A DNA stretch of 47,576 nucleotides from Salinisphaeraceae bacterium (GTDB lineage: Bacteria; Pseudomonadota; Gammaproteobacteria; Nevskiales; Salinisphaeraceae). The position numbers and the translations under genes are program-made. How positions within the stretch are numbered: the first letter of the stretch is position 1; each line of letters starts with the position of its first letter. Shown piece after piece: positions 1-47,576 of the stretch. The DNA is taken from positions 1-47,576 of the forward strand of contig NYTH01000024.1 of the NCBI GenBank assembly GCA_002683405.1, written 5' to 3'. The notes under the pieces were generated by a model that searched no databases, was not told where the DNA came from, and saw only the letters and a program-made list of their open reading frames with translations.

Positions 1-138
1 CGCGTGGCCCGGGCCACGGCGCGGCGCCGCAGAAAGCGGTTGTGTTCGCAAGCGAACCCCCAATGCGCTCCGATTATGCGCACCCGCTCGAATACCCGCA
101 ATAAAACAGGACGCGCCAAAGGCCGGGGAGCGAACTGC

Positions 139-1146
139 ATGAACAGCACGCGCGATACCCGTCGTGAAGCACTCGAAGCCTGGGTCGCGCAGGAACTCGA
201 CGCCATGCCGAGCTGGACGGTCGCCTCGGCGGACGCGAGTTTCCGACGCTACTTCCGCGCCCGGGTGGGCGAGGGTGAGGCGGCAAACTGCTATATCGCA
301 ATGGATGCGCCGCCCGAGCGCGAGGACAACCCGGCGTTCGTACGCATTGCCGAACTCATGGCCGCGGCGGGCCTGAACGTGCCGCGGGTGCTGGCGGTCG
401 ACTACGAGCGCGGTTTCATGCTGCTGACCGATCTGGGCACACGCACCTTTCTCGACGTGCTCGATGCCGACAACGCCGACGCGCTGTTCGGCGCGGCCAC
501 CGGTGCGCTCATCGACTGGCAGCAGGCAAGCCAGCCCGGGGTGTTGCCGGACTATGACCGGGCCACGCTTGCTGCCGAGCTGGAATTGTTTCGCGACTGG
601 TATCTGGCCCGCCATCTGCGCTACACGCCCACGGCCAGCGAGCAGGCCGATATCGATGCCGCGTTTACCTTCCTGCTCGATGAAATCTGTGCCCAGCCCC
701 AGGTCTACGTGCATCGCGACTACATGCCCCGCAACCTGATGGTCTGCGACCCCAATCCAGGGGTCATCGATTTTCAGGATGCCCGCTACGGACCCATCAG
801 CTACGACCTGCTGTCACTCTTCCGGGATGCGTTCATCAGCTGGCCCGACGCGCGGATCGACGCCTGGAACCGCCGCTACTGGACGCGGGCCCGCGACGCC
901 GGACTGCCGGTGCCCGAGACATTCGAGGCGTTCGACCAGGACCTGAAGTGGATGGGCCTGCAGCGGCATCTGAAAGTCATCGGCATCTTTGCCCGTATCT
1001 GCCATCGTGACGGCAAGCCACACTATCTGCGCGATGTGCCGCGATTCGCCGGCTATATCCGGCCCGTGCTGCACGCGCTGCCCGGCATGGCGGATTTTGC
1101 CGAGCTGTTCGATCGGCTGATGCCGCCCGAGGCGCCTGCGCGGTGA
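139..1146 (+). CDS. amgK: N-acetylmuramate/N-acetylglucosamine kinase AmgK
   Basis: The 335-residue protein has the aminoglycoside-phosphotransferase (APH) fold. The Brenner-type catalytic motif HRDYMPRN lies at residues 192-199 (D194 as catalytic base, N199), and the metal-binding IDFQDA follows with D211. AmgK phosphorylates recycled MurNAc and GlcNAc at the anomeric carbon in the cytoplasm, feeding MurU and by-passing de novo UDP-MurNAc synthesis. The assignment to AmgK rather than another APH kinase rests on fold, length (Pseudomonas AmgK is about 340 residues) and the immediately overlapping murU. I chose the ATG at 139 because GGGGAG sits about eight bases upstream; the frame is open further left, but that part is arginine-rich and non-homologous. 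In Pseudomonas the divergent neighbour is lptD, which may lie just beyond the left edge (inference). Confidence 0.9.
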   Translation: MNSTRDTRREALEAWVAQELDAMPSWTVASADASFRRYFRARVGEGEAANCYIAMDAPPEREDNPAFVRIAELMAAAGLNVPRVLAVDYERGFMLLTDLGTRTFLDVLDADNADALFGAATGALIDWQQASQPGVLPDYDRATLAAELELFRDWYLARHLRYTPTASEQADIDAAFTFLLDEICAQPQVYVHRDYMPRNLMVCDPNPGVIDFQDARYGPISYDLLSLFRDAFISWPDARIDAWNRRYWTRARDAGLPVPETFEAFDQDLKWMGLQRHLKVIGIFARICHRDGKPHYLRDVPRFAGYIRPVLHALPGMADFAELFDRLMPPEAPAR

Positions 1147-1808
1147 AGGTCATGGTGCTTGCCGCGGGGCGGGGCGCGCGGCTGCGCCCGATCACCGACA
1201 GCCTGCCCAAGCCGCTGGTGCAGCTGGGTGGCCGCTGTCTGGTGGAACATCAGCTGTTGGCGCTTGCGGCCGCCGGTCTGCGCGACATTGTGATGAACGT
1301 GGCCTGGCTGGGCGACGCGATCATCGACCATCTGGGTGACGGCAGCCGCTACGGCGTGCAAATCGATTATTCGCGCGAGCAGCCCGGCGAGCTCGATACC
1401 GGGGGCGGCATCGTGCAGGCGCTGCCGCGGCTGGGCGATGCGCCGTTCGCCGTGGTGAATGCCGACGTGTTTACCGACTTCCCCTTCGAACGGCTGCCGT
1501 TGATGCGGCCCGCCGCGCAGGACGACATACACCTCGTCCTGGTGCCCAACCCACCCCACAAGTCGCGGGGCGACTTCAGCCTGGAGGCAGGCCGGCTGAT
1601 CCGGACGGCCCAGGCGCATACCTTTTCCGGTATCGGCGTCTATCACCCGCGTTTGTTCAAGGGACTGGCCCCGGGGCGGCGCTCGCTGGCTGATGTACTG
1701 TTCGCCGCCGTCGACGCCGGGCGCGCGTCCGGCGAGCTGTATCGCGGGCGCTGGCACGATGTTGGCACGCACGAAAGCTTACAGGCGTTGCGACAGGCAC
1801 ATGGGTAG
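1143..1808 (+). CDS. murU: N-acetylmuramate alpha-1-phosphate uridylyltransferase MurU
   Basis: This 221-residue nucleotidyltransferase has the N-terminal sugar-nucleotide signature AAGRGARLRPITDSLPKP (from about residue 6), with the conserved G-x-G-x-R-L-x-P loop and the KP substrate contact. NADVFTD in the middle matches the metal-binding Asp segment of the family. MurU joins UTP to MurNAc-1-phosphate to give UDP-MurNAc. The GTG start overlaps the amgK stop (GTGA), so the two are probably translationally coupled. In Pseudomonas this bypass gives intrinsic fosfomycin tolerance; that is family knowledge, not visible here. General sugar-1-phosphate nucleotidyltransferase is the fallback name, but the amgK pairing makes MurU likely. 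Confidence 0.9.
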   Translation: MKVMVLAAGRGARLRPITDSLPKPLVQLGGRCLVEHQLLALAAAGLRDIVMNVAWLGDAIIDHLGDGSRYGVQIDYSREQPGELDTGGGIVQALPRLGDAPFAVVNADVFTDFPFERLPLMRPAAQDDIHLVLVPNPPHKSRGDFSLEAGRLIRTAQAHTFSGIGVYHPRLFKGLAPGRRSLADVLFAAVDAGRASGELYRGRWHDVGTHESLQALRQAHG

Positions 1809-3204
1809 ACAGGTCGAGTACCGCGCCTTCACCGAAGCCGATCACGCGGCGTTCGTCGAGCGGCTGAATGCGGAGACGGAACGGCTGCGGCTGCTTTTCG
1901 AAAACGAGCAGTTCGGGGACGCCGCCACCACCATCGGCTACGAGGTGGAGGCCTGTCTGGTGGACGAGGCGGGCCGGCCGGCCGATGCCAATATGGGCTT
2001 TCTGGAGCGTCTGAACATGCCGGCGGCGGTGCCGGAACTGGCCCGCTGCAACATCGAGTTCAACGGCCGGCCCCGCGGCATCGCCGGGCGCGGCCTGGCC
2101 GACATGCAGGCGGAACTGGACGAATGGCTCGCGCTGGGTCGGCGTACGGCGGGCCGCATGGGGCTGTCGCTGCTGATGATCGGCATCCTGCCGACGCTGC
2201 GCGAAGCGGACATGGACCTCGAGCACATCTCGCCGTCGCCGCGCTATCGCATTCTTAACGAAAATGTGGCCCGGCTGCGGGGGCGCCAGCAGGTCGCGCT
2301 GGATATCAGCGGGGAGCAGCACTATCAGGGCCGCTTCGACAGCATCATGGCGGAATCCGCCGCGACCTCGTTTCAGCTTCATCTGCGGCTGCCCCCGGCC
2401 GAGGCGGCCCGCTGGTACAACGCGGCGCAGATCGCGGCCGGGCCCCTGCTGGCGGCGGCCGCGAACTCGCCGTATCTGTTCGGCCATGATCTCTGGGCCG
2501 AAACCCGTATTCCCTCGTTCGCCCAGGCGGTGGATGCCGGGGATGTGCATTTTGTGACCTTCGGCCGCGGCTACGTGGCTTCGCTGCACGAGCTTTTCGA
2601 GGAAAACCGGGCCCGCTATCCGGTGCTGCTGCCCGCGCGATGCGGCGATGCCCCGGGGTTTGAACACGTCAACCTGCACAACGGCACCATCTGGCGCTGG
2701 AACCGGCCGGTGCTGGGCGAGGGCGAGCCGCCCCATCTGCGTGTCGAGCACCGATCACTGCCGGCCGGGCCCACCGTGCTCGACATGGTCGCCAACTGCG
2801 CGTTTTTCCACGGCCTCGTGGCCGAACTGGCCCAGCAGCCGGAGCCGCCCGAAGACCGTCTGTCGTTCGCGTCTGCCCGGCGGAATTTCTATCGCGCGGC
2901 GCGCCACGGCCTGGCCGCTGAACTCGACTGGTCGGGCGGCTCGGACTCGGTCGCCGCGCTTTACCAGGACCGTCTGCTACCCGCCGCGCGTGAAGGGCTC
3001 CGGCGCCTGGACGTGGAAGATACGGTGGCGCAGTACTACCTGGCTGTCCTGGCGGAGCGGGTACAGCGGGGTCTGAGCGGCGCGGGCTGGCAGCGCGAAT
3101 GGGTGCGTTTGCACGGTCACGACATGACCGGCCTGGTGCAGGCTTATGGCGCCAACCAGATGTCCGGCAAGCCCCTGTCCGAATGGGACCTGCGCCGATG
3201 CTGA
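1801..3204 (+). CDS. GCS2-family (glutamate-cysteine ligase-like) protein
   Basis: This 467-residue protein belongs to the carboxylate-amine ligase / glutamate-cysteine ligase type 2 superfamily. It shows an N-terminal GYEVEACLVD strand (ligand-binding acidic residues), CNIEFN, SPSPRYRILN and SFQLHLRLPP, in the order seen in GCS2 proteins. Such enzymes form an amide or peptide bond using ATP; the substrate here is unknown and it should not be called GshA. The ATG at 1801 overlaps the end of murU by eight bases in another frame, and the downstream gene overlaps its stop, so it is the third gene of a coupled run. The longer reading frame from 1693 lies inside murU and is not used. The pairing with an aspartoacylase-like hydrolase suggests a ligase/hydrolase couple acting on one amide-linked compound (inference). 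Confidence 0.75.
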   Translation: MGRQVEYRAFTEADHAAFVERLNAETERLRLLFENEQFGDAATTIGYEVEACLVDEAGRPADANMGFLERLNMPAAVPELARCNIEFNGRPRGIAGRGLADMQAELDEWLALGRRTAGRMGLSLLMIGILPTLREADMDLEHISPSPRYRILNENVARLRGRQQVALDISGEQHYQGRFDSIMAESAATSFQLHLRLPPAEAARWYNAAQIAAGPLLAAAANSPYLFGHDLWAETRIPSFAQAVDAGDVHFVTFGRGYVASLHELFEENRARYPVLLPARCGDAPGFEHVNLHNGTIWRWNRPVLGEGEPPHLRVEHRSLPAGPTVLDMVANCAFFHGLVAELAQQPEPPEDRLSFASARRNFYRAARHGLAAELDWSGGSDSVAALYQDRLLPAAREGLRRLDVEDTVAQYYLAVLAERVQRGLSGAGWQREWVRLHGHDMTGLVQAYGANQMSGKPLSEWDLRRC

Positions 3205-4238
3205 CGGTGCTCGAACACCTGCCGGACGGGTTCCTTACGGCCAGGGGGCCTGAACTCGCCGATCTTCTGGGCGGGCCGGCGCTCGTGCATCTGCCAGGCG
3301 AGCGCGCCCAGCCGCTGTTCGTGTCGATTCTGCTGCACGGCAACGAGATCACCGGGTTGCACGCGGTTCAGCAATTGCTCTCGCGCTATCGCGGCAAGGC
3401 GCTGCCGCGCGCCATGACCTTGTTCATCGGTAATGTCGAGGCCGCCCGCTACGGCCTCAGGCGCCTGCCGGAACAGGCGGACTTCAACCGCATATGGCCG
3501 GATGAGGCGGGCCGGCTGCACGCCCCGCCCAGCGTGGAAACACGCATGGCCGGGCAGGTGCTCGAGATAATGGCCAAACGCCGGCCGTTTGCCGCTGTCG
3601 ATGTGCACAACAATACCGGGCACAACCCCCACTATGCGGCCATCAACAGACTCGAAGGGCGCTGGCTGCAGCTGGCGCGGGCTTTCGCACCCGCGGCGCT
3701 GTACTTCCGCTATCCGCCCGGCACCCTGGCCATGGGGTTCGGCGCCCTGTGTCCTGCGGTCACGCTCGAATGCGGCATCGTCGGGGCGGGTAGCGGCGCT
3801 GCGCACGCGGCAGCCTATCTGGACAACTGTCTGCGGATGACGACCATTGCCGACGAAACTCCGCCAGATGAGGCGCTCCGGCTGTATCGCACGGTGGCCT
3901 GCGTGACCGTGCCGGACGACGTGAGCGTCACCGTGGGCGACGCCGCGCCCGGTCAGCTGCATCTGCGAAACGATCTGGAATCGCTGAACTGGCAGACGCT
4001 GCCGGCGGGGACGGCGCTGGGGCGCGTGAGCGGCGTCGCGGCGATGCCGCTCGAAGTGCGTGACGTCAACGAACAATGCTGCACCGCGCAGTATCTGCGG
4101 CTTGACGGGGATCAGCTGCGCCTGCGTCAGTCGACCACGCCGGCCATGCTGAGCACCCAGATCCGCGTCGTGCGGCAGGACTGTCTGTGCTATCTGCTCG
4201 AACGGGTCGGGCGGCCGCACGGCGCGCATGACGGTTGA
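3198..4238 (+). CDS. Succinylglutamate desuccinylase/aspartoacylase-family zinc hydrolase
   Basis: The 346-residue protein has the M14-like zinc hydrolase layout of the AstE/AspA family: LHGNEITG gives the H47/E50 ligand pair, and DVHNNTGHNPHY gives a second His at residue 137 followed by the family's NPHYA-type segment. LECG further on carries the likely catalytic Glu. Members remove acyl groups from N-acyl amino acids. The C-terminal third resembles the beta domain of the family. The ATG at 3198 overlaps the TGA of the GCS2-like gene, so both are probably made together. There are no ast arginine-catabolism genes nearby, so AstE itself is unlikely; the real substrate may be the product of the preceding ligase. 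Confidence 0.75.
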   Translation: MLTVLEHLPDGFLTARGPELADLLGGPALVHLPGERAQPLFVSILLHGNEITGLHAVQQLLSRYRGKALPRAMTLFIGNVEAARYGLRRLPEQADFNRIWPDEAGRLHAPPSVETRMAGQVLEIMAKRRPFAAVDVHNNTGHNPHYAAINRLEGRWLQLARAFAPAALYFRYPPGTLAMGFGALCPAVTLECGIVGAGSGAAHAAAYLDNCLRMTTIADETPPDEALRLYRTVACVTVPDDVSVTVGDAAPGQLHLRNDLESLNWQTLPAGTALGRVSGVAAMPLEVRDVNEQCCTAQYLRLDGDQLRLRQSTTPAMLSTQIRVVRQDCLCYLLERVGRPHGAHDG

Positions 4239-4332
4239 CCGCGTTGGCCCTGTTAGACTACCGCGGCCGGTACCGCCGCGATTGCGGATGTCCGTACCGG
4301 CACCACGCTCGATCATGAGTTGGAGAACCCGT

Positions 4333-4830
4333 ATGAACAACCCGCTAGCGGGCGCCGGCCGGCGCCGGTCCGTTGCGACAATGACAAGACGTGCTGGCCT
4401 GCCGGCCTTGCTGATGCTGGCTTGTGTGGTGGCCGGTTGCGCCGGGAACAGTCGGCCACGGCCGGTTGCGCCGGACCTGACCGTGCTGGAGCCCGCCGAG
4501 CAAGCCATTGCGCAGGCGCGGACCATTCGCGCCGACGAGCTTGCGCCGGAGGCGCTGCGCGAAGCGCAACGCCGGGTCAGCCTTGCGCGGACCATCGTGC
4601 TGCAGTCGGCGCTGCAGGGCACGCAGCCGGACGAGGCGCAGCGCGTTCGCATCGAGCAGCTGGTCGAAGAGGCCCGGGTGGATGCCATGCTGGCCAGCGC
4701 GGTCACCCAGCGTGAAGCGGTGGTTAACGCGCTCGGCGAATACGAGAAGGCACTGGCGCCGCCGCCGACGGACTCGCCCGACACCGGCTCGCAGCCCGCA
4801 TCGAATCAGTCCGGCCCGGGGAGCAATTGA
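4333..4830 (+). CDS. DUF4398-like outer-membrane lipoprotein
   Basis: This 165-residue predicted lipoprotein has hydrophobic ALLMLACVVAG before the lipobox Cys36. The mature part is largely helical with Ala/Arg/Glu-rich segments (AEQAIAQARTI, LREAQRRVSLARTI) typical of DUF4398 proteins, and ends in a Pro/Ser-rich tail. GGAGA about six bases upstream supports the ATG at 4333; an inner ATG at 4381 would give a more standard 20-residue signal but has no clear ribosome site. It is the first of four similar lipoprotein genes and probably belongs to one transcript with them. The function of DUF4398 is not established; the link with OmpA domains suggests periplasmic attachment to peptidoglycan. Confidence 0.75.
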   Translation: MNNPLAGAGRRRSVATMTRRAGLPALLMLACVVAGCAGNSRPRPVAPDLTVLEPAEQAIAQARTIRADELAPEALREAQRRVSLARTIVLQSALQGTQPDEAQRVRIEQLVEEARVDAMLASAVTQREAVVNALGEYEKALAPPPTDSPDTGSQPASNQSGPGSN

Positions 4831-4832
4831 TA

Positions 4833-5837
4833 ATGAGTGGAGTGACACAACGCGCCGTCACGCTTGGCAAGTCTCTATGGATAGTGGGCACTCTGACTGC
4901 CGTAACGGGCTGCGCCGCGCTGTTTCGCGGCGATCCGGTGCCGCCCGAGCCGCCGCGTCCCGCGCTGTCCAAGCAGCTGCCGGGTGAACAGGCAGACGCG
5001 GAGCAGGGCGGGGTCGTGCGAAACGACGCCGGTGAAATCATCGATTACCAGCCGCTGGCCCAAGCCCGCAGCGTGCTGGAGCAGGCGCGCGCGAGCGCGG
5101 CCGTTGCCGAATACGGATCGGAGGCGCTTGAAACCGCCGAGTCCCGTTTGCAGGCGGCCGAGTCGGCGTGGCAGTCGGCCGGCGCCGCGCCCTCGGATGA
5201 GCTGCTGCGTCGCGCGAAACACGAAGCCTATCTCGCCCGCCGCTGGGCTCAGATTGCGCTGGCGCAGGCGGGGCGCGAGCGGGGTCTGGGTGAGCTCGGT
5301 GCCGCTAAACAGACGCTCGAGGCCCGCGAAGCCGCCGACGCCCGGTGGCTTGGAAGCTATCTTGTTCCCGAGGCTTACGGGGCGCTGGATTTCGCCACGG
5401 GCACCGCGCGCCTGACGCCCGGCTCGCAGCAGGTGGTGGCCCGACTGGCTGATTTCTTGCAGGACCATGATCGCTATGGCCTGAGAATTTCCGGGCATAC
5501 CGACAGCGCGCCGCCGTCCACGCAAAACCTGGACGCCTTTCTGCAGGAGAATCCGGACCTGAGCGAAGCCGATCTCAGCGAAGAAGACGCCGCCGCCCTG
5601 TACAACCTGGCCATGTCGAAGCGGCGGGCCGGGGCAGTCAAGGCGCAGCTGGTTGAGGCCGGAATCGAATCGGCGCGGCTGGATGTGTTTGCCTTCGGGC
5701 AGGCGCAGCCCCGCGCCAGCAACGACACGGCAGCCGGCCGGCGCAAGAATCGCCGCGTGGAAGTGCTGGTCGTTCGCGCCGAGGAGGCCCGTCAGCAGGC
5801 CGGTCGGGAAACGGTCGAAGGTCTGGGCCTGAAATAG
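4833..5837 (+). CDS. DUF4398-OmpA lipoprotein
   Basis: The 334-residue lipoprotein has lipobox Cys27 (AVTGC), a helical DUF4398-like region at about residues 65-160 (QARSVLEQARAS, LETAESRLQAAESA) and a C-terminal OmpA domain (LDFATGTARLTP, ISGHTDS, RRKNRRVEVLV). The OmpA domain carries an unusual acidic insertion of about 23 residues after GHTDS (DLSEADLSEEDAA) compared with the paralogue at 6270. The ATG at 4833 has GGGGAG nine bases upstream; a TTG two codons earlier is too close to that site. OmpA domains bind diaminopimelate in peptidoglycan, so the protein should tether outer membrane and cell wall. The start lies three bases after the preceding stop. Confidence 0.85.
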   Translation: MSGVTQRAVTLGKSLWIVGTLTAVTGCAALFRGDPVPPEPPRPALSKQLPGEQADAEQGGVVRNDAGEIIDYQPLAQARSVLEQARASAAVAEYGSEALETAESRLQAAESAWQSAGAAPSDELLRRAKHEAYLARRWAQIALAQAGRERGLGELGAAKQTLEAREAADARWLGSYLVPEAYGALDFATGTARLTPGSQQVVARLADFLQDHDRYGLRISGHTDSAPPSTQNLDAFLQENPDLSEADLSEEDAAALYNLAMSKRRAGAVKAQLVEAGIESARLDVFAFGQAQPRASNDTAAGRRKNRRVEVLVVRAEEARQQAGRETVEGLGLK

Positions 5838-5874
5838 GCGGCTGGCGCAGGCCCGATTGAGAGGACAGCGACTT

Positions 5875-6273
5875 ATGAACAGCATCCCCGTCAAACCTCG
5901 TTGCGCCGCGCCGCGCTGGCCTGTGGCGACCCTGTGGGTCGGTCTGGCCATCTTCATGCTCGGCGGCTGCGCCTCGGTGCCGAAACCGGAGAGCCAACTC
6001 AATAGCGCCCAGCAGGCGGTTTATCAGGCGGACGGCGCCGGTGCGGGCCAGTTTGCACCAAGCGAAATGCGGCAGGCACGCGGCCGCTACGAGCAGGCCC
6101 GGACGCTGGTGGCAGACGGCAAGCATCTGGCGGCCCGTCGCGAGGCCGAGCTGGCGCAGGCTTACGCGGAACTGGCGCAGGCGAAAGCGCTGGCCGAGCG
6201 AGCCGCGCAGAAGGCGGATCGCGCAGAGAGTGACGTGGCCCGGTTGGCGGCTGAAGCGGGGGAATCTCGATGA
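5875..6273 (+). CDS. Short DUF4398 lipoprotein
   Basis: This 132-residue predicted lipoprotein has a membrane-spanning signal (TLWVGLAIFMLGG) ahead of Cys32. The mature part holds the typical DUF4398 helix pair (SAQQAVYQADGAG, MRQARGRYEQARTLVA, REAELAQAYAELAQAKAL). GAGAGGA about ten bases upstream supports the ATG. Its stop overlaps the next start (ATGA), so it forms a coupled lipoprotein plus OmpA-lipoprotein pair, mirroring the pair just upstream. No enzymatic motif is visible. Confidence 0.8.
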   Translation: MNSIPVKPRCAAPRWPVATLWVGLAIFMLGGCASVPKPESQLNSAQQAVYQADGAGAGQFAPSEMRQARGRYEQARTLVADGKHLAARREAELAQAYAELAQAKALAERAAQKADRAESDVARLAAEAGESR

Positions 6274-7136
6274 TCAGACGCAGTTTTTGCAGTGTGGTGC
6301 TGGCCGTCACGCTGGCCGGCTGCGCCACGCCGCCGAGTCCCGAACTGGAAACGGCCGAGGCCGAGTTCGACGCCCTGCGCAGCGACAGCCAGGTGACCGA
6401 TAACGTCCCGCTGGCGGTGTCCGAGGCGGAGGACGCGCTGCGGGCCGCGCAGGAGGCATCCAAGCTTGAGCAGCGCAATCATCAGGCCCGGCTGGCGGTG
6501 GTGCGCATCCAGATTGCGCGGGCCCAGTCCGAGCGCCGAGAAGCGGAAAAACGGGCCGAGGCCGCCGCCCGCCGGGCCGAGGAAATCCGGCTGGAGTCGC
6601 GCGGCCGGGAGGCGGACGCGGCGCGCGAGCGGGCGCTGCAGGCCGAGCAGCGAGCCGAACTGCTTCGCTCGCAGGCCGAGGCCGAGCGTCGCCGCGCCGA
6701 ACAGGCGCGAGAGCACGCCAGCCAGATCAAGGCCGAACTGGCCAACGCACAGGCGGAGCTGGCGGAGTTGAAGCCGCGGCTGTCGCAACGCGGGCTGGTG
6801 CTGACGCTGGGTGAGGTGCTGTTCGATTTCGACAGCGCCCGCTTGAAGCCCTATACCGAACGCATCATGACCCGCCTGGCGGACTTCCTGCGGCAGAATC
6901 AGGATTACGGCCTCGTCATCGAGGGGCATACCGACAGCGAAGGCAAGGCGGACTATAACCGCGAGCTATCGCGCTCGCGCGCGCAGTCGGTCGCCGCGTC
7001 ACTGCAGCAGCAGGGTATCCGGTCCACGCGCATGCGCGTGGACGGGCTGGGTGAAATTCGACCGATCGCGTCGAACGACACGGATGCCGGACGGCGTCAG
7101 AACCGCCGCGTGGAAATCATTATCCAGGAGCCCTGA
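6270..7136 (+). CDS. DUF4398/coiled-coil OmpA lipoprotein
   Basis: The 288-residue lipoprotein has lipobox Cys18 (VTLAGC) followed by a long, highly charged helix at about residues 60-165, rich in Ala, Glu and Arg (REAEKRAEAAARRAEE). It ends in a standard OmpA domain: VLFDFDSARLKP, IEGHTDSEG, RSRAQSV, RRQNRRVEI. The architecture is that of a Pal/OmpA-like protein with a rigid spacer reaching from the outer membrane to peptidoglycan. It ends the four-gene lipoprotein run and converges on olsA. The spacer is longer than in ordinary Pal (about 170 residues in total). Confidence 0.88.
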   Translation: MIRRSFCSVVLAVTLAGCATPPSPELETAEAEFDALRSDSQVTDNVPLAVSEAEDALRAAQEASKLEQRNHQARLAVVRIQIARAQSERREAEKRAEAAARRAEEIRLESRGREADAARERALQAEQRAELLRSQAEAERRRAEQAREHASQIKAELANAQAELAELKPRLSQRGLVLTLGEVLFDFDSARLKPYTERIMTRLADFLRQNQDYGLVIEGHTDSEGKADYNRELSRSRAQSVAASLQQQGIRSTRMRVDGLGEIRPIASNDTDAGRRQNRRVEIIIQEP

Positions 7137-7151
7137 GCGGCGGGTGGCCTG

Positions 7152-7931
7152 CTACCCGGCGTTGGCGTCGGCCAGCAGCGCCCGGCTGATGGCCGCGTGA
7201 CTGCTTTGTGCGAGTTGCCGCCGATCCACGCCCACGGGCGAGATCGGCTCGCCTACCGTGACGCGGACATTCAGTCGCTCAAGCCGGCAGAGCCGCAGGA
7301 AATGCGGCGCCAGCTCCGCGCTCCCCGTCCAGGTGGCCCAGGCGTGATGCGCCGGCGCCGAGCGTGACTCGGGCAAGTAATGAATGGCCACCGGCAGAAT
7401 ACGGTGCCCGCCCTCTATGGCCGCGGCGAACATGCGGGCGTGAAATCGTGGCGGCACCAGGTCGGCCAGCGTGGTGGCGCTGGGGAACAGCACCACGGGC
7501 TGACCGCCGGCCAGCGTCTCGTTGACCTGCCGGGTTGCGTCGCCCGTCTTGAACTGCCCGCGAGGCAGAAATACCGTCCCCAGCAGTTCGGCAAACCGCC
7601 CAATCAACGGCCAGCGCCGGACTTCGGCCTTCGACACGAACGCCGCCTGCATCAATCCGCCAAGCAGGACGATGTCGAGCCAGGACACGTGATTCGACAC
7701 CACCAGGCAGGCGCGATCCGGCAGACGGCCGACGATCTCGATACGTAGACCCAGCATCCGCAGCAGCTTTCTTTCCCACCAGGCGGCCAGCTTCGGCAGA
7801 TAGCGGCGATGCAGCGGAAACGTCAGGAAGACCGCGAAGAAAATCAGGAAATGCAGGCCCAGTCGTAATGCTCTAAGCGACAGCCCGATGGCGCCCAGCG
7901 TGCGGGGTGTCGGCGTTGAAGTGTCGGGCAT
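7152..7931 (-). CDS. olsA: 1-acyl-sn-glycerol-3-phosphate / lyso-ornithine lipid acyltransferase (OlsA-like)
   Basis: The 259-residue PlsC-family protein has an N-terminal hydrophobic anchor (LHFLIFFAVFL), the catalytic NHVSWLD (H-x4-D) motif, then SKAEVRRWPLIG and FLPRG. The third PlsC block, normally PEGT, reads FPSATT here, so the usual conserved Glu is absent. Its overlap with the olsB-like gene points to the second step of ornithine-lipid synthesis, acylation of lyso-ornithine lipid at the inner membrane. The ATG at 7931 lies inside the olsB reading frame (59-base overlap); a longer frame reaching 8165 is a shadow of olsB. A generic lysophospholipid acyltransferase remains possible. Confidence 0.75.
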   Translation of the reverse strand: MPDTSTPTPRTLGAIGLSLRALRLGLHFLIFFAVFLTFPLHRRYLPKLAAWWERKLLRMLGLRIEIVGRLPDRACLVVSNHVSWLDIVLLGGLMQAAFVSKAEVRRWPLIGRFAELLGTVFLPRGQFKTGDATRQVNETLAGGQPVVLFPSATTLADLVPPRFHARMFAAAIEGGHRILPVAIHYLPESRSAPAHHAWATWTGSAELAPHFLRLCRLERLNVRVTVGEPISPVGVDRRQLAQSSHAAISRALLADANAG

Positions 7932-8673
7932 AGCTGTCGACGAGCTCGCGCAATTGCAGGTGTATGAAGAAGTCGGCGACGCCGAATGCAGGGTCGAGGC
8001 AGGGCGGGCCGCCCACGCGCGCGCCCAGCGACAGATAGGCCCTGAGCAGCGGCGGCAGACGGGGTACGTCAACACCGCCCGCAAAGTGGGGCAGGGGGCG
8101 CTTCGGCGCAACGCGGCAAGCCTGTTCGACCAGATGTCGGCGCGAAAGTCGGCGGAATATAGCATGCGCCCCGGCGCCGCCGTCGCCGGCGGCCACGCTG
8201 GCGCAGCCGATTAACTGGTCATACCGGCCCTGATTGACGAAGTGGCTCAGACCGCGCCAGAGGCTGGCGATGGCGGCGCCGCTGCGGTATTCGGGTGCCA
8301 CACAGGTTCGACCGATTTCGAGAAATCGCCCGGGCCGATTCAGTAGACGCGTCAGGTCGAACTCGGATGCGGAATAGAATCCGCCGACGCGCGATGCCTG
8401 TTCCTGCACGAGAATGCGGGTGCTGGCGGCCAGGGCGCCGCTGCGTTCGTCACACACCAGCAGATGCGTGCAGGCCGGGTCGTATTCGTCGTAATCCAGC
8501 TGCTGGTCAGCGGTCGGCAGGCGGGCACCCATCTCTTCGGCAAAGACCCGGTAGCGCAAGCGCTGACTGGCCTGAATATCGGCCGGGGAGCCCGCCAGTC
8601 GGCAGATGAAGCTGGGCCGTAGGCGGGCCCTGGAACAAATCCTCGGGTCGGTCATGACGCGTACCGGCAGCAT
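7873..8673 (-). CDS. olsB: L-ornithine N-alpha-acyltransferase (OlsB-like, GNAT fold)
   Basis: This 266-residue protein matches the OlsB/COG3176 family: RLRYRVFAEEMGA near the N-terminus, YDEYDPACTHLLV, the FYSASEFDL segment, LEIGRTCVAPEYR (the GNAT core) and PLLRAYLSLGARV near the C-terminus. OlsB transfers a 3-hydroxyacyl group from ACP to ornithine, giving lyso-ornithine lipid, a phosphorus-free membrane lipid often made under phosphate limitation. Two in-frame starts (8673 and 8655) are both without a clear Shine-Dalgarno sequence; I give the longer. The gene is followed at once by the overlapping acyltransferase, as in many olsBA pairs. Confidence 0.8.
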   Translation of the reverse strand: MLPVRVMTDPRICSRARLRPSFICRLAGSPADIQASQRLRYRVFAEEMGARLPTADQQLDYDEYDPACTHLLVCDERSGALAASTRILVQEQASRVGGFYSASEFDLTRLLNRPGRFLEIGRTCVAPEYRSGAAIASLWRGLSHFVNQGRYDQLIGCASVAAGDGGAGAHAIFRRLSRRHLVEQACRVAPKRPLPHFAGGVDVPRLPPLLRAYLSLGARVGGPPCLDPAFGVADFFIHLQLRELVDSYARHFNADTPHAGRHRAVA

Positions 8674-8744
8674 AAAGACGCCGGCAGATTAGATCGTGCC
8701 TGTTGAGCGCGGATTGCAGTGGCGTGACGCGCCTGTGACAACCA

Positions 8745-8772
8745 TAAAAAAACCCCGCCGGAGCGGGGTTTT
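8745..8772 (-). terminator. Rho-independent terminator of mscS
   Basis: A perfect stem of AACCCCGC with GCGGGGTT and a four-base loop is flanked by A-tracts on the plus strand. Read on the minus strand the stem is followed by a run of seven T, so it should end the mscS transcript before olsB. Confidence 0.85.
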
Positions 8773-8789
8773 CGAAAGACCGGGCCGGA

Positions 8790-9650
8790 TCAGTTGGCGG
8801 GCGGCTGACCGCCGGAGGCTGCCGGCGGGCTTCCGTAAAAATGCACGTCCCGCTGCGGGAAGGGGATGGTGATGTTCTCTTCGTCGAACCGTTTCTTGAT
8901 GGTTTCGACCATGTCCCAGTACCCGCCCCAGAAATCGCCGGTATTGAACCAGGGCCGGAAGAGCAGATCGATGGACGATTCGCCCATGGCGTTGACGACC
9001 ACGGCGGCCACCGGCTCGGCGAGCACGCGTTCGTCGGCCGCGATGATGTCCAGCAGAATCTGCTTGGCCTTGTCGATGTCATCGTCGTAGCTGATGGAGA
9101 CAGTCAGATCCATGCGCCGTATCGGCCGGATGCTGTAGTTGGTAATGGGATTGCTCCATACCTGACTGTTGGGGATGGTGATTTCCTGATTGTTGGTCGT
9201 GAGCAGTACCGTGCTGACAATGTCGATGCGCTCGACGGTACCCATCTTGCCGGCCAGCTCGACGAAGTGGCCCTTGCTGATCGGCTTGAAGAAGATCAGC
9301 AGCACGCCGGAGGCCACCGAGGAAATCTGCCCCTGCAGCGACAGGCCCAGCGCCAGTGCCGCGCCGCCGATGATCGCTGCCGCAGCCGTGGTCTGCACGC
9401 CGAGCTGGCCGAGCGCGGCAATAATGACGAAGGCCATGAGAATGATGTTGGCCACCACGCCCAGAAAGTGGACGACGGTTTCGTCGGTGCTGGCGCGGCC
9501 GAGCATTTTTTTCAGAAAGCGCACCACGAAGCGCACGATCCAGCGGCCGATCACGAAGATCGCGATGGCACCGACCAGTTTCAGACCATAGGGCAGCAGG
9601 AGTTCCAGCCAGCCCTGCCAGTCGGTCAGCTTCTCGAGGGAGATATTCAC
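8790..9650 (-). CDS. mscS: Small-conductance mechanosensitive channel MscS
   Basis: The 286-residue protein has the MscS layout: three N-terminal membrane helices, with the pore-lining TM3 rich in Gly/Ala (AAIIGGAALALGLSLQGQ). The beta domain follows (GKMGTVERIDIVSTVLLT, TIPNSQVWSNPITNYS) and then the alpha/beta vestibule domain (VSISYDDDIDKAKQIL). It opens under membrane tension to release solutes during hypo-osmotic shock. Length equals E. coli MscS (286). The C-terminal tail is Pro/Gly-rich. It has its own terminator downstream. Confidence 0.95.
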   Translation of the reverse strand: MNISLEKLTDWQGWLELLLPYGLKLVGAIAIFVIGRWIVRFVVRFLKKMLGRASTDETVVHFLGVVANIILMAFVIIAALGQLGVQTTAAAAIIGGAALALGLSLQGQISSVASGVLLIFFKPISKGHFVELAGKMGTVERIDIVSTVLLTTNNQEITIPNSQVWSNPITNYSIRPIRRMDLTVSISYDDDIDKAKQILLDIIAADERVLAEPVAAVVVNAMGESSIDLLFRPWFNTGDFWGGYWDMVETIKKRFDEENITIPFPQRDVHFYGSPPAASGGQPPAN

Positions 9651-9707
9651 GGTGATTCCTCAGGTCCAGTCGTTCACAAGTGTCAGGATTGATTTACGGG
9701 CGGGTGT

Positions 9708-10409
9708 TCAGGCCGGATAGCGGCCGAAGGCCTGCTGGAATCGGTTCACGATTTCGCAGAACAGCACCGCCGTGCGCTCGGTATCGTAGCGCGCCGAGTG
9801 GGCCTCGGCGCCGTCCCAGGCCAGGCCGGCTTTCTCGACGGCCCGCCGCAACACGGTCTGCCCCAGCGCCACGCCGGCCAGGGTTGCGGTGTCGAACACC
9901 GAAAACGGGTGGAACGGGTTGCGCTTGATGCCGGTGCGCGCCGCGGCGGCATTCACGAAGCCCAGATCGAAGTGGGCGTTGTGGCCGACCAGGACGGCCC
10001 GGTTGCAGTTGTTTTCGGACACCGATCGACGGACCTCGCGGAACAACCGGCTGAGCGCTTCCTTTTCCGGCAGGGCGGGGCGCAGCGGGTGATGCGGGTC
10101 GATGCCGTTGACCTCCAGCGAGGCCGGCTCGATGTTGGCGCCCTCGAACGGCGCCACGTGAAACGAATGCGTTTCGACGGTCTGCAGCTGGCCGTCCGGC
10201 CGCATGCCCAGCAGTACGGCCGCGACTTCGAGCAGAGCGTCTGTGCCCGAGTTGAAGCCCCCGGTTTCCACGTCCACCACGACCGGCATGAAGCCGCGAA
10301 ACCGGCCGCCGACGGGAATGAAATCGCTGCCGGACTCGCTCGAGTGGTCGGAATCAGGGGGCGGATCGCCCGTGGACGAATCGGGTGTGGACCTGTGATC
10401 GGATGTCAT
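9708..10409 (-). CDS. rnt: Ribonuclease T
   Basis: This 233-residue DEDDh exonuclease has Exo [19 protein letters not shown], Exo [15 protein letters not shown] and Exo [14 protein letters not shown] with the catalytic His. RNase T trims the 3' ends of tRNA and small stable RNAs. About 30 extra residues precede the core, Ser/Asp/Pro-rich and presumably disordered. The ATG at 10409 lacks a close ribosome site (GGAGG is 19 bases upstream), so the start is uncertain; a TTG lies two codons upstream. It is divergent from argG. Confidence 0.9.
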
Positions 10410-10467
10410 GTGCAACAGTCTAGCATTGCCTCCGCGAAACGCTTTTTTGCCGCTGTGCCCGGGGCGC

Positions 10468-10495
10468 TGGCTGGCCTCCAACCGCTATGTATAAT
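10468..10495 (+). promoter_or_regulatory. Probable sigma-70 promoter of argG
   Basis: A perfect -10 hexamer TATAAT lies at 10490-10495, about 75 bases before the argG start. The -35 region at 16-17 bases upstream (TGGCTG/CTGGCT) is weak. The position and the -10 quality are observed; use as the argG promoter is inferred. Confidence 0.5.
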
Positions 10496-10570
10496 GCGCA
10501 GCCCAGCCAGCGGGGGACGGGATTTCGAGACCTGTTTTCCGATTCAATTGTTCAGCGCAGGGACATCGAC

Positions 10571-11782
10571 ATGGCATCAGTGAAGAAGGTGGTTCTGGCC
10601 TATTCGGGCGGACTGGATACATCGGTCATTCTGAAGTGGCTTGCCGACACCTACGACTGCGAGGTCGTGACCTTCACGGCCGATATCGGGCAGGGCGAAG
10701 AACTGGATGCCGTGCGCCCCAAGGCCGAATCCCTGGGCGTGAAGGAAATCTTCGTCGAGGACCTGCGCGAGGAATTCGCCCGCGACTTCGTGTTCCCCAT
10801 GTTCCGCGCGAACGCAATCTACGAGGGCGAATACCTGCTGGGCACGTCCATCGCGCGGCCGCTGATTTCCAAGCGGCTTGTGGAAATTGCCGCGCAGACC
10901 GGGGCGGACGCCATCTCGCATGGCGCCACCGGCAAGGGCAATGACCAGGTTCGATTCGAATTGTCTGCCTACGCGCTGGCGCCGGACATCAAGGTGATCG
11001 CGCCCTGGCGCGAATGGGATCTGAACTCGCGGGAGCGATTGCTGGCCTATGCCGAGGAGCACGGCATTCCCATCGCCAAGAAAGCCGACGGCGGCTCGCC
11101 TTATTCCATGGACGCCAACGCGCTGCACATTTCCTACGAAGGCGGCGTGCTCGAGGATACCTGGACGCCGGCCGAAGCCGACATGTGGCGCTGGACTGTC
11201 GATCCGCAGGACGCGCCGGACACGCCCGAGACCATTGATCTGACCTATCGGGGCGGCGATGTTGTGGCTATCAATGGCGAAACGCTGTCGCCCTACGCGG
11301 TCATTGACCGGCTCAATCAGCTGGGCGGCCGCCACGGCATTGGCCGTATCGATATTGTCGAAAACCGCTATGTCGGCATGAAATCGCGCGGCTGCTATGA
11401 AACGCCGGGCGGCACCATCATGCTCAAGGCCCATCGCGCCATCGAGTCCATCACGCTTGACCGCGAAGCGGCGCACCTGAAGGACGAGCTGATGCCCCGC
11501 TACGCCAAGCTCATCTATAACGGCTACTGGTTCTCGCCCGAGCGGGAGATGCTGCAGGCGGCGATTGATCATTCGCAGACGCGCGTGAACGGCGAAGTCC
11601 GGCTTTCGCTGTACAAGGGCAGCGTGTCGGTGGTGGGGCGTTCATCCGAGCACGACAGCCTGTTCGACGCCTCCATCGCCACGTTCGAGGATGATCGCGG
11701 TGCCTATGACCAGAAAGATGCGGCCGGTTTCATCCGGCTGAATGCCTTGCGGCTTCGCCTGGGCGGAAAACGCCAGGCCTGA
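10571..11782 (+). CDS. argG: Argininosuccinate synthase
   Basis: The 403-residue protein begins with the ATP pyrophosphatase loop AYSGGLDTS (about residue 9) and carries the family blocks [28 protein letters not shown] and [17 protein letters not shown]. It condenses citrulline and aspartate with ATP to argininosuccinate in arginine synthesis. Length matches the bacterial type-1 enzyme (about 400). The ATG at 10571 has AGGGA eight bases upstream; the frame is open to 10487 but that part overlaps the -10 box. No other arg gene is in the window. Confidence 0.97.
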
Positions 11783-11804
11783 GCCGAGTATACCGGCGAC
11801 CGTC

Positions 11805-13061
11805 ATGCGCCAGACGCTCGTATCGCTGACCGCCATGTTCGTCAGCCTGGCCCTGCTGGTTTGCGGGACCACGCTGCTGGGTACGCTGCTGTCGCTGCGG
11901 CTGGCGGCCGAGGGACTGAGCACCGCCACGATCGGTGCGGTGCTGGTTTTCCACTCCATCGGCTTCGTTTTAGGCACCCGTGTGGTCACGCGGCTGATCC
12001 GGCGGGTAGGCCAGATCCGGTCCTTTGCCGCCTTTGCCGCGGTGAGCTGCGTGGTTGCGCTGGTGCACCCGAATCTTGTCTGGGCGCCGCTGTGGGCCGT
12101 TCTGCGCGTGGCGTCGGGATTCTGCATGGCCGGCATGGTGATGATCCTGGAAAGCTGGATTTCCGGCCGTGCCACCACGCACAACCGGGGCACGCTGCTG
12201 GGCATTTACCAGCTGGTGTATTTCTCGTTCTCGGCGCTCGGCCAGTTTCTGATTGGCCTGACCGATCCGGGCCAGCTGCCCGTATTCAGCCTGGCCGCGG
12301 CCCTGGTCGTGCTGGCGCTGGTGCCGCTGTCGCTTACCCGGGAGGAGGCGCCCACGCTGCCGCTGGCCGGACGGATGCGTTTTGGCGATTTGTTCCGCGC
12401 GTCACCCAGCGCGTTCCTGGGCGCCATGGCGGGCGGCGCGATATCCGCGGGCTTTCTGTCCATGGCGCCGGTATACGGTTACGAAACGGCCATGGAAGTT
12501 GACCGCATTGCCCTGTATCTCACCGTGGCCGTTCTGGGGGCCATGGTGCTGCAATGGCCGTTCGGACGCCTGTCGGACATGTTCGAGCGCCGCCGCGTGC
12601 TCGGCGCATTCGCCGTGAGCGTGGGGCTCTTTGCCGCCCTGCTGGCGCTGATGGGGGATTGGTCGATCTGGCTGCTGTTCGGCCTGACCGTGCCCGTGTT
12701 CGGCATTACGGGCTGCTTCTATCCGGTGTGTTTATCCATGCTCAACGACCGCATGGAAACGCCTGATCCGGTGGGCGCCAGCGCGAGTCTGCTGTTCGTG
12801 TTCGGGCTGGGCACCTGTGCCGGCCCGCTGCTGTCGGCGGGCAGCATGGCCGTGCTCGGGCCGCACGGTCTGTTCCTGTTCCTGGCCGTTACGGCCACCG
12901 GCCTTGCGGCAGTGGTCAGTTACCGCATGCGGGTATCCGATGAAGTGCCGATCGAGCAGCAGGGGCGATTCGTGGTCATGCCGGCCACCGACGCGGGCCC
13001 GGCCATCGTGGAGCTGGACCCGCGTATCGAGGCCGACGGGGGTTATGCGCCGGTCAGATAG
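11805..13061 (+). CDS. MFS transporter (YcaD-like)
   Basis: This 418-residue integral membrane protein has about twelve hydrophobic segments. The loop between helices 2 and 3 (GTRVVTRLIRRVGQIR) matches the MFS G-x3-D/R-R-x-G/R motif, and GRLSDMFERRR repeats it in the second half. FCMAGMVMILESWI and the helix pattern resemble YcaD-type transporters. The substrate is unknown. It starts 22 bases after argG, possibly on the same transcript, and its end overlaps the convergent DUF4864 gene by eight bases. Confidence 0.85.
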   Translation: MRQTLVSLTAMFVSLALLVCGTTLLGTLLSLRLAAEGLSTATIGAVLVFHSIGFVLGTRVVTRLIRRVGQIRSFAAFAAVSCVVALVHPNLVWAPLWAVLRVASGFCMAGMVMILESWISGRATTHNRGTLLGIYQLVYFSFSALGQFLIGLTDPGQLPVFSLAAALVVLALVPLSLTREEAPTLPLAGRMRFGDLFRASPSAFLGAMAGGAISAGFLSMAPVYGYETAMEVDRIALYLTVAVLGAMVLQWPFGRLSDMFERRRVLGAFAVSVGLFAALLALMGDWSIWLLFGLTVPVFGITGCFYPVCLSMLNDRMETPDPVGASASLLFVFGLGTCAGPLLSAGSMAVLGPHGLFLFLAVTATGLAAVVSYRMRVSDEVPIEQQGRFVVMPATDAGPAIVELDPRIEADGGYAPVR

Positions 13062-13590
13062 CCTGCAGCGCCTCGGGGCTGTCGCCGGGTAGCGGCAGTA
13101 CCGCGTCGGTCATCCAGCAGTCGGCGTATTCGCCGCCGGTCTGCCTGGCCAGGATGAACATGTAGTTGCGCGGCTGCCGGCCGGCCGTCAACAGGGCGGC
13201 GGCGATCGCGGCCTGTGTCGGCCCCTCTCGCACCACCGTCAGAATCACCTGCTCGTGCGCCACCATGTCGGCGTAGCTGCTGCGCACCATGCTGGAAAAG
13301 TCATCCAGGCTGCCCACGCCGGCCTTGTTGCGGGGTGAAGCAAATGCGTAGGCCGCCGCCATCGCCCGGTCGGCGGCCTGACTGTCGCCGCCGGCCTGCC
13401 TGAGGGCCTGCAGCTGCGCGGAGACGACATCCTGCGGCGTCAGCGATGGCGCCGGCGCGGGGAACGCGTCAGTCCGGGCCACGGGAGTCGGTTCGCCGGA
13501 ACAGGCTGTCATCAACAGAACGAGCGACAGCCAGCGCAGCACGGGCCGGCCGCGCGGGGCCATCTTGAGCAGGGTTGCGCCGGTTTTCAT
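13054..13590 (-). CDS. DUF4864-type lipoprotein
   Basis: The 178-residue exported protein has a signal ending LVLLMTACSGE (lipobox Cys). The mature part has QDVVSAQLQALRQ, AYAFASPRNKAGVGSLDDFSSMV and a C-terminal half with GEYADCWMTDAVL, the pattern of DUF4864 proteins, whose function is unknown. A second ATG at 13563 would give a shorter signal. The gene is convergent and slightly overlapping with the MFS transporter and divergent from the FKBP gene. Confidence 0.7.
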   Translation of the reverse strand: MKTGATLLKMAPRGRPVLRWLSLVLLMTACSGEPTPVARTDAFPAPAPSLTPQDVVSAQLQALRQAGGDSQAADRAMAAAYAFASPRNKAGVGSLDDFSSMVRSSYADMVAHEQVILTVVREGPTQAAIAAALLTAGRQPRNYMFILARQTGGEYADCWMTDAVLPLPGDSPEALQAI

Positions 13591-13687
13591 GGCCTCACGA
13601 TAGCAGCTATGGCGGGGGATTACGGCTTTTGCTCCTTCGGTGTTTCGCGTAACCTCCCGCACTTTCCCAGGACACAAGGTAGCAAGC

Positions 13688-14503
13688 ATGTACAGAATTC
13701 TTCCGGCTCTGACGCTGTCGCTGTTTCTGCTGGCCTGCGAGCAGGGTGGTTCCATGTCGGGTAACGAGGCGGGTGATCAGTCCGCGTCGGATTCGGCGTC
13801 CAAGCAGGCGACGCAGACCAGTGCCAGCCCGTCGGCTGCGCCGTCCACTTCGACAGCTGCGCTCGAAACCGAGGCGCAGCGTCGCAGCTATGCGCTGGGC
13901 ATGGACATCGGCAATTCGCTGAAGGGGCTGCCGGTGGAACTGCAAACCGACTATGTGGCGCAGGGACTCAAGGACGTGATTTCCGGCGGCAAGACGCGGC
14001 TGAGCCAGGATGAGGCCACCAAGGCGATGCAGTCCTTCGTGAGCACGCTGGAATCTGCCCAGGCCGAACAGGCCGACGCCACTGCGGCGGACAACTCCAA
14101 GAAGGGCGCGAGCTATCGCGAGGAGTTCAAGAAGAAGGACGGCGTGAAGACCACCGACTCCGGACTGCTGTATCGGGTAGACACCAAGGGTGAGGGCGCC
14201 AGCCCCTCCGAGTCCGACAGCGTAACCGTGCACTACGAGGGCAAGCTGGTGGACGGCACGGTGTTCGACAGCTCGCGGGAACGCGGCGAGCCGGTGACCT
14301 TCCCGGTCAACGCCGTCATTCCGGGCTGGACCGAGGCGCTGCAAATGATGCAGGAGGGCGCGCGCTACACGCTGGTTATCCCGCCCGAGCTCGCCTACGG
14401 CGATCGCGGTGCCGGCGCACGCATCGGGCCCAACGAAACGCTGACCTTCGATGTGGAGCTGATCAAGGTGCTCGAAGGCGGCGAGGGTGAGGAAGATTCC
14501 TGA
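13688..14503 (+). CDS. FKBP-type peptidyl-prolyl isomerase, Mip/FkpA-like lipoprotein
   Basis: This 271-residue protein has a lipoprotein signal (LSLFLLACEQG), a Ser/Thr/Ala-rich linker, then a Mip-type dimerisation domain (RRSYALGMDIGNSLKG, TDYVAQGLKDVI) and a C-terminal FKBP domain. The latter shows VTVHYEGKLVDGTVFDSS, VIPGWTEALQMMQEG and LAYGDRGAG. It should assist folding of proteins in the periplasm, anchored to a membrane. GGACACAAGG lies a little upstream of the ATG at 13688. A strong terminator follows. Confidence 0.93.
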   Translation: MYRILPALTLSLFLLACEQGGSMSGNEAGDQSASDSASKQATQTSASPSAAPSTSTAALETEAQRRSYALGMDIGNSLKGLPVELQTDYVAQGLKDVISGGKTRLSQDEATKAMQSFVSTLESAQAEQADATAADNSKKGASYREEFKKKDGVKTTDSGLLYRVDTKGEGASPSESDSVTVHYEGKLVDGTVFDSSRERGEPVTFPVNAVIPGWTEALQMMQEGARYTLVIPPELAYGDRGAGARIGPNETLTFDVELIKVLEGGEGEEDS

Positions 14504-14530
14504 TCCGTCCGATCAGCCTCGAAGATCAAG

Positions 14531-14558
14531 CGCCCGGCCACTCGCCGGGCGTTTTTTT
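14531..14558 (+). terminator. Rho-independent terminator of the FKBP gene
   Basis: A perfect eight-base stem CGCCCGGC/GCCGGGCG with a five-base loop is followed by seven T on the plus strand. It ends 14503-gene transcription before the convergent PAP2 gene. Confidence 0.92.
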
Positions 14559-15615
14559 AGGCGGGGGGCGGCCGCCCCACGGCGCCGCGGCGCTCGAGTC
14601 GACCACGCACCGCGGCAGCGAGATGCCAGATCAGCAGCGTCAGCGCGATCGACACGTAACCGTCTACCGCGTAGTGCCAGCCCAGGTGGACCGACCCCAG
14701 AAGAATGCCCAGCAGGTAGATCGAGAGCAGCAGGCCCAGGGCAAAATGGTGGCGCCAGGCCAGCAGCGCAAATAGCAGACTGGTGCTGACATGCAGGCTG
14801 GGCATGGCGGAGATGCCGGCGAGTATGGCGGGGTCTTCTGAAAGATAGTCCTGCCACAGCCGTTCCTGGATATGCAGCGCCCAGAGCCGGGTGTGCGAAT
14901 CCACCGACTGCAGATAGGCGAACAGCGCATCGAATTGCTGGGGCTCGGGGAATCCGAGTCTGCCGTAATAAACCGGCCCGGCCGATGTGAACAGCAGCGC
15001 CAGGGCGTTGCTCAGAAAAATCCAGACAAGCAGCATCGAGAGCAGGAACTGAAAGCGCAGCGCGTGATCTCGGGTGCTGATGGCCTGCCAGAACACCGAG
15101 CCGATCAGCATAAACGGCCACAGGTTGTAGAGCACGTTGATGCCCAGGGTGACATCCGGCTGCCCGAGCCATGGCTGCAGCCACTGCCAGGGCGCCTGTC
15201 CGCCGTGCAGATACCGGTCAGCCTGCGCCAGCGCTGCGTCCCAACTGAAGGGATAAAGCCAGGGGATGGCAATCTTGAAGGTGGTCACCGCCGAGGCGAA
15301 CAGCGGCCAGGCGATCAACACCGGTACGGCCAGCACGAAACTCTCCGACCGGATCGCGCGCCGCAGGTCCCGGCGTATGCGCGCGATGGGGTGGGCGGGA
15401 CGCTCGGTAATGATCAGCCGCAGCAGATAAGCCAGCCCGAGCAGGCTCAGGAACACCAGCAGCAGCAGGGCGAAGCCGCCGTTGTAGGCCTGCAGCATAT
15501 CGAAGCCCGGAAACCCGAGCGCCCTGCCCAGGATGATGCCGCAGAGGCAGTAGAGCAGGCAGATGATCAGCAGCAGCCGCTGCTCCCGCAGCGACCACCC
15601 CCAGAGTCGGCTCAT
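14557..15615 (-). CDS. PAP2-superfamily membrane phosphatase/transferase
   Basis: The 352-residue integral membrane protein has at least eight hydrophobic stretches. It carries the PAP2 motifs SAMPSLHVS (motif 2) and GSVHLGWHYAVDG (motif 3, with the catalytic His and Asp) near the C-terminus. This spacing is that of the PAP2_3 group, which includes inositol-phosphoceramide synthase-like enzymes, so a lipid-phosphate phosphatase or phospho-alcohol transferase is likely. An in-frame GTG five codons earlier (15630) is an alternative start. It follows pckA by about 25 bases on the same strand and may be co-transcribed, though no functional link is evident. Confidence 0.8.
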   Translation of the reverse strand: MSRLWGWSLREQRLLLIICLLYCLCGIILGRALGFPGFDMLQAYNGGFALLLLVFLSLLGLAYLLRLIITERPAHPIARIRRDLRRAIRSESFVLAVPVLIAWPLFASAVTTFKIAIPWLYPFSWDAALAQADRYLHGGQAPWQWLQPWLGQPDVTLGINVLYNLWPFMLIGSVFWQAISTRDHALRFQFLLSMLLVWIFLSNALALLFTSAGPVYYGRLGFPEPQQFDALFAYLQSVDSHTRLWALHIQERLWQDYLSEDPAILAGISAMPSLHVSTSLLFALLAWRHHFALGLLLSIYLLGILLGSVHLGWHYAVDGYVSIALTLLIWHLAAAVRGRLERRGAVGRPPPA

Positions 15616-15641
15616 CCGGACGCCCGCCACGCCGCCGCGGC

Positions 15642-17297
15642 CTACATGGCGGCTTCGATACCCAACTTGTCGAAGCCCTTGGTGGCGAAGTTGTCGCGAA
15701 ACATGTCGCGCAGCATGGTGGCCTGCTCGTCATAGGCCTGCTTGTCGTCCCAGGTGTTGCGCGGGTCGAGGATTTCCTCCGGCACGCCGGGGCACTGCAG
15801 GGGGATGCGCAGGTTGAACAGCGGGTGTTCACGGGTTTCCACGTTGTCCAGGCTGCCGCTGAGCGCCGCGTTGAGCAGCGCCCGCGTGTGCCGTATGGAA
15901 ATGCGCTTGCCCACGCCGTAGGGCCCGCCGGACCAGCCCGTGTTCAGCAGAATGCAGCGCGCCCGGTTGGTTTTCATCTTCCTGGCCAGCAGCTCGGCGT
16001 AAACGGAAGGCGGCCGAGCCATGAAGGGCGAGCCGAAGCAGGCGGAGAAGGCGGCCTGGGGTTCGGTAATTCCCACCTCGGTGCCCGCCAGCTTGGAGGT
16101 GAAGCCCGATACGAAGTGATACATGACCGCCTTCTCGTCGAGAATCGACACCGGCGGCAAGACGCCGAAGGCATCTGCGGTCAGCAGGACGATGGTCTGT
16201 GGATGAGGGCCGCGCGCGCCCTCGGCCACGTTGGGGTTGGCAGATAGCGGGTAGGCCAGCCGGGTGTTCTCGGTAATCGAGTCGTCGCTGAGATCCAGCT
16301 CCTGCGGATCGGTTTCGGCGAGCGGCCTGTCGGGCAGCGGCGGCACGTTCTCGATGAGCGTACCCGGCATGGAGAGCGCGGCGGCGATCACGGGCTCGGC
16401 CTGCTTGTCCAGATCAATGAGCTTGGCGTAGCAGCCGCCCTCGAAATTGGAGACGCCCTTGGCCGTCCAGGCGTGTTCGTCATCGCCAATCAGTTTGCGA
16501 TCCGGGTCGGCCGACAGCGTCGTCTTGCCGGTGCCGGACAGGCCGAAAAGAATGGCCACATCGTCGCTTTCGCCCACATTGGCCGAGCAGTGCATGGACA
16601 GCTCGTCCATGCCCGGCAGCAGGTAATTCATGACGGTGAACATCGTCTTCTTCACGATGCCGCAGTAATCGGCGCGGCCCAGCACGAGGCCGATTCGATT
16701 CCGCACATCCATGATCACCGCGCGGGCCGAGGCGGTCCCGTCACGCGCGGGGTCACAGTGGAAGCTGGGCACATTGATCATGGTCCAGCGCTTGTCGGCC
16801 TCGTCGCTCACGCCCTCGACGCCGCTGGCGAACATGTTCTGCGCGAACAGCGCATGGGTGGCGAATTCACCGATAAAGCGATAGGGCACCGAGTAGTCGG
16901 GGTCCCAGCCGCAGTAGACATCCTGCACGAACAGTCTGGGGCGGCGCTCGTTCAGGTGTGCCACGACGCGCTCGAGCAGCGGACCGAAGTGGGCGGGGTC
17001 GAATTTCTTGAAATTCTGTTTCCACCATATGTCTTCTTCGATATCCGGCCAGGCGACCGCGAACGTGTCCGCGACGGGGCGGCCGGTGCAGCTGGGATCG
17101 GAATAGAAGACCAGCGGGCCGTCCACGCCCAGGCTGGTGGCGTAGGCCTTCTGCTCGTCGTCCGGGCCATCCGCGCGGATGCGGCCGCGATCATTGTCGA
17201 TCGCCGCCTGAAACAGCGCGGACTGGCTCAGGTTGTGGTGATAGTCGTGCTGTGTGTCGAGCCCGAATTGCTGCGACAATTCATCAACTAGAGACAT
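15642..17297 (-). CDS. pckA: Phosphoenolpyruvate carboxykinase (ATP)
   Basis: This 551-residue protein carries the ATP-type PEPCK kinase loop LFGLSGTGKTTLSAD, the metal site LIGDDEHAW, and the oxaloacetate/PEP-binding Arg segments including the C-terminal YGVGKRISI. It converts oxaloacetate and ATP to PEP and CO2 in gluconeogenesis. Length is slightly above the family norm (about 540). The ATG at 17297 has GAGGG about ten bases upstream; the frame remains open beyond it without similarity. pyk for the opposite step of the PEP node lies at 39819. Confidence 0.96.
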   Translation of the reverse strand: MSLVDELSQQFGLDTQHDYHHNLSQSALFQAAIDNDRGRIRADGPDDEQKAYATSLGVDGPLVFYSDPSCTGRPVADTFAVAWPDIEEDIWWKQNFKKFDPAHFGPLLERVVAHLNERRPRLFVQDVYCGWDPDYSVPYRFIGEFATHALFAQNMFASGVEGVSDEADKRWTMINVPSFHCDPARDGTASARAVIMDVRNRIGLVLGRADYCGIVKKTMFTVMNYLLPGMDELSMHCSANVGESDDVAILFGLSGTGKTTLSADPDRKLIGDDEHAWTAKGVSNFEGGCYAKLIDLDKQAEPVIAAALSMPGTLIENVPPLPDRPLAETDPQELDLSDDSITENTRLAYPLSANPNVAEGARGPHPQTIVLLTADAFGVLPPVSILDEKAVMYHFVSGFTSKLAGTEVGITEPQAAFSACFGSPFMARPPSVYAELLARKMKTNRARCILLNTGWSGGPYGVGKRISIRHTRALLNAALSGSLDNVETREHPLFNLRIPLQCPGVPEEILDPRNTWDDKQAYDEQATMLRDMFRDNFATKGFDKLGIEAAM

Positions 17298-17385
17298 GCC
17301 TGGGATACCCTCGAACCTGCATGAATGGGCGCGCCGGCCCGGGGGAAAAGCATGGGCGGCGGGAAAAATATCGCGCAAGGCTAAT

Positions 17386-17453
17386 GGCGATGCGGCGCGT
17401 AGGCAAGTAGCCTGCAGCCTGCGCAAGCCTTTGGCACCGCGACACGCATCGCC
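17386..17453. other. Structured inverted repeat between pckA and crcB
   Basis: A perfect nine-base inverted repeat GGCGATGCG / CGCATCGCC brackets 50 bases that contain further AGGC/GCCT complementarity. It lies in the 264-base divergent gap and could be part of the 5' leader of either pckA (minus) or crcB (plus). It does not match the fluoride riboswitch consensus. Confidence 0.4.
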
Positions 17454-17561
17454 AAGCGTGAGTCCGGAGCGTTCGGAGAACCGTATCAGCATGAACAGCC
17501 TGCCTGCAGGAACTAAAGCCCGACCGGGTGTTTGCCGCGCCGCGCCGCGGGGGCTAGCCGC

Positions 17562-17960
17562 GTGAGCCCGGCGGCCGTCATGTGGGTGGCGCTGGGGAGC
17601 GCCGTAGGCGGTGCGGGCCGCTACTGGCTGGTCTGGTGGATCGACCGGCAGATTGTCGCGGCGTTTCCCTGGGGGACGCTGGGCGTGAATTTTCTGGGCT
17701 CGGCGGCCATCGGCCTGGTCGCCGTTGTGGCGGCGGATACGCGGCTGGGTGTCAGCGAGTTGACCGCGCAGACGCTGATGATCGGCGTGCTCGGTGGTTT
17801 CACGACGTTCTCGGCCTTTTCGTTGCAGACGGTTCAGTTGCTGCAGTCCGGCGCGCAGCTCACGGCGCTGGCCTATGTGGCGGCCTCGGTGCTGCTATGC
17901 CTGATCGGCGTGCTGTGCGGCAGTCTGACAGGTGATCTGCTGATGCGGCACATTATCTGA
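17562..17960 (+). CDS. crcB: Fluoride-specific ion channel FluC/CrcB
   Basis: The 132-residue, four-helix membrane protein has the Fluc signature: GGAGRYW in helix 1, WGTLGVNFLGS (the conserved Asn) in helix 2 and GVLGGFTTFSAFS (the Phe-box and Na+-site break) in helix 3. It exports fluoride as an antiparallel dimer. The GTG at 17562 aligns best with the usual ten-residue lead-in; the ATG at 17580 is an alternative. The next gene begins directly after its stop. Confidence 0.93.
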   Translation: MSPAAVMWVALGSAVGGAGRYWLVWWIDRQIVAAFPWGTLGVNFLGSAAIGLVAVVAADTRLGVSELTAQTLMIGVLGGFTTFSAFSLQTVQLLQSGAQLTALAYVAASVLLCLIGVLCGSLTGDLLMRHII

Positions 17961-18734
17961 ATGAATGCGGTCAGCCGTGCATTGATGACCCCACTGGTGG
18001 CCTGGCTGACGGAGGAGTCGGCCCGTCCCGGCCAGCCGCTGTGCGACTACGCGCGCATCTGCGAAAAGCTGCAACCCTCGGATGTGCTGCTGGTGGAAGG
18101 CCGAACGCGGGTGTCCGGCGTGATTCAGGCCGTCACGCTCAGTTCCTGGAGTCACGCCGCGCTGTATATCGGCACGGCGGGCCGTCTGCGCGAACGCTGG
18201 CCCGCGCTGGCGCGTCACCGCTTGCCGCGGTGGGCGGACGACGAGCATCTGCTGGTGGAAGCCGAACTGGGGCAGGGCACGGTCATCATGCCGCTGTCGC
18301 GCTATCGCGATCATCATCTGCGGATCTGCCGGCCGGCTTATCTGACCGAACAGGACAGCGAGCAGGTGATCCAGTACGCCGTGCAGCGGCTGGGCACCCG
18401 CTACGATTTACGGCAGATTCTCGATCTGCTGAGGTTTTTCTTTCCCTACGGCCTGCTACCGCGGCGCTGGCGGTCGAGCCTGTTCGCTGTGTCCGCGGGC
18501 GAGCCTACGCGAACGGTCTGCTCCACCCTGATTGCGAGGGCGTTCTCGTCCGTGGATTACCCGGTGCTGCCGCGACTGGAGCGCCAGCCCGACGGCCGCT
18601 ACGCGTACCGCCGTCGCAACCCGAAGCTTTTCACGCCCCGCGATTTCGACTATTCGCCGTATTTCAACATCATCAAATACCCGTTCATGGGCGAAGACGC
18701 TGCACGCTATCGGGAGATGGACTGGCTGCCCTGA
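17961..18734 (+). CDS. YiiX-like permuted NlpC/P60 hydrolase
   Basis: This 257-residue protein resembles the YiiX/YebB permuted papain-like family. LQPSDVLLVEG leads to WSHAALYIG (catalytic His) and a later TVCSTLIARAF carries the nucleophilic Cys, the reversed order typical of permuted enzymes. Members are thought to cleave amide or ester bonds in lipid- or peptide-linked substrates. No clear signal peptide is visible. The ATG directly abuts the crcB stop, so the two are co-translated; a functional link to fluoride is not known. Confidence 0.8.
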   Translation: MNAVSRALMTPLVAWLTEESARPGQPLCDYARICEKLQPSDVLLVEGRTRVSGVIQAVTLSSWSHAALYIGTAGRLRERWPALARHRLPRWADDEHLLVEAELGQGTVIMPLSRYRDHHLRICRPAYLTEQDSEQVIQYAVQRLGTRYDLRQILDLLRFFFPYGLLPRRWRSSLFAVSAGEPTRTVCSTLIARAFSSVDYPVLPRLERQPDGRYAYRRRNPKLFTPRDFDYSPYFNIIKYPFMGEDAARYREMDWLP

Positions 18735-19005
18735 TCGCGGCGCGCGCAGCGGCAAGGCCGGGGCTGCCGGCTTGTGGCATATTGCCTGCCCAGCCGGGAG
18801 ACGGCCGGTATGACAAGCCGCCCGAGTGCCGGTTAGGCTATGCCCAGGCGTGCGGCGTAGCGAGCGATACGGACCGGCTCGGACAGCGGTTCGATATTGA
18901 CGCCGCGTCCATTTGGCCGACGGCGGTTGTGCTGCGAGACCGGGACCCTATGCATCCCGCTGTATCGGCAACTGCGGCCCTATTAAAGCGATCGAGGAGA
19001 TTTCA

Positions 19006-21252
19006 TTGAGCAGCGAGCGGCCCACCATCATCTACACGCTGACGGACGAGGCGCCACGCCTGGCCACCAGCGCTTTCCTGCCGATCATTCGCGCGTTCGC
19101 CGGCCCGGTAGGCGTGGATGTGACCACCAGCGACATCTCGCTCGCGGCCCGCATCCTCGGTGAATTTCCCGAATATCTCGAAGAAGACCAGCGCGTCCCC
19201 GACAACCTGGCCGAGCTGGGCCGGCTGACCCAGCTCGCCGACACCAACATCATCAAGCTGCCGAATATCAGCGCTTCGATGTATCAGATGCAGAGCGCCA
19301 TCTCGGAACTGCGCGACAAGGGCTTCATGGTGCCGGAGATGCCCGAGGAGCCGAAGACCGAGGAAGAGCAGGATATTCTGCGGCGCTACTCGAAGGTGAT
19401 CGGCAGTGCCGTCAACCCGGTGCTGCGTCAGGGCAATTCGGACCGCCGGGCCCCGGAGGCGGTAAAGCGCTTCGCGCGCAAGTATCCGCACAGCATGGGC
19501 GAGTGGAGCCCGGCGTCCCGGACGCACGTCTCGCACATGCGCGGTGGCGATTTCTACGCCGGCGAGAAGTCGATGACGCTGGAGAAGGCGCGCAACGTGC
19601 GCATGGAGCTGGTCACTGCGCAGGGCGACACGCACGTTCTCAAGCCGGAAGTACAGCTCGAGGCCGGCGAGATCATCGACAACATGTTCATGAGCAAGAA
19701 GGCGCTGTGCGAGTTCTACGAGGAGCAGATGGAGGACGCCCGTCAGACCGGTGTGATGTTCTCGCTGCACGTCAAGGCCACCATGATGAAGGTGTCCCAC
19801 CCCATCGTCTTCGGCCACGCGGTTCGCATTTTCTACAAGGAAGCCTTCAAGAAGCACGGCGAGCTGTTCGAGGAACTGGGCGTCAACGTCAATAACGGGC
19901 TGGTCAATCTGTACTCGAAGCTCGAGCAGCTGCCCAGCTCGAAGCGTGAGGAGATCGTTCGCGATCTGCACGCCTGTCATGAGCACCGGCCGGAACTGGC
20001 CATGGTCGATTCGGCCAAGGGCATTTCCAACCTGCATGCGCCCAACGACGTCATCGTGGACGCCTCCATGCCCGCCATGATCCGTAACGGCGGCAAGATG
20101 TGGGGCGCCGACGGCCGGCCCAAGGACACCAAGGCCGTCATCCCCGAGAGCACCTTCGCCCGCATTTATCAGGAGATGATCAACTTCTGCAAGACCAACG
20201 GCGCGTTTGATCCCACGACCATGGGCACGGTGCCCAACGTGGGCCTGATGGCCAAGAAGGCGGAGGAGTACGGCTCCCACGACAAGACCTTTGAAGTGCA
20301 GCATGCGGGCGAAGCGCGGTTTGTGGACAACGACACCGGCGAAGTGCTGCTGGTAGAGCAGGTCGAGGCCGGCGATATCTGGCGCATGTGCCGCGTGGCC
20401 GATGACGCCATTCAGGACTGGGTGGCCCTGGCGGTGCGACGCGCCCGCGAGTCGGGCATGACGGCCGTGTTCTGGCTGGACAGCTACCGTCCCCACGAAG
20501 CCGAGCTGCGCAAGAAGGTCAAGCGCTACCTGCAGGACCACGACACCGAGGGGCTGGAAATACGCATCATGTCCCAGGTCCGGGCCATGCGTTACACCCT
20601 CGAACGCGTTATTCGCGGCGTGGACACCATTTCCGTGACCGGCAACATCCTGCGCGACTATCTCACCGATCTGTTCCCCATCATGGAACTCGGCACGTCG
20701 GCCAAGATGCTGTCCATCGTGCCGCTGATGGCTGGCGGCGGGCTTTATGAAACCGGGGCCGGCGGCTCGGCGCCCAAGCACGTGGAGCAGGTTCTCGAGG
20801 AAAACCACCTTCGCTGGGATTCCCTGGGCGAGTTTCTGGCGCTGGCCGTCAGCCTAGAAGAGCTCGGCATGAAAAACGACAACGCGAAGATCAAGCTGCT
20901 GGGCCAGGCGTTGAACCAGGCGACCGGCACGCTGCTGGAGGACAACAAGGGCCCCTCTCGCAAGGTCGGGGAGCTCGATAATCGCGGCAGCCAGTACTAT
21001 CTCGCGCTTTACTGGGCGCAGGAACTGGCGCGTCAGACGGATGACCCCGACCTGGCGGCGCACTTCAAAAGCCTGGCGCAATCGCTTGAGGACGAGCAGG
21101 CGCAGATTCTGCGCGAGCTGTCCGAGGTGCAGGGCAGTGCGGCTGACCTGGGCGGCTACTACCAGCCCGATGTGGACAAGCTGCAGGGCGTGATGCGGCC
21201 TTCAAAAACACTCAACGCGGCGCTCGACGCCATCATGCAGGCAGGCGCCTGA
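19006..21252 (+). CDS. icd: Isocitrate dehydrogenase (NADP+), monomeric
   Basis: The 748-residue protein matches monomeric IDH (about 740 residues): [15 protein letters not shown] at the N-terminus, [19 protein letters not shown] and the active-site region [14 protein letters not shown], then [19 protein letters not shown] and [16 protein letters not shown]. It oxidises isocitrate to 2-oxoglutarate with NADPH production in the TCA cycle. The start is a TTG at 19006, chosen because GAGGAGA lies six bases upstream; no ATG with a ribosome site is nearby. The 271-base gap upstream presumably holds the promoter, but I see no convincing -35/-10 pair. Confidence 0.96.
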
Positions 21253-21272
21253 TTGTCTAGACAGGAGCGGCC

Positions 21273-21575
21273 ATGTTCATCGCCATGAATCGATTCCGGA
21301 TCAAGCCGGGTTGCGAAGAGGATTTTCTGTCAATCTGGCGCGAGCGCGATACCCATCTGCAGGACGTGCCGGGCTTTCGCAAATTCAACCTGCTGCAGGG
21401 CCCCACGACGGACGAGCACACGCTGTTTGCCTCGCATTCGCAGTGGGACTCGCGCGAGGCGTTCGAGGACTGGACCCGGTCCGAGGCGTTCCGCAAGGCG
21501 CACGCCAGTGCCGGCGCTCGAAAGGATATCTACCTCGGCCCGCCGCAGTTCGAGGGGTTCGAGGTCAAGTTGTAG
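21273..21575 (+). CDS. ABM-domain monooxygenase (HmoA-like)
   Basis: This 100-residue protein is a ferredoxin-like antibiotic-biosynthesis-monooxygenase domain: FIAMNRFRIKPGCEEDF, FRKFNLLQGP, FASHSQWDSREAFEDW and FRKAH. The NRF segment and FEDW resemble heme-degrading HmoA/IsdG-like proteins, but the catalytic role cannot be proved from sequence. AGGAG lies seven bases before the ATG. It sits 20 bases after icd and is probably on the same transcript. Confidence 0.8.
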   Translation: MFIAMNRFRIKPGCEEDFLSIWRERDTHLQDVPGFRKFNLLQGPTTDEHTLFASHSQWDSREAFEDWTRSEAFRKAHASAGARKDIYLGPPQFEGFEVKL

Positions 21576-21676
21576 CTGTTGCAAGGTCTTTTGCCGGTGC
21601 GCCTGTTCAGGCGTCTGAATGAAGTCGCCGGCGCCAAGGGGGGCAGACTGCCCTCGCCGGGGGGAGTCCCGACATC

Positions 21677-22111
21677 ATGGATAGCCAATCGCTTCTTGCA
21701 CCGGCCGCGGTGCTCATTCTCTGGTCGCTGATCATTTTGCTGTGGCTGGTTGTCACCCGTTTCGCCGGTTTTGCCAAGGCGGGCGTGAAGCTGTCGGACG
21801 CCGAGCGCGGGGCGCGATACGCCGACGTCGAGTCGCAGATGCCGGCCAACGTCAACTGGGTATCGCACAACTGGACGCACCTCATGGAACAGCCCACGCT
21901 GTTCTATGCCGTGGTGGTTGTGCTGGTGCTGGCGGATGGCGCCTCCGCCCTGACCGTGGCGCTGGCCTGGGGCTATACGGGCCTGCGCATCGTGCACAGC
22001 CTGTGGCAGTGCCTGGTGAACGTGGTGCTCGTTCGTGTCGTTCTGTTCACCATGATGACCCTCTGCCTGTTCGGTCTGGCGCTCGCTGCAGTGAGCCAGA
22101 CGCTTTTCTAG
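21677..22111 (+). CDS. MAPEG-family membrane protein
   Basis: The 144-residue protein has four membrane helices and MAPEG features: an early VVTRFAGFAKAG, then HLMEQPTLFYAVVV (the E-x-P-x-F core) and GYTGLRIVHSLWQC near helix 3. Bacterial MAPEG proteins may have glutathione transferase or peroxidase activity, but most are uncharacterised. GGGGAG lies about nine bases before the ATG. Confidence 0.85.
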   Translation: MDSQSLLAPAAVLILWSLIILLWLVVTRFAGFAKAGVKLSDAERGARYADVESQMPANVNWVSHNWTHLMEQPTLFYAVVVVLVLADGASALTVALAWGYTGLRIVHSLWQCLVNVVLVRVVLFTMMTLCLFGLALAAVSQTLF

Positions 22112-22164
22112 ATGGCTGACCACAGGCGGCGGTTCACGCGGCGGGCCGCGGGAGCGGTATCGAC

Positions 22165-23733
22165 ATGAGCGACGACTGGCAGGATCGTCTTGACGAGATC
22201 GAGCAGCGCCGTCGTGCGGCGCTTCGGATGGGCGGCGCCGAGGCGGTAGACAGGCAGCACGACAAGGGCCGGCTGACCATTCGCGAACGCATCGATGCCC
22301 TGCTCGACGAGGGCTCGTTTCGCGAAACCGGCCCGATTGCCGGCGGCAGTGAGTACGACGACGACGGGCGCCTGGCTGAATTCACGCCGGGCAACTTCAT
22401 CCTGGGCTTTGGCCGCATCAATCGTCGTGCCTGCGTGGTCGGCGGCGAGGATTTCACGCAGAGCGGCGGCTCGCCCAACGTCGCGGGCCTGCGCAAGAGC
22501 GTGTATACCGAGCAACTGGCTCAGCAGTACCGGGTGCCGCTGATCCGTCTGCACGAGGGCTCCGGTGGCAGCGTGGCCGGCAGCGGCGGCAAGAAAGGCG
22601 GGCAGGGTAGCCCGGCCGCGCCTGTGTACGAAGCGCATCGATTCGCCGCTGTCGGCCAGACGCTGGCCAGTGTGCCGGTCGCCTGTGCCGCGCTCGGCGC
22701 CACGGCCGGCATGCCGGCCGGCCGGCTGGTCGCATCCCACTACAGCGTGATGACGCGGCACACCGCCCAGGTCATCATCGGTGGTCCGGCACTGGTCGAA
22801 CGGGCGCTGGGGCGGTCGGTCAGCAAGGAGGCGCTCGGCGGCGCCGAGGTGCATCAGCACAGCGGCGTGGTGGACGACGTGGTCGATGACGAGCTAGCCG
22901 CCTTCGAGGCGATTCGCCGGTTTCTCGGCTATCTGCCGCAGAACGTCTGGGAGCGGCCGCCGGTACTGCCCTCATCCGACGATCCTGATCGGGCGGACGA
23001 CAGTCTGGCCACGGCCGTCCCGCGTGACCGTCAGCGCGCCTACAGCATGCGACGCATCATAGAAACGGTGCTCGATCTGGGCAGCTTCTTCGAGATGGGC
23101 CGTGGTCACGGTCGAGGCCAGATTACCGGCATGGCAAGGCTGAACGGCATACCCGTCGGCATTCTGGCCAATGACTGCAGCTATCTGGCGGGGTCGATGA
23201 CGGCGCAGGCGGCGAGAAAGCTCAAGCGCTTCATCGAATTCTGCGAGGTGTTTCATTTGCCTATCGTCAGTTTCGTGGACGAGCCCGGGTTCATGATCGG
23301 CGAACAGGCGGAAAAGGACGCCACCATGCGCTTCGGCGCGGCCGCCATCATTGCCGCGGCGATGTGCCGGGTGCCCTGGGCGTCCATCGTGGTGCGCAAG
23401 AGCATGGGGCTGGGCAGCGCCGTTCACTACGGCAACAACGCTTATGTGCTTGCCTGGCCGTCTGCGGAAATGGGTGCGCTGCCGGTCGAGGGCGGCGTGG
23501 CCGTGGCTTTCAAGAAGCAGATTGCGGCGGCGGAAGACCCGGAGGCCTATCGGCGCGAGCTTGAAGAAAAGCTGGCGCAGCGCCAGTCGCCCTTCCCGAG
23601 AGCCGACGCATTTGCCGTGCACGATCTGATCGATCCGCGGGAAACCCGCTCCAGACTCTGTGACTGGGTCGGTCTGGCCGCGCCGCTGCTGGATCAGCAG
23701 CTGGGCCCCGCGAGTTTTACCTATCGACCCTGA
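22165..23733 (+). CDS. Acyl-CoA carboxylase beta (carboxyltransferase) subunit
   Basis: This 522-residue protein has the two crotonase-like halves of a biotin-dependent carboxyltransferase: GKLTIRERID-like GRLTIRERIDALLD, VVGGEDFTQSGG, then IRLHEGSGGSVAG. The C-terminal half shows FVDEPGFMIG and KSMGLGSAVHYG. It would transfer carboxyl from biotin to an acyl-CoA such as propionyl- or methylcrotonyl-CoA; the substrate cannot be settled. No biotin carboxylase or biotin carrier gene is adjacent, which is unusual for this family. GGGAG precedes the ATG at 22165. Confidence 0.85.
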   Translation: MSDDWQDRLDEIEQRRRAALRMGGAEAVDRQHDKGRLTIRERIDALLDEGSFRETGPIAGGSEYDDDGRLAEFTPGNFILGFGRINRRACVVGGEDFTQSGGSPNVAGLRKSVYTEQLAQQYRVPLIRLHEGSGGSVAGSGGKKGGQGSPAAPVYEAHRFAAVGQTLASVPVACAALGATAGMPAGRLVASHYSVMTRHTAQVIIGGPALVERALGRSVSKEALGGAEVHQHSGVVDDVVDDELAAFEAIRRFLGYLPQNVWERPPVLPSSDDPDRADDSLATAVPRDRQRAYSMRRIIETVLDLGSFFEMGRGHGRGQITGMARLNGIPVGILANDCSYLAGSMTAQAARKLKRFIEFCEVFHLPIVSFVDEPGFMIGEQAEKDATMRFGAAAIIAAAMCRVPWASIVVRKSMGLGSAVHYGNNAYVLAWPSAEMGALPVEGGVAVAFKKQIAAAEDPEAYRRELEEKLAQRQSPFPRADAFAVHDLIDPRETRSRLCDWVGLAAPLLDQQLGPASFTYRP

Positions 23734-23994
23734 GACGCGCTTTCAAACCGGGCCGGCCGGCTCGAGTCGGTAATCGGCGACAAATAAAACCTCACGATTG
23801 AGAGGCTTGGCAAGCTTCGCCAAATTGTGCACTGCAGCGCAAACAGTGTCCGGGCTGCCCATCCCCCACACGCCGCCTGAATACGGGCTTAAGCATTTGT
23901 TTTCAATGCATATATTGACAGTATGTCAAGTCTGCGACGGGCTGGCATGGCGATTGCTGTAGCTGGTGCGAATTCACACATTGCAGGCCGATTC

Positions 23995-24144
23995 ATGCGA
24001 TATCTGACCTTGCCCGCCATCAGCGTTCTCATGCTTTACGCCACCATGGCGCTGCTGACCCCGCGCGCCAGCTCCGGGGTGGTATCAATGCTGACACCCG
24101 CAAGCAACAGCGTCATGACGGATGCGGAGGACGGTGCGCTATAG
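23995..24144 (+). CDS. Possible small single-span membrane protein
   Basis: The frame gives 49 residues (73 if started at 23923) with one hydrophobic segment (LTLPAISVLMLYATMALL) near the N-terminus and an acidic tail. The ribosome site is weak. It may be a real small membrane protein or chance; I recognise no homologue. Confidence 0.25.
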   Translation: MRYLTLPAISVLMLYATMALLTPRASSGVVSMLTPASNSVMTDAEDGAL

Positions 24145-24204
24145 CCTCGCAGCACGAGGAGGACAGAGTTTTTTAAAACAAAATAGTCTAAAAAAGATTA
24201 TCGA

Positions 24205-24210
24205 TATAAT
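24205..24210 (+). promoter_or_regulatory. Candidate -10 box of cysH
   Basis: A consensus TATAAT sits in the most AT-rich 60 bases of the neighbourhood. No -35 hexamer at the right distance is recognisable, suggesting activator dependence. Confidence 0.4.
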
Positions 24211-24283
24211 TTAAAAGGGGTTACAAGCATTCGCGTCGTTGCAGATACTACGCGTCCATCACTGATGCACGGAGCATCCGATT

Positions 24284-24937
24284 TTGACCATGCGCGGAGT
24301 GAACGACGTGATACTGAACCCCGAAACGGCAAGCAATGATCTGCGGCTGGCCTCCCCGCAGCGCATCGTCGACTGGGCGCTGGAGTCTGCCCGGCGTCCG
24401 ATCATCACCACCAACTTTGGGCCGTACTCGGCAGTTCTTCTGCACATGGTGACCCGCGCCTGCCCGCAGATACCCGTCATCTGGGCGGACTCGGGCTACA
24501 ACACCCGCTATACCTATCTTCACGCCGAGCAGATGATCGAGCGGCTGAAGCTGAATATTCAGGTTTACAACCCGCTGCAGTCGGCCGCCCGCCGTAACGC
24601 GACAATGGGCCTGCCGGAGGTGGATGACCCCAGGCACGAGCTGTTCACCGAGCAGGTCAAGCTGGAGCCGATGCGCCGGGCCATGGCCGAGGCCGAGCCC
24701 GACGTCTGGCTGACGGGTATTCGCCGCGAGCAGACCGAGCATCGCAAGAGTCTGGATATCGTCACGCAGGACAAGCGCGGCGGCCTGGTGAAGGTGGCGC
24801 CGGTATTCCACTGGAGCGAAGCGCAGATGCAGGCCTATCTGGACGAGCACGACCTGCCCAACGAAACCCGCTATTTCGACCCGACCAAGGTGCTCGATAA
24901 TCGAGAATGCGGTCTGCATACGCGCCGAATCGCCTGA
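24284..24937 (+). CDS. cysH: Phosphoadenosine phosphosulfate reductase-family protein (CysH)
   Basis: This 217-residue protein has the CysH core: TTNFGPYSAVLLHMV, the IPVIWADSGYNTRYTY strand-turn, TGIRREQTEHRKSL and the C-terminal catalytic RECGLH. It lacks the two CC pairs that bind the iron-sulfur cluster of APS reductases, so the thioredoxin-dependent PAPS type is favoured. PAPS reductase makes sulfite in assimilatory sulfate reduction. The TTG at 24284 has GGAG nine bases upstream; the ATG at 24290 and a GTG at 24308 are alternatives. No cysDN, cysI or cysJ is nearby. Confidence 0.85.
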   Translation: MTMRGVNDVILNPETASNDLRLASPQRIVDWALESARRPIITTNFGPYSAVLLHMVTRACPQIPVIWADSGYNTRYTYLHAEQMIERLKLNIQVYNPLQSAARRNATMGLPEVDDPRHELFTEQVKLEPMRRAMAEAEPDVWLTGIRREQTEHRKSLDIVTQDKRGGLVKVAPVFHWSEAQMQAYLDEHDLPNETRYFDPTKVLDNRECGLHTRRIA

Positions 24938-25004
24938 TCCGGCCTGCACACCAGCGCTGGCTTTTCAGGCCGGTCTTGCCGGCCGTGGGCGCCCCGGGGG
25001 CGCG

Positions 25005-25077
25005 CTTCGACAGGCTCAGCGCGAACGGGGTGCGGCCCCCGCGGCAGAGAGTGCCGTTCGGCCTGAGCCTGTCGAAG
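25005..25077. repeat. REP-like inverted repeat
   Basis: Two 23-base arms (CTTCGACAGGCTCAGCGCG... and its near-complement ending in CTGTCGAAG) at 25005-25027 and 25055-25077 differ at two positions and enclose 27 bases. TTCGACAGGCTCAG-type palindromes are widespread extragenic repeats in Proteobacteria. Confidence 0.75.
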
Positions 25078-25130
25078 GCCGTCTTCGCACCGTCGATCAG
25101 GAAGCCTCGTAGCGCCGGGCGACCACGCCC

Positions 25131-25200
25131 GCCGGATTCCGGCCTACGTGCAGGCCCAGTATCGCAACCGTAGGCCGGATGCAGCGCAGCGGAATCCGGC
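25131..25200. repeat. BIME-like pair of CGTAGGCCGGAT repeats
   Basis: A unit GCCGGATTCCGGCCTACG (25131-25148) is opposed by an inverted unit (25169-25200) starting CGTAGGCCGGAT and ending GGAATCCGGC. The second unit has an internal GCAGCGCAGC loop. This layout of two REP-type units facing each other resembles enterobacterial BIMEs. It lies between the 3' ends of cysH and the acyl-CoA synthetase gene. Confidence 0.7.
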
Positions 25201-25222
25201 GTCACTTCGGCGGGACTGCTGA

Positions 25223-26905
25223 CTAGCCGCGCGTCGGCCCAAGTTCCTCGGCCATGACCTCCCGCATGCGGTATTTCTGCACCTTGCCCGTGATGGTCAT
25301 GGGGAATTCGCTCACGAAACGGATATGGCGAGGGATCTTGTGATGCGCAATCTCGTCCTTGCAGAACGCCCGGATATCCTCCTCGCTGGCCTGTGCGCCG
25401 GACTTGAGCTGAATCCAGGCGCATAGCTCCTCGCCGTATCGTTCGTCGGGCACGCCTATCACCTGGGCATCGGCCACGGCCGGATGGCGGTACAGATATT
25501 CCTCGATTTCCCGCGGGTACAGGTTCTCGCCGCCGCGGATCACCATGTCCTTGATACGACCGGTGATTCGCACGAAACCCTCCTCGTTCATCTGCGCGAT
25601 ATCGCCGGTGTGCATCCAGCGCGCCGCGTCGATGGCCTCGTCGGTCTTTTCGGTGTCGTCCCAGTAGCCCAGCATGACGCTGTAGCCGCGCGTGCAGTAT
25701 TCCCCGGGCGTGTTTCGCGGCACCACGCGTCCGGCCTCGTCCACGATCTTGATTTCCAGGTGCGGCCCCACGCGGCCTACCGTGGACACGCGCATTTCCA
25801 GCGGATCGTCCGTGCCGGACTGACAGCTCACCGGGGAGGTCTCCGTCATGCCGTAGGCAATGATGACCTGGCTCATGTGCATCCTGTCCACCACCTGCTT
25901 CATGATTTCCATGGGGCAGGGCGAGCCAGCCATGCAGCCGGTCCGCAGGCTGCTCAGGTCGTAGTCGGCGAAGTTTTCGAGGCCCAGTTCGGCAATGAAC
26001 ATGGTGGGTACGCCATACAGCGACGTACAGCGTTCCTGCTCGACCGCCGCCAGCGTGGCGGCCGGATCAAAGGCCAGGTTCGGGTAGACCACGGTGCAAC
26101 CCGACGTCACGCCGGCCAGATTCCCCATCACCATGCCGAAACAGTGATATAGCGGCACCGGCACACAAACCCGATCGGCGGGCGTGTAACCCATGCCGCG
26201 TCCCAGGAAATAACCGTTGTTCAGAATATTGTGATGCGACAGCGTGGCCCCCTTGGGACGGCCGGTGGTGCCACTGGTGAACTGGATGTTGATGGCGTCA
26301 TCCGCCTGCAGCTCGTCGCTCAACGATTGAACGCGTTCCCGTTCGGCGTCACTACCCATGGCGGGGATATCGCCGAAATTCAGCATGCCGGGTGAGCGCG
26401 TCTCGCCCAGCCGGATGACCGTGGTGAGCGTGGGGACGCCGTCGGATATCAGACGGCCGGGTTCGCAGTCCGACAGCTCCGGACAAAGCCGGTTGATGAT
26501 CTCCAGGTAATCGCTGGTGGCGTATTCGGGCATGAGGATAAGCGCCCGGCAGCCCACCTTGTTCAGCGCGTATTCCAGTTCGGCACGCCGGTAGGCGGGG
26601 TTGATATTCACCAGCACCAGTCCCGCCTTGGCGGTGGCGTACTGCGTGACAAGCCACTCGACGTTATTGTGGCTCCAGATACCGACCCGGTCACCCGGCT
26701 CGAGGCCGAGCGCGAGCAGCCCCGCCGCGTAGGCATCGACTTTCTCCGCCAGTTCGGCCCAGGTGAGTCGAATGCCCTGATGAACGCTGACAATCGCCTC
26801 GCCGTCCGGGTGCCGGGCCACGGTTCGGTCAAAGGCGCGACCGATCGTGTCGCTGAGCATGGGCACCTCGCCCAGGCCGTTGGCATAGCTGAGTGGGGTG
26901 TTCAT
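25223..26905 (-). CDS. Acyl-CoA synthetase, AMP-binding (ACSF2-like)
   Basis: The 560-residue adenylating enzyme has the P-loop FTSGTTGRPKGA, the A5 motif YGMTETSP, the A7 Asp in MHTGDIA, the hinge GRIKDMVIRGGENLYP and the C-terminal catalytic Lys in TITGKVQKY. This matches medium/long-chain acyl-CoA synthetases of the ACSF2/FadD-like group. It activates a carboxylic acid with ATP to the acyl-CoA for beta-oxidation or lipid use. GAGGAGA precedes the ATG at 26905. It is transcribed alone. Confidence 0.88.
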   Translation of the reverse strand: MNTPLSYANGLGEVPMLSDTIGRAFDRTVARHPDGEAIVSVHQGIRLTWAELAEKVDAYAAGLLALGLEPGDRVGIWSHNNVEWLVTQYATAKAGLVLVNINPAYRRAELEYALNKVGCRALILMPEYATSDYLEIINRLCPELSDCEPGRLISDGVPTLTTVIRLGETRSPGMLNFGDIPAMGSDAERERVQSLSDELQADDAINIQFTSGTTGRPKGATLSHHNILNNGYFLGRGMGYTPADRVCVPVPLYHCFGMVMGNLAGVTSGCTVVYPNLAFDPAATLAAVEQERCTSLYGVPTMFIAELGLENFADYDLSSLRTGCMAGSPCPMEIMKQVVDRMHMSQVIIAYGMTETSPVSCQSGTDDPLEMRVSTVGRVGPHLEIKIVDEAGRVVPRNTPGEYCTRGYSVMLGYWDDTEKTDEAIDAARWMHTGDIAQMNEEGFVRITGRIKDMVIRGGENLYPREIEEYLYRHPAVADAQVIGVPDERYGEELCAWIQLKSGAQASEEDIRAFCKDEIAHHKIPRHIRFVSEFPMTITGKVQKYRMREVMAEELGPTRG

Positions 26906-27010
26906 CGGGTCTCCTCTTTGGTTTTATTAGACAGTTCATTGAATACGCGAAGTCCTTTCGCGATTCAGGAGGCTGCTGAAATGCAACGCGTTTCGTCAGC
27001 CTCCGCCGCT

Positions 27011-27052
27011 AAAAAAGCACCAGGACGGGGCTTTTCAGCAACCGCCTGGTGC
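27011..27052 (-). terminator. Rho-independent terminator downstream of ppk2
   Basis: On the minus strand GCACCAGG pairs perfectly with CCTGGTGC across a loop of about 20 bases and is followed by six T. It lies 130 bases after the ppk2 stop. Confidence 0.65.
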
Positions 27053-27104
27053 CGCACTGGCCGGCGCACGTCCAGCCAATGCTCTCGCGCTCTTTCCGTC
27101 GCGG

Positions 27105-27169
27105 GCAGGCCATCCATGGCCTGCAATATTGATCCGAAAAATTTTGTCTATTGAAGGCACGGATCAATA
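27105..27169. repeat. Two perfect hairpins after ppk2
   Basis: GCAGGCCAT/ATGGCCTGC (27105-27124) forms a nine-base stem with a two-base gap. TATTGATCCG/CGGATCAATA (27127-27136 and 27160-27169) forms a ten-base stem with a 23-base AT-rich loop. Both lie between ppk2 and its likely terminator; they may stabilise the mRNA end or be extragenic repeats. Confidence 0.5.
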
Positions 27170-27181
27170 CTGTCGGTCGGC

Positions 27182-28075
27182 TCACGAATCCGGCTGCAGA
27201 CCGTCGCGGATTGCCTGCTGCTGATCCTGAATGGCGGGGTCGGGCTGCGGGTAGCGCAGGTCAAGCGACTCCAGGGCGCGACGAATGATGTCGCCGACCC
27301 GCTCACGCATATAGGGCTTGTCGTCGGCCGGAATGGCGTACCAGGGGGCCCAGGGGCGAGAGGTCAGGCCGACTGCCTCCTCGTAGGCGTCCATGTACTG
27401 CGGCCAGAAGCCGCGCTCGCGCACGTCTCCCAGCGAGAATTTCCAACGCTTGTCGGGTTTTTCCAGACGGCGCAGGAAGCGCATTCGCTGGGTCTCGCGC
27501 GAGACGTTCAGCCAGAACTTGATGACAACGGTGCCGCTGACCGCCAGGTGCCGCTCGTGGGCGATGATCGCCTCGCGGCGCGCCTGCCAGAGCGCCGGTG
27601 GTCCGACGGGCAGGCGCTGCGCGTCGAGATACTCGGGATGCACCCGGGTGATCAGCATTTCCTCGTAGTAGCTGCGATTGAATATGCCGATGTGGCCCTT
27701 GCGGGGCAGGTGAGCCTGGGTGCGCCAGAGAAAATCGTGATCGCGCTCGCGCGACGACGGCTGCTTGAAGCTGTGCACGTGGCAGCCGACCGGATCGACC
27801 CCGCGCATGACCGAGCGAATGGTGGAGTCCTTGCCGGCTGCGTCCATGGCCTGAAAGATCAGCAGAACCGACCACCGGCCCGACGCGTGCAGGCGCCTTT
27901 GCAGATCGTCCAGCGCCTCGCGGGTCTCGGCCAGGGCGCTCTTGATCGCCTCCTTCTCCGGTGCGTCTCCGGGCGGTGCGGTCGGGTAATCGGCGCGGCT
28001 GAAGCTGCCGTCGAAAGGCACGCGGTAGGGGGACTCGGGGGCCTGAAACAGGGCGCTGTCTAGGGTGTCGGGCAT
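27182..28075 (-). CDS. ppk2: Polyphosphate kinase 2 family protein
   Basis: This 297-residue single-domain PPK2 has Walker A AMDAAGKDST, the GVDPVGCHVHSFKQP segment, Walker B FNRSYYEEML and the lid/base region (WLNVSRETQRMRFLRRLEKPDKRWKF in part). PPK2 enzymes move phosphate between polyphosphate and nucleotides; the GVDP-x-G and FKQP variants resemble the class that can phosphorylate AMP and ADP, but direction cannot be read off. The ATG at 28075 follows the PrpF-like gene by about 28 bases on the same strand. Confidence 0.9.
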   Translation of the reverse strand: MPDTLDSALFQAPESPYRVPFDGSFSRADYPTAPPGDAPEKEAIKSALAETREALDDLQRRLHASGRWSVLLIFQAMDAAGKDSTIRSVMRGVDPVGCHVHSFKQPSSRERDHDFLWRTQAHLPRKGHIGIFNRSYYEEMLITRVHPEYLDAQRLPVGPPALWQARREAIIAHERHLAVSGTVVIKFWLNVSRETQRMRFLRRLEKPDKRWKFSLGDVRERGFWPQYMDAYEEAVGLTSRPWAPWYAIPADDKPYMRERVGDIIRRALESLDLRYPQPDPAIQDQQQAIRDGLQPDS

Positions 28076-28102
28076 GGCGTGGAGTCTGCCCCGCGCAACG
28101 AT

Positions 28103-29236
28103 TCAGGGCAACAGGACTTCACCCTGCATGAGCCGACGCGCGCTGCGTTCCAGGCAGACCTCGGGTGCCTTCCAGACGCCCTGCTCCCGTGCCAGCGTGG
28201 CCGTCACCTGCATGACGCCGGAGGCATGACCGATTCTCATCGGTTTCGCGGCAATGCCGGGTATGGAAGACAGCACGCTGCCGGGCAGGGCCGCCGCCAC
28301 CGCCAGCGCGATGCCGCTGGTGCCGGGAAAGGCGTGATGGGCTCGCCCCATGGAGAGCGCCCGGGCGCATAGATCCACTTCGGTCTGTTCAAGCCGGCGT
28401 GTGTTGGCCAGTCGATGATCGCGCGCCGCGCCCACCCAGTGGATCTTGGGGGTGGCGGGTCGGTCGTCACGCGCGGCCCGAACCGAGGGAGCCAGGCCCA
28501 TGCGAACGGCCGCCACCGCGCGAATGTCGTCGAGCCGGGCCAGCAGGGCCGGCTGCCTGTCAATCTGAGCGGCGGTTTCCGTGCCGGTGAGCTGCAGGTC
28601 CTCGGCGCGAACAAACACAGCCGGGTTGCCGGCGTGTATGAGCGTGGCCTCGATCGCGTCCTCGGCCGTCGGCAGGCGATCGACCGGCTGGCCGGTCGGT
28701 AACACGCTGCCGTCTTCGCCGCCGCCCGCCTGCTCGAACCGAAGTCTGATTGCGGCCCCGGGAAAGGGTACGCCGTCCAGCCGGAAGTCGCCGATGACCC
28801 GCGCCCGGGCGCCGTCCACGGGCACGTCGGCCAGAATGCGCTTGCCGATATTGACCTGCCAGATGCGGACTTGCGTGCTGTTGCCCTGCGCGGGCACCAG
28901 ACCCTCGTCGATTGCGAACGGGCCCACGGCGGCTGTCAGGTTGCCGCAGTTACCCGAATAATCAATTGTGGCCGAAGAGATGGCCACGTGGCCGAACCAG
29001 TAGTCCACGTCACAGTCGTCACGCCTGCTGGGCGCAATAACCACCACCTTGCTGGTGGATGACGTGGCGCCGCCCAGGCCGTCAATCTGTTTTCCGTAGG
29101 GGTCAGGGCTGCCCAGCAGCCGCAGCAGCCAGCGCCTGCGTTCTGCCGGCTCGGCGGGGAGGTCCGCCTCGTGAAAGAACAAACCCTTGCTGGTACCGCC
29201 GCGCATCCACACCGCGGGCACGGCGGTCTGGGTCAC
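28103..29236 (-). CDS. PrpF-family isomerase
   Basis: The 377-residue protein has two diaminopimelate-epimerase-like halves typical of PrpF: WMRGGTSKGLFFH, GGATSSTSKVVVI, YSGNCGNLTAAVGPFAI (Cys active-site region) and, late, FPGTSGIALAVAA. PrpF isomerises aconitate/methylaconitate in the 2-methylcitrate cycle, and relatives isomerise 4-oxalomesaconate. No prpC, prpB or acnD is adjacent, so the substrate is open. The GTG at 29236 overlaps the stop of the DUF2237 gene (GTGA), giving the correct N-terminus; the longer frame to 29374 is a shadow of DUF2237. Confidence 0.82.
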   Translation of the reverse strand: MTQTAVPAVWMRGGTSKGLFFHEADLPAEPAERRRWLLRLLGSPDPYGKQIDGLGGATSSTSKVVVIAPSRRDDCDVDYWFGHVAISSATIDYSGNCGNLTAAVGPFAIDEGLVPAQGNSTQVRIWQVNIGKRILADVPVDGARARVIGDFRLDGVPFPGAAIRLRFEQAGGGEDGSVLPTGQPVDRLPTAEDAIEATLIHAGNPAVFVRAEDLQLTGTETAAQIDRQPALLARLDDIRAVAAVRMGLAPSVRAARDDRPATPKIHWVGAARDHRLANTRRLEQTEVDLCARALSMGRAHHAFPGTSGIALAVAAALPGSVLSSIPGIAAKPMRIGHASGVMQVTATLAREQGVWKAPEVCLERSARRLMQGEVLLP

Positions 29237-29625
29237 GACAGGTCCAGTGCGTGCGCCTTGAGATCCTTGAGGTCGACGACGTCCAGCGCACCGATATGGG
29301 TGGCGCCGAGCATGATGCGTGGCGCAACGCCGGCTTCCAGTGCCTGCTGCCAGCGTCCTGCGCACAGGCACCACTGATCACCGGGCTTGAGCCCCGGAAA
29401 ATTGAATTCGGGGTGCGGCGTGGACAGATCGTTGCCCTGCTGGCGGGGATAGTCCAGAAACGCCCTGGTCATCACGGCGCACACCGTATGGCGGCCGATA
29501 TCATCGTCGCCGGTGTTGCAGCAGCCGTCACGATAGAATCCCGTCATGGGCGTTTCGGAGCAGCTCTTGAGCGGCTCGCCCAAGACATTTCGCCCGGGTT
29601 TGAGAATTGGCTCAGTGATTGCCAT
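29233..29625 (-). CDS. DUF2237 protein
   Basis: This 130-residue protein shows the DUF2237 signature: GFYRDGCCNTG, HTVCAVMTRAFLDY, GNDLSTPHPEFNFPGL and GDQWCLCAGRW. The conserved Cys residues may bind metal; the function is unknown. AGGAAG lies seven bases before the ATG at 29625. The following PrpF-like gene overlaps its stop, so both are made from one mRNA. Confidence 0.85.
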   Translation of the reverse strand: MAITEPILKPGRNVLGEPLKSCSETPMTGFYRDGCCNTGDDDIGRHTVCAVMTRAFLDYPRQQGNDLSTPHPEFNFPGLKPGDQWCLCAGRWQQALEAGVAPRIMLGATHIGALDVVDLKDLKAHALDLS

Positions 29626-30143
29626 GGATTGCTTCCTGCCGCGAAGGCGACGTCGGGGGCGTGTATTCATCCAGTCATACTGGCGTATTAGAGCGGCGGG
29701 TGATGTACGCAAAACTGCTTAGAAAACGGCGATCTACGTAGTGCTCGCGGCCGTCGGCGTTGACCCAGAAGCCCCGGACGGCCGTCCCGCTCTCGCCCGT
29801 GCGATGCGGTCTGCAGGATCAGGCCCGACATTTGCCACGCAGCTTTCTCTGCGCTGAACGACTCCATGATGACAGCCGTATTGCAGTTTGAAAGCGCGGC
29901 GGTGCGTGCCGCACCGTGATGAGCACGTACCGAACGGCATAACTTCGCAGGAATCAGCGCTGTGCGTCGGTTATCGAGGCAAGCGGTTTTTTGGAAAAGC
30001 CACGCTGCCGAGCGGTCCCGCAGTCATGATTGCGCCATTTCTGCCCGCTGCCCGACCAGGCCGGGTTGTGATCAAATGGGGGTTCGGCCGGTCCAATGGA
30101 GGGTGTCGACTATACGATCCCCGAGAACAGCTGGAGAGCAGAC
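29626..30143. other. Intergenic region with a possible gene remnant
   Basis: No complete gene is convincing here. On the minus strand, about 29675-29800, one frame reads GFWVNADGREHYVDRRFL and continues to a TGA, with no start codon and a stop only a few codons upstream. It looks like the end of a decayed coding sequence, but this is weak. The right part presumably contains the msrB promoter; I see no clear hexamer pair. Confidence 0.3.
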
Positions 30144-30653
30144 ATGATGAAACGTCGTCAATTTCTTCTGGGCGCGGGCGCCCTGTCGGCCGCTGCGCTG
30201 ACGGCCCGGCTGGCGACGGCGGACAGCCCGCCCAAGCCGGCGGGCACGGCCGCCTCAAGCGATATCGAGCCGCTTGATCTATCGGAATCACAATGGCGCG
30301 AGCGTCTGTCCGACAAGGCGTTTTACGTACTCCGCGAGGAGGGCACCGAACGGCCGCATTCCAGCCCGCTCAATGCCGAGAAGCGAGCCGGCGAATACGT
30401 CTGCGCCGGATGCGAACTGCCCCTGTTCAAAAGCGAATGGAAATACGAATCCGGCACCGGCTGGCCGAGTTTCTACACCGCCATGGATGGACACGTGGGC
30501 ACCAAGCGTGACTTCAAGATGCTGCTGCCCCGCACTGAATACCATTGTCTGCGCTGCGGCGGCCATCAAGGCCACGTGTTCGACGACGGGCCCGATCCGA
30601 CCGGCCAGCGCTGGTGCAACAACGGCGTGGCGTTGAAGTTCGTGGCGGCCTGA
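30144..30653 (+). CDS. msrB: Peptide-methionine (R)-S-oxide reductase MsrB, exported
   Basis: The 169-residue protein has a Tat-like signal (KRRQFLLGAGALSAAALTA), then a full MsrB domain: zinc pairs CAGC and CLRC, substrate-binding GTGWPSF, GGHQGHVFDDGP and the catalytic Cys in RWCNNGVALKF. It reduces methionine-R-sulfoxide in proteins; the signal places it in the periplasm. GGAGAGCAG lies just before two adjacent ATG codons (30144, 30147). No msrA is in the window. Confidence 0.92.
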   Translation: MMKRRQFLLGAGALSAAALTARLATADSPPKPAGTAASSDIEPLDLSESQWRERLSDKAFYVLREEGTERPHSSPLNAEKRAGEYVCAGCELPLFKSEWKYESGTGWPSFYTAMDGHVGTKRDFKMLLPRTEYHCLRCGGHQGHVFDDGPDPTGQRWCNNGVALKFVAA

Positions 30654-30654
30654 T

Positions 30655-30677
30655 GGCGGCGCGCGTCAGGCGCCGCC
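30655..30677. terminator. GC hairpin between convergent msrB and 30666 genes
   Basis: GGCGGCGC and GCGCCGCC form a perfect eight-base stem with a seven-base loop overlapping the end of the minus-strand gene. No T-tract follows on either strand, so it is at best a weak bidirectional terminator. Confidence 0.3.
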
Positions 30678-31439
30678 GCAGTTCGTGCTGACCCGATCCG
30701 CTTCGGCCGGCTTTTCGCTGTAGTAGCTGACCCGCACGGGGTAAGGGTCGCCACTGGCGTCGTGCATGTTGCCCAGACCCCGGTATTCCTTCAGCTCACG
30801 CGTTTGCTCGTGGTAGGCCAGCACCAGCGAATCGACCAGGAAGCTCACCAGAAACATGTCGAGTTCGGTTTCGAAGCGCACCGTCGGCCGGCCCTCGAAG
30901 CGGCCGTCATCAATCCGTCTGGACTTCATCTTGATGACCGATTGCCGCCCGGCGACCGCGAATCGGAATTTCACCGTGTCGCCCTGCATCAGCGAGTCGA
31001 ACCGGCTCACCACGAACGGGTGAAAGCCGGAATCGGCGGCCATGCGGTCGTTCGGCTCGAAGTCTTCCGTCTCCAGCGCGGCATCCTCGCCCTCGCGACG
31101 CAGCATCTGCCATTGGCCGTCTTCGCGCCGGATGCCTTCCATGTATCCGCTGCCGGGCATGTTCATCTGGTAGAGCGGCACAAAGGGGTTGGCCGAAAAG
31201 TCGAGCGTCTTGCGGGCGATGATCTCGCCGGCCGGGCTGCGATAGGTCACTTTCCAGCTTTCGGTTTCGCCGTCTATGATCGACTGCTCGTGGTGCTCGC
31301 TGTAGGCGTACTCGCCATCTTCGAGATGATAGGCGTAGCCGGTGAAGCACTGCGTCTCGGCGGCCCGGGCCGGGCCGGTCGATGTGAAGCCCAGCGCTAC
31401 AAGCGCAGGCAGGCAGAAAAGCAGGGGCCTTGTGTTCAT
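30666..31439 (-). CDS. Secreted protein of unknown function
   Basis: This 257-residue protein has a Sec signal peptide (LLFCLPALVALGFTSTGPARA). The mature part is beta-rich with conserved-looking segments (CFTGYAYHLEDGEYAYSEH, GFHPFVVSRFD, RVSYYSEKP). I do not recognise the family. Its ATG overlaps the stop of the MBL-fold gene (ATGA), and both follow the CFA-like methyltransferase, so a lipid- or envelope-related role is plausible by context only. Confidence 0.7.
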   Translation of the reverse strand: MNTRPLLFCLPALVALGFTSTGPARAAETQCFTGYAYHLEDGEYAYSEHHEQSIIDGETESWKVTYRSPAGEIIARKTLDFSANPFVPLYQMNMPGSGYMEGIRREDGQWQMLRREGEDAALETEDFEPNDRMAADSGFHPFVVSRFDSLMQGDTVKFRFAVAGRQSVIKMKSRRIDDGRFEGRPTVRFETELDMFLVSFLVDSLVLAYHEQTRELKEYRGLGNMHDASGDPYPVRVSYYSEKPAEADRVSTNCGGA

Positions 31440-32491
31440 GGGGACGAATCCTTCTGTAACTGACGTTCGAAAACCGTGGCCTGGCCGTATTCTGCCGCCC
31501 GGAACCGTTCCGGCGGCAGGTTGGCCGCTTCCAGAGCCTCGGCCAGGTCCGCCGGCGGCTGGGACTGACCCACGTCGGACAGCTCGAACGTGCCGTAGTG
31601 GATGCCGATGCTGTGCTGCGCCTGCAGAACCTGATGGGCCCGTACGGCCTCGGCCGGGTTGATATGTTGGACGCCAACCAGCCAGCGGGGTTCATAGGCC
31701 CCGATCGGCAGCAGCGCCAGACGCACGGGGCCGAACTGGTCCCGGGTCTGCTGGAAGTGATCACCGTAGCCGGTATCGCCCCCGAAATAGACCGGGCCCT
31801 GATCAGTCTCGACCAGGTAGGCCAGCCACAGGCTCGCGTTGCGGTCCAGGGTGCCGAACCGACCTGACCAGTGCACGCAGCGCTGGCCCCACACCCGACG
31901 TCCGTTGGGCAGTTCGGCCGACTGCCCCCAGTCGAGCTCGTGTATGCGCTGGCTGTTCAGTTTGCGCAGCAGCTGCGCGTCGCCCAGCGGCACGAAGATG
32001 AGCGGATCATCCCGATCGACCAGTCTGCGCAGGGTTGGCAGGTCCATGTGGTCGTAATGGTTGTGGCTGATCAGCACCGCGTCGATTGGCGGCAGATCCT
32101 CGAAGCGGATGCCGGGCGGCCGGTAACGCGCCGGGCCGGCCCAGCCCAGCGGGCTGGCGCGTTTGGACCAGATCGGGTCGGTCAGCAGATTCAGGCCATC
32201 CGCCTGAATCAGGACGCTGGCATGGTTGATGGGCGTGACGACCAGCTCGCCCGCGCCCGCCCGCCGAATCGGCGGCGGGCCGGGCTGGGCTTCCAGCGCC
32301 TGCCAGTCGCCCGGGTCGCGCGCCATCAGGTAGCGCAGGACGTCCGTCAGACCCTTGTCGAAGCTGACCCCGGGATTGTGAAAGCGTCGGCCGTCAAAAT
32401 GGTCGCTTTCCGGCCCGGTCCAGCGGGGGCCGCCGCAGCCGCCGAGCATGAGGCTCAGCGCGGCGAGAAGAGATAGTGGCCCACGCCCCAT
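31436..32491 (-). CDS. MBL-fold hydrolase, NAPE-PLD-like lipoprotein
   Basis: The 351-residue protein has a lipoprotein-like signal (LLAALSLMLGGCG) and a metallo-beta-lactamase domain: NHASVLIQADGLNLLTDPIW, metal ligands in ISHNHYDHMD, GGDTGYGDHF and a late HYGTFELSD. This is the UlaG/NAPE-PLD-like group, some members of which hydrolyse N-acyl phosphatidylethanolamine. The ATG at 32491 lies within the end of the CFA-like gene (37-base overlap); the longer frame is a shadow. Confidence 0.82.
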   Translation of the reverse strand: MGRGPLSLLAALSLMLGGCGGPRWTGPESDHFDGRRFHNPGVSFDKGLTDVLRYLMARDPGDWQALEAQPGPPPIRRAGAGELVVTPINHASVLIQADGLNLLTDPIWSKRASPLGWAGPARYRPPGIRFEDLPPIDAVLISHNHYDHMDLPTLRRLVDRDDPLIFVPLGDAQLLRKLNSQRIHELDWGQSAELPNGRRVWGQRCVHWSGRFGTLDRNASLWLAYLVETDQGPVYFGGDTGYGDHFQQTRDQFGPVRLALLPIGAYEPRWLVGVQHINPAEAVRAHQVLQAQHSIGIHYGTFELSDVGQSQPPADLAEALEAANLPPERFRAAEYGQATVFERQLQKDSSP

Positions 32492-33489
32492 TCGTTGCCC
32501 TTGTCGTAGCCGAACAGTTCTGCCACGGCCATGAAGAACATGCGCCAGCGCTGAATCCACCGGTCCGCGTCGTCTTCGCCGTAAGCCTTGGCAAACAGCT
32601 CCCGAACCGCGCCCTTCTGCTTGTCCATATTGCGCAGCCACGCGTTTGAAGTGGCCTCGTAATGGCGGCCGGAAACCCACCAGTGATCCTCCACGAGCAT
32701 GTCGTCGATGAAGTTCAGCAGCATGTGCTCGCTGGGCATGACGCCGCCGGTGAAGAAATGCCGGGCCATCCAGTCACTCGCGCCTTCGTCGAGGAACGGG
32801 TAGGCCAGTACCTTGTGGCAGAAGATGTGGACAAACAGGAAGCCGTCGTAGTTGAGCCAGCCGCGGATGCGGTGCAGCAACTCCTGGTAGTTGCGCATGT
32901 GCTCGAACATCTCGACCGAGAGAATGCGGTCGAAGCGCTCGCCCGGGTTGAATTCGTTAATGTCGGCCGTGATGACCTTGACGTTCTTGATGTCGCGTTC
33001 GCGGATTCTCGCGTCGATGAAGTTTTTCTGCTGGCTCGAGTTCGACACGGCCGTGATCTGCGCCTTGGGCAGCTGTTCGGCCAGCCACAGCGAGAGCGAT
33101 CCCCAGCCGCAGCCCAGGTCCAGGATTTTCTGGCCGTCCTCCACCCGGGCCCGCTGCGCCGTCAGCGCGAGCATGGCGTCCTCGGCGCCGGGGAGGTCCC
33201 GTACGCCCGAGCCGAACAGGCAGCCGCTGTATTTCAGCCGTGGGCCGAGGACCAGGCGGAAGAACTCGGGCGGCACCTCGTAATGCTGGGCATTGGCGTC
33301 GTCGGTATGCTCGGCGATGGGTCCCTTGGAGGCGCGCTGCAGGAATACGCGCATGGCCTCGCTGCGGCGTTCGCCATCCAGCGCCTCTGGCGTTCGCAGC
33401 CGCGTGCCGATCAGCTGTCGCATGCCGCGGCGCGCCAGCGCATCGGGCACCAGCCCGCGCTCACAGAGTTCTATAGAAAAACTGTCCAT
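32455..33489 (-). CDS. CFA-type SAM-dependent methyltransferase
   Basis: This 344-residue protein belongs to the cyclopropane-fatty-acid synthase family (COG2230): HYEVPPEFFRLVLG, KYSGCLF, SAM loop ILDLGCGWGSLSLWL, ITAVSNSSQQK, RILSVEMFEHMRNY and HIFCHKVLAYPF. It lacks the long N-terminal domain of E. coli Cfa and resembles the shorter group that includes N-methyltransferases of the coclaurine type, so the acceptor is uncertain. It is the first gene of a three-gene minus-strand run. Confidence 0.82.
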   Translation of the reverse strand: MDSFSIELCERGLVPDALARRGMRQLIGTRLRTPEALDGERRSEAMRVFLQRASKGPIAEHTDDANAQHYEVPPEFFRLVLGPRLKYSGCLFGSGVRDLPGAEDAMLALTAQRARVEDGQKILDLGCGWGSLSLWLAEQLPKAQITAVSNSSQQKNFIDARIRERDIKNVKVITADINEFNPGERFDRILSVEMFEHMRNYQELLHRIRGWLNYDGFLFVHIFCHKVLAYPFLDEGASDWMARHFFTGGVMPSEHMLLNFIDDMLVEDHWWVSGRHYEATSNAWLRNMDKQKGAVRELFAKAYGEDDADRWIQRWRMFFMAVAELFGYDKGNEWGVGHYLFSPR

Positions 33490-33811
33490 GATCGTCCGAT
33501 GAAATAAATGAAAGCCGGTCAGGCCGGCCGATCTTCCCGGCCACGTGCATCATCAGGCACCGTTCTCGGGAAATCCAGTAATTGCCGCCGGCGCCCGTAG
33601 CGCTCTTCAGGGGTGGTGCGCCTTGCAAGTAGCTGGTTTTGCTGAACATAATGGCAGGGCTGCCTGCGGGCTGGCGGTGTCGCCCGAGCCGCGATAGCGC
33701 TCACTGCGTCCCGGTTGTCCGCAGACGAATGAGCGGCGGCCGCCCGCGCATGGCCCGTCAGGTCCGCCGCTATTGCGGCCCATCACTTCAAATTGGAGCT
33801 TCGGATTGACT
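33490..33811. other. Divergent intergenic region
   Basis: The 322 bases separate the CFA-like operon (minus) from a small lipoprotein gene (plus) and must hold both promoters. I see a short GCCGG hairpin near 33515-33535 and no convincing gene, repeat or consensus promoter. Confidence 0.4.
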
Positions 33812-34183
33812 ATGACCATTTCCCCGCGCCTGCTCGTACTGTCCGCCTGCGTGGCGCTGGGTGCCTGCAGCACGCAGCCCCGAACCTATCTGTTGCCGGA
33901 GAGCAGCATCGCCGCGGCGAATGCGGATCAGACCATCGACAAGGGTGAAGACCTGATCGAGCAGGGCAATGACCAGATAGAGCGCGGCGAAGACCTGCTG
34001 AAGCAGGCCCGGCGGCTTGAGAAAGAAGGCGAGCAGCTGATCAAGCAGGGCAAGCAGACGCGCGCCGGCGGCAAGGCGCTGATCAAGCAGGGTGAGCAAC
34101 AGGCCCGGTCGGTCGATCTGCTCGAGGAAGCCGAGGACAAGCGCCGTCGAGGCGAGGCCTTGCGGCGCGAGTCCGGCGGCTAG
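33812..34183 (+). CDS. Small coiled-coil lipoprotein
   Basis: This 123-residue lipoprotein has signal LLVLSACVALGAC (lipobox Cys19). The mature part is one long charged helix built of imperfect 11- to 14-residue repeats with the pattern (K/E)-x-G-(E/K)-x-L-I-x-Q-G (KGEDLIEQG, RGEDLLKQA, EGEQLIKQG, GGKALIKQG). The function is unknown; the shape suggests a periplasmic spacer. Its stop TAG lies in the CTAG at the left border of the palindromic element, so the protein end is retained after insertion. The nearest ribosome site (GGAG) is about 15 bases upstream. Confidence 0.65.
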   Translation: MTISPRLLVLSACVALGACSTQPRTYLLPESSIAAANADQTIDKGEDLIEQGNDQIERGEDLLKQARRLEKEGEQLIKQGKQTRAGGKALIKQGEQQARSVDLLEEAEDKRRRGEALRRESGG

Positions 34184-34344
34184 TGTAGTGCGCCACACTG
34201 TCTGGCCCTTATACCGGCCCCATTTTCCGCCATGCGGCGTTGCAGCTCCTCGCCATAGCTACCGCTATGACTCGTCGGCGCGCCTTGCCTGACGAAAAAT
34301 GGAACTCGGTCTAATGTGCCTTCAAATGTGACGCACTACACTAG
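34180..34344. mobile_element. MITE-like palindromic element, copy 1, with CTAG duplications
   Basis: A 157-base element (34184-34340) is bounded by CTAG at 34180-34183 and 34341-34344. Its ends TGTAGTGCGCCACA and the reverse complement TGTAGTGCGTCACA are terminal inverted repeats with one mismatch. The inside is an imperfect palindrome centred on CATAGC/GCTATG, so a single strand could fold into one long hairpin. It has no coding capacity. Both flanking convergent genes end in TAG inside the bordering CTAG. A second copy of identical length is at 39658-39822 with seven differences. Confidence 0.85.
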
Positions 34345-35120
34345 CGTTTCGGGGGCAGCGGGATGAACGCGCTGGTGCGGCGAATGTATTCGTCGTAGCC
34401 CTCGCGGCGGGACTTGCCGCCTTCTCCCTCGATGGTGGGAATACCCGAGACCTTCAGCAGCAGCAGCGCCATGATCACCGGGCTGGCCAGCGTGGCCCAC
34501 CAGAACTCGGCGCCGATAGCCAGGAGGACGTAGGCGACCCAGTGCAGCGACTCGAAGAAGTAGTTGGGATGTCTTGAATACCGCCAGAGGCCCTCGGCGC
34601 AGACCTTGCCGCGGTTGGCGGGGTTCTGCTTGAAGCGGTGCAGCTGGCGATCGGCCAGCGCCTCGCCGCCCACCGAGACCACCCACAGGACGACGGCCGC
34701 CACGATCCAGCCGGTGGCGGGCAGGCCGTCGCGCCACGCGAGCACCAGATAGGGCGCCGACAAAACCCAGGCCACCACGGCCTGGAACCAGAAGAACAGC
34801 AGCATGTAGGTATCGGCGCGCTCGCCCCAGGATTCGCGCGCCGCTGCGTACCGCGAATCTTCCGGCGCGCCGCGCATGCGGATGGCCAGATACAGTGCCA
34901 GGCGGGCTGACCACAGGCCTGCCAGCACGGCCAGCAACATTCGAAGCTCGGCCGGCGCGGGCCCCAGCGCTGCGTAGAGCAGGGCGAGCAGGCCGAGGCT
35001 GGCGGACCATACGGCATCCACCAGACCGGCGTTGCGCGTCTTCAGCTGAATCAGCCACACCAGGGTCAGAAGAACGAAGGTAAGCACCAGGCCCGACAGG
35101 GCTGCATTGATTGCGGACAT
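34341..35120 (-). CDS. DUF1295 (steroid 5-alpha-reductase-like) membrane protein
   Basis: The 259-residue protein has about six membrane helices and the DUF1295 signature near the C-terminus (CAEGLWRYSRHPNYFFES, then EGYDEYIRRTSAFIP). The fold is shared with isoprenylcysteine methyltransferases and steroid reductases; the substrate is unknown. The ATG at 35120 gives the expected start. The stop TAG is formed by the CTAG at the right border of the palindromic element. Confidence 0.85.
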   Translation of the reverse strand: MSAINAALSGLVLTFVLLTLVWLIQLKTRNAGLVDAVWSASLGLLALLYAALGPAPAELRMLLAVLAGLWSARLALYLAIRMRGAPEDSRYAAARESWGERADTYMLLFFWFQAVVAWVLSAPYLVLAWRDGLPATGWIVAAVVLWVVSVGGEALADRQLHRFKQNPANRGKVCAEGLWRYSRHPNYFFESLHWVAYVLLAIGAEFWWATLASPVIMALLLLKVSGIPTIEGEGGKSRREGYDEYIRRTSAFIPLPPKR

Positions 35121-35306
35121 GCGGTTTGCCGTGAAAACTGTCTCGACGCATTTTCGCACGCATCCACAGCGGCTGCCGAGCTGCAGAATCCCCCGATGCT
35201 GCCTGCAGTAAGGTATGTTGCGGCTGCTGCGGCCTTTTGCGCAGCCGATACAGAAACAGCGGGCCAGGGATGCGGCGCCGCAAGCGGGAATCGGGCTGGA
35301 CAGCTT

Positions 35307-36527
35307 ATGAACACGACGACCAGGGTTTTGCGCCGACCATGCGATCCGGCCTGGCCGGTATCGGTTGCCGCCCTGTTGTGTCTGGTGTTGGGGTCAAGCG
35401 TTGCCCGGGCCGACGAGCCGCCCGCCGCCGCAGCCGACGACGGCTGGCGCTACCAGGAATACATGGATAAGCCGCATCGCTGGATGTCGCGTCGCCTGGG
35501 TGACGTGTCACGGCAGATTGACGGCTTTTTCGGCACCGATGACCTTTACAACGAGGTCTCGGGGACCTACGGCGAAATCCGTCTGCGCAACCGCTTCACC
35601 GAGTTGCAGGAAGATGAACTGGATATCGACTTCCGGCTCAAGCTGCGGGTGCCCAACACCAAGCGCAAGCTCAAGCTGATCTTCGAAAGCGATACCGAAG
35701 AGCGCGAGACCGAGGCCGGCCAGCTGGGCAGCATCAGCGATTCCGTGGTCGGCGAGATCAATGAGGATGGCGAGAACAGAGGCGGACGCGATGGCCTGTC
35801 GGATATCTTCGCCGGCGTGCGGCAGGAGATCGTCAACCGGCTGGGGCTGAAGATCGACACCGACCTGGGCGTGAAGGTGCGCACGCCGCCGCGTCTGTTC
35901 GCGCGCGGCAAGCTGAGGCGGCTCTGGGAAGGTGATCGCTGGGCCGTGCGGTTCAAGGAAACCCCGTACTGGTTCAGCGGAGAGGGCTTTGGCAACAAGG
36001 CCGAGTTCGATTTCGACAGACGCCTGTCCTCGCGCTGGGCGGCTCGCGCCACGGTCTACAACAGCTGGGAAGAGGACGACGACGTGACGCGTCTGGTCAA
36101 CGCGCTGGGGCTGTACCGGCTGGCCAGCGCCCGGACGGGCATTTCCTTCGGCGTGGGTCATTACATGGACAACGAATTCAGCGCCTTTGCGACCAAGGCC
36201 TATTCCGCTTCATTCCGATGGCGCCGGCGGATGTACGAGCAATGGCTGTTCGTCGAGGCCGTGCCGCAGGTGGTCTGGGCCCGCTCGGAGGACTTCAAGG
36301 CCGATTACGGGTTTACGCTGGGTATCGAGGTGCTGTTCGGCGAGACCTATATCGACGACGTGATCGAGGATCTGCTTCCGCCCGACGCCGGTGAGGCGCG
36401 GGGCGGCGTGCTGGTGCAGCGTCGGCCCGACAGGGGCGCGGACCTGCAGCGTCTCGCCCGCCAGCTACCCGGCACGCATTGCGACGCCCACTGCCGCGCC
36501 GGGCAGATGGCCGGCCCCGATTTCTGA
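35307..36527 (+). CDS. Outer-membrane beta-barrel-like protein, unknown function
   Basis: This 406-residue protein has a Sec signal (VAALLCLVLGSSVARA) and alternating polar/hydrophobic strands over most of its length (GEIRLRNRF, LDIDFRLKLRVP, WAARATVYNSW, ISFGVGHYMD, YGFTLGIEVLFG), as in porin-like barrels. The C-terminal 45 residues are Pro/Arg-rich with two Cys and are not barrel-like. No named family is recognised. The frame upstream of 35307 is open but overlaps the divergent promoter region. Confidence 0.6.
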   Translation: MNTTTRVLRRPCDPAWPVSVAALLCLVLGSSVARADEPPAAAADDGWRYQEYMDKPHRWMSRRLGDVSRQIDGFFGTDDLYNEVSGTYGEIRLRNRFTELQEDELDIDFRLKLRVPNTKRKLKLIFESDTEERETEAGQLGSISDSVVGEINEDGENRGGRDGLSDIFAGVRQEIVNRLGLKIDTDLGVKVRTPPRLFARGKLRRLWEGDRWAVRFKETPYWFSGEGFGNKAEFDFDRRLSSRWAARATVYNSWEEDDDVTRLVNALGLYRLASARTGISFGVGHYMDNEFSAFATKAYSASFRWRRRMYEQWLFVEAVPQVVWARSEDFKADYGFTLGIEVLFGETYIDDVIEDLLPPDAGEARGGVLVQRRPDRGADLQRLARQLPGTHCDAHCRAGQMAGPDF

Positions 36528-36532
36528 GCCCG

Positions 36533-37138
36533 CTAGCGGGCGCCTGATTCGAGGTCCTGAAGATCGGCCGGGAGCGGCCGCTCGGGATACAGTCGCCGGA
36601 ACGCCAGGAACTCCCGTCTGGCCGCGTCTTCCAGCCCGGCCTGGCGCAGGTCGCGAATGCGTTTGATCCAGCTTGCGGCCGTGTCGGCCTGCGTTTTCTG
36701 CGCTGCGGATGGGGCCCCGGCGGCCGCAGGCGCTGCCGATCGAGCTTTCGCTGACGAACCGGCCTCGGGGGCGGGCGGGCGCGCGAAGGCAGGTGATTGT
36801 TCAAGCGACTCGCGACGCGGCGGCGCGGCGGCGGGTGTGGCCACATCGGCCGATTCGACCGCCGACGGCGCCGCTTCGAAGTCGTCGCCCATGGTCACGA
36901 TGGCCTCGTCTCGCAGCAGAGACAGCGTGGTCGTCAGCCCCAGCGCAATCACGGCCGCAGCGGCCACCGGCGTCACCCAGCGTGGCGGCCGCCGTCGATG
37001 CGCCCGCCGAGCCGCGTGCAGCACGAACTCGTCGGCCGAGGCGGGCGGTTCGGCATTGCGGTGAGCGCGGTAGGCGCGCGACAGCGGGCTGTCGCCGGCC
37101 AGGTACCGGTCCAGTTCGGTATCGTCAGTATCCGACAT
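36533..37138 (-). CDS. Single-span anti-sigma-like protein
   Basis: The 201-residue protein has a cytoplasmic N-terminus (LDRYLAGDSPLSRAYR), one membrane helix (WVTPVAAAAVIALGLTTTL) and a long Ala/Pro-rich periplasmic part ending in a helical RIRDLRQAGLEDAARREFLAF. It lacks the His-x3-Cys-x2-Cys zinc motif of ZAS anti-sigma factors and contains no Cys. Its start overlaps the sigma-factor gene by 14 bases, which is the main argument for an anti-sigma role. Confidence 0.65.
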   Translation of the reverse strand: MSDTDDTELDRYLAGDSPLSRAYRAHRNAEPPASADEFVLHAARRAHRRRPPRWVTPVAAAAVIALGLTTTLSLLRDEAIVTMGDDFEAAPSAVESADVATPAAAPPRRESLEQSPAFARPPAPEAGSSAKARSAAPAAAGAPSAAQKTQADTAASWIKRIRDLRQAGLEDAARREFLAFRRLYPERPLPADLQDLESGAR

Positions 37139-37754
37139 CGACGCGACCTCCGATCTCGTTACGTAGCTTCGCGAGCGCGTAGCGCAGCCGGCTTTTCACC
37201 GTTTCCCGCCCCACGCCAGTGATGTCCGCAATCTCGTCCAGGCTCAGGCCCCGCTCCTCGCGCAGGAGGATCGCCTCACGCTGCTCGAAAGGCAGCCGGC
37301 TGATGGCGGTCAGCAGCACGTCGGCGGATTGCTGCTGCGCCGCGCGGGCATCGGGGTGCTCGCGCACGGGGATGGCGGTATCGTCGGGCAGGTCCAGGAC
37401 CGGCTTGCGGCCGCGATGGTAATCGGCCAGATGGTTATGCGCGATTCTGTACATCCAGGTGGTGAACGCAGCCGTGGGCTGGTAGCGGTGACGGGCCTGA
37501 ATCAGCTTCAGCCAGACATCCTGGAACAGGTCGCGCGCCGCCGCCTCGCGCCCGCAGCCGCGGAGCATGTAGCGGTAGAGCGGCCCCTTGTGGCGCGCGT
37601 ACAGCGTCTCGAATGCCTGCAGGTCACCGCCAGCGTAAGCGGTCATGAGGGCTGCGTCGTCCGGCGTGTCGGGGCCGTGCCCGGATACATCGGCGCCGGT
37701 ACCGGGCAGCTCGTCCAGTACCGGCGCGATACGTTGTTTTCCGCGTTTGCTCAC
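37125..37754 (-). CDS. ECF-type RNA polymerase sigma factor
   Basis: This 209-residue protein has sigma region 2 (AFETLYARHKGPLYRYM, DLFQDVWLKLI, FTTWMYRIAHNHLADYHR) and region 4 (LPFEQREAILLREERGLSLDEIADITG, VKSRLRYALAKLR). The first 40 residues are a non-conserved extension. The GTG at 37754 is chosen because everything upstream to 37848 belongs to a palindromic element; the frame itself is open to a GTG at 37844. The overlapping downstream gene is a putative anti-sigma factor. Confidence 0.88.
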   Translation of the reverse strand: MSKRGKQRIAPVLDELPGTGADVSGHGPDTPDDAALMTAYAGGDLQAFETLYARHKGPLYRYMLRGCGREAAARDLFQDVWLKLIQARHRYQPTAAFTTWMYRIAHNHLADYHRGRKPVLDLPDDTAIPVREHPDARAAQQQSADVLLTAISRLPFEQREAILLREERGLSLDEIADITGVGRETVKSRLRYALAKLRNEIGGRVDVGY

Positions 37755-37758
37755 TCTG

Positions 37759-37848
37759 GGGCGTGTTACCAATAACCGCGATGCCGCGTTGCAGTACAAA
37801 ATTGTGCCAGGCAAGACGCGCGGCGCCTTGCTAATTGTTAACACGCCC
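37759..37848. mobile_element. 90-bp palindromic element between VWA and sigma genes
   Basis: GGGCGTGTTA at 37759-37768 is exactly inverted at 37839-37848, and similarity of the arms continues (CCAATAA versus ACAATTA). On the minus strand the right end encodes the last five residues and the TAG stop of the VWA gene. No target duplication is obvious. Its size and palindromic form suggest a MITE or extragenic repeat, but only one copy is in the window. Confidence 0.55.
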
Positions 37849-39555
37849 TTGAGGAACAGTGTCCGATCGGGCGGTGGTTGTCAGGCTCTCGGCCAGCTTG
37901 ACCAGCTGCAGGAATTCGCCGCGGCGGCCGTCGGGGTCATCTCCCCGGGCCGCCTGCGCCAGCTGCAGCACATCGGCATGAGTATACCCCTCCGTGTGGC
38001 GACCGCCGCGCAGAATTTGCCCGAATGCGGCAACGGCCGCGGCAAAGCGCAGGGCGTCCGGCGCCTGGTCCAGCGCACGAATCTCGCGACGCAGCAGCGG
38101 CTGCTCGATCAGCTCGCTGCGGCTGCGACCCGCCGGCTTGTAGCGCAGTCGCAGAAACGCCAGTTCCGCCGGATTGCCCGTCGCCGATGCCGCGCTGCCG
38201 TAGCGAAGCGCATCCATGCGCTCGGCCTGATCACCGACCAGGGCCACTTCGTAAAGCGCGGTCACCGAATGGCCGGCCCCGATCTCGCCCGCATCCACAT
38301 TGTCGTTGTTGAAATCCTCGCGCCGCAGCGCGCGGTTCTCGTAGCCGATCAGCCGGTACTCGCTGACGGCGGCTGGGTTGAACTCGATCTGGATCTTCAC
38401 GTCGCTGGCGATGGTGTGCAGCGTGGCGGCGCGGTTGTCCACCAGCACCCGGCGCGCTTCGGACAGGTTGTCGATATAGGCGTGGTTGCCGTTGCCGTGG
38501 TTGGATAACTGCTCGACCAGATGATCGTTGTAGTTGCCGCTGCCGAAACCGAGCGTCGTCAGCGCCACGCCGGAAGCCCGCTTGCGTTCGACCAGGTCCA
38601 GCAGCGCGCGGAAATCCGTGGTGCCGACATTGAAATCGCCGTCCGAGGCGAGCAGCACGCGGTTGACGCCCTGCTCGATGAATCCCTGCTCGGCCAGCGC
38701 ATAGGCCAGCCGAATGCCGGCGCCACCGTTGGTGGACCCGCCGGCGGAGAGGTTGTCGATGGCGCGGTTGATGGTTGCCCGCTGGTCACCGGGGGTCGGT
38801 TCCAGCACGGCTCCGGCCGCGCCGGCATACACCACGATCGACACCCGGTCGCGGGCGTCGAGCTCGCTGACCAGCAGTTTCATGGCGGACTGCAGCAGCG
38901 GCAACTTGTCCGGCGCATTCATCGAGCCGGAAACGTCGATCAGGAACACCAGATTGGCGGGCGGTATCGGCCCCGCCGGTCGCCAGCCCTGAATGCCGAC
39001 TTGCAGCAGGTGCGTGCGGCTGTTCCAGGGCGTGGGCGCGATGGCCGTGTGCAGGCCGAAGGGGCGGTTTTCCTCCCGCGGCGCCTCGTATTGGTAGTCG
39101 AAGTAATTGATCATCTCTTCCACGCGCACGGCGTCCCGGCGGGGCAGTTGGCCCTGATTGAGAAGCCGCCGCACGTTGGCATAGGCGCCCGTGTCGACGT
39201 CGACGCTGAAGGTGGACACCGGGTGTTCCGCCGCGCGGCGCAGAGGATTGTCGTCAAACGCCGCGTAGCGCTCGCGATCCACCTGCGCGACCGGGGGCGG
39301 CAGCAGCAGCGCGCGCCGGGTGCTCGAGACCGCAGCGCCGGCGTCCGCGGCTACGGATTCGGCCATTTCCGGCCTGGCCAGCTTCCGCGCCACGAGCGAT
39401 GGCGACGCCGGCGACGATGGTCCGGTCTGGCTGCTGTTGTTCTCGGGCGGTGGCGTGCTGTGCTGCGGCGGTTCGGGGGCGCTGCTGCAGCCGCTGATCA
39501 GCGTGCAGGCGGCCAGACCGGCCAGAAGCGTCCGGCGGCAGGATGAAGTGAGCAT
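37831..39555 (-). CDS. VWA-domain lipoprotein (YfbK-like)
   Basis: The 574-residue lipoprotein has lipobox Cys23 (TLISGC) and a Pro/Ser-rich linker. A vWF-A N-terminal domain (FSVDVDTGAYANVRRLL, MINYFDYQY) is followed by a VWA domain with MIDAS DVSGSM, a Thr site in STNGGAG and LLASDGDFN. The C-terminal DUF3520 region (LRLRYKP) completes the YfbK architecture. VWA domains bind partners through a metal site; the role of YfbK proteins is unknown. GAGGA precedes the ATG at 39555. The last five residues come from the 90-bp palindromic element. Confidence 0.88.
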   Translation of the reverse strand: MLTSSCRRTLLAGLAACTLISGCSSAPEPPQHSTPPPENNSSQTGPSSPASPSLVARKLARPEMAESVAADAGAAVSSTRRALLLPPPVAQVDRERYAAFDDNPLRRAAEHPVSTFSVDVDTGAYANVRRLLNQGQLPRRDAVRVEEMINYFDYQYEAPREENRPFGLHTAIAPTPWNSRTHLLQVGIQGWRPAGPIPPANLVFLIDVSGSMNAPDKLPLLQSAMKLLVSELDARDRVSIVVYAGAAGAVLEPTPGDQRATINRAIDNLSAGGSTNGGAGIRLAYALAEQGFIEQGVNRVLLASDGDFNVGTTDFRALLDLVERKRASGVALTTLGFGSGNYNDHLVEQLSNHGNGNHAYIDNLSEARRVLVDNRAATLHTIASDVKIQIEFNPAAVSEYRLIGYENRALRREDFNNDNVDAGEIGAGHSVTALYEVALVGDQAERMDALRYGSAASATGNPAELAFLRLRYKPAGRSRSELIEQPLLRREIRALDQAPDALRFAAAVAAFGQILRGGRHTEGYTHADVLQLAQAARGDDPDGRRGEFLQLVKLAESLTTTARSDTVPQGRVNN

Positions 39556-39657
39556 GATCGATCCTCGATGGCGGGTTTCGAGGCTATAAACGACCGATCG
39601 CCGCAAACGGGGTTAGGACTGCCGAAAAAATAATCGGCGCGCTGTGGTCGCTGGCGG

Positions 39658-39822
39658 CTAGTGTAGTGCGCCACACTGTCTGGCACTTATACCGGCCCCC
39701 TTTTCCGCCATGCGGCGTTGCACCTGCTCGCCATAGCTACGGCTATGACTCGTCGGCGCGCCTTGCCTGACGAAAAATGGAACTCGGTCTAATGCGCCAT
39801 CAAATGTGACGCACTACACTAG
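39658..39822. mobile_element. MITE-like palindromic element, copy 2, with CTAG duplications
   Basis: The element (39662-39818, 157 bases) is flanked by CTAG at 39658-39661 and 39819-39822. It is in the same orientation as copy 1 and differs from it at seven positions (about 95% identity), with no indel. The right CTAG forms the TAG stop of pyk; the left one lies upstream of the VWA gene. Both copies share the left flank GGCGG before CTAG. Confidence 0.85.
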
Positions 39823-41246
39823 AGCTCGCCGACGGTCGCGATTTTCATGGCGTTGGTACCGCCCGGGCCGCGGTAATCCCCCTTGGTGATCAGCACTCGA
39901 TCCCCGTCCTTCAACAGCCCCAGTTCCTTGAGCTTCTGGAGCGCCTCGCGCATGGGCAGTATGCCCAGCAGTTCGGTGGGGATGAAATGGACGGGGTACA
40001 CGCCTCGGCACATGGCCAGATAATTACAGCTGCGCTGATACTGCGTCATCGCGTAGATCGGAACGCGGGTATCCTGGCGTGACATCAGCAGCGCCGTCGT
40101 ACCCGATTCGGTGAGCGAAACGATGGCGTCGGCCCCCATATGGCTGGCGGTATACATGGTGGCCATGGCGATGGCTTCATCGGTCTTGCGGAAGTGGCGA
40201 TCCATGCCGGTGATCATGCGGGGCGCCGTGGTGCCGCGTTCCGCGCCCACGCAGATGCGGCTCATGGCCTGCACGGTCTTGATCGGATGGGCCCCAACGG
40301 CGGTTTCGGCCGACAGCATGACCGCGTCGGTGCCGTCTAGCACGGCGTTGGCCACGTCGAGCACCTCGGCGCGGGTCGGGATCGGCTCACTGATCATGGA
40401 CTCCATCATCTGGGTGGCCGTGATCACCATGCGGTTGCCCTCGCGCGCGGCGGAAATGATGCGCTTCTGCTCACCGGGCAGCTCGGCATCGCCGATCTCC
40501 ACGCCCAGATCGCCGCGGGCCACCATGACCACGTCGGATGCCTCGATGATGTTGTCCAGGTCCTCCACCGCCTCGGCCCGCTCCACCTTGGCCACCAGCC
40601 GGGCATCGCAGCCGCTTTGCCGGGCAAATCGTCGCGCGGCCTGCATGTCGCGGGCACTGCGCGGAAACGACACCGCGAGAAAGTCGAGCTGCTCCTCGGC
40701 CGCAAACCGGATGTCGTCGTAGTCCTTCTCGGTCAGGCCCGCGGCCGACAGCCCACCGCCTCGAAGATTGAGCCCCTGGCGACTGTCGAGTTGGCCACCA
40801 ATCATGACCTCGCAGCGAACCTTGCGCCCCTCCACGGCGACCACCTGCATCGCGATGGCGCCATCGCTGAGCATGAGCACCTGGCCGTTGCGCACGTCAT
40901 CCGGCAGTTCGGGGTAGCTCACGGCCACGCCGTGCTCATCGCCGGCGTCGGGGTCCTGATCAACGTCCAGCGTAAAGCGCTGGCCTTCCTTCAGCGTCAC
41001 CGAGCCCGAGCGGAATTTCTCGATGCGTATCTTCGGGCCCTGCAGGTCGCCCAGGATGCCGAGCGTGATGCCTTCGGCCCGGGCCGATTCCCGGGCCAGG
41101 CGGATGCGCTGGCGGTGCTGCGATGCATCGCCGTGTGAAAAATTCACCCGGACAATGTTTACGCCGGCCTGAAGTATGCGGCGCATGACGTGCTCGCTGT
41201 CCGTCGAGGGGCCGAGCGTGGCGATGATCTTCGTTTTTCTCTGCAC
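39819..41246 (-). CDS. pyk: Pyruvate kinase
   Basis: This 475-residue protein has the full pyruvate kinase core: KIIATLGPSTD, VRVNFSHGD, LGDLQGPKIRI, AKVERAEAVEDL (catalytic Lys), MVARGDLGVEI, TATQMMESMI and DGTDAVMLSAETAVG. It transfers phosphate from PEP to ADP, the last step of glycolysis. The start is a GTG at 41246, placing KTKIIATLGP where the family has it. The TAG stop lies in the border CTAG of the palindromic element. Confidence 0.96.
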   Translation of the reverse strand: MQRKTKIIATLGPSTDSEHVMRRILQAGVNIVRVNFSHGDASQHRQRIRLARESARAEGITLGILGDLQGPKIRIEKFRSGSVTLKEGQRFTLDVDQDPDAGDEHGVAVSYPELPDDVRNGQVLMLSDGAIAMQVVAVEGRKVRCEVMIGGQLDSRQGLNLRGGGLSAAGLTEKDYDDIRFAAEEQLDFLAVSFPRSARDMQAARRFARQSGCDARLVAKVERAEAVEDLDNIIEASDVVMVARGDLGVEIGDAELPGEQKRIISAAREGNRMVITATQMMESMISEPIPTRAEVLDVANAVLDGTDAVMLSAETAVGAHPIKTVQAMSRICVGAERGTTAPRMITGMDRHFRKTDEAIAMATMYTASHMGADAIVSLTESGTTALLMSRQDTRVPIYAMTQYQRSCNYLAMCRGVYPVHFIPTELLGILPMREALQKLKELGLLKDGDRVLITKGDYRGPGGTNAMKIATVGEL

Positions 41247-41306
41247 CTTGCCGTATCCGCTTCAGATGGGTGTTCATCCGGACAGCGTGGGCCGACCGAA
41301 CGCGCG

Positions 41307-42713
41307 CTACCAGTAGAAAAGCACCTGCTTGGAGCGGCCCTGAGGGATTTGGATCTCCTGGCGCTTTTCCACGCCGTTATGGCTGCCGACAATGGCGTAG
41401 TTGCCGGCCGGAACCCGGGCGTAGACCAGCGGCCCCGCCTGATCGATGCGCATCAGTGAGCCCTGTTCGCCGATGACATTCAGGCTGACGTCGCTCAGAT
41501 AGGCCCCGTCGTATTGCGCGGCGGTGATGTGCAGGTTGTAGCGGGACGCCACCTCGCGCATGGCCTGCTGCTCGGCATTGCCGGCGCCGCCACTGAGGTA
41601 TTCGATACCGTTGGCGCGACGTGTTTCCGGCAGCCGGGCCGACGCTGCGGCGGCGGTCGATCGCGACTGCCCGCCGGTCACGCCGGTTTCCACGGGCAGG
41701 CCGACCTGAGCGGTGTAGCCGCGCGTGGTCGCCGGCTGACTGGCGCCGCTGACGTTGGTCCGCACAGCGGCGTCGGCCGACTCGCCGGTGGCTGCCCAGG
41801 TGAAGGTGATGTGCTTGATCTCGTTTTCGTAGATGCGAATCCGAGAGCGCTGCGAGCGGCCGAAATCACGCACCGCCACGCGGTACACCCCGGGCGGCAG
41901 ATTCACGTACAGCCACGGTCCGGCCGCGGTGCCGCGCAGGTATTCGTTGCCCACGGCATCCGTGATGATGACGGGCACGTCCAGCACCAGGCTGTCGTCG
42001 GTACGCTCCATCCGGATGCGCAGGTTGTAGCGATCGGCGAGGGCCTGCATTTCGGCTTTCTGCTCGCCGCTCACGCCGCCGCTGAGATACGCCACGCCGG
42101 GCGCGTAATCCATGGCGGGCATTTCGACGGTGCCGGCGCGTTGGGCTGGTCGGGTACCCGGGTCATTTCGCGGAATGGATGCCGACGCCGGCGCCGGATC
42201 GGGCGAGGCCGGCGGGGGCGACGGCAGGACCCGCAGACCCGTGGTGGTCGAAGCGCCGGAGGCTGCGCCGGACGCCGGCGCGGCGTTCAGGCGGGCGTCT
42301 GCCTGCCAGCGGAAGGTGTGCGCCATCTGCTGGCTGTCGGTGAGGTTGAGTGTGCGGGTCTGCACGTTGCCTTCATGACTGGCCTCGACCGTATAGGCGC
42401 CCGGCTTCAGATCGGCGTAGAACACGGGGCCGTCGCTGGTGGCCTCCAGAATGGTGTAGCCCTGCGGCACGCGCACCCGCACGGTGGCAGGGGCGATGAA
42501 TGCGCCGTCGGTGTCGGTAAAGGTGAGCTTGAGATTGAAGCCCTGTGCGGCGCTGGCCAGGGCCTGCATATCGGCCTGGCCCACACCGCCGCTGACGTAG
42601 GCGATGCCGTTTTTCTTCTGGACGACCGGCTCGGCTGACGCGGGGGCGAGGGCGGCAGCAGCCAGCAGGCCGGCGACGCACAGGCTGCGAAGGGTTTGAT
42701 TGGATCGGCACAT
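41307..42713 (-). CDS. Secreted protein with three carboxypeptidase-regulatory-like repeats
   Basis: The 468-residue protein has a Sec signal (LLAAAALAPASA) and three copies of one domain of about 100 residues. Each begins (N/P)G(I/V)xY(V/L)SGG, has an Ala-Gln-rich helix and (Y/F)NL(R/H/K), passes through a (L/A)xxDV-x-V strand and GPxxYxxxPxGxY, and ends with a Phe-x-Trp/Tyr-Trp strand. Pro/Ala/Ser-rich linkers separate them. Single-domain relatives of about 150 residues exist in Betaproteobacteria and are of unknown function. GGAGG lies 11 bases before the ATG at 42713. Confidence 0.7.
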   Translation of the reverse strand: MCRSNQTLRSLCVAGLLAAAALAPASAEPVVQKKNGIAYVSGGVGQADMQALASAAQGFNLKLTFTDTDGAFIAPATVRVRVPQGYTILEATSDGPVFYADLKPGAYTVEASHEGNVQTRTLNLTDSQQMAHTFRWQADARLNAAPASGAASGASTTTGLRVLPSPPPASPDPAPASASIPRNDPGTRPAQRAGTVEMPAMDYAPGVAYLSGGVSGEQKAEMQALADRYNLRIRMERTDDSLVLDVPVIITDAVGNEYLRGTAAGPWLYVNLPPGVYRVAVRDFGRSQRSRIRIYENEIKHITFTWAATGESADAAVRTNVSGASQPATTRGYTAQVGLPVETGVTGGQSRSTAAAASARLPETRRANGIEYLSGGAGNAEQQAMREVASRYNLHITAAQYDGAYLSDVSLNVIGEQGSLMRIDQAGPLVYARVPAGNYAIVGSHNGVEKRQEIQIPQGRSKQVLFYW

Positions 42714-43156
42714 GTCTGACATAGCCTCCAGCAATGTTTGGATTGGTGCCGGCATCATAACGCGCGTCCCGGCCGGCGGCCGTCCGCAAAAGCCCGTGGG
42801 CGGATGGCGTCCGCGAAAATGTCAGCAAGAGCCGTGCCGGTGGCGGCGTCGGGATAGCCGGGCCGGGGGCGTATGGGCCTGGAAAAATTCCCAGCGAAAT
42901 CCGAATTGGAAGCGGTAGCTGGCCGGGGTCTTCCGATTATCCGACGAACGGTCGATATCGGCGCGGCTTTGTAAGAACGTTCGGCCGATTCTCGTGCTAG
43001 GTTCTGAGGGACGGACTGAAAAAAAGTAATTAGTTCTGTATGGCCGGTGACTTGCGGTGCGCTCCGTGCACAGCGCCAGCAGCGGCAACATTCGGAGGAG
43101 GCCGGTAGAGCAGTCCGCTACGGGCCGGAATCAATACCGTACGGGGTCCTCTCAGC
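42714..43156. other. Divergent intergenic region upstream of zorA
   Basis: The 443 bases separate the three-repeat protein (minus) from zorA (plus). An eight-base palindrome GAACGTTC at 42975-42982, an A-run at about 43019-43026 and a strong GGAGGAGG at about 43094, not followed by a start codon within range, are the only notable signals. No promoter is convincing, and the ATG of zorA has no good Shine-Dalgarno sequence. Confidence 0.4.
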
Positions 43157-46100
43157 ATGAATACTTCTGTGGTACTTTTCCTGACGTTGGCCATTATCGT
43201 GGTGATCGCCGTGCTCACCGTGTATGCGCTCATCAGTCAGAGCGTGCGCACTGTCCAGAGCGCGCCGTCAATCCTGACCAGCCTGGGCATCTTCGGCACC
43301 TTTCTGGGTATCACGATCGGCCTGGCCTCTTTCGACCCGGGCAACGTGGCCGGCAGCGTTCCGCTGCTGTTCAGCGGTATCAAGCTGGCGTTCTGGACCT
43401 CTGTCGCCGGTATTCTGGGCGGCATTCTCATCAAGCTGCGGCTGCTGTTGTTCCCGCTGGCCGGTGGTGCTGCGGCGGGGCAGGCACGCTCGCGCGGCAA
43501 CGTCGATGAAATGGTGTCCTCGCTGCGCGGCGTCGAGCGCAGCCTGACCGACAAGGAGGCCTCGCCGCTGCTCAACGCGCTGGAGGCCACCGGCCACAAC
43601 CAGGCGGCCATGGCCGAGGCGCTCGAGCGCCAGGCGGCCGAGTCGGGCGAGGCCCTGGCCCGCATCCGCGAGAGCTCGGACGCCGGGCTGCGGAGTCTTG
43701 CCGCCTCTACCGGCGAGCAGATGGACAAGCTGGCCGAGCGGCTCGGACAGAATCAGGAGGAGCTGCTGTCGCGTCTGCAGGCCGCCCAGCTGGACGAGCT
43801 GCGGCAGATGCGCGAGGCCCTCGTGGGCCCCGACGGCGCGGCCACGGCCCTGGCCGCCGACATGCAGCGCCGCCAGGAAGACATGGCGCGGCTGCTGGGC
43901 CGCGCGACCGACAACCTGGGCGACAAGGTCGGCGGCGAAATCGCCGCCATGAGCGGCCGGCTTGGCGAGGATTCGCAGGCCACCCGCGAGCGGCTGGACG
44001 CCATCCGTCAAGGATCCGATTCGCTGGCCCAGCGTCTCAGCGAAGCCATGGGCAGCAACAGCGAGACGCTGGCGCGGGCGCTGGAAGCCAATCGCGATGC
44101 CATGGCGGCCCAGATTGCCGGCGCGGTGTCCGATCTGCGCGACGCGCTGGTGGGCCCCGATGGCGCGGCCAGCGAACTGGTTCGCCGCATCCACCAGAAT
44201 CAGGCCGACCTGGCCTCTGCGATGGCCGGCGCGGCCGGCGAGCTGCGCAAGGCCGTCGGCGACGACGTCAACCGCATCGGCTCGCGTATGGCCCACAGCG
44301 GTGAGCAGACCGCCGAACATCTGCGCAACGTCACCGATGCGCTGCACGCCATGCGGGAGGCCATGGGCGATGACACCGCAGCGCTGGTAGACCGGCTCGA
44401 GCGGCTCAATGCCGGCTCCGGCGGACTGGAGCAGAGCCTGGTGGGCGCGGTCGACAGAATGCGCAGTTCGGCGGCCAATGATTCCGCCGTGCTGGCGAAG
44501 AAGCTCGACGAGCTGGCGGCCGGCAACGCGGCGGTCACCGAAGGCATGGCGGGCAATCTGCAGTCGCTGCGTGAGGCGCTCGGTCAGGATTCGGCCAGCC
44601 TCGCCGAGCGGCTGGACCGCCTGGGCGCCGCCACCAACGCCGTGAACGACGCGCTGGGCAGCTCGCTTACGAACCTGCGCGAAGGCATGGGTCGTGATTC
44701 GGCCAGCCTGGCCGAGCGGCTTGATCGTCTGGGTTCGTCCGCGGACGCCATGAACGACGCGCTGTCCAGTTCCATGACCGGCCTGCGTGAAGGTATGGGC
44801 CGCGACTCGGCGAGCCTGGCCGAGCGTCTGGATCGTCTGGGCGCATCGACGGACGCCATCAACGACGCGCTGTCCAGCACCATGACCGGGCTGCGCGAAG
44901 GCATGGGCCGTGACTCGGCCAGCCTGGCGGAACGACTCGATCGCCTGGGCGCATCCACCGACGCCATGAACGAGGCGCTTGCCGGATCGCTGGCGAATCT
45001 GCGCGAGGGCATGGGGCAGGATTCCGCCGCCATGATCGAGCGCATGGATCGCCTGAACAGCGGTTCGGACGCGCTGGCCGAGCGCGTCAGTGCATCGCTG
45101 GACGGGCTGCGTCAGGCCATGGGCGGTGACAGCGATGCGCTCATCAAGCAGCTGGAGCGGCTTGGTGGAACGTCCGAATCGCAGAACGACCGCCTGGTGC
45201 GCAGCCTGGACGCCAACCGCGAGGCGCTGGCCGAGGCCATGCAGGCCAACCGCGACGCCGTGGCGGCCCAGATCGCCGGCGCCGTCAGCGATCTGCGCGA
45301 CGCCCTGGTCGGCCCCAATGGTGCAGCCAGCGACTTTGCCGAGCGCATGCAGCGGGGTCAGGCGGAACTGGCAGATGCTTTGGGCCGCATGGGCGACGGC
45401 ATGACCGGCGCGCTGGGCGGCGACATGCGTGCGCTGCAGCAGCGGCTGGATACGCTCAGCGACAGCATTCAGGCGCTGGGCGAATCGATGTCCGGTTCGC
45501 TGGGCGAGGGCTTCGAGGGCATTTCCGGCGATATCGGCAGCCTGTCCACCGGCATTGCCGATGCCATCGACGATCTGCGTCTGGCGCTGGTCGGGCCGGA
45601 CGGCAGCGACAAGGGCCTCATCGAGGAAATCCGCGACGCCCAGTCGGACACCGGCGCCGCGCTCACGGCGATCCACGCCGCGCTCGAGGAGAATACGGCG
45701 CGTCAGATCGACTACAGCCCGAAGCCGCTGCTCGAGGCGCTCGAGGAGATGATCAAGCAGTTCAACACGCAGTTCTCCGGTCAGTTCTGGGAGAAGTTCG
45801 AGGGCTTCAACCAGGGCATCGCCGAGCTCATCGGCTGGATGGATACCTACCGCAAGCAGATTTCCGATCTCAACGACCAGCACTCGCGGACCACGCGCAA
45901 CATGGACGTGGCCACGCGGCGCTTCGACGAAATCGCCTCGCGTTCGGAAATCTTCATCGACGTGTCGCGCAACATGTCGGGCCTGCTCACCGGCCTGGAC
46001 TCGCAGCGCGGCCAGATGGAAAGCCATCTCAAGCAGTTCGCCCACGTGGTGGATGTTACCCGCGATGCGCTGGAGGACATCGAGCAGAAGATCGTGGAAG

Positions 46101-46312
46101 GCAACGACAACATGAACGAGCACGTGCGCGAGATTTCCAAGCGTATCGAGGAGCAGGTCATTCGCCTGGATGGCGCCATGGACGCCGAACTGTCCAAGGC
46201 CATGACCAGCTTCGGGCAGCAGCTCGCCGCGCTGTCGGAGAAGTTCGTGGACGACTACACGCCGCTGACCGAGAAGCTGCGTGACGTCGTCAGCATCGCA
46301 CGGAGGGTCTAA
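43157..46312 (+). CDS. zorA: ZorA-like MotA/TolQ/ExbB proton-channel protein with long tail
   Basis: The 1051-residue protein has three membrane helices at about residues 5-27, 39-58 and 72-92, with the MotA/ExbB core APSILTSLGIFGTFLGI and GIKLAFWTSVAGILGG. The other 950 residues are predicted helical and rich in Ala, Leu, Asp and Arg. Residues 363-686 are nine 36-residue tandem repeats, and (M/L)RxALVGPxG recurs at residues 218, 327, 713 and 807. In Zorya, ZorA5B2 is an ion-driven rotary motor whose tail projects into the cytoplasm and is needed against phage. E. coli ZorA is about 730 residues, so this tail is unusually long. The overlapping partner genes downstream support the assignment. 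Confidence 0.85.
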   Translation: MNTSVVLFLTLAIIVVIAVLTVYALISQSVRTVQSAPSILTSLGIFGTFLGITIGLASFDPGNVAGSVPLLFSGIKLAFWTSVAGILGGILIKLRLLLFPLAGGAAAGQARSRGNVDEMVSSLRGVERSLTDKEASPLLNALEATGHNQAAMAEALERQAAESGEALARIRESSDAGLRSLAASTGEQMDKLAERLGQNQEELLSRLQAAQLDELRQMREALVGPDGAATALAADMQRRQEDMARLLGRATDNLGDKVGGEIAAMSGRLGEDSQATRERLDAIRQGSDSLAQRLSEAMGSNSETLARALEANRDAMAAQIAGAVSDLRDALVGPDGAASELVRRIHQNQADLASAMAGAAGELRKAVGDDVNRIGSRMAHSGEQTAEHLRNVTDALHAMREAMGDDTAALVDRLERLNAGSGGLEQSLVGAVDRMRSSAANDSAVLAKKLDELAAGNAAVTEGMAGNLQSLREALGQDSASLAERLDRLGAATNAVNDALGSSLTNLREGMGRDSASLAERLDRLGSSADAMNDALSSSMTGLREGMGRDSASLAERLDRLGASTDAINDALSSTMTGLREGMGRDSASLAERLDRLGASTDAMNEALAGSLANLREGMGQDSAAMIERMDRLNSGSDALAERVSASLDGLRQAMGGDSDALIKQLERLGGTSESQNDRLVRSLDANREALAEAMQANRDAVAAQIAGAVSDLRDALVGPNGAASDFAERMQRGQAELADALGRMGDGMTGALGGDMRALQQRLDTLSDSIQALGESMSGSLGEGFEGISGDIGSLSTGIADAIDDLRLALVGPDGSDKGLIEEIRDAQSDTGAALTAIHAALEENTARQIDYSPKPLLEALEEMIKQFNTQFSGQFWEKFEGFNQGIAELIGWMDTYRKQISDLNDQHSRTTRNMDVATRRFDEIASRSEIFIDVSRNMSGLLTGLDSQRGQMESHLKQFAHVVDVTRDALEDIEQKIVEGNDNMNEHVREISKRIEEQVIRLDGAMDAELSKAMTSFGQQLAALSEKFVDDYTPLTEKLRDVVSIARRV
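44243..45214 (+). repeat. Nine 108-bp in-frame tandem repeats in zorA
   Basis: Units start at 44243, 44351, 44459, 44567, 44675, 44783, 44891, 44999 and 45107, each exactly 108 bases. The core is LREGMGRDSASLAERLDRLG. Units four to six are most alike at the DNA level, differing largely at third codon positions, whereas the outer units have diverged. A further 36-residue unit upstream (44135) is in register but weakly similar. Confidence 0.9.
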
Positions 46313-46314
46313 CC

Positions 46315-47130
46315 GTGGTAAACGACGACAACGCAGACTTCGAAGATCTCGAAGCTCGAGAGGACCACTGGATCTCCGCCGCCGACCTGCTCGGCGGCGC
46401 GCTGATCATCTTCTTTCTGCTCATGCTGTATTTCCTCATGACGCAGCAGGAACAGAGCCAGGTGCAGACCGAGAACTACACCGAGACCGTGGCCAAGCTC
46501 GAGCAGGAACTGCAGCGGGTGGCGCGCAATGCGCAGCAGACCACCGATAGCGTCAAGGAGGTGGCCATCACCTACGACCAGAAGCGGGCAGAAATCTACG
46601 ACGCGCTGGTCAACGAGTTCTCGGGTGATCTGCCGCGCTGGAACGCGGAGATCGACGAGGACCTCACGGTTCGCTTCAACGAGCCGAGCGTGCTCTTTGC
46701 GGTGGGCTCGGCGGATATTCGCGACCGGTTTCGCAATATTCTTCAGGACTTCTTCCCCAGCTATCTGGAAATCGTCACGGGGAAGGATTTTCAGGAGGCC
46801 ATTTCGGAAATCCGTATCGAGGGCCACACCTCCAGCTTCTGGAATCTGGGCGCGAACACGCCCGAGCAGACGGCCTACCTGAAGAACATGGATCTGTCCT
46901 ACGAGCGTAGCCGCAGCGTGCTGCGTTACGTGATGTCGCTGGACTCCATCGAGCCGAAGCTGCCGTTCCTGCGCAAGCACCTGACCGCCAACGGGCTGTC
47001 TTCCTCGAATCTCATCCTCAACGAGGACGGCAACGAGGACTACGCGCGCTCGCAGCGGGTGGAATTCCGCATTCGCACCGACGTGGAGTCCAAGATTGCG
47101 CGAATTCTCGAGGAGGCGCCCGCGGAATGA
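46315..47130 (+). CDS. zorB: ZorB-like MotB/OmpA protein
   Basis: This 271-residue protein has an acidic cytoplasmic N-terminus, one membrane helix (about residues 22-42) with Asp24 in SAADLLGG at the position of the proton-carrying Asp of MotB/ZorB, a helical linker and a C-terminal OmpA-like domain (VLFAVGSADI, RIEGHTSSF, RSQRVEFRI). It would anchor the motor to peptidoglycan. The GTG at 46315 has GGAGGG seven bases upstream and lies two bases after the zorA stop. The third gene overlaps its end (ATGA). Confidence 0.87.
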   Translation: MVNDDNADFEDLEAREDHWISAADLLGGALIIFFLLMLYFLMTQQEQSQVQTENYTETVAKLEQELQRVARNAQQTTDSVKEVAITYDQKRAEIYDALVNEFSGDLPRWNAEIDEDLTVRFNEPSVLFAVGSADIRDRFRNILQDFFPSYLEIVTGKDFQEAISEIRIEGHTSSFWNLGANTPEQTAYLKNMDLSYERSRSVLRYVMSLDSIEPKLPFLRKHLTANGLSSSNLILNEDGNEDYARSQRVEFRIRTDVESKIARILEEAPAE

Positions 47131-47576
47131 ACCTGCCCAATTTCGTCAACTACGAGCCCTTCAACAAGCTCCGCAAGAAGATGGGGACGATAAAGCTGGG
47201 CAATTTCGTGCACCCCATGGCCGACCCGCGATCGGTGCCGGCGCTGTTACCCGAGCCCCCGGGGGCCGGGCAGGGGCAGGCGGGCCGCGCGTCGTCAGCG
47301 ACGGCGCGACCGCGGCGCGCGAAGACATCTGACGCCGGTTCTGCCAGCTCGCCGCGCCGAAAAGCCGCCCCGGCTACCGGCTCGAAGAAGCCGGCAAAGC
47401 CGGCCGGGACGGGCCTCACAAAGGCATCCCTAAGCAACAACCTGGCTCCCGGTCGGATCTCCGGCACCCGGCGCCCCGGCGGTGATACCTTCGCAGAGCG
47501 CAGGTTGCCGTCCCCAGCACCCGCTGCCGCTACCACTCCGCCGCAGCCGGACGCGCCTGGCGTTCCCCGGCGCTCC
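47127..47576 (+). CDS. Unassigned third gene of the Zorya-like operon (partial, 3' end missing)
   Basis: An open frame from the ATG at 47127 (overlapping the zorB TGA) runs 150 codons to the window edge without a stop. The first 30 residues (MNLPNFVNYEPFNKLRKKMG) look ordered and basic; from about residue 35 the sequence is Ala/Pro/Arg/Lys-rich and low in hydrophobic residues, so probably disordered. Its position is that of ZorC in type I or ZorE in type II, but I see no motif of either in this part. GC content is as high as in the neighbours. The identity of the effector needs the sequence beyond the edge. Confidence 0.75.
   Translation, partial: MNLPNFVNYEPFNKLRKKMGTIKLGNFVHPMADPRSVPALLPEPPGAGQGQAGRASSATARPRRAKTSDAGSASSPRRKAAPATGSKKPAKPAGTGLTKASLSNNLAPGRISGTRRPGGDTFAERRLPSPAPAAATTPPQPDAPGVPRRS

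Follow-up and report, generated by a model that had tools for sequence, protein, structure and literature searches.

The palindrome at positions 34180-34344 (plus strand) of the window, which is the whole stretch of 47,576 nucleotides of Salinisphaeraceae DNA analysed here (contig NYTH01000024.1), is very probably a non-autonomous miniature inverted-repeat element (MITE) of the IS630/Tc1-mariner kind that an IS630 transposase inserted into the TA of a CTAG, with selection leaving the surviving copies at stop codons. This assignment is based on its repeats, its copies, its fold, and ends common to full-length IS630 elements. The element comprises 165 bp including both border CTAGs (34180-34183 and 34341-34344), and direct reading confirmed the original prediction that the TAG stop codons of both neighbouring genes lie within these two CTAGs.

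RESULTS

The element and its neighbouring genes

The left terminal inverted repeat CTAGTGTAGTGCGCCACA occupies positions 34180-34197 on the plus strand, its outer CTAG being target and/or element end, and the right one, CTAGTGTAGTGCGTCACA in minus-strand reading, occupies positions 34327-34344. Taken over 19 nt, the inverted arms (34179-34197 and 34327-34345) are 95% complementary. When the 165 nt were folded as a single DNA strand, the energy was -39.1 kcal/mol compared with -20 kcal/mol (SD 2.8) for 200 shuffles (z = -6.9). No ORF of 100 aa was found within the element, which is too short for a transposase, and a search of window positions 33700-34800 against Rfam returned no match at E up to 1.

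The plus-strand gene on the left (33812-34183, 123 aa, C-terminus ..RRESGG*) ends with a TAG within the left CTAG. It was labelled lipoprotein-like by reading of the sequence; no family was found for it in Pfam or NCBIfam, and its homologues, all remote, occur in 5 of 60 relatives. The minus-strand gene on the right (34341-35120, 259 aa, C-terminus ..PLPPKR*) belongs to DUF1295 (PF06966, E = 1.9e-69) and ends with a TAG within the right CTAG. Several DUF1295 homologues outside the family are 1-5 residues longer, and all 14 printed homologues of the same family stop at the same residue (..PWPPKK* and similar). Because of this agreement, the gene has been neither cut nor lengthened, and its end at the right CTAG is the natural one. 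By reading, a methyltransferase-like gene mostly adjoins DUF1295 on the same strand in relatives, and its apparent counterpart in the window (32455-33489, minus strand) lies beyond the lipoprotein-like ORF; thus, the latter came between DUF1295 and the methyltransferase-like gene.

Copies and remnants in the genome

The genome-wide search suggested with the original prediction found 28 whole or partial copies with 95-100% identity, 10 of them whole and 18 partial at contig ends, together with six remnants of 17-22 bp; given these 28 copies, the palindrome is not a chance feature. The cuts at contig ends reflect assembly breaks at the repeat, so that a pair of partial copies may represent the left and right parts of a single element. 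A second full copy lies in the window itself (39658-39822, plus strand; L008), and a pyruvate kinase gene on the minus strand (39819-41246) has its stop in the right CTAG of this copy. The whole element had no match in plasmids.

The six remnants (L069, L071, L072, L073, L077 and L078) carry both CTAG borders. Imperfect palindromes of 22 bp, CTAGTGTAGTGCGYCACACTAG, stand alone at four places in the genome, and a 17-bp unit and a 20-bp unit are located at C8 and C57. Both 22-bp types and the 17-bp unit equal a prefix of the element joined to a suffix, with microhomologies of 5, 3 and 1 bp, and five of the six remnants are equal to single internal deletions of the full element. Judged from these junctions, the short units are best read as internal-deletion remnants with both borders retained, and the 20-bp unit resembles a 22-bp unit that has decayed. 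All counts exclude four further solitary ends lacking a second border (C28, C30, C23 and C33).

A gene stop lies in one or both borders of every remnant, and in both for four of them; the sites lie, for example, between ppk-like and ppx-like genes or after a carB-like gene (names by reading). At loci orthologous to the Ppk/Ppx-like remnant, the anchor motif was present in 6 of 28 and the other 22 were not judgeable; a motif search did not find a convergent Ppk in five relatives among the six anchor-bearing loci. Similar short hairpins, CCTAGCTACGGCTAGGATT, with CTAG twice within 14 bases, occur in the same genome at C28:131154-131164 and C57:10715-10725 and are possibly another small repeat.

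Target site and empty sites

As had been predicted, CTAG is rare in this genome: 142 occurrences were found in 447,576 bases (elements included) versus 1444 expected from base composition, a tenfold depletion. The expectation that every copy is flanked by CTAG held for 32 of the 38 visible ends, with a few others reading TTAG (three), CTGG, CTCG and CTAC (one each). The central TA is retained in 36 of 38 ends, whereas the outer base deviates in three and the inner base in one.

A 4-bp duplication of CTAG and a 2-bp duplication of TA look alike at a CTAG target. Three elements, L010 in this genome as well as L042 and L338, have CTAG at one end and CTAA at the other, fitting TA duplication; an IS630 element (L226) has CTAA at both ends, fitting a 4-bp duplication, and its ends agree at just 12 of 18 positions. 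We lean tentatively towards duplication of TA rather than CTAG.

Empty sites were compared with filled ones for related elements. In two Caballeronia plasmids, an IS630 with the same ends lies between the halves of a PRC-barrel gene (by reading), and its flanks, once connected through a single CTAG, align with uninterrupted genes of Burkholderiales including Paraburkholderia, several of which are annotated as PRC-barrel. At least 80% of the joined-flank query was covered in one place by 13 of 16 matching records; judged by alignment spans, 133 query positions corresponded to 133 record positions in the second row (80.5% identity), and the first row had a length difference of one base. Moreover, when the flanks of a sister MITE from the same order (G039, L048) were joined by one CTAG and aligned with the empty locus of G038, 576 of 604 positions were identical, and the single 1-nt gap fell at the CTAG, where G038 reads CAG instead of CTAG. 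Less similar congeners have CTAA (G025) and CTAC (G033) at this empty site. From the joins at the empty sites of these related elements, it follows that an insertion introduces the element together with a single border unit and no additional sequence. In the empty-site check that had been proposed, related elements join as expected; no empty site was seen for the lipoprotein/DUF1295 locus in 29 relatives, in which the 200 bases downstream of DUF1295, inspected by eye, mostly contain the start of a co-directional gene.

Two further searches concern related elements. The left flank of L037, an element of G038, is itself a dispersed repeat (query 285-428), with dozens of matches of ∼70-83% identity mostly in G038 and G039, and the end of the G361-type element had no match in plasmids.

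Full-length IS630 elements with the same ends

Scanning the genome collection with the end pattern CTAGTGTAGTGMGYCACA gave at least 90 stretches, 80 of which were taken as loci. Among the matches listed, an inverted end with at most four mismatches was located 1141-1172 bp away at 10 of 80 loci. Nine of these 10 full-length elements contain a transposase-like ORF of 359-384 codons, mutually similar by eye, and the longest ORF of the tenth (L192) is not transposase-like. One end is identical over 18 bases to the right end of the window element in nine of the 10 listed, and the other has one to four mismatches. The host groups of these full-length IS630-family elements, again among the matches listed, are Caballeronia, Massilia and Acidobacteria. 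Two of the transposase ORFs matched DDE_3 in Pfam, and one of the two also matched the IS630 family of NCBIfam (273 bits, cut-off 100); the plasmid homologues are annotated as ISBmu8-like IS630. Within the order, the relatives G039, G008 and G045 carry IS630s with CTAGTGT... ends (CTAGTGTGCTGTTCC, CTAGTGTCCTGTTTC and CTAGTGTCCTTTAAC). Two tandem IS630 copies with one common CTAG were observed at G045:C1:1882874-1885108, as if one had entered the border of the other.

Thus, the terminal repeats match those of autonomous IS630 elements, and the 165-bp element is short, multi-copy and devoid of a transposase gene, as expected for a dependent member of this family; a partner in the same genome was searched for and no matching IS630 gene was found. 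The sole DDE_3 ORF of this genome (L063 1411-2370, on C54; HTH_33 + DDE_3) belongs to a different IS630 group, and its DDE_3 domain match ends short, at position 121 of 146. Possibly the partner transposase has been lost or is unassembled, and its absence speaks to present mobility, not to kinship.

Stop codons at the borders

Genes were called with our own codon-score caller at 34 element loci, and 818,413 bases of the same genome, called with a slightly stricter threshold, served as background. Both sides are visible at 16 sites (ten whole copies and six remnants): stops occupy both border CTAGs at seven, one at five and none at four. Among the 18 partial copies, six have a stop on the visible side. 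Counting the copies that abut TAG stops, as had been suggested, we found that a called gene stops exactly at the border TAG on 25 of the 50 sides that are visible and that none of the called genes extends further into the element; an earlier, laxer scan had given two extra sides (L004 right and L021 left).

Compared with elements, the 252 background CTAGs outside them end two genes in six cases and one gene in 75, while 109 are intergenic and 62 lie inside genes. The idea that stop-codon CTAGs are preferred homes was borne out by Fisher tests, both for two stops (7/16 versus 6/252, p = 9e-7) and for at least one (12/16 versus 81/252, p = 9e-4); the latter excess persisted against CTAGs not inside genes (81/190, p = 0.012), and no element lies inside a gene (0/16 versus 62/252, p = 0.013). 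For whole copies alone the values were 3/10 with both stops (p = 0.003) and 6/10 with at least one (p = 0.07). Numbers are small, the seven sites with both stops include four remnants, and remnants may be easier to find where stop codons keep both borders.

To be independent of the caller, open frames reaching the border were also counted, and are given here with the frame of the border TAG first. For frames of at least 150 codons, the counts were 24/3/4 at elements (50 flanks), 116/70/30 at background CTAGs (469 flanks), 10/4/1 in order relatives (25 of 45 flanks being long enough) and 8/9/2 in other phyla (79 flanks). With at least 100 codons they were 27/6/5, 153/100/53, 14/7/1 and 17/12/5, respectively, and with at least 60 codons other phyla gave 28/17/12 versus 209/157/102 for other CTAGs of the own genome. 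The in-frame bias is strong in the own genome and also present in the order; other phyla show one that is no larger than at ordinary CTAGs of the own genome. Due to this lack of in-frame excess in other phyla, CTAG targeting combined with selection is the likelier cause of the enrichment. One IS630 copy in an order relative (L241) interrupts a called frame.

A conserved core hairpin

Relatives contain the central part of the element too, bounded there by different ends. In the window this core hairpin, GGCAAG.CGC ... GCAACGC.G, lies at 34217-34307 on the minus strand, as supported by a covariance model match, the alignment and pair counts, and it is found class-wide. When 21 cores drawn from 14 genomes (three of the cores from the own genome) were aligned, 17 columns, GGCAAG.CGC and GCAACGC.G, proved invariant and enclosed a variable hairpin. 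The structure comprises 27 pairs, 20 from RNAalifold and a 7-pair apical helix (75% of cells paired) added by eye; 90% of cells pair, and 21 pairs are changed on both sides. Its score was reached by none of 500 shuffles, and slid controls collapse. With E up to 0.01 as the limit, the covariance model, built on the 20 pairs, recovered the core from 125 of 369 Gammaproteobacteria genomes and from 100 of 272 genera; frequently all 11 candidates scored in a genome matched. At 29 new loci the core motif was present in 23, and an inverted end pair matching at 12 or more of 14 positions accompanied it in 13 of the 23 and was lacking in 10. The ends of core-bearing elements differ, including CTAGTGTCATGACTGG, CTAGTACTCTTTCAAGG, CTAGTGCTCTGCTTCG, GAGCCTGTCTGTGAAT and others.

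We tentatively propose that the core could be a conserved folding module of its own, present in about one-third of Gammaproteobacteria, that would swap terminal repeats between genera and ride different IS630-type transposases, its folded single strand (DNA or RNA) being functional for element or host. We keep this reading as a possibility that is somewhat doubtful because related sequences can beat shuffles without structure, and the pairing of a palindrome may be kept by hairpin-templated repair instead of selection. If selection acts on the structure of the core, the core would be a common structured element of Gammaproteobacteria to which Rfam offered no counterpart in the stretch searched.

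DISCUSSION

In our model, an IS630 transposase, not found in the assembly, would recognise the CTAGTGTAGTGCG ends and, through cut-and-paste transposition, place the element at the TA within a CTAG. As CTAG is palindromic, one CTAG would then stand on each side, and two facing genes that had shared their TAG stops would both keep a stop; accordingly worded for the window, the lipoprotein/DUF1295 junction before insertion would have read ...GGCGGCTAGCG.... Insertions inside genes would be lost by selection. Since CTAG is rare in coding DNA of this genome and frequent at stops, selection would leave the remaining copies concentrated at stop codons, and most conspicuously at shared ones.

The original prediction had attributed the element to the IS5 group, with a true 4-bp duplication of a YTAR target. 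CTAG on both sides fits YTAR, L226 has CTAA at both ends, and MITEPsy1 of Pseudomonas syringae, a short MITE of 100 bp tied to the IS5-family ISPsy2, duplicates CTAG or YTAA as well, according to the part of the report available (PMC3189936). The ends of MITEPsy1, GGAAGGTCTGAAAAAGCC, are nevertheless unlike those of our element, and the scan for elements with the same ends led to IS630-family elements: those tested are all IS630/DDE_3. An IS5 origin was set aside on this ground, and we regard it as very unlikely. The DDE transposases encoded by same-ended elements also speak against a REPIN-like arrangement, in which a RAYT would move two inverted REP palindromes and the solitary 22-bp copies CTAGTGTAGTGCGYCACACTAG would be single REPs; each of the two 22-bp types is explained by a single internal deletion with 5 or 3 bp of microhomology, and we consider the REPIN-like reading scarcely credible. 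The identity of the 22-bp units as single REPs was rejected because joining the start of the full element to its end reproduces both types.

Two other explanations concern the position between gene ends. Active targeting of gene ends, through convergent transcription, terminators or a host factor, would account for the ratio of shared to single stops: convergent CTAG stops of the background are shared in six cases versus 24 single, whereas the element sites comprise seven shared and one single convergent stop (L007), besides three single co-directional ones (L005, L072 and L077) and one without a called neighbour (L008). It is not evident why selection by itself should prefer shared stops to single convergent ones. 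On the other hand, selection against insertion in genes and operons gives the same effect, other phyla show no excess over background, and the numbers are small, with four of the seven shared sites being remnants, so that we consider active targeting rather unlikely. Slightly less probable to us is the idea that the element is retained between convergent genes for a role as bidirectional transcription terminator or mRNA-end hairpin, which would suit the strong fold (z = -6.9), the covarying core and the frequent location between gene ends, but not the 4 of 16 visible sites without a border stop. Insertion by an IS630 transposase at CTAG followed by selection is our preferred reading.

IS630 reportedly prefers the TA in CTAG, as Tenzen and Ohtsubo are said to have found in 1991. 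Members of the IS630 family (IS630 of Shigella sonnei; ISBmu8-like) resemble our element in the CTAG/TA target preference and in having CTAG at both borders, and the ∼1.17-kb IS630 elements found here have terminal inverted repeats in common with it; unlike them, the 165-bp element has no transposase gene, and the core hairpin is known here from mini-elements. Correia, RUP, ERIC and similar repeats are palindromic, multi-copy and dependent on a transposase in trans, as is the 165-bp element, but differ from it in ends and cores. These three are named as bacterial MITEs in two reports whose accessible portions make no mention of stop-codon reconstitution (PMC10969869 and PMC4853749). ISY100 of Synechocystis is likewise of the IS630/Tc1-mariner group and moves by cut and paste with TA duplication, but is autonomous, and a stop-codon bias is not mentioned in the available part of its description (PMC2170065). 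Searches of the literature on IS630/CTAG, MITEs and overlapping stops, covering partial texts, found no published account of the stop-codon niche or the core. The class of mechanism is known, and within the scope of these searches both the stop-codon niche and the core are new.

The tetramers that let two facing genes share their stops are CTAA, TTAA, CTAG and TTAG, as given in the accessible part of PMC2174442. They are exactly YTAR, the target type liked by CTAG/TA-seeking transposases. A transposon with this taste can enter between overlapping genes harmlessly, splitting the overlap into two stops, which offers a simple explanation, open to testing, for the places at which such elements persist, and provides a marker of former gene overlap. 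One CTAG serving as the stop of two genes, as had been postulated, does occur as empty sites: among 105 convergent pairs in 818,413 bases, 13 overlap, six of them by four bases, and all six overlaps are CTAG. Such empty shared CTAG stops are the expected landing places.
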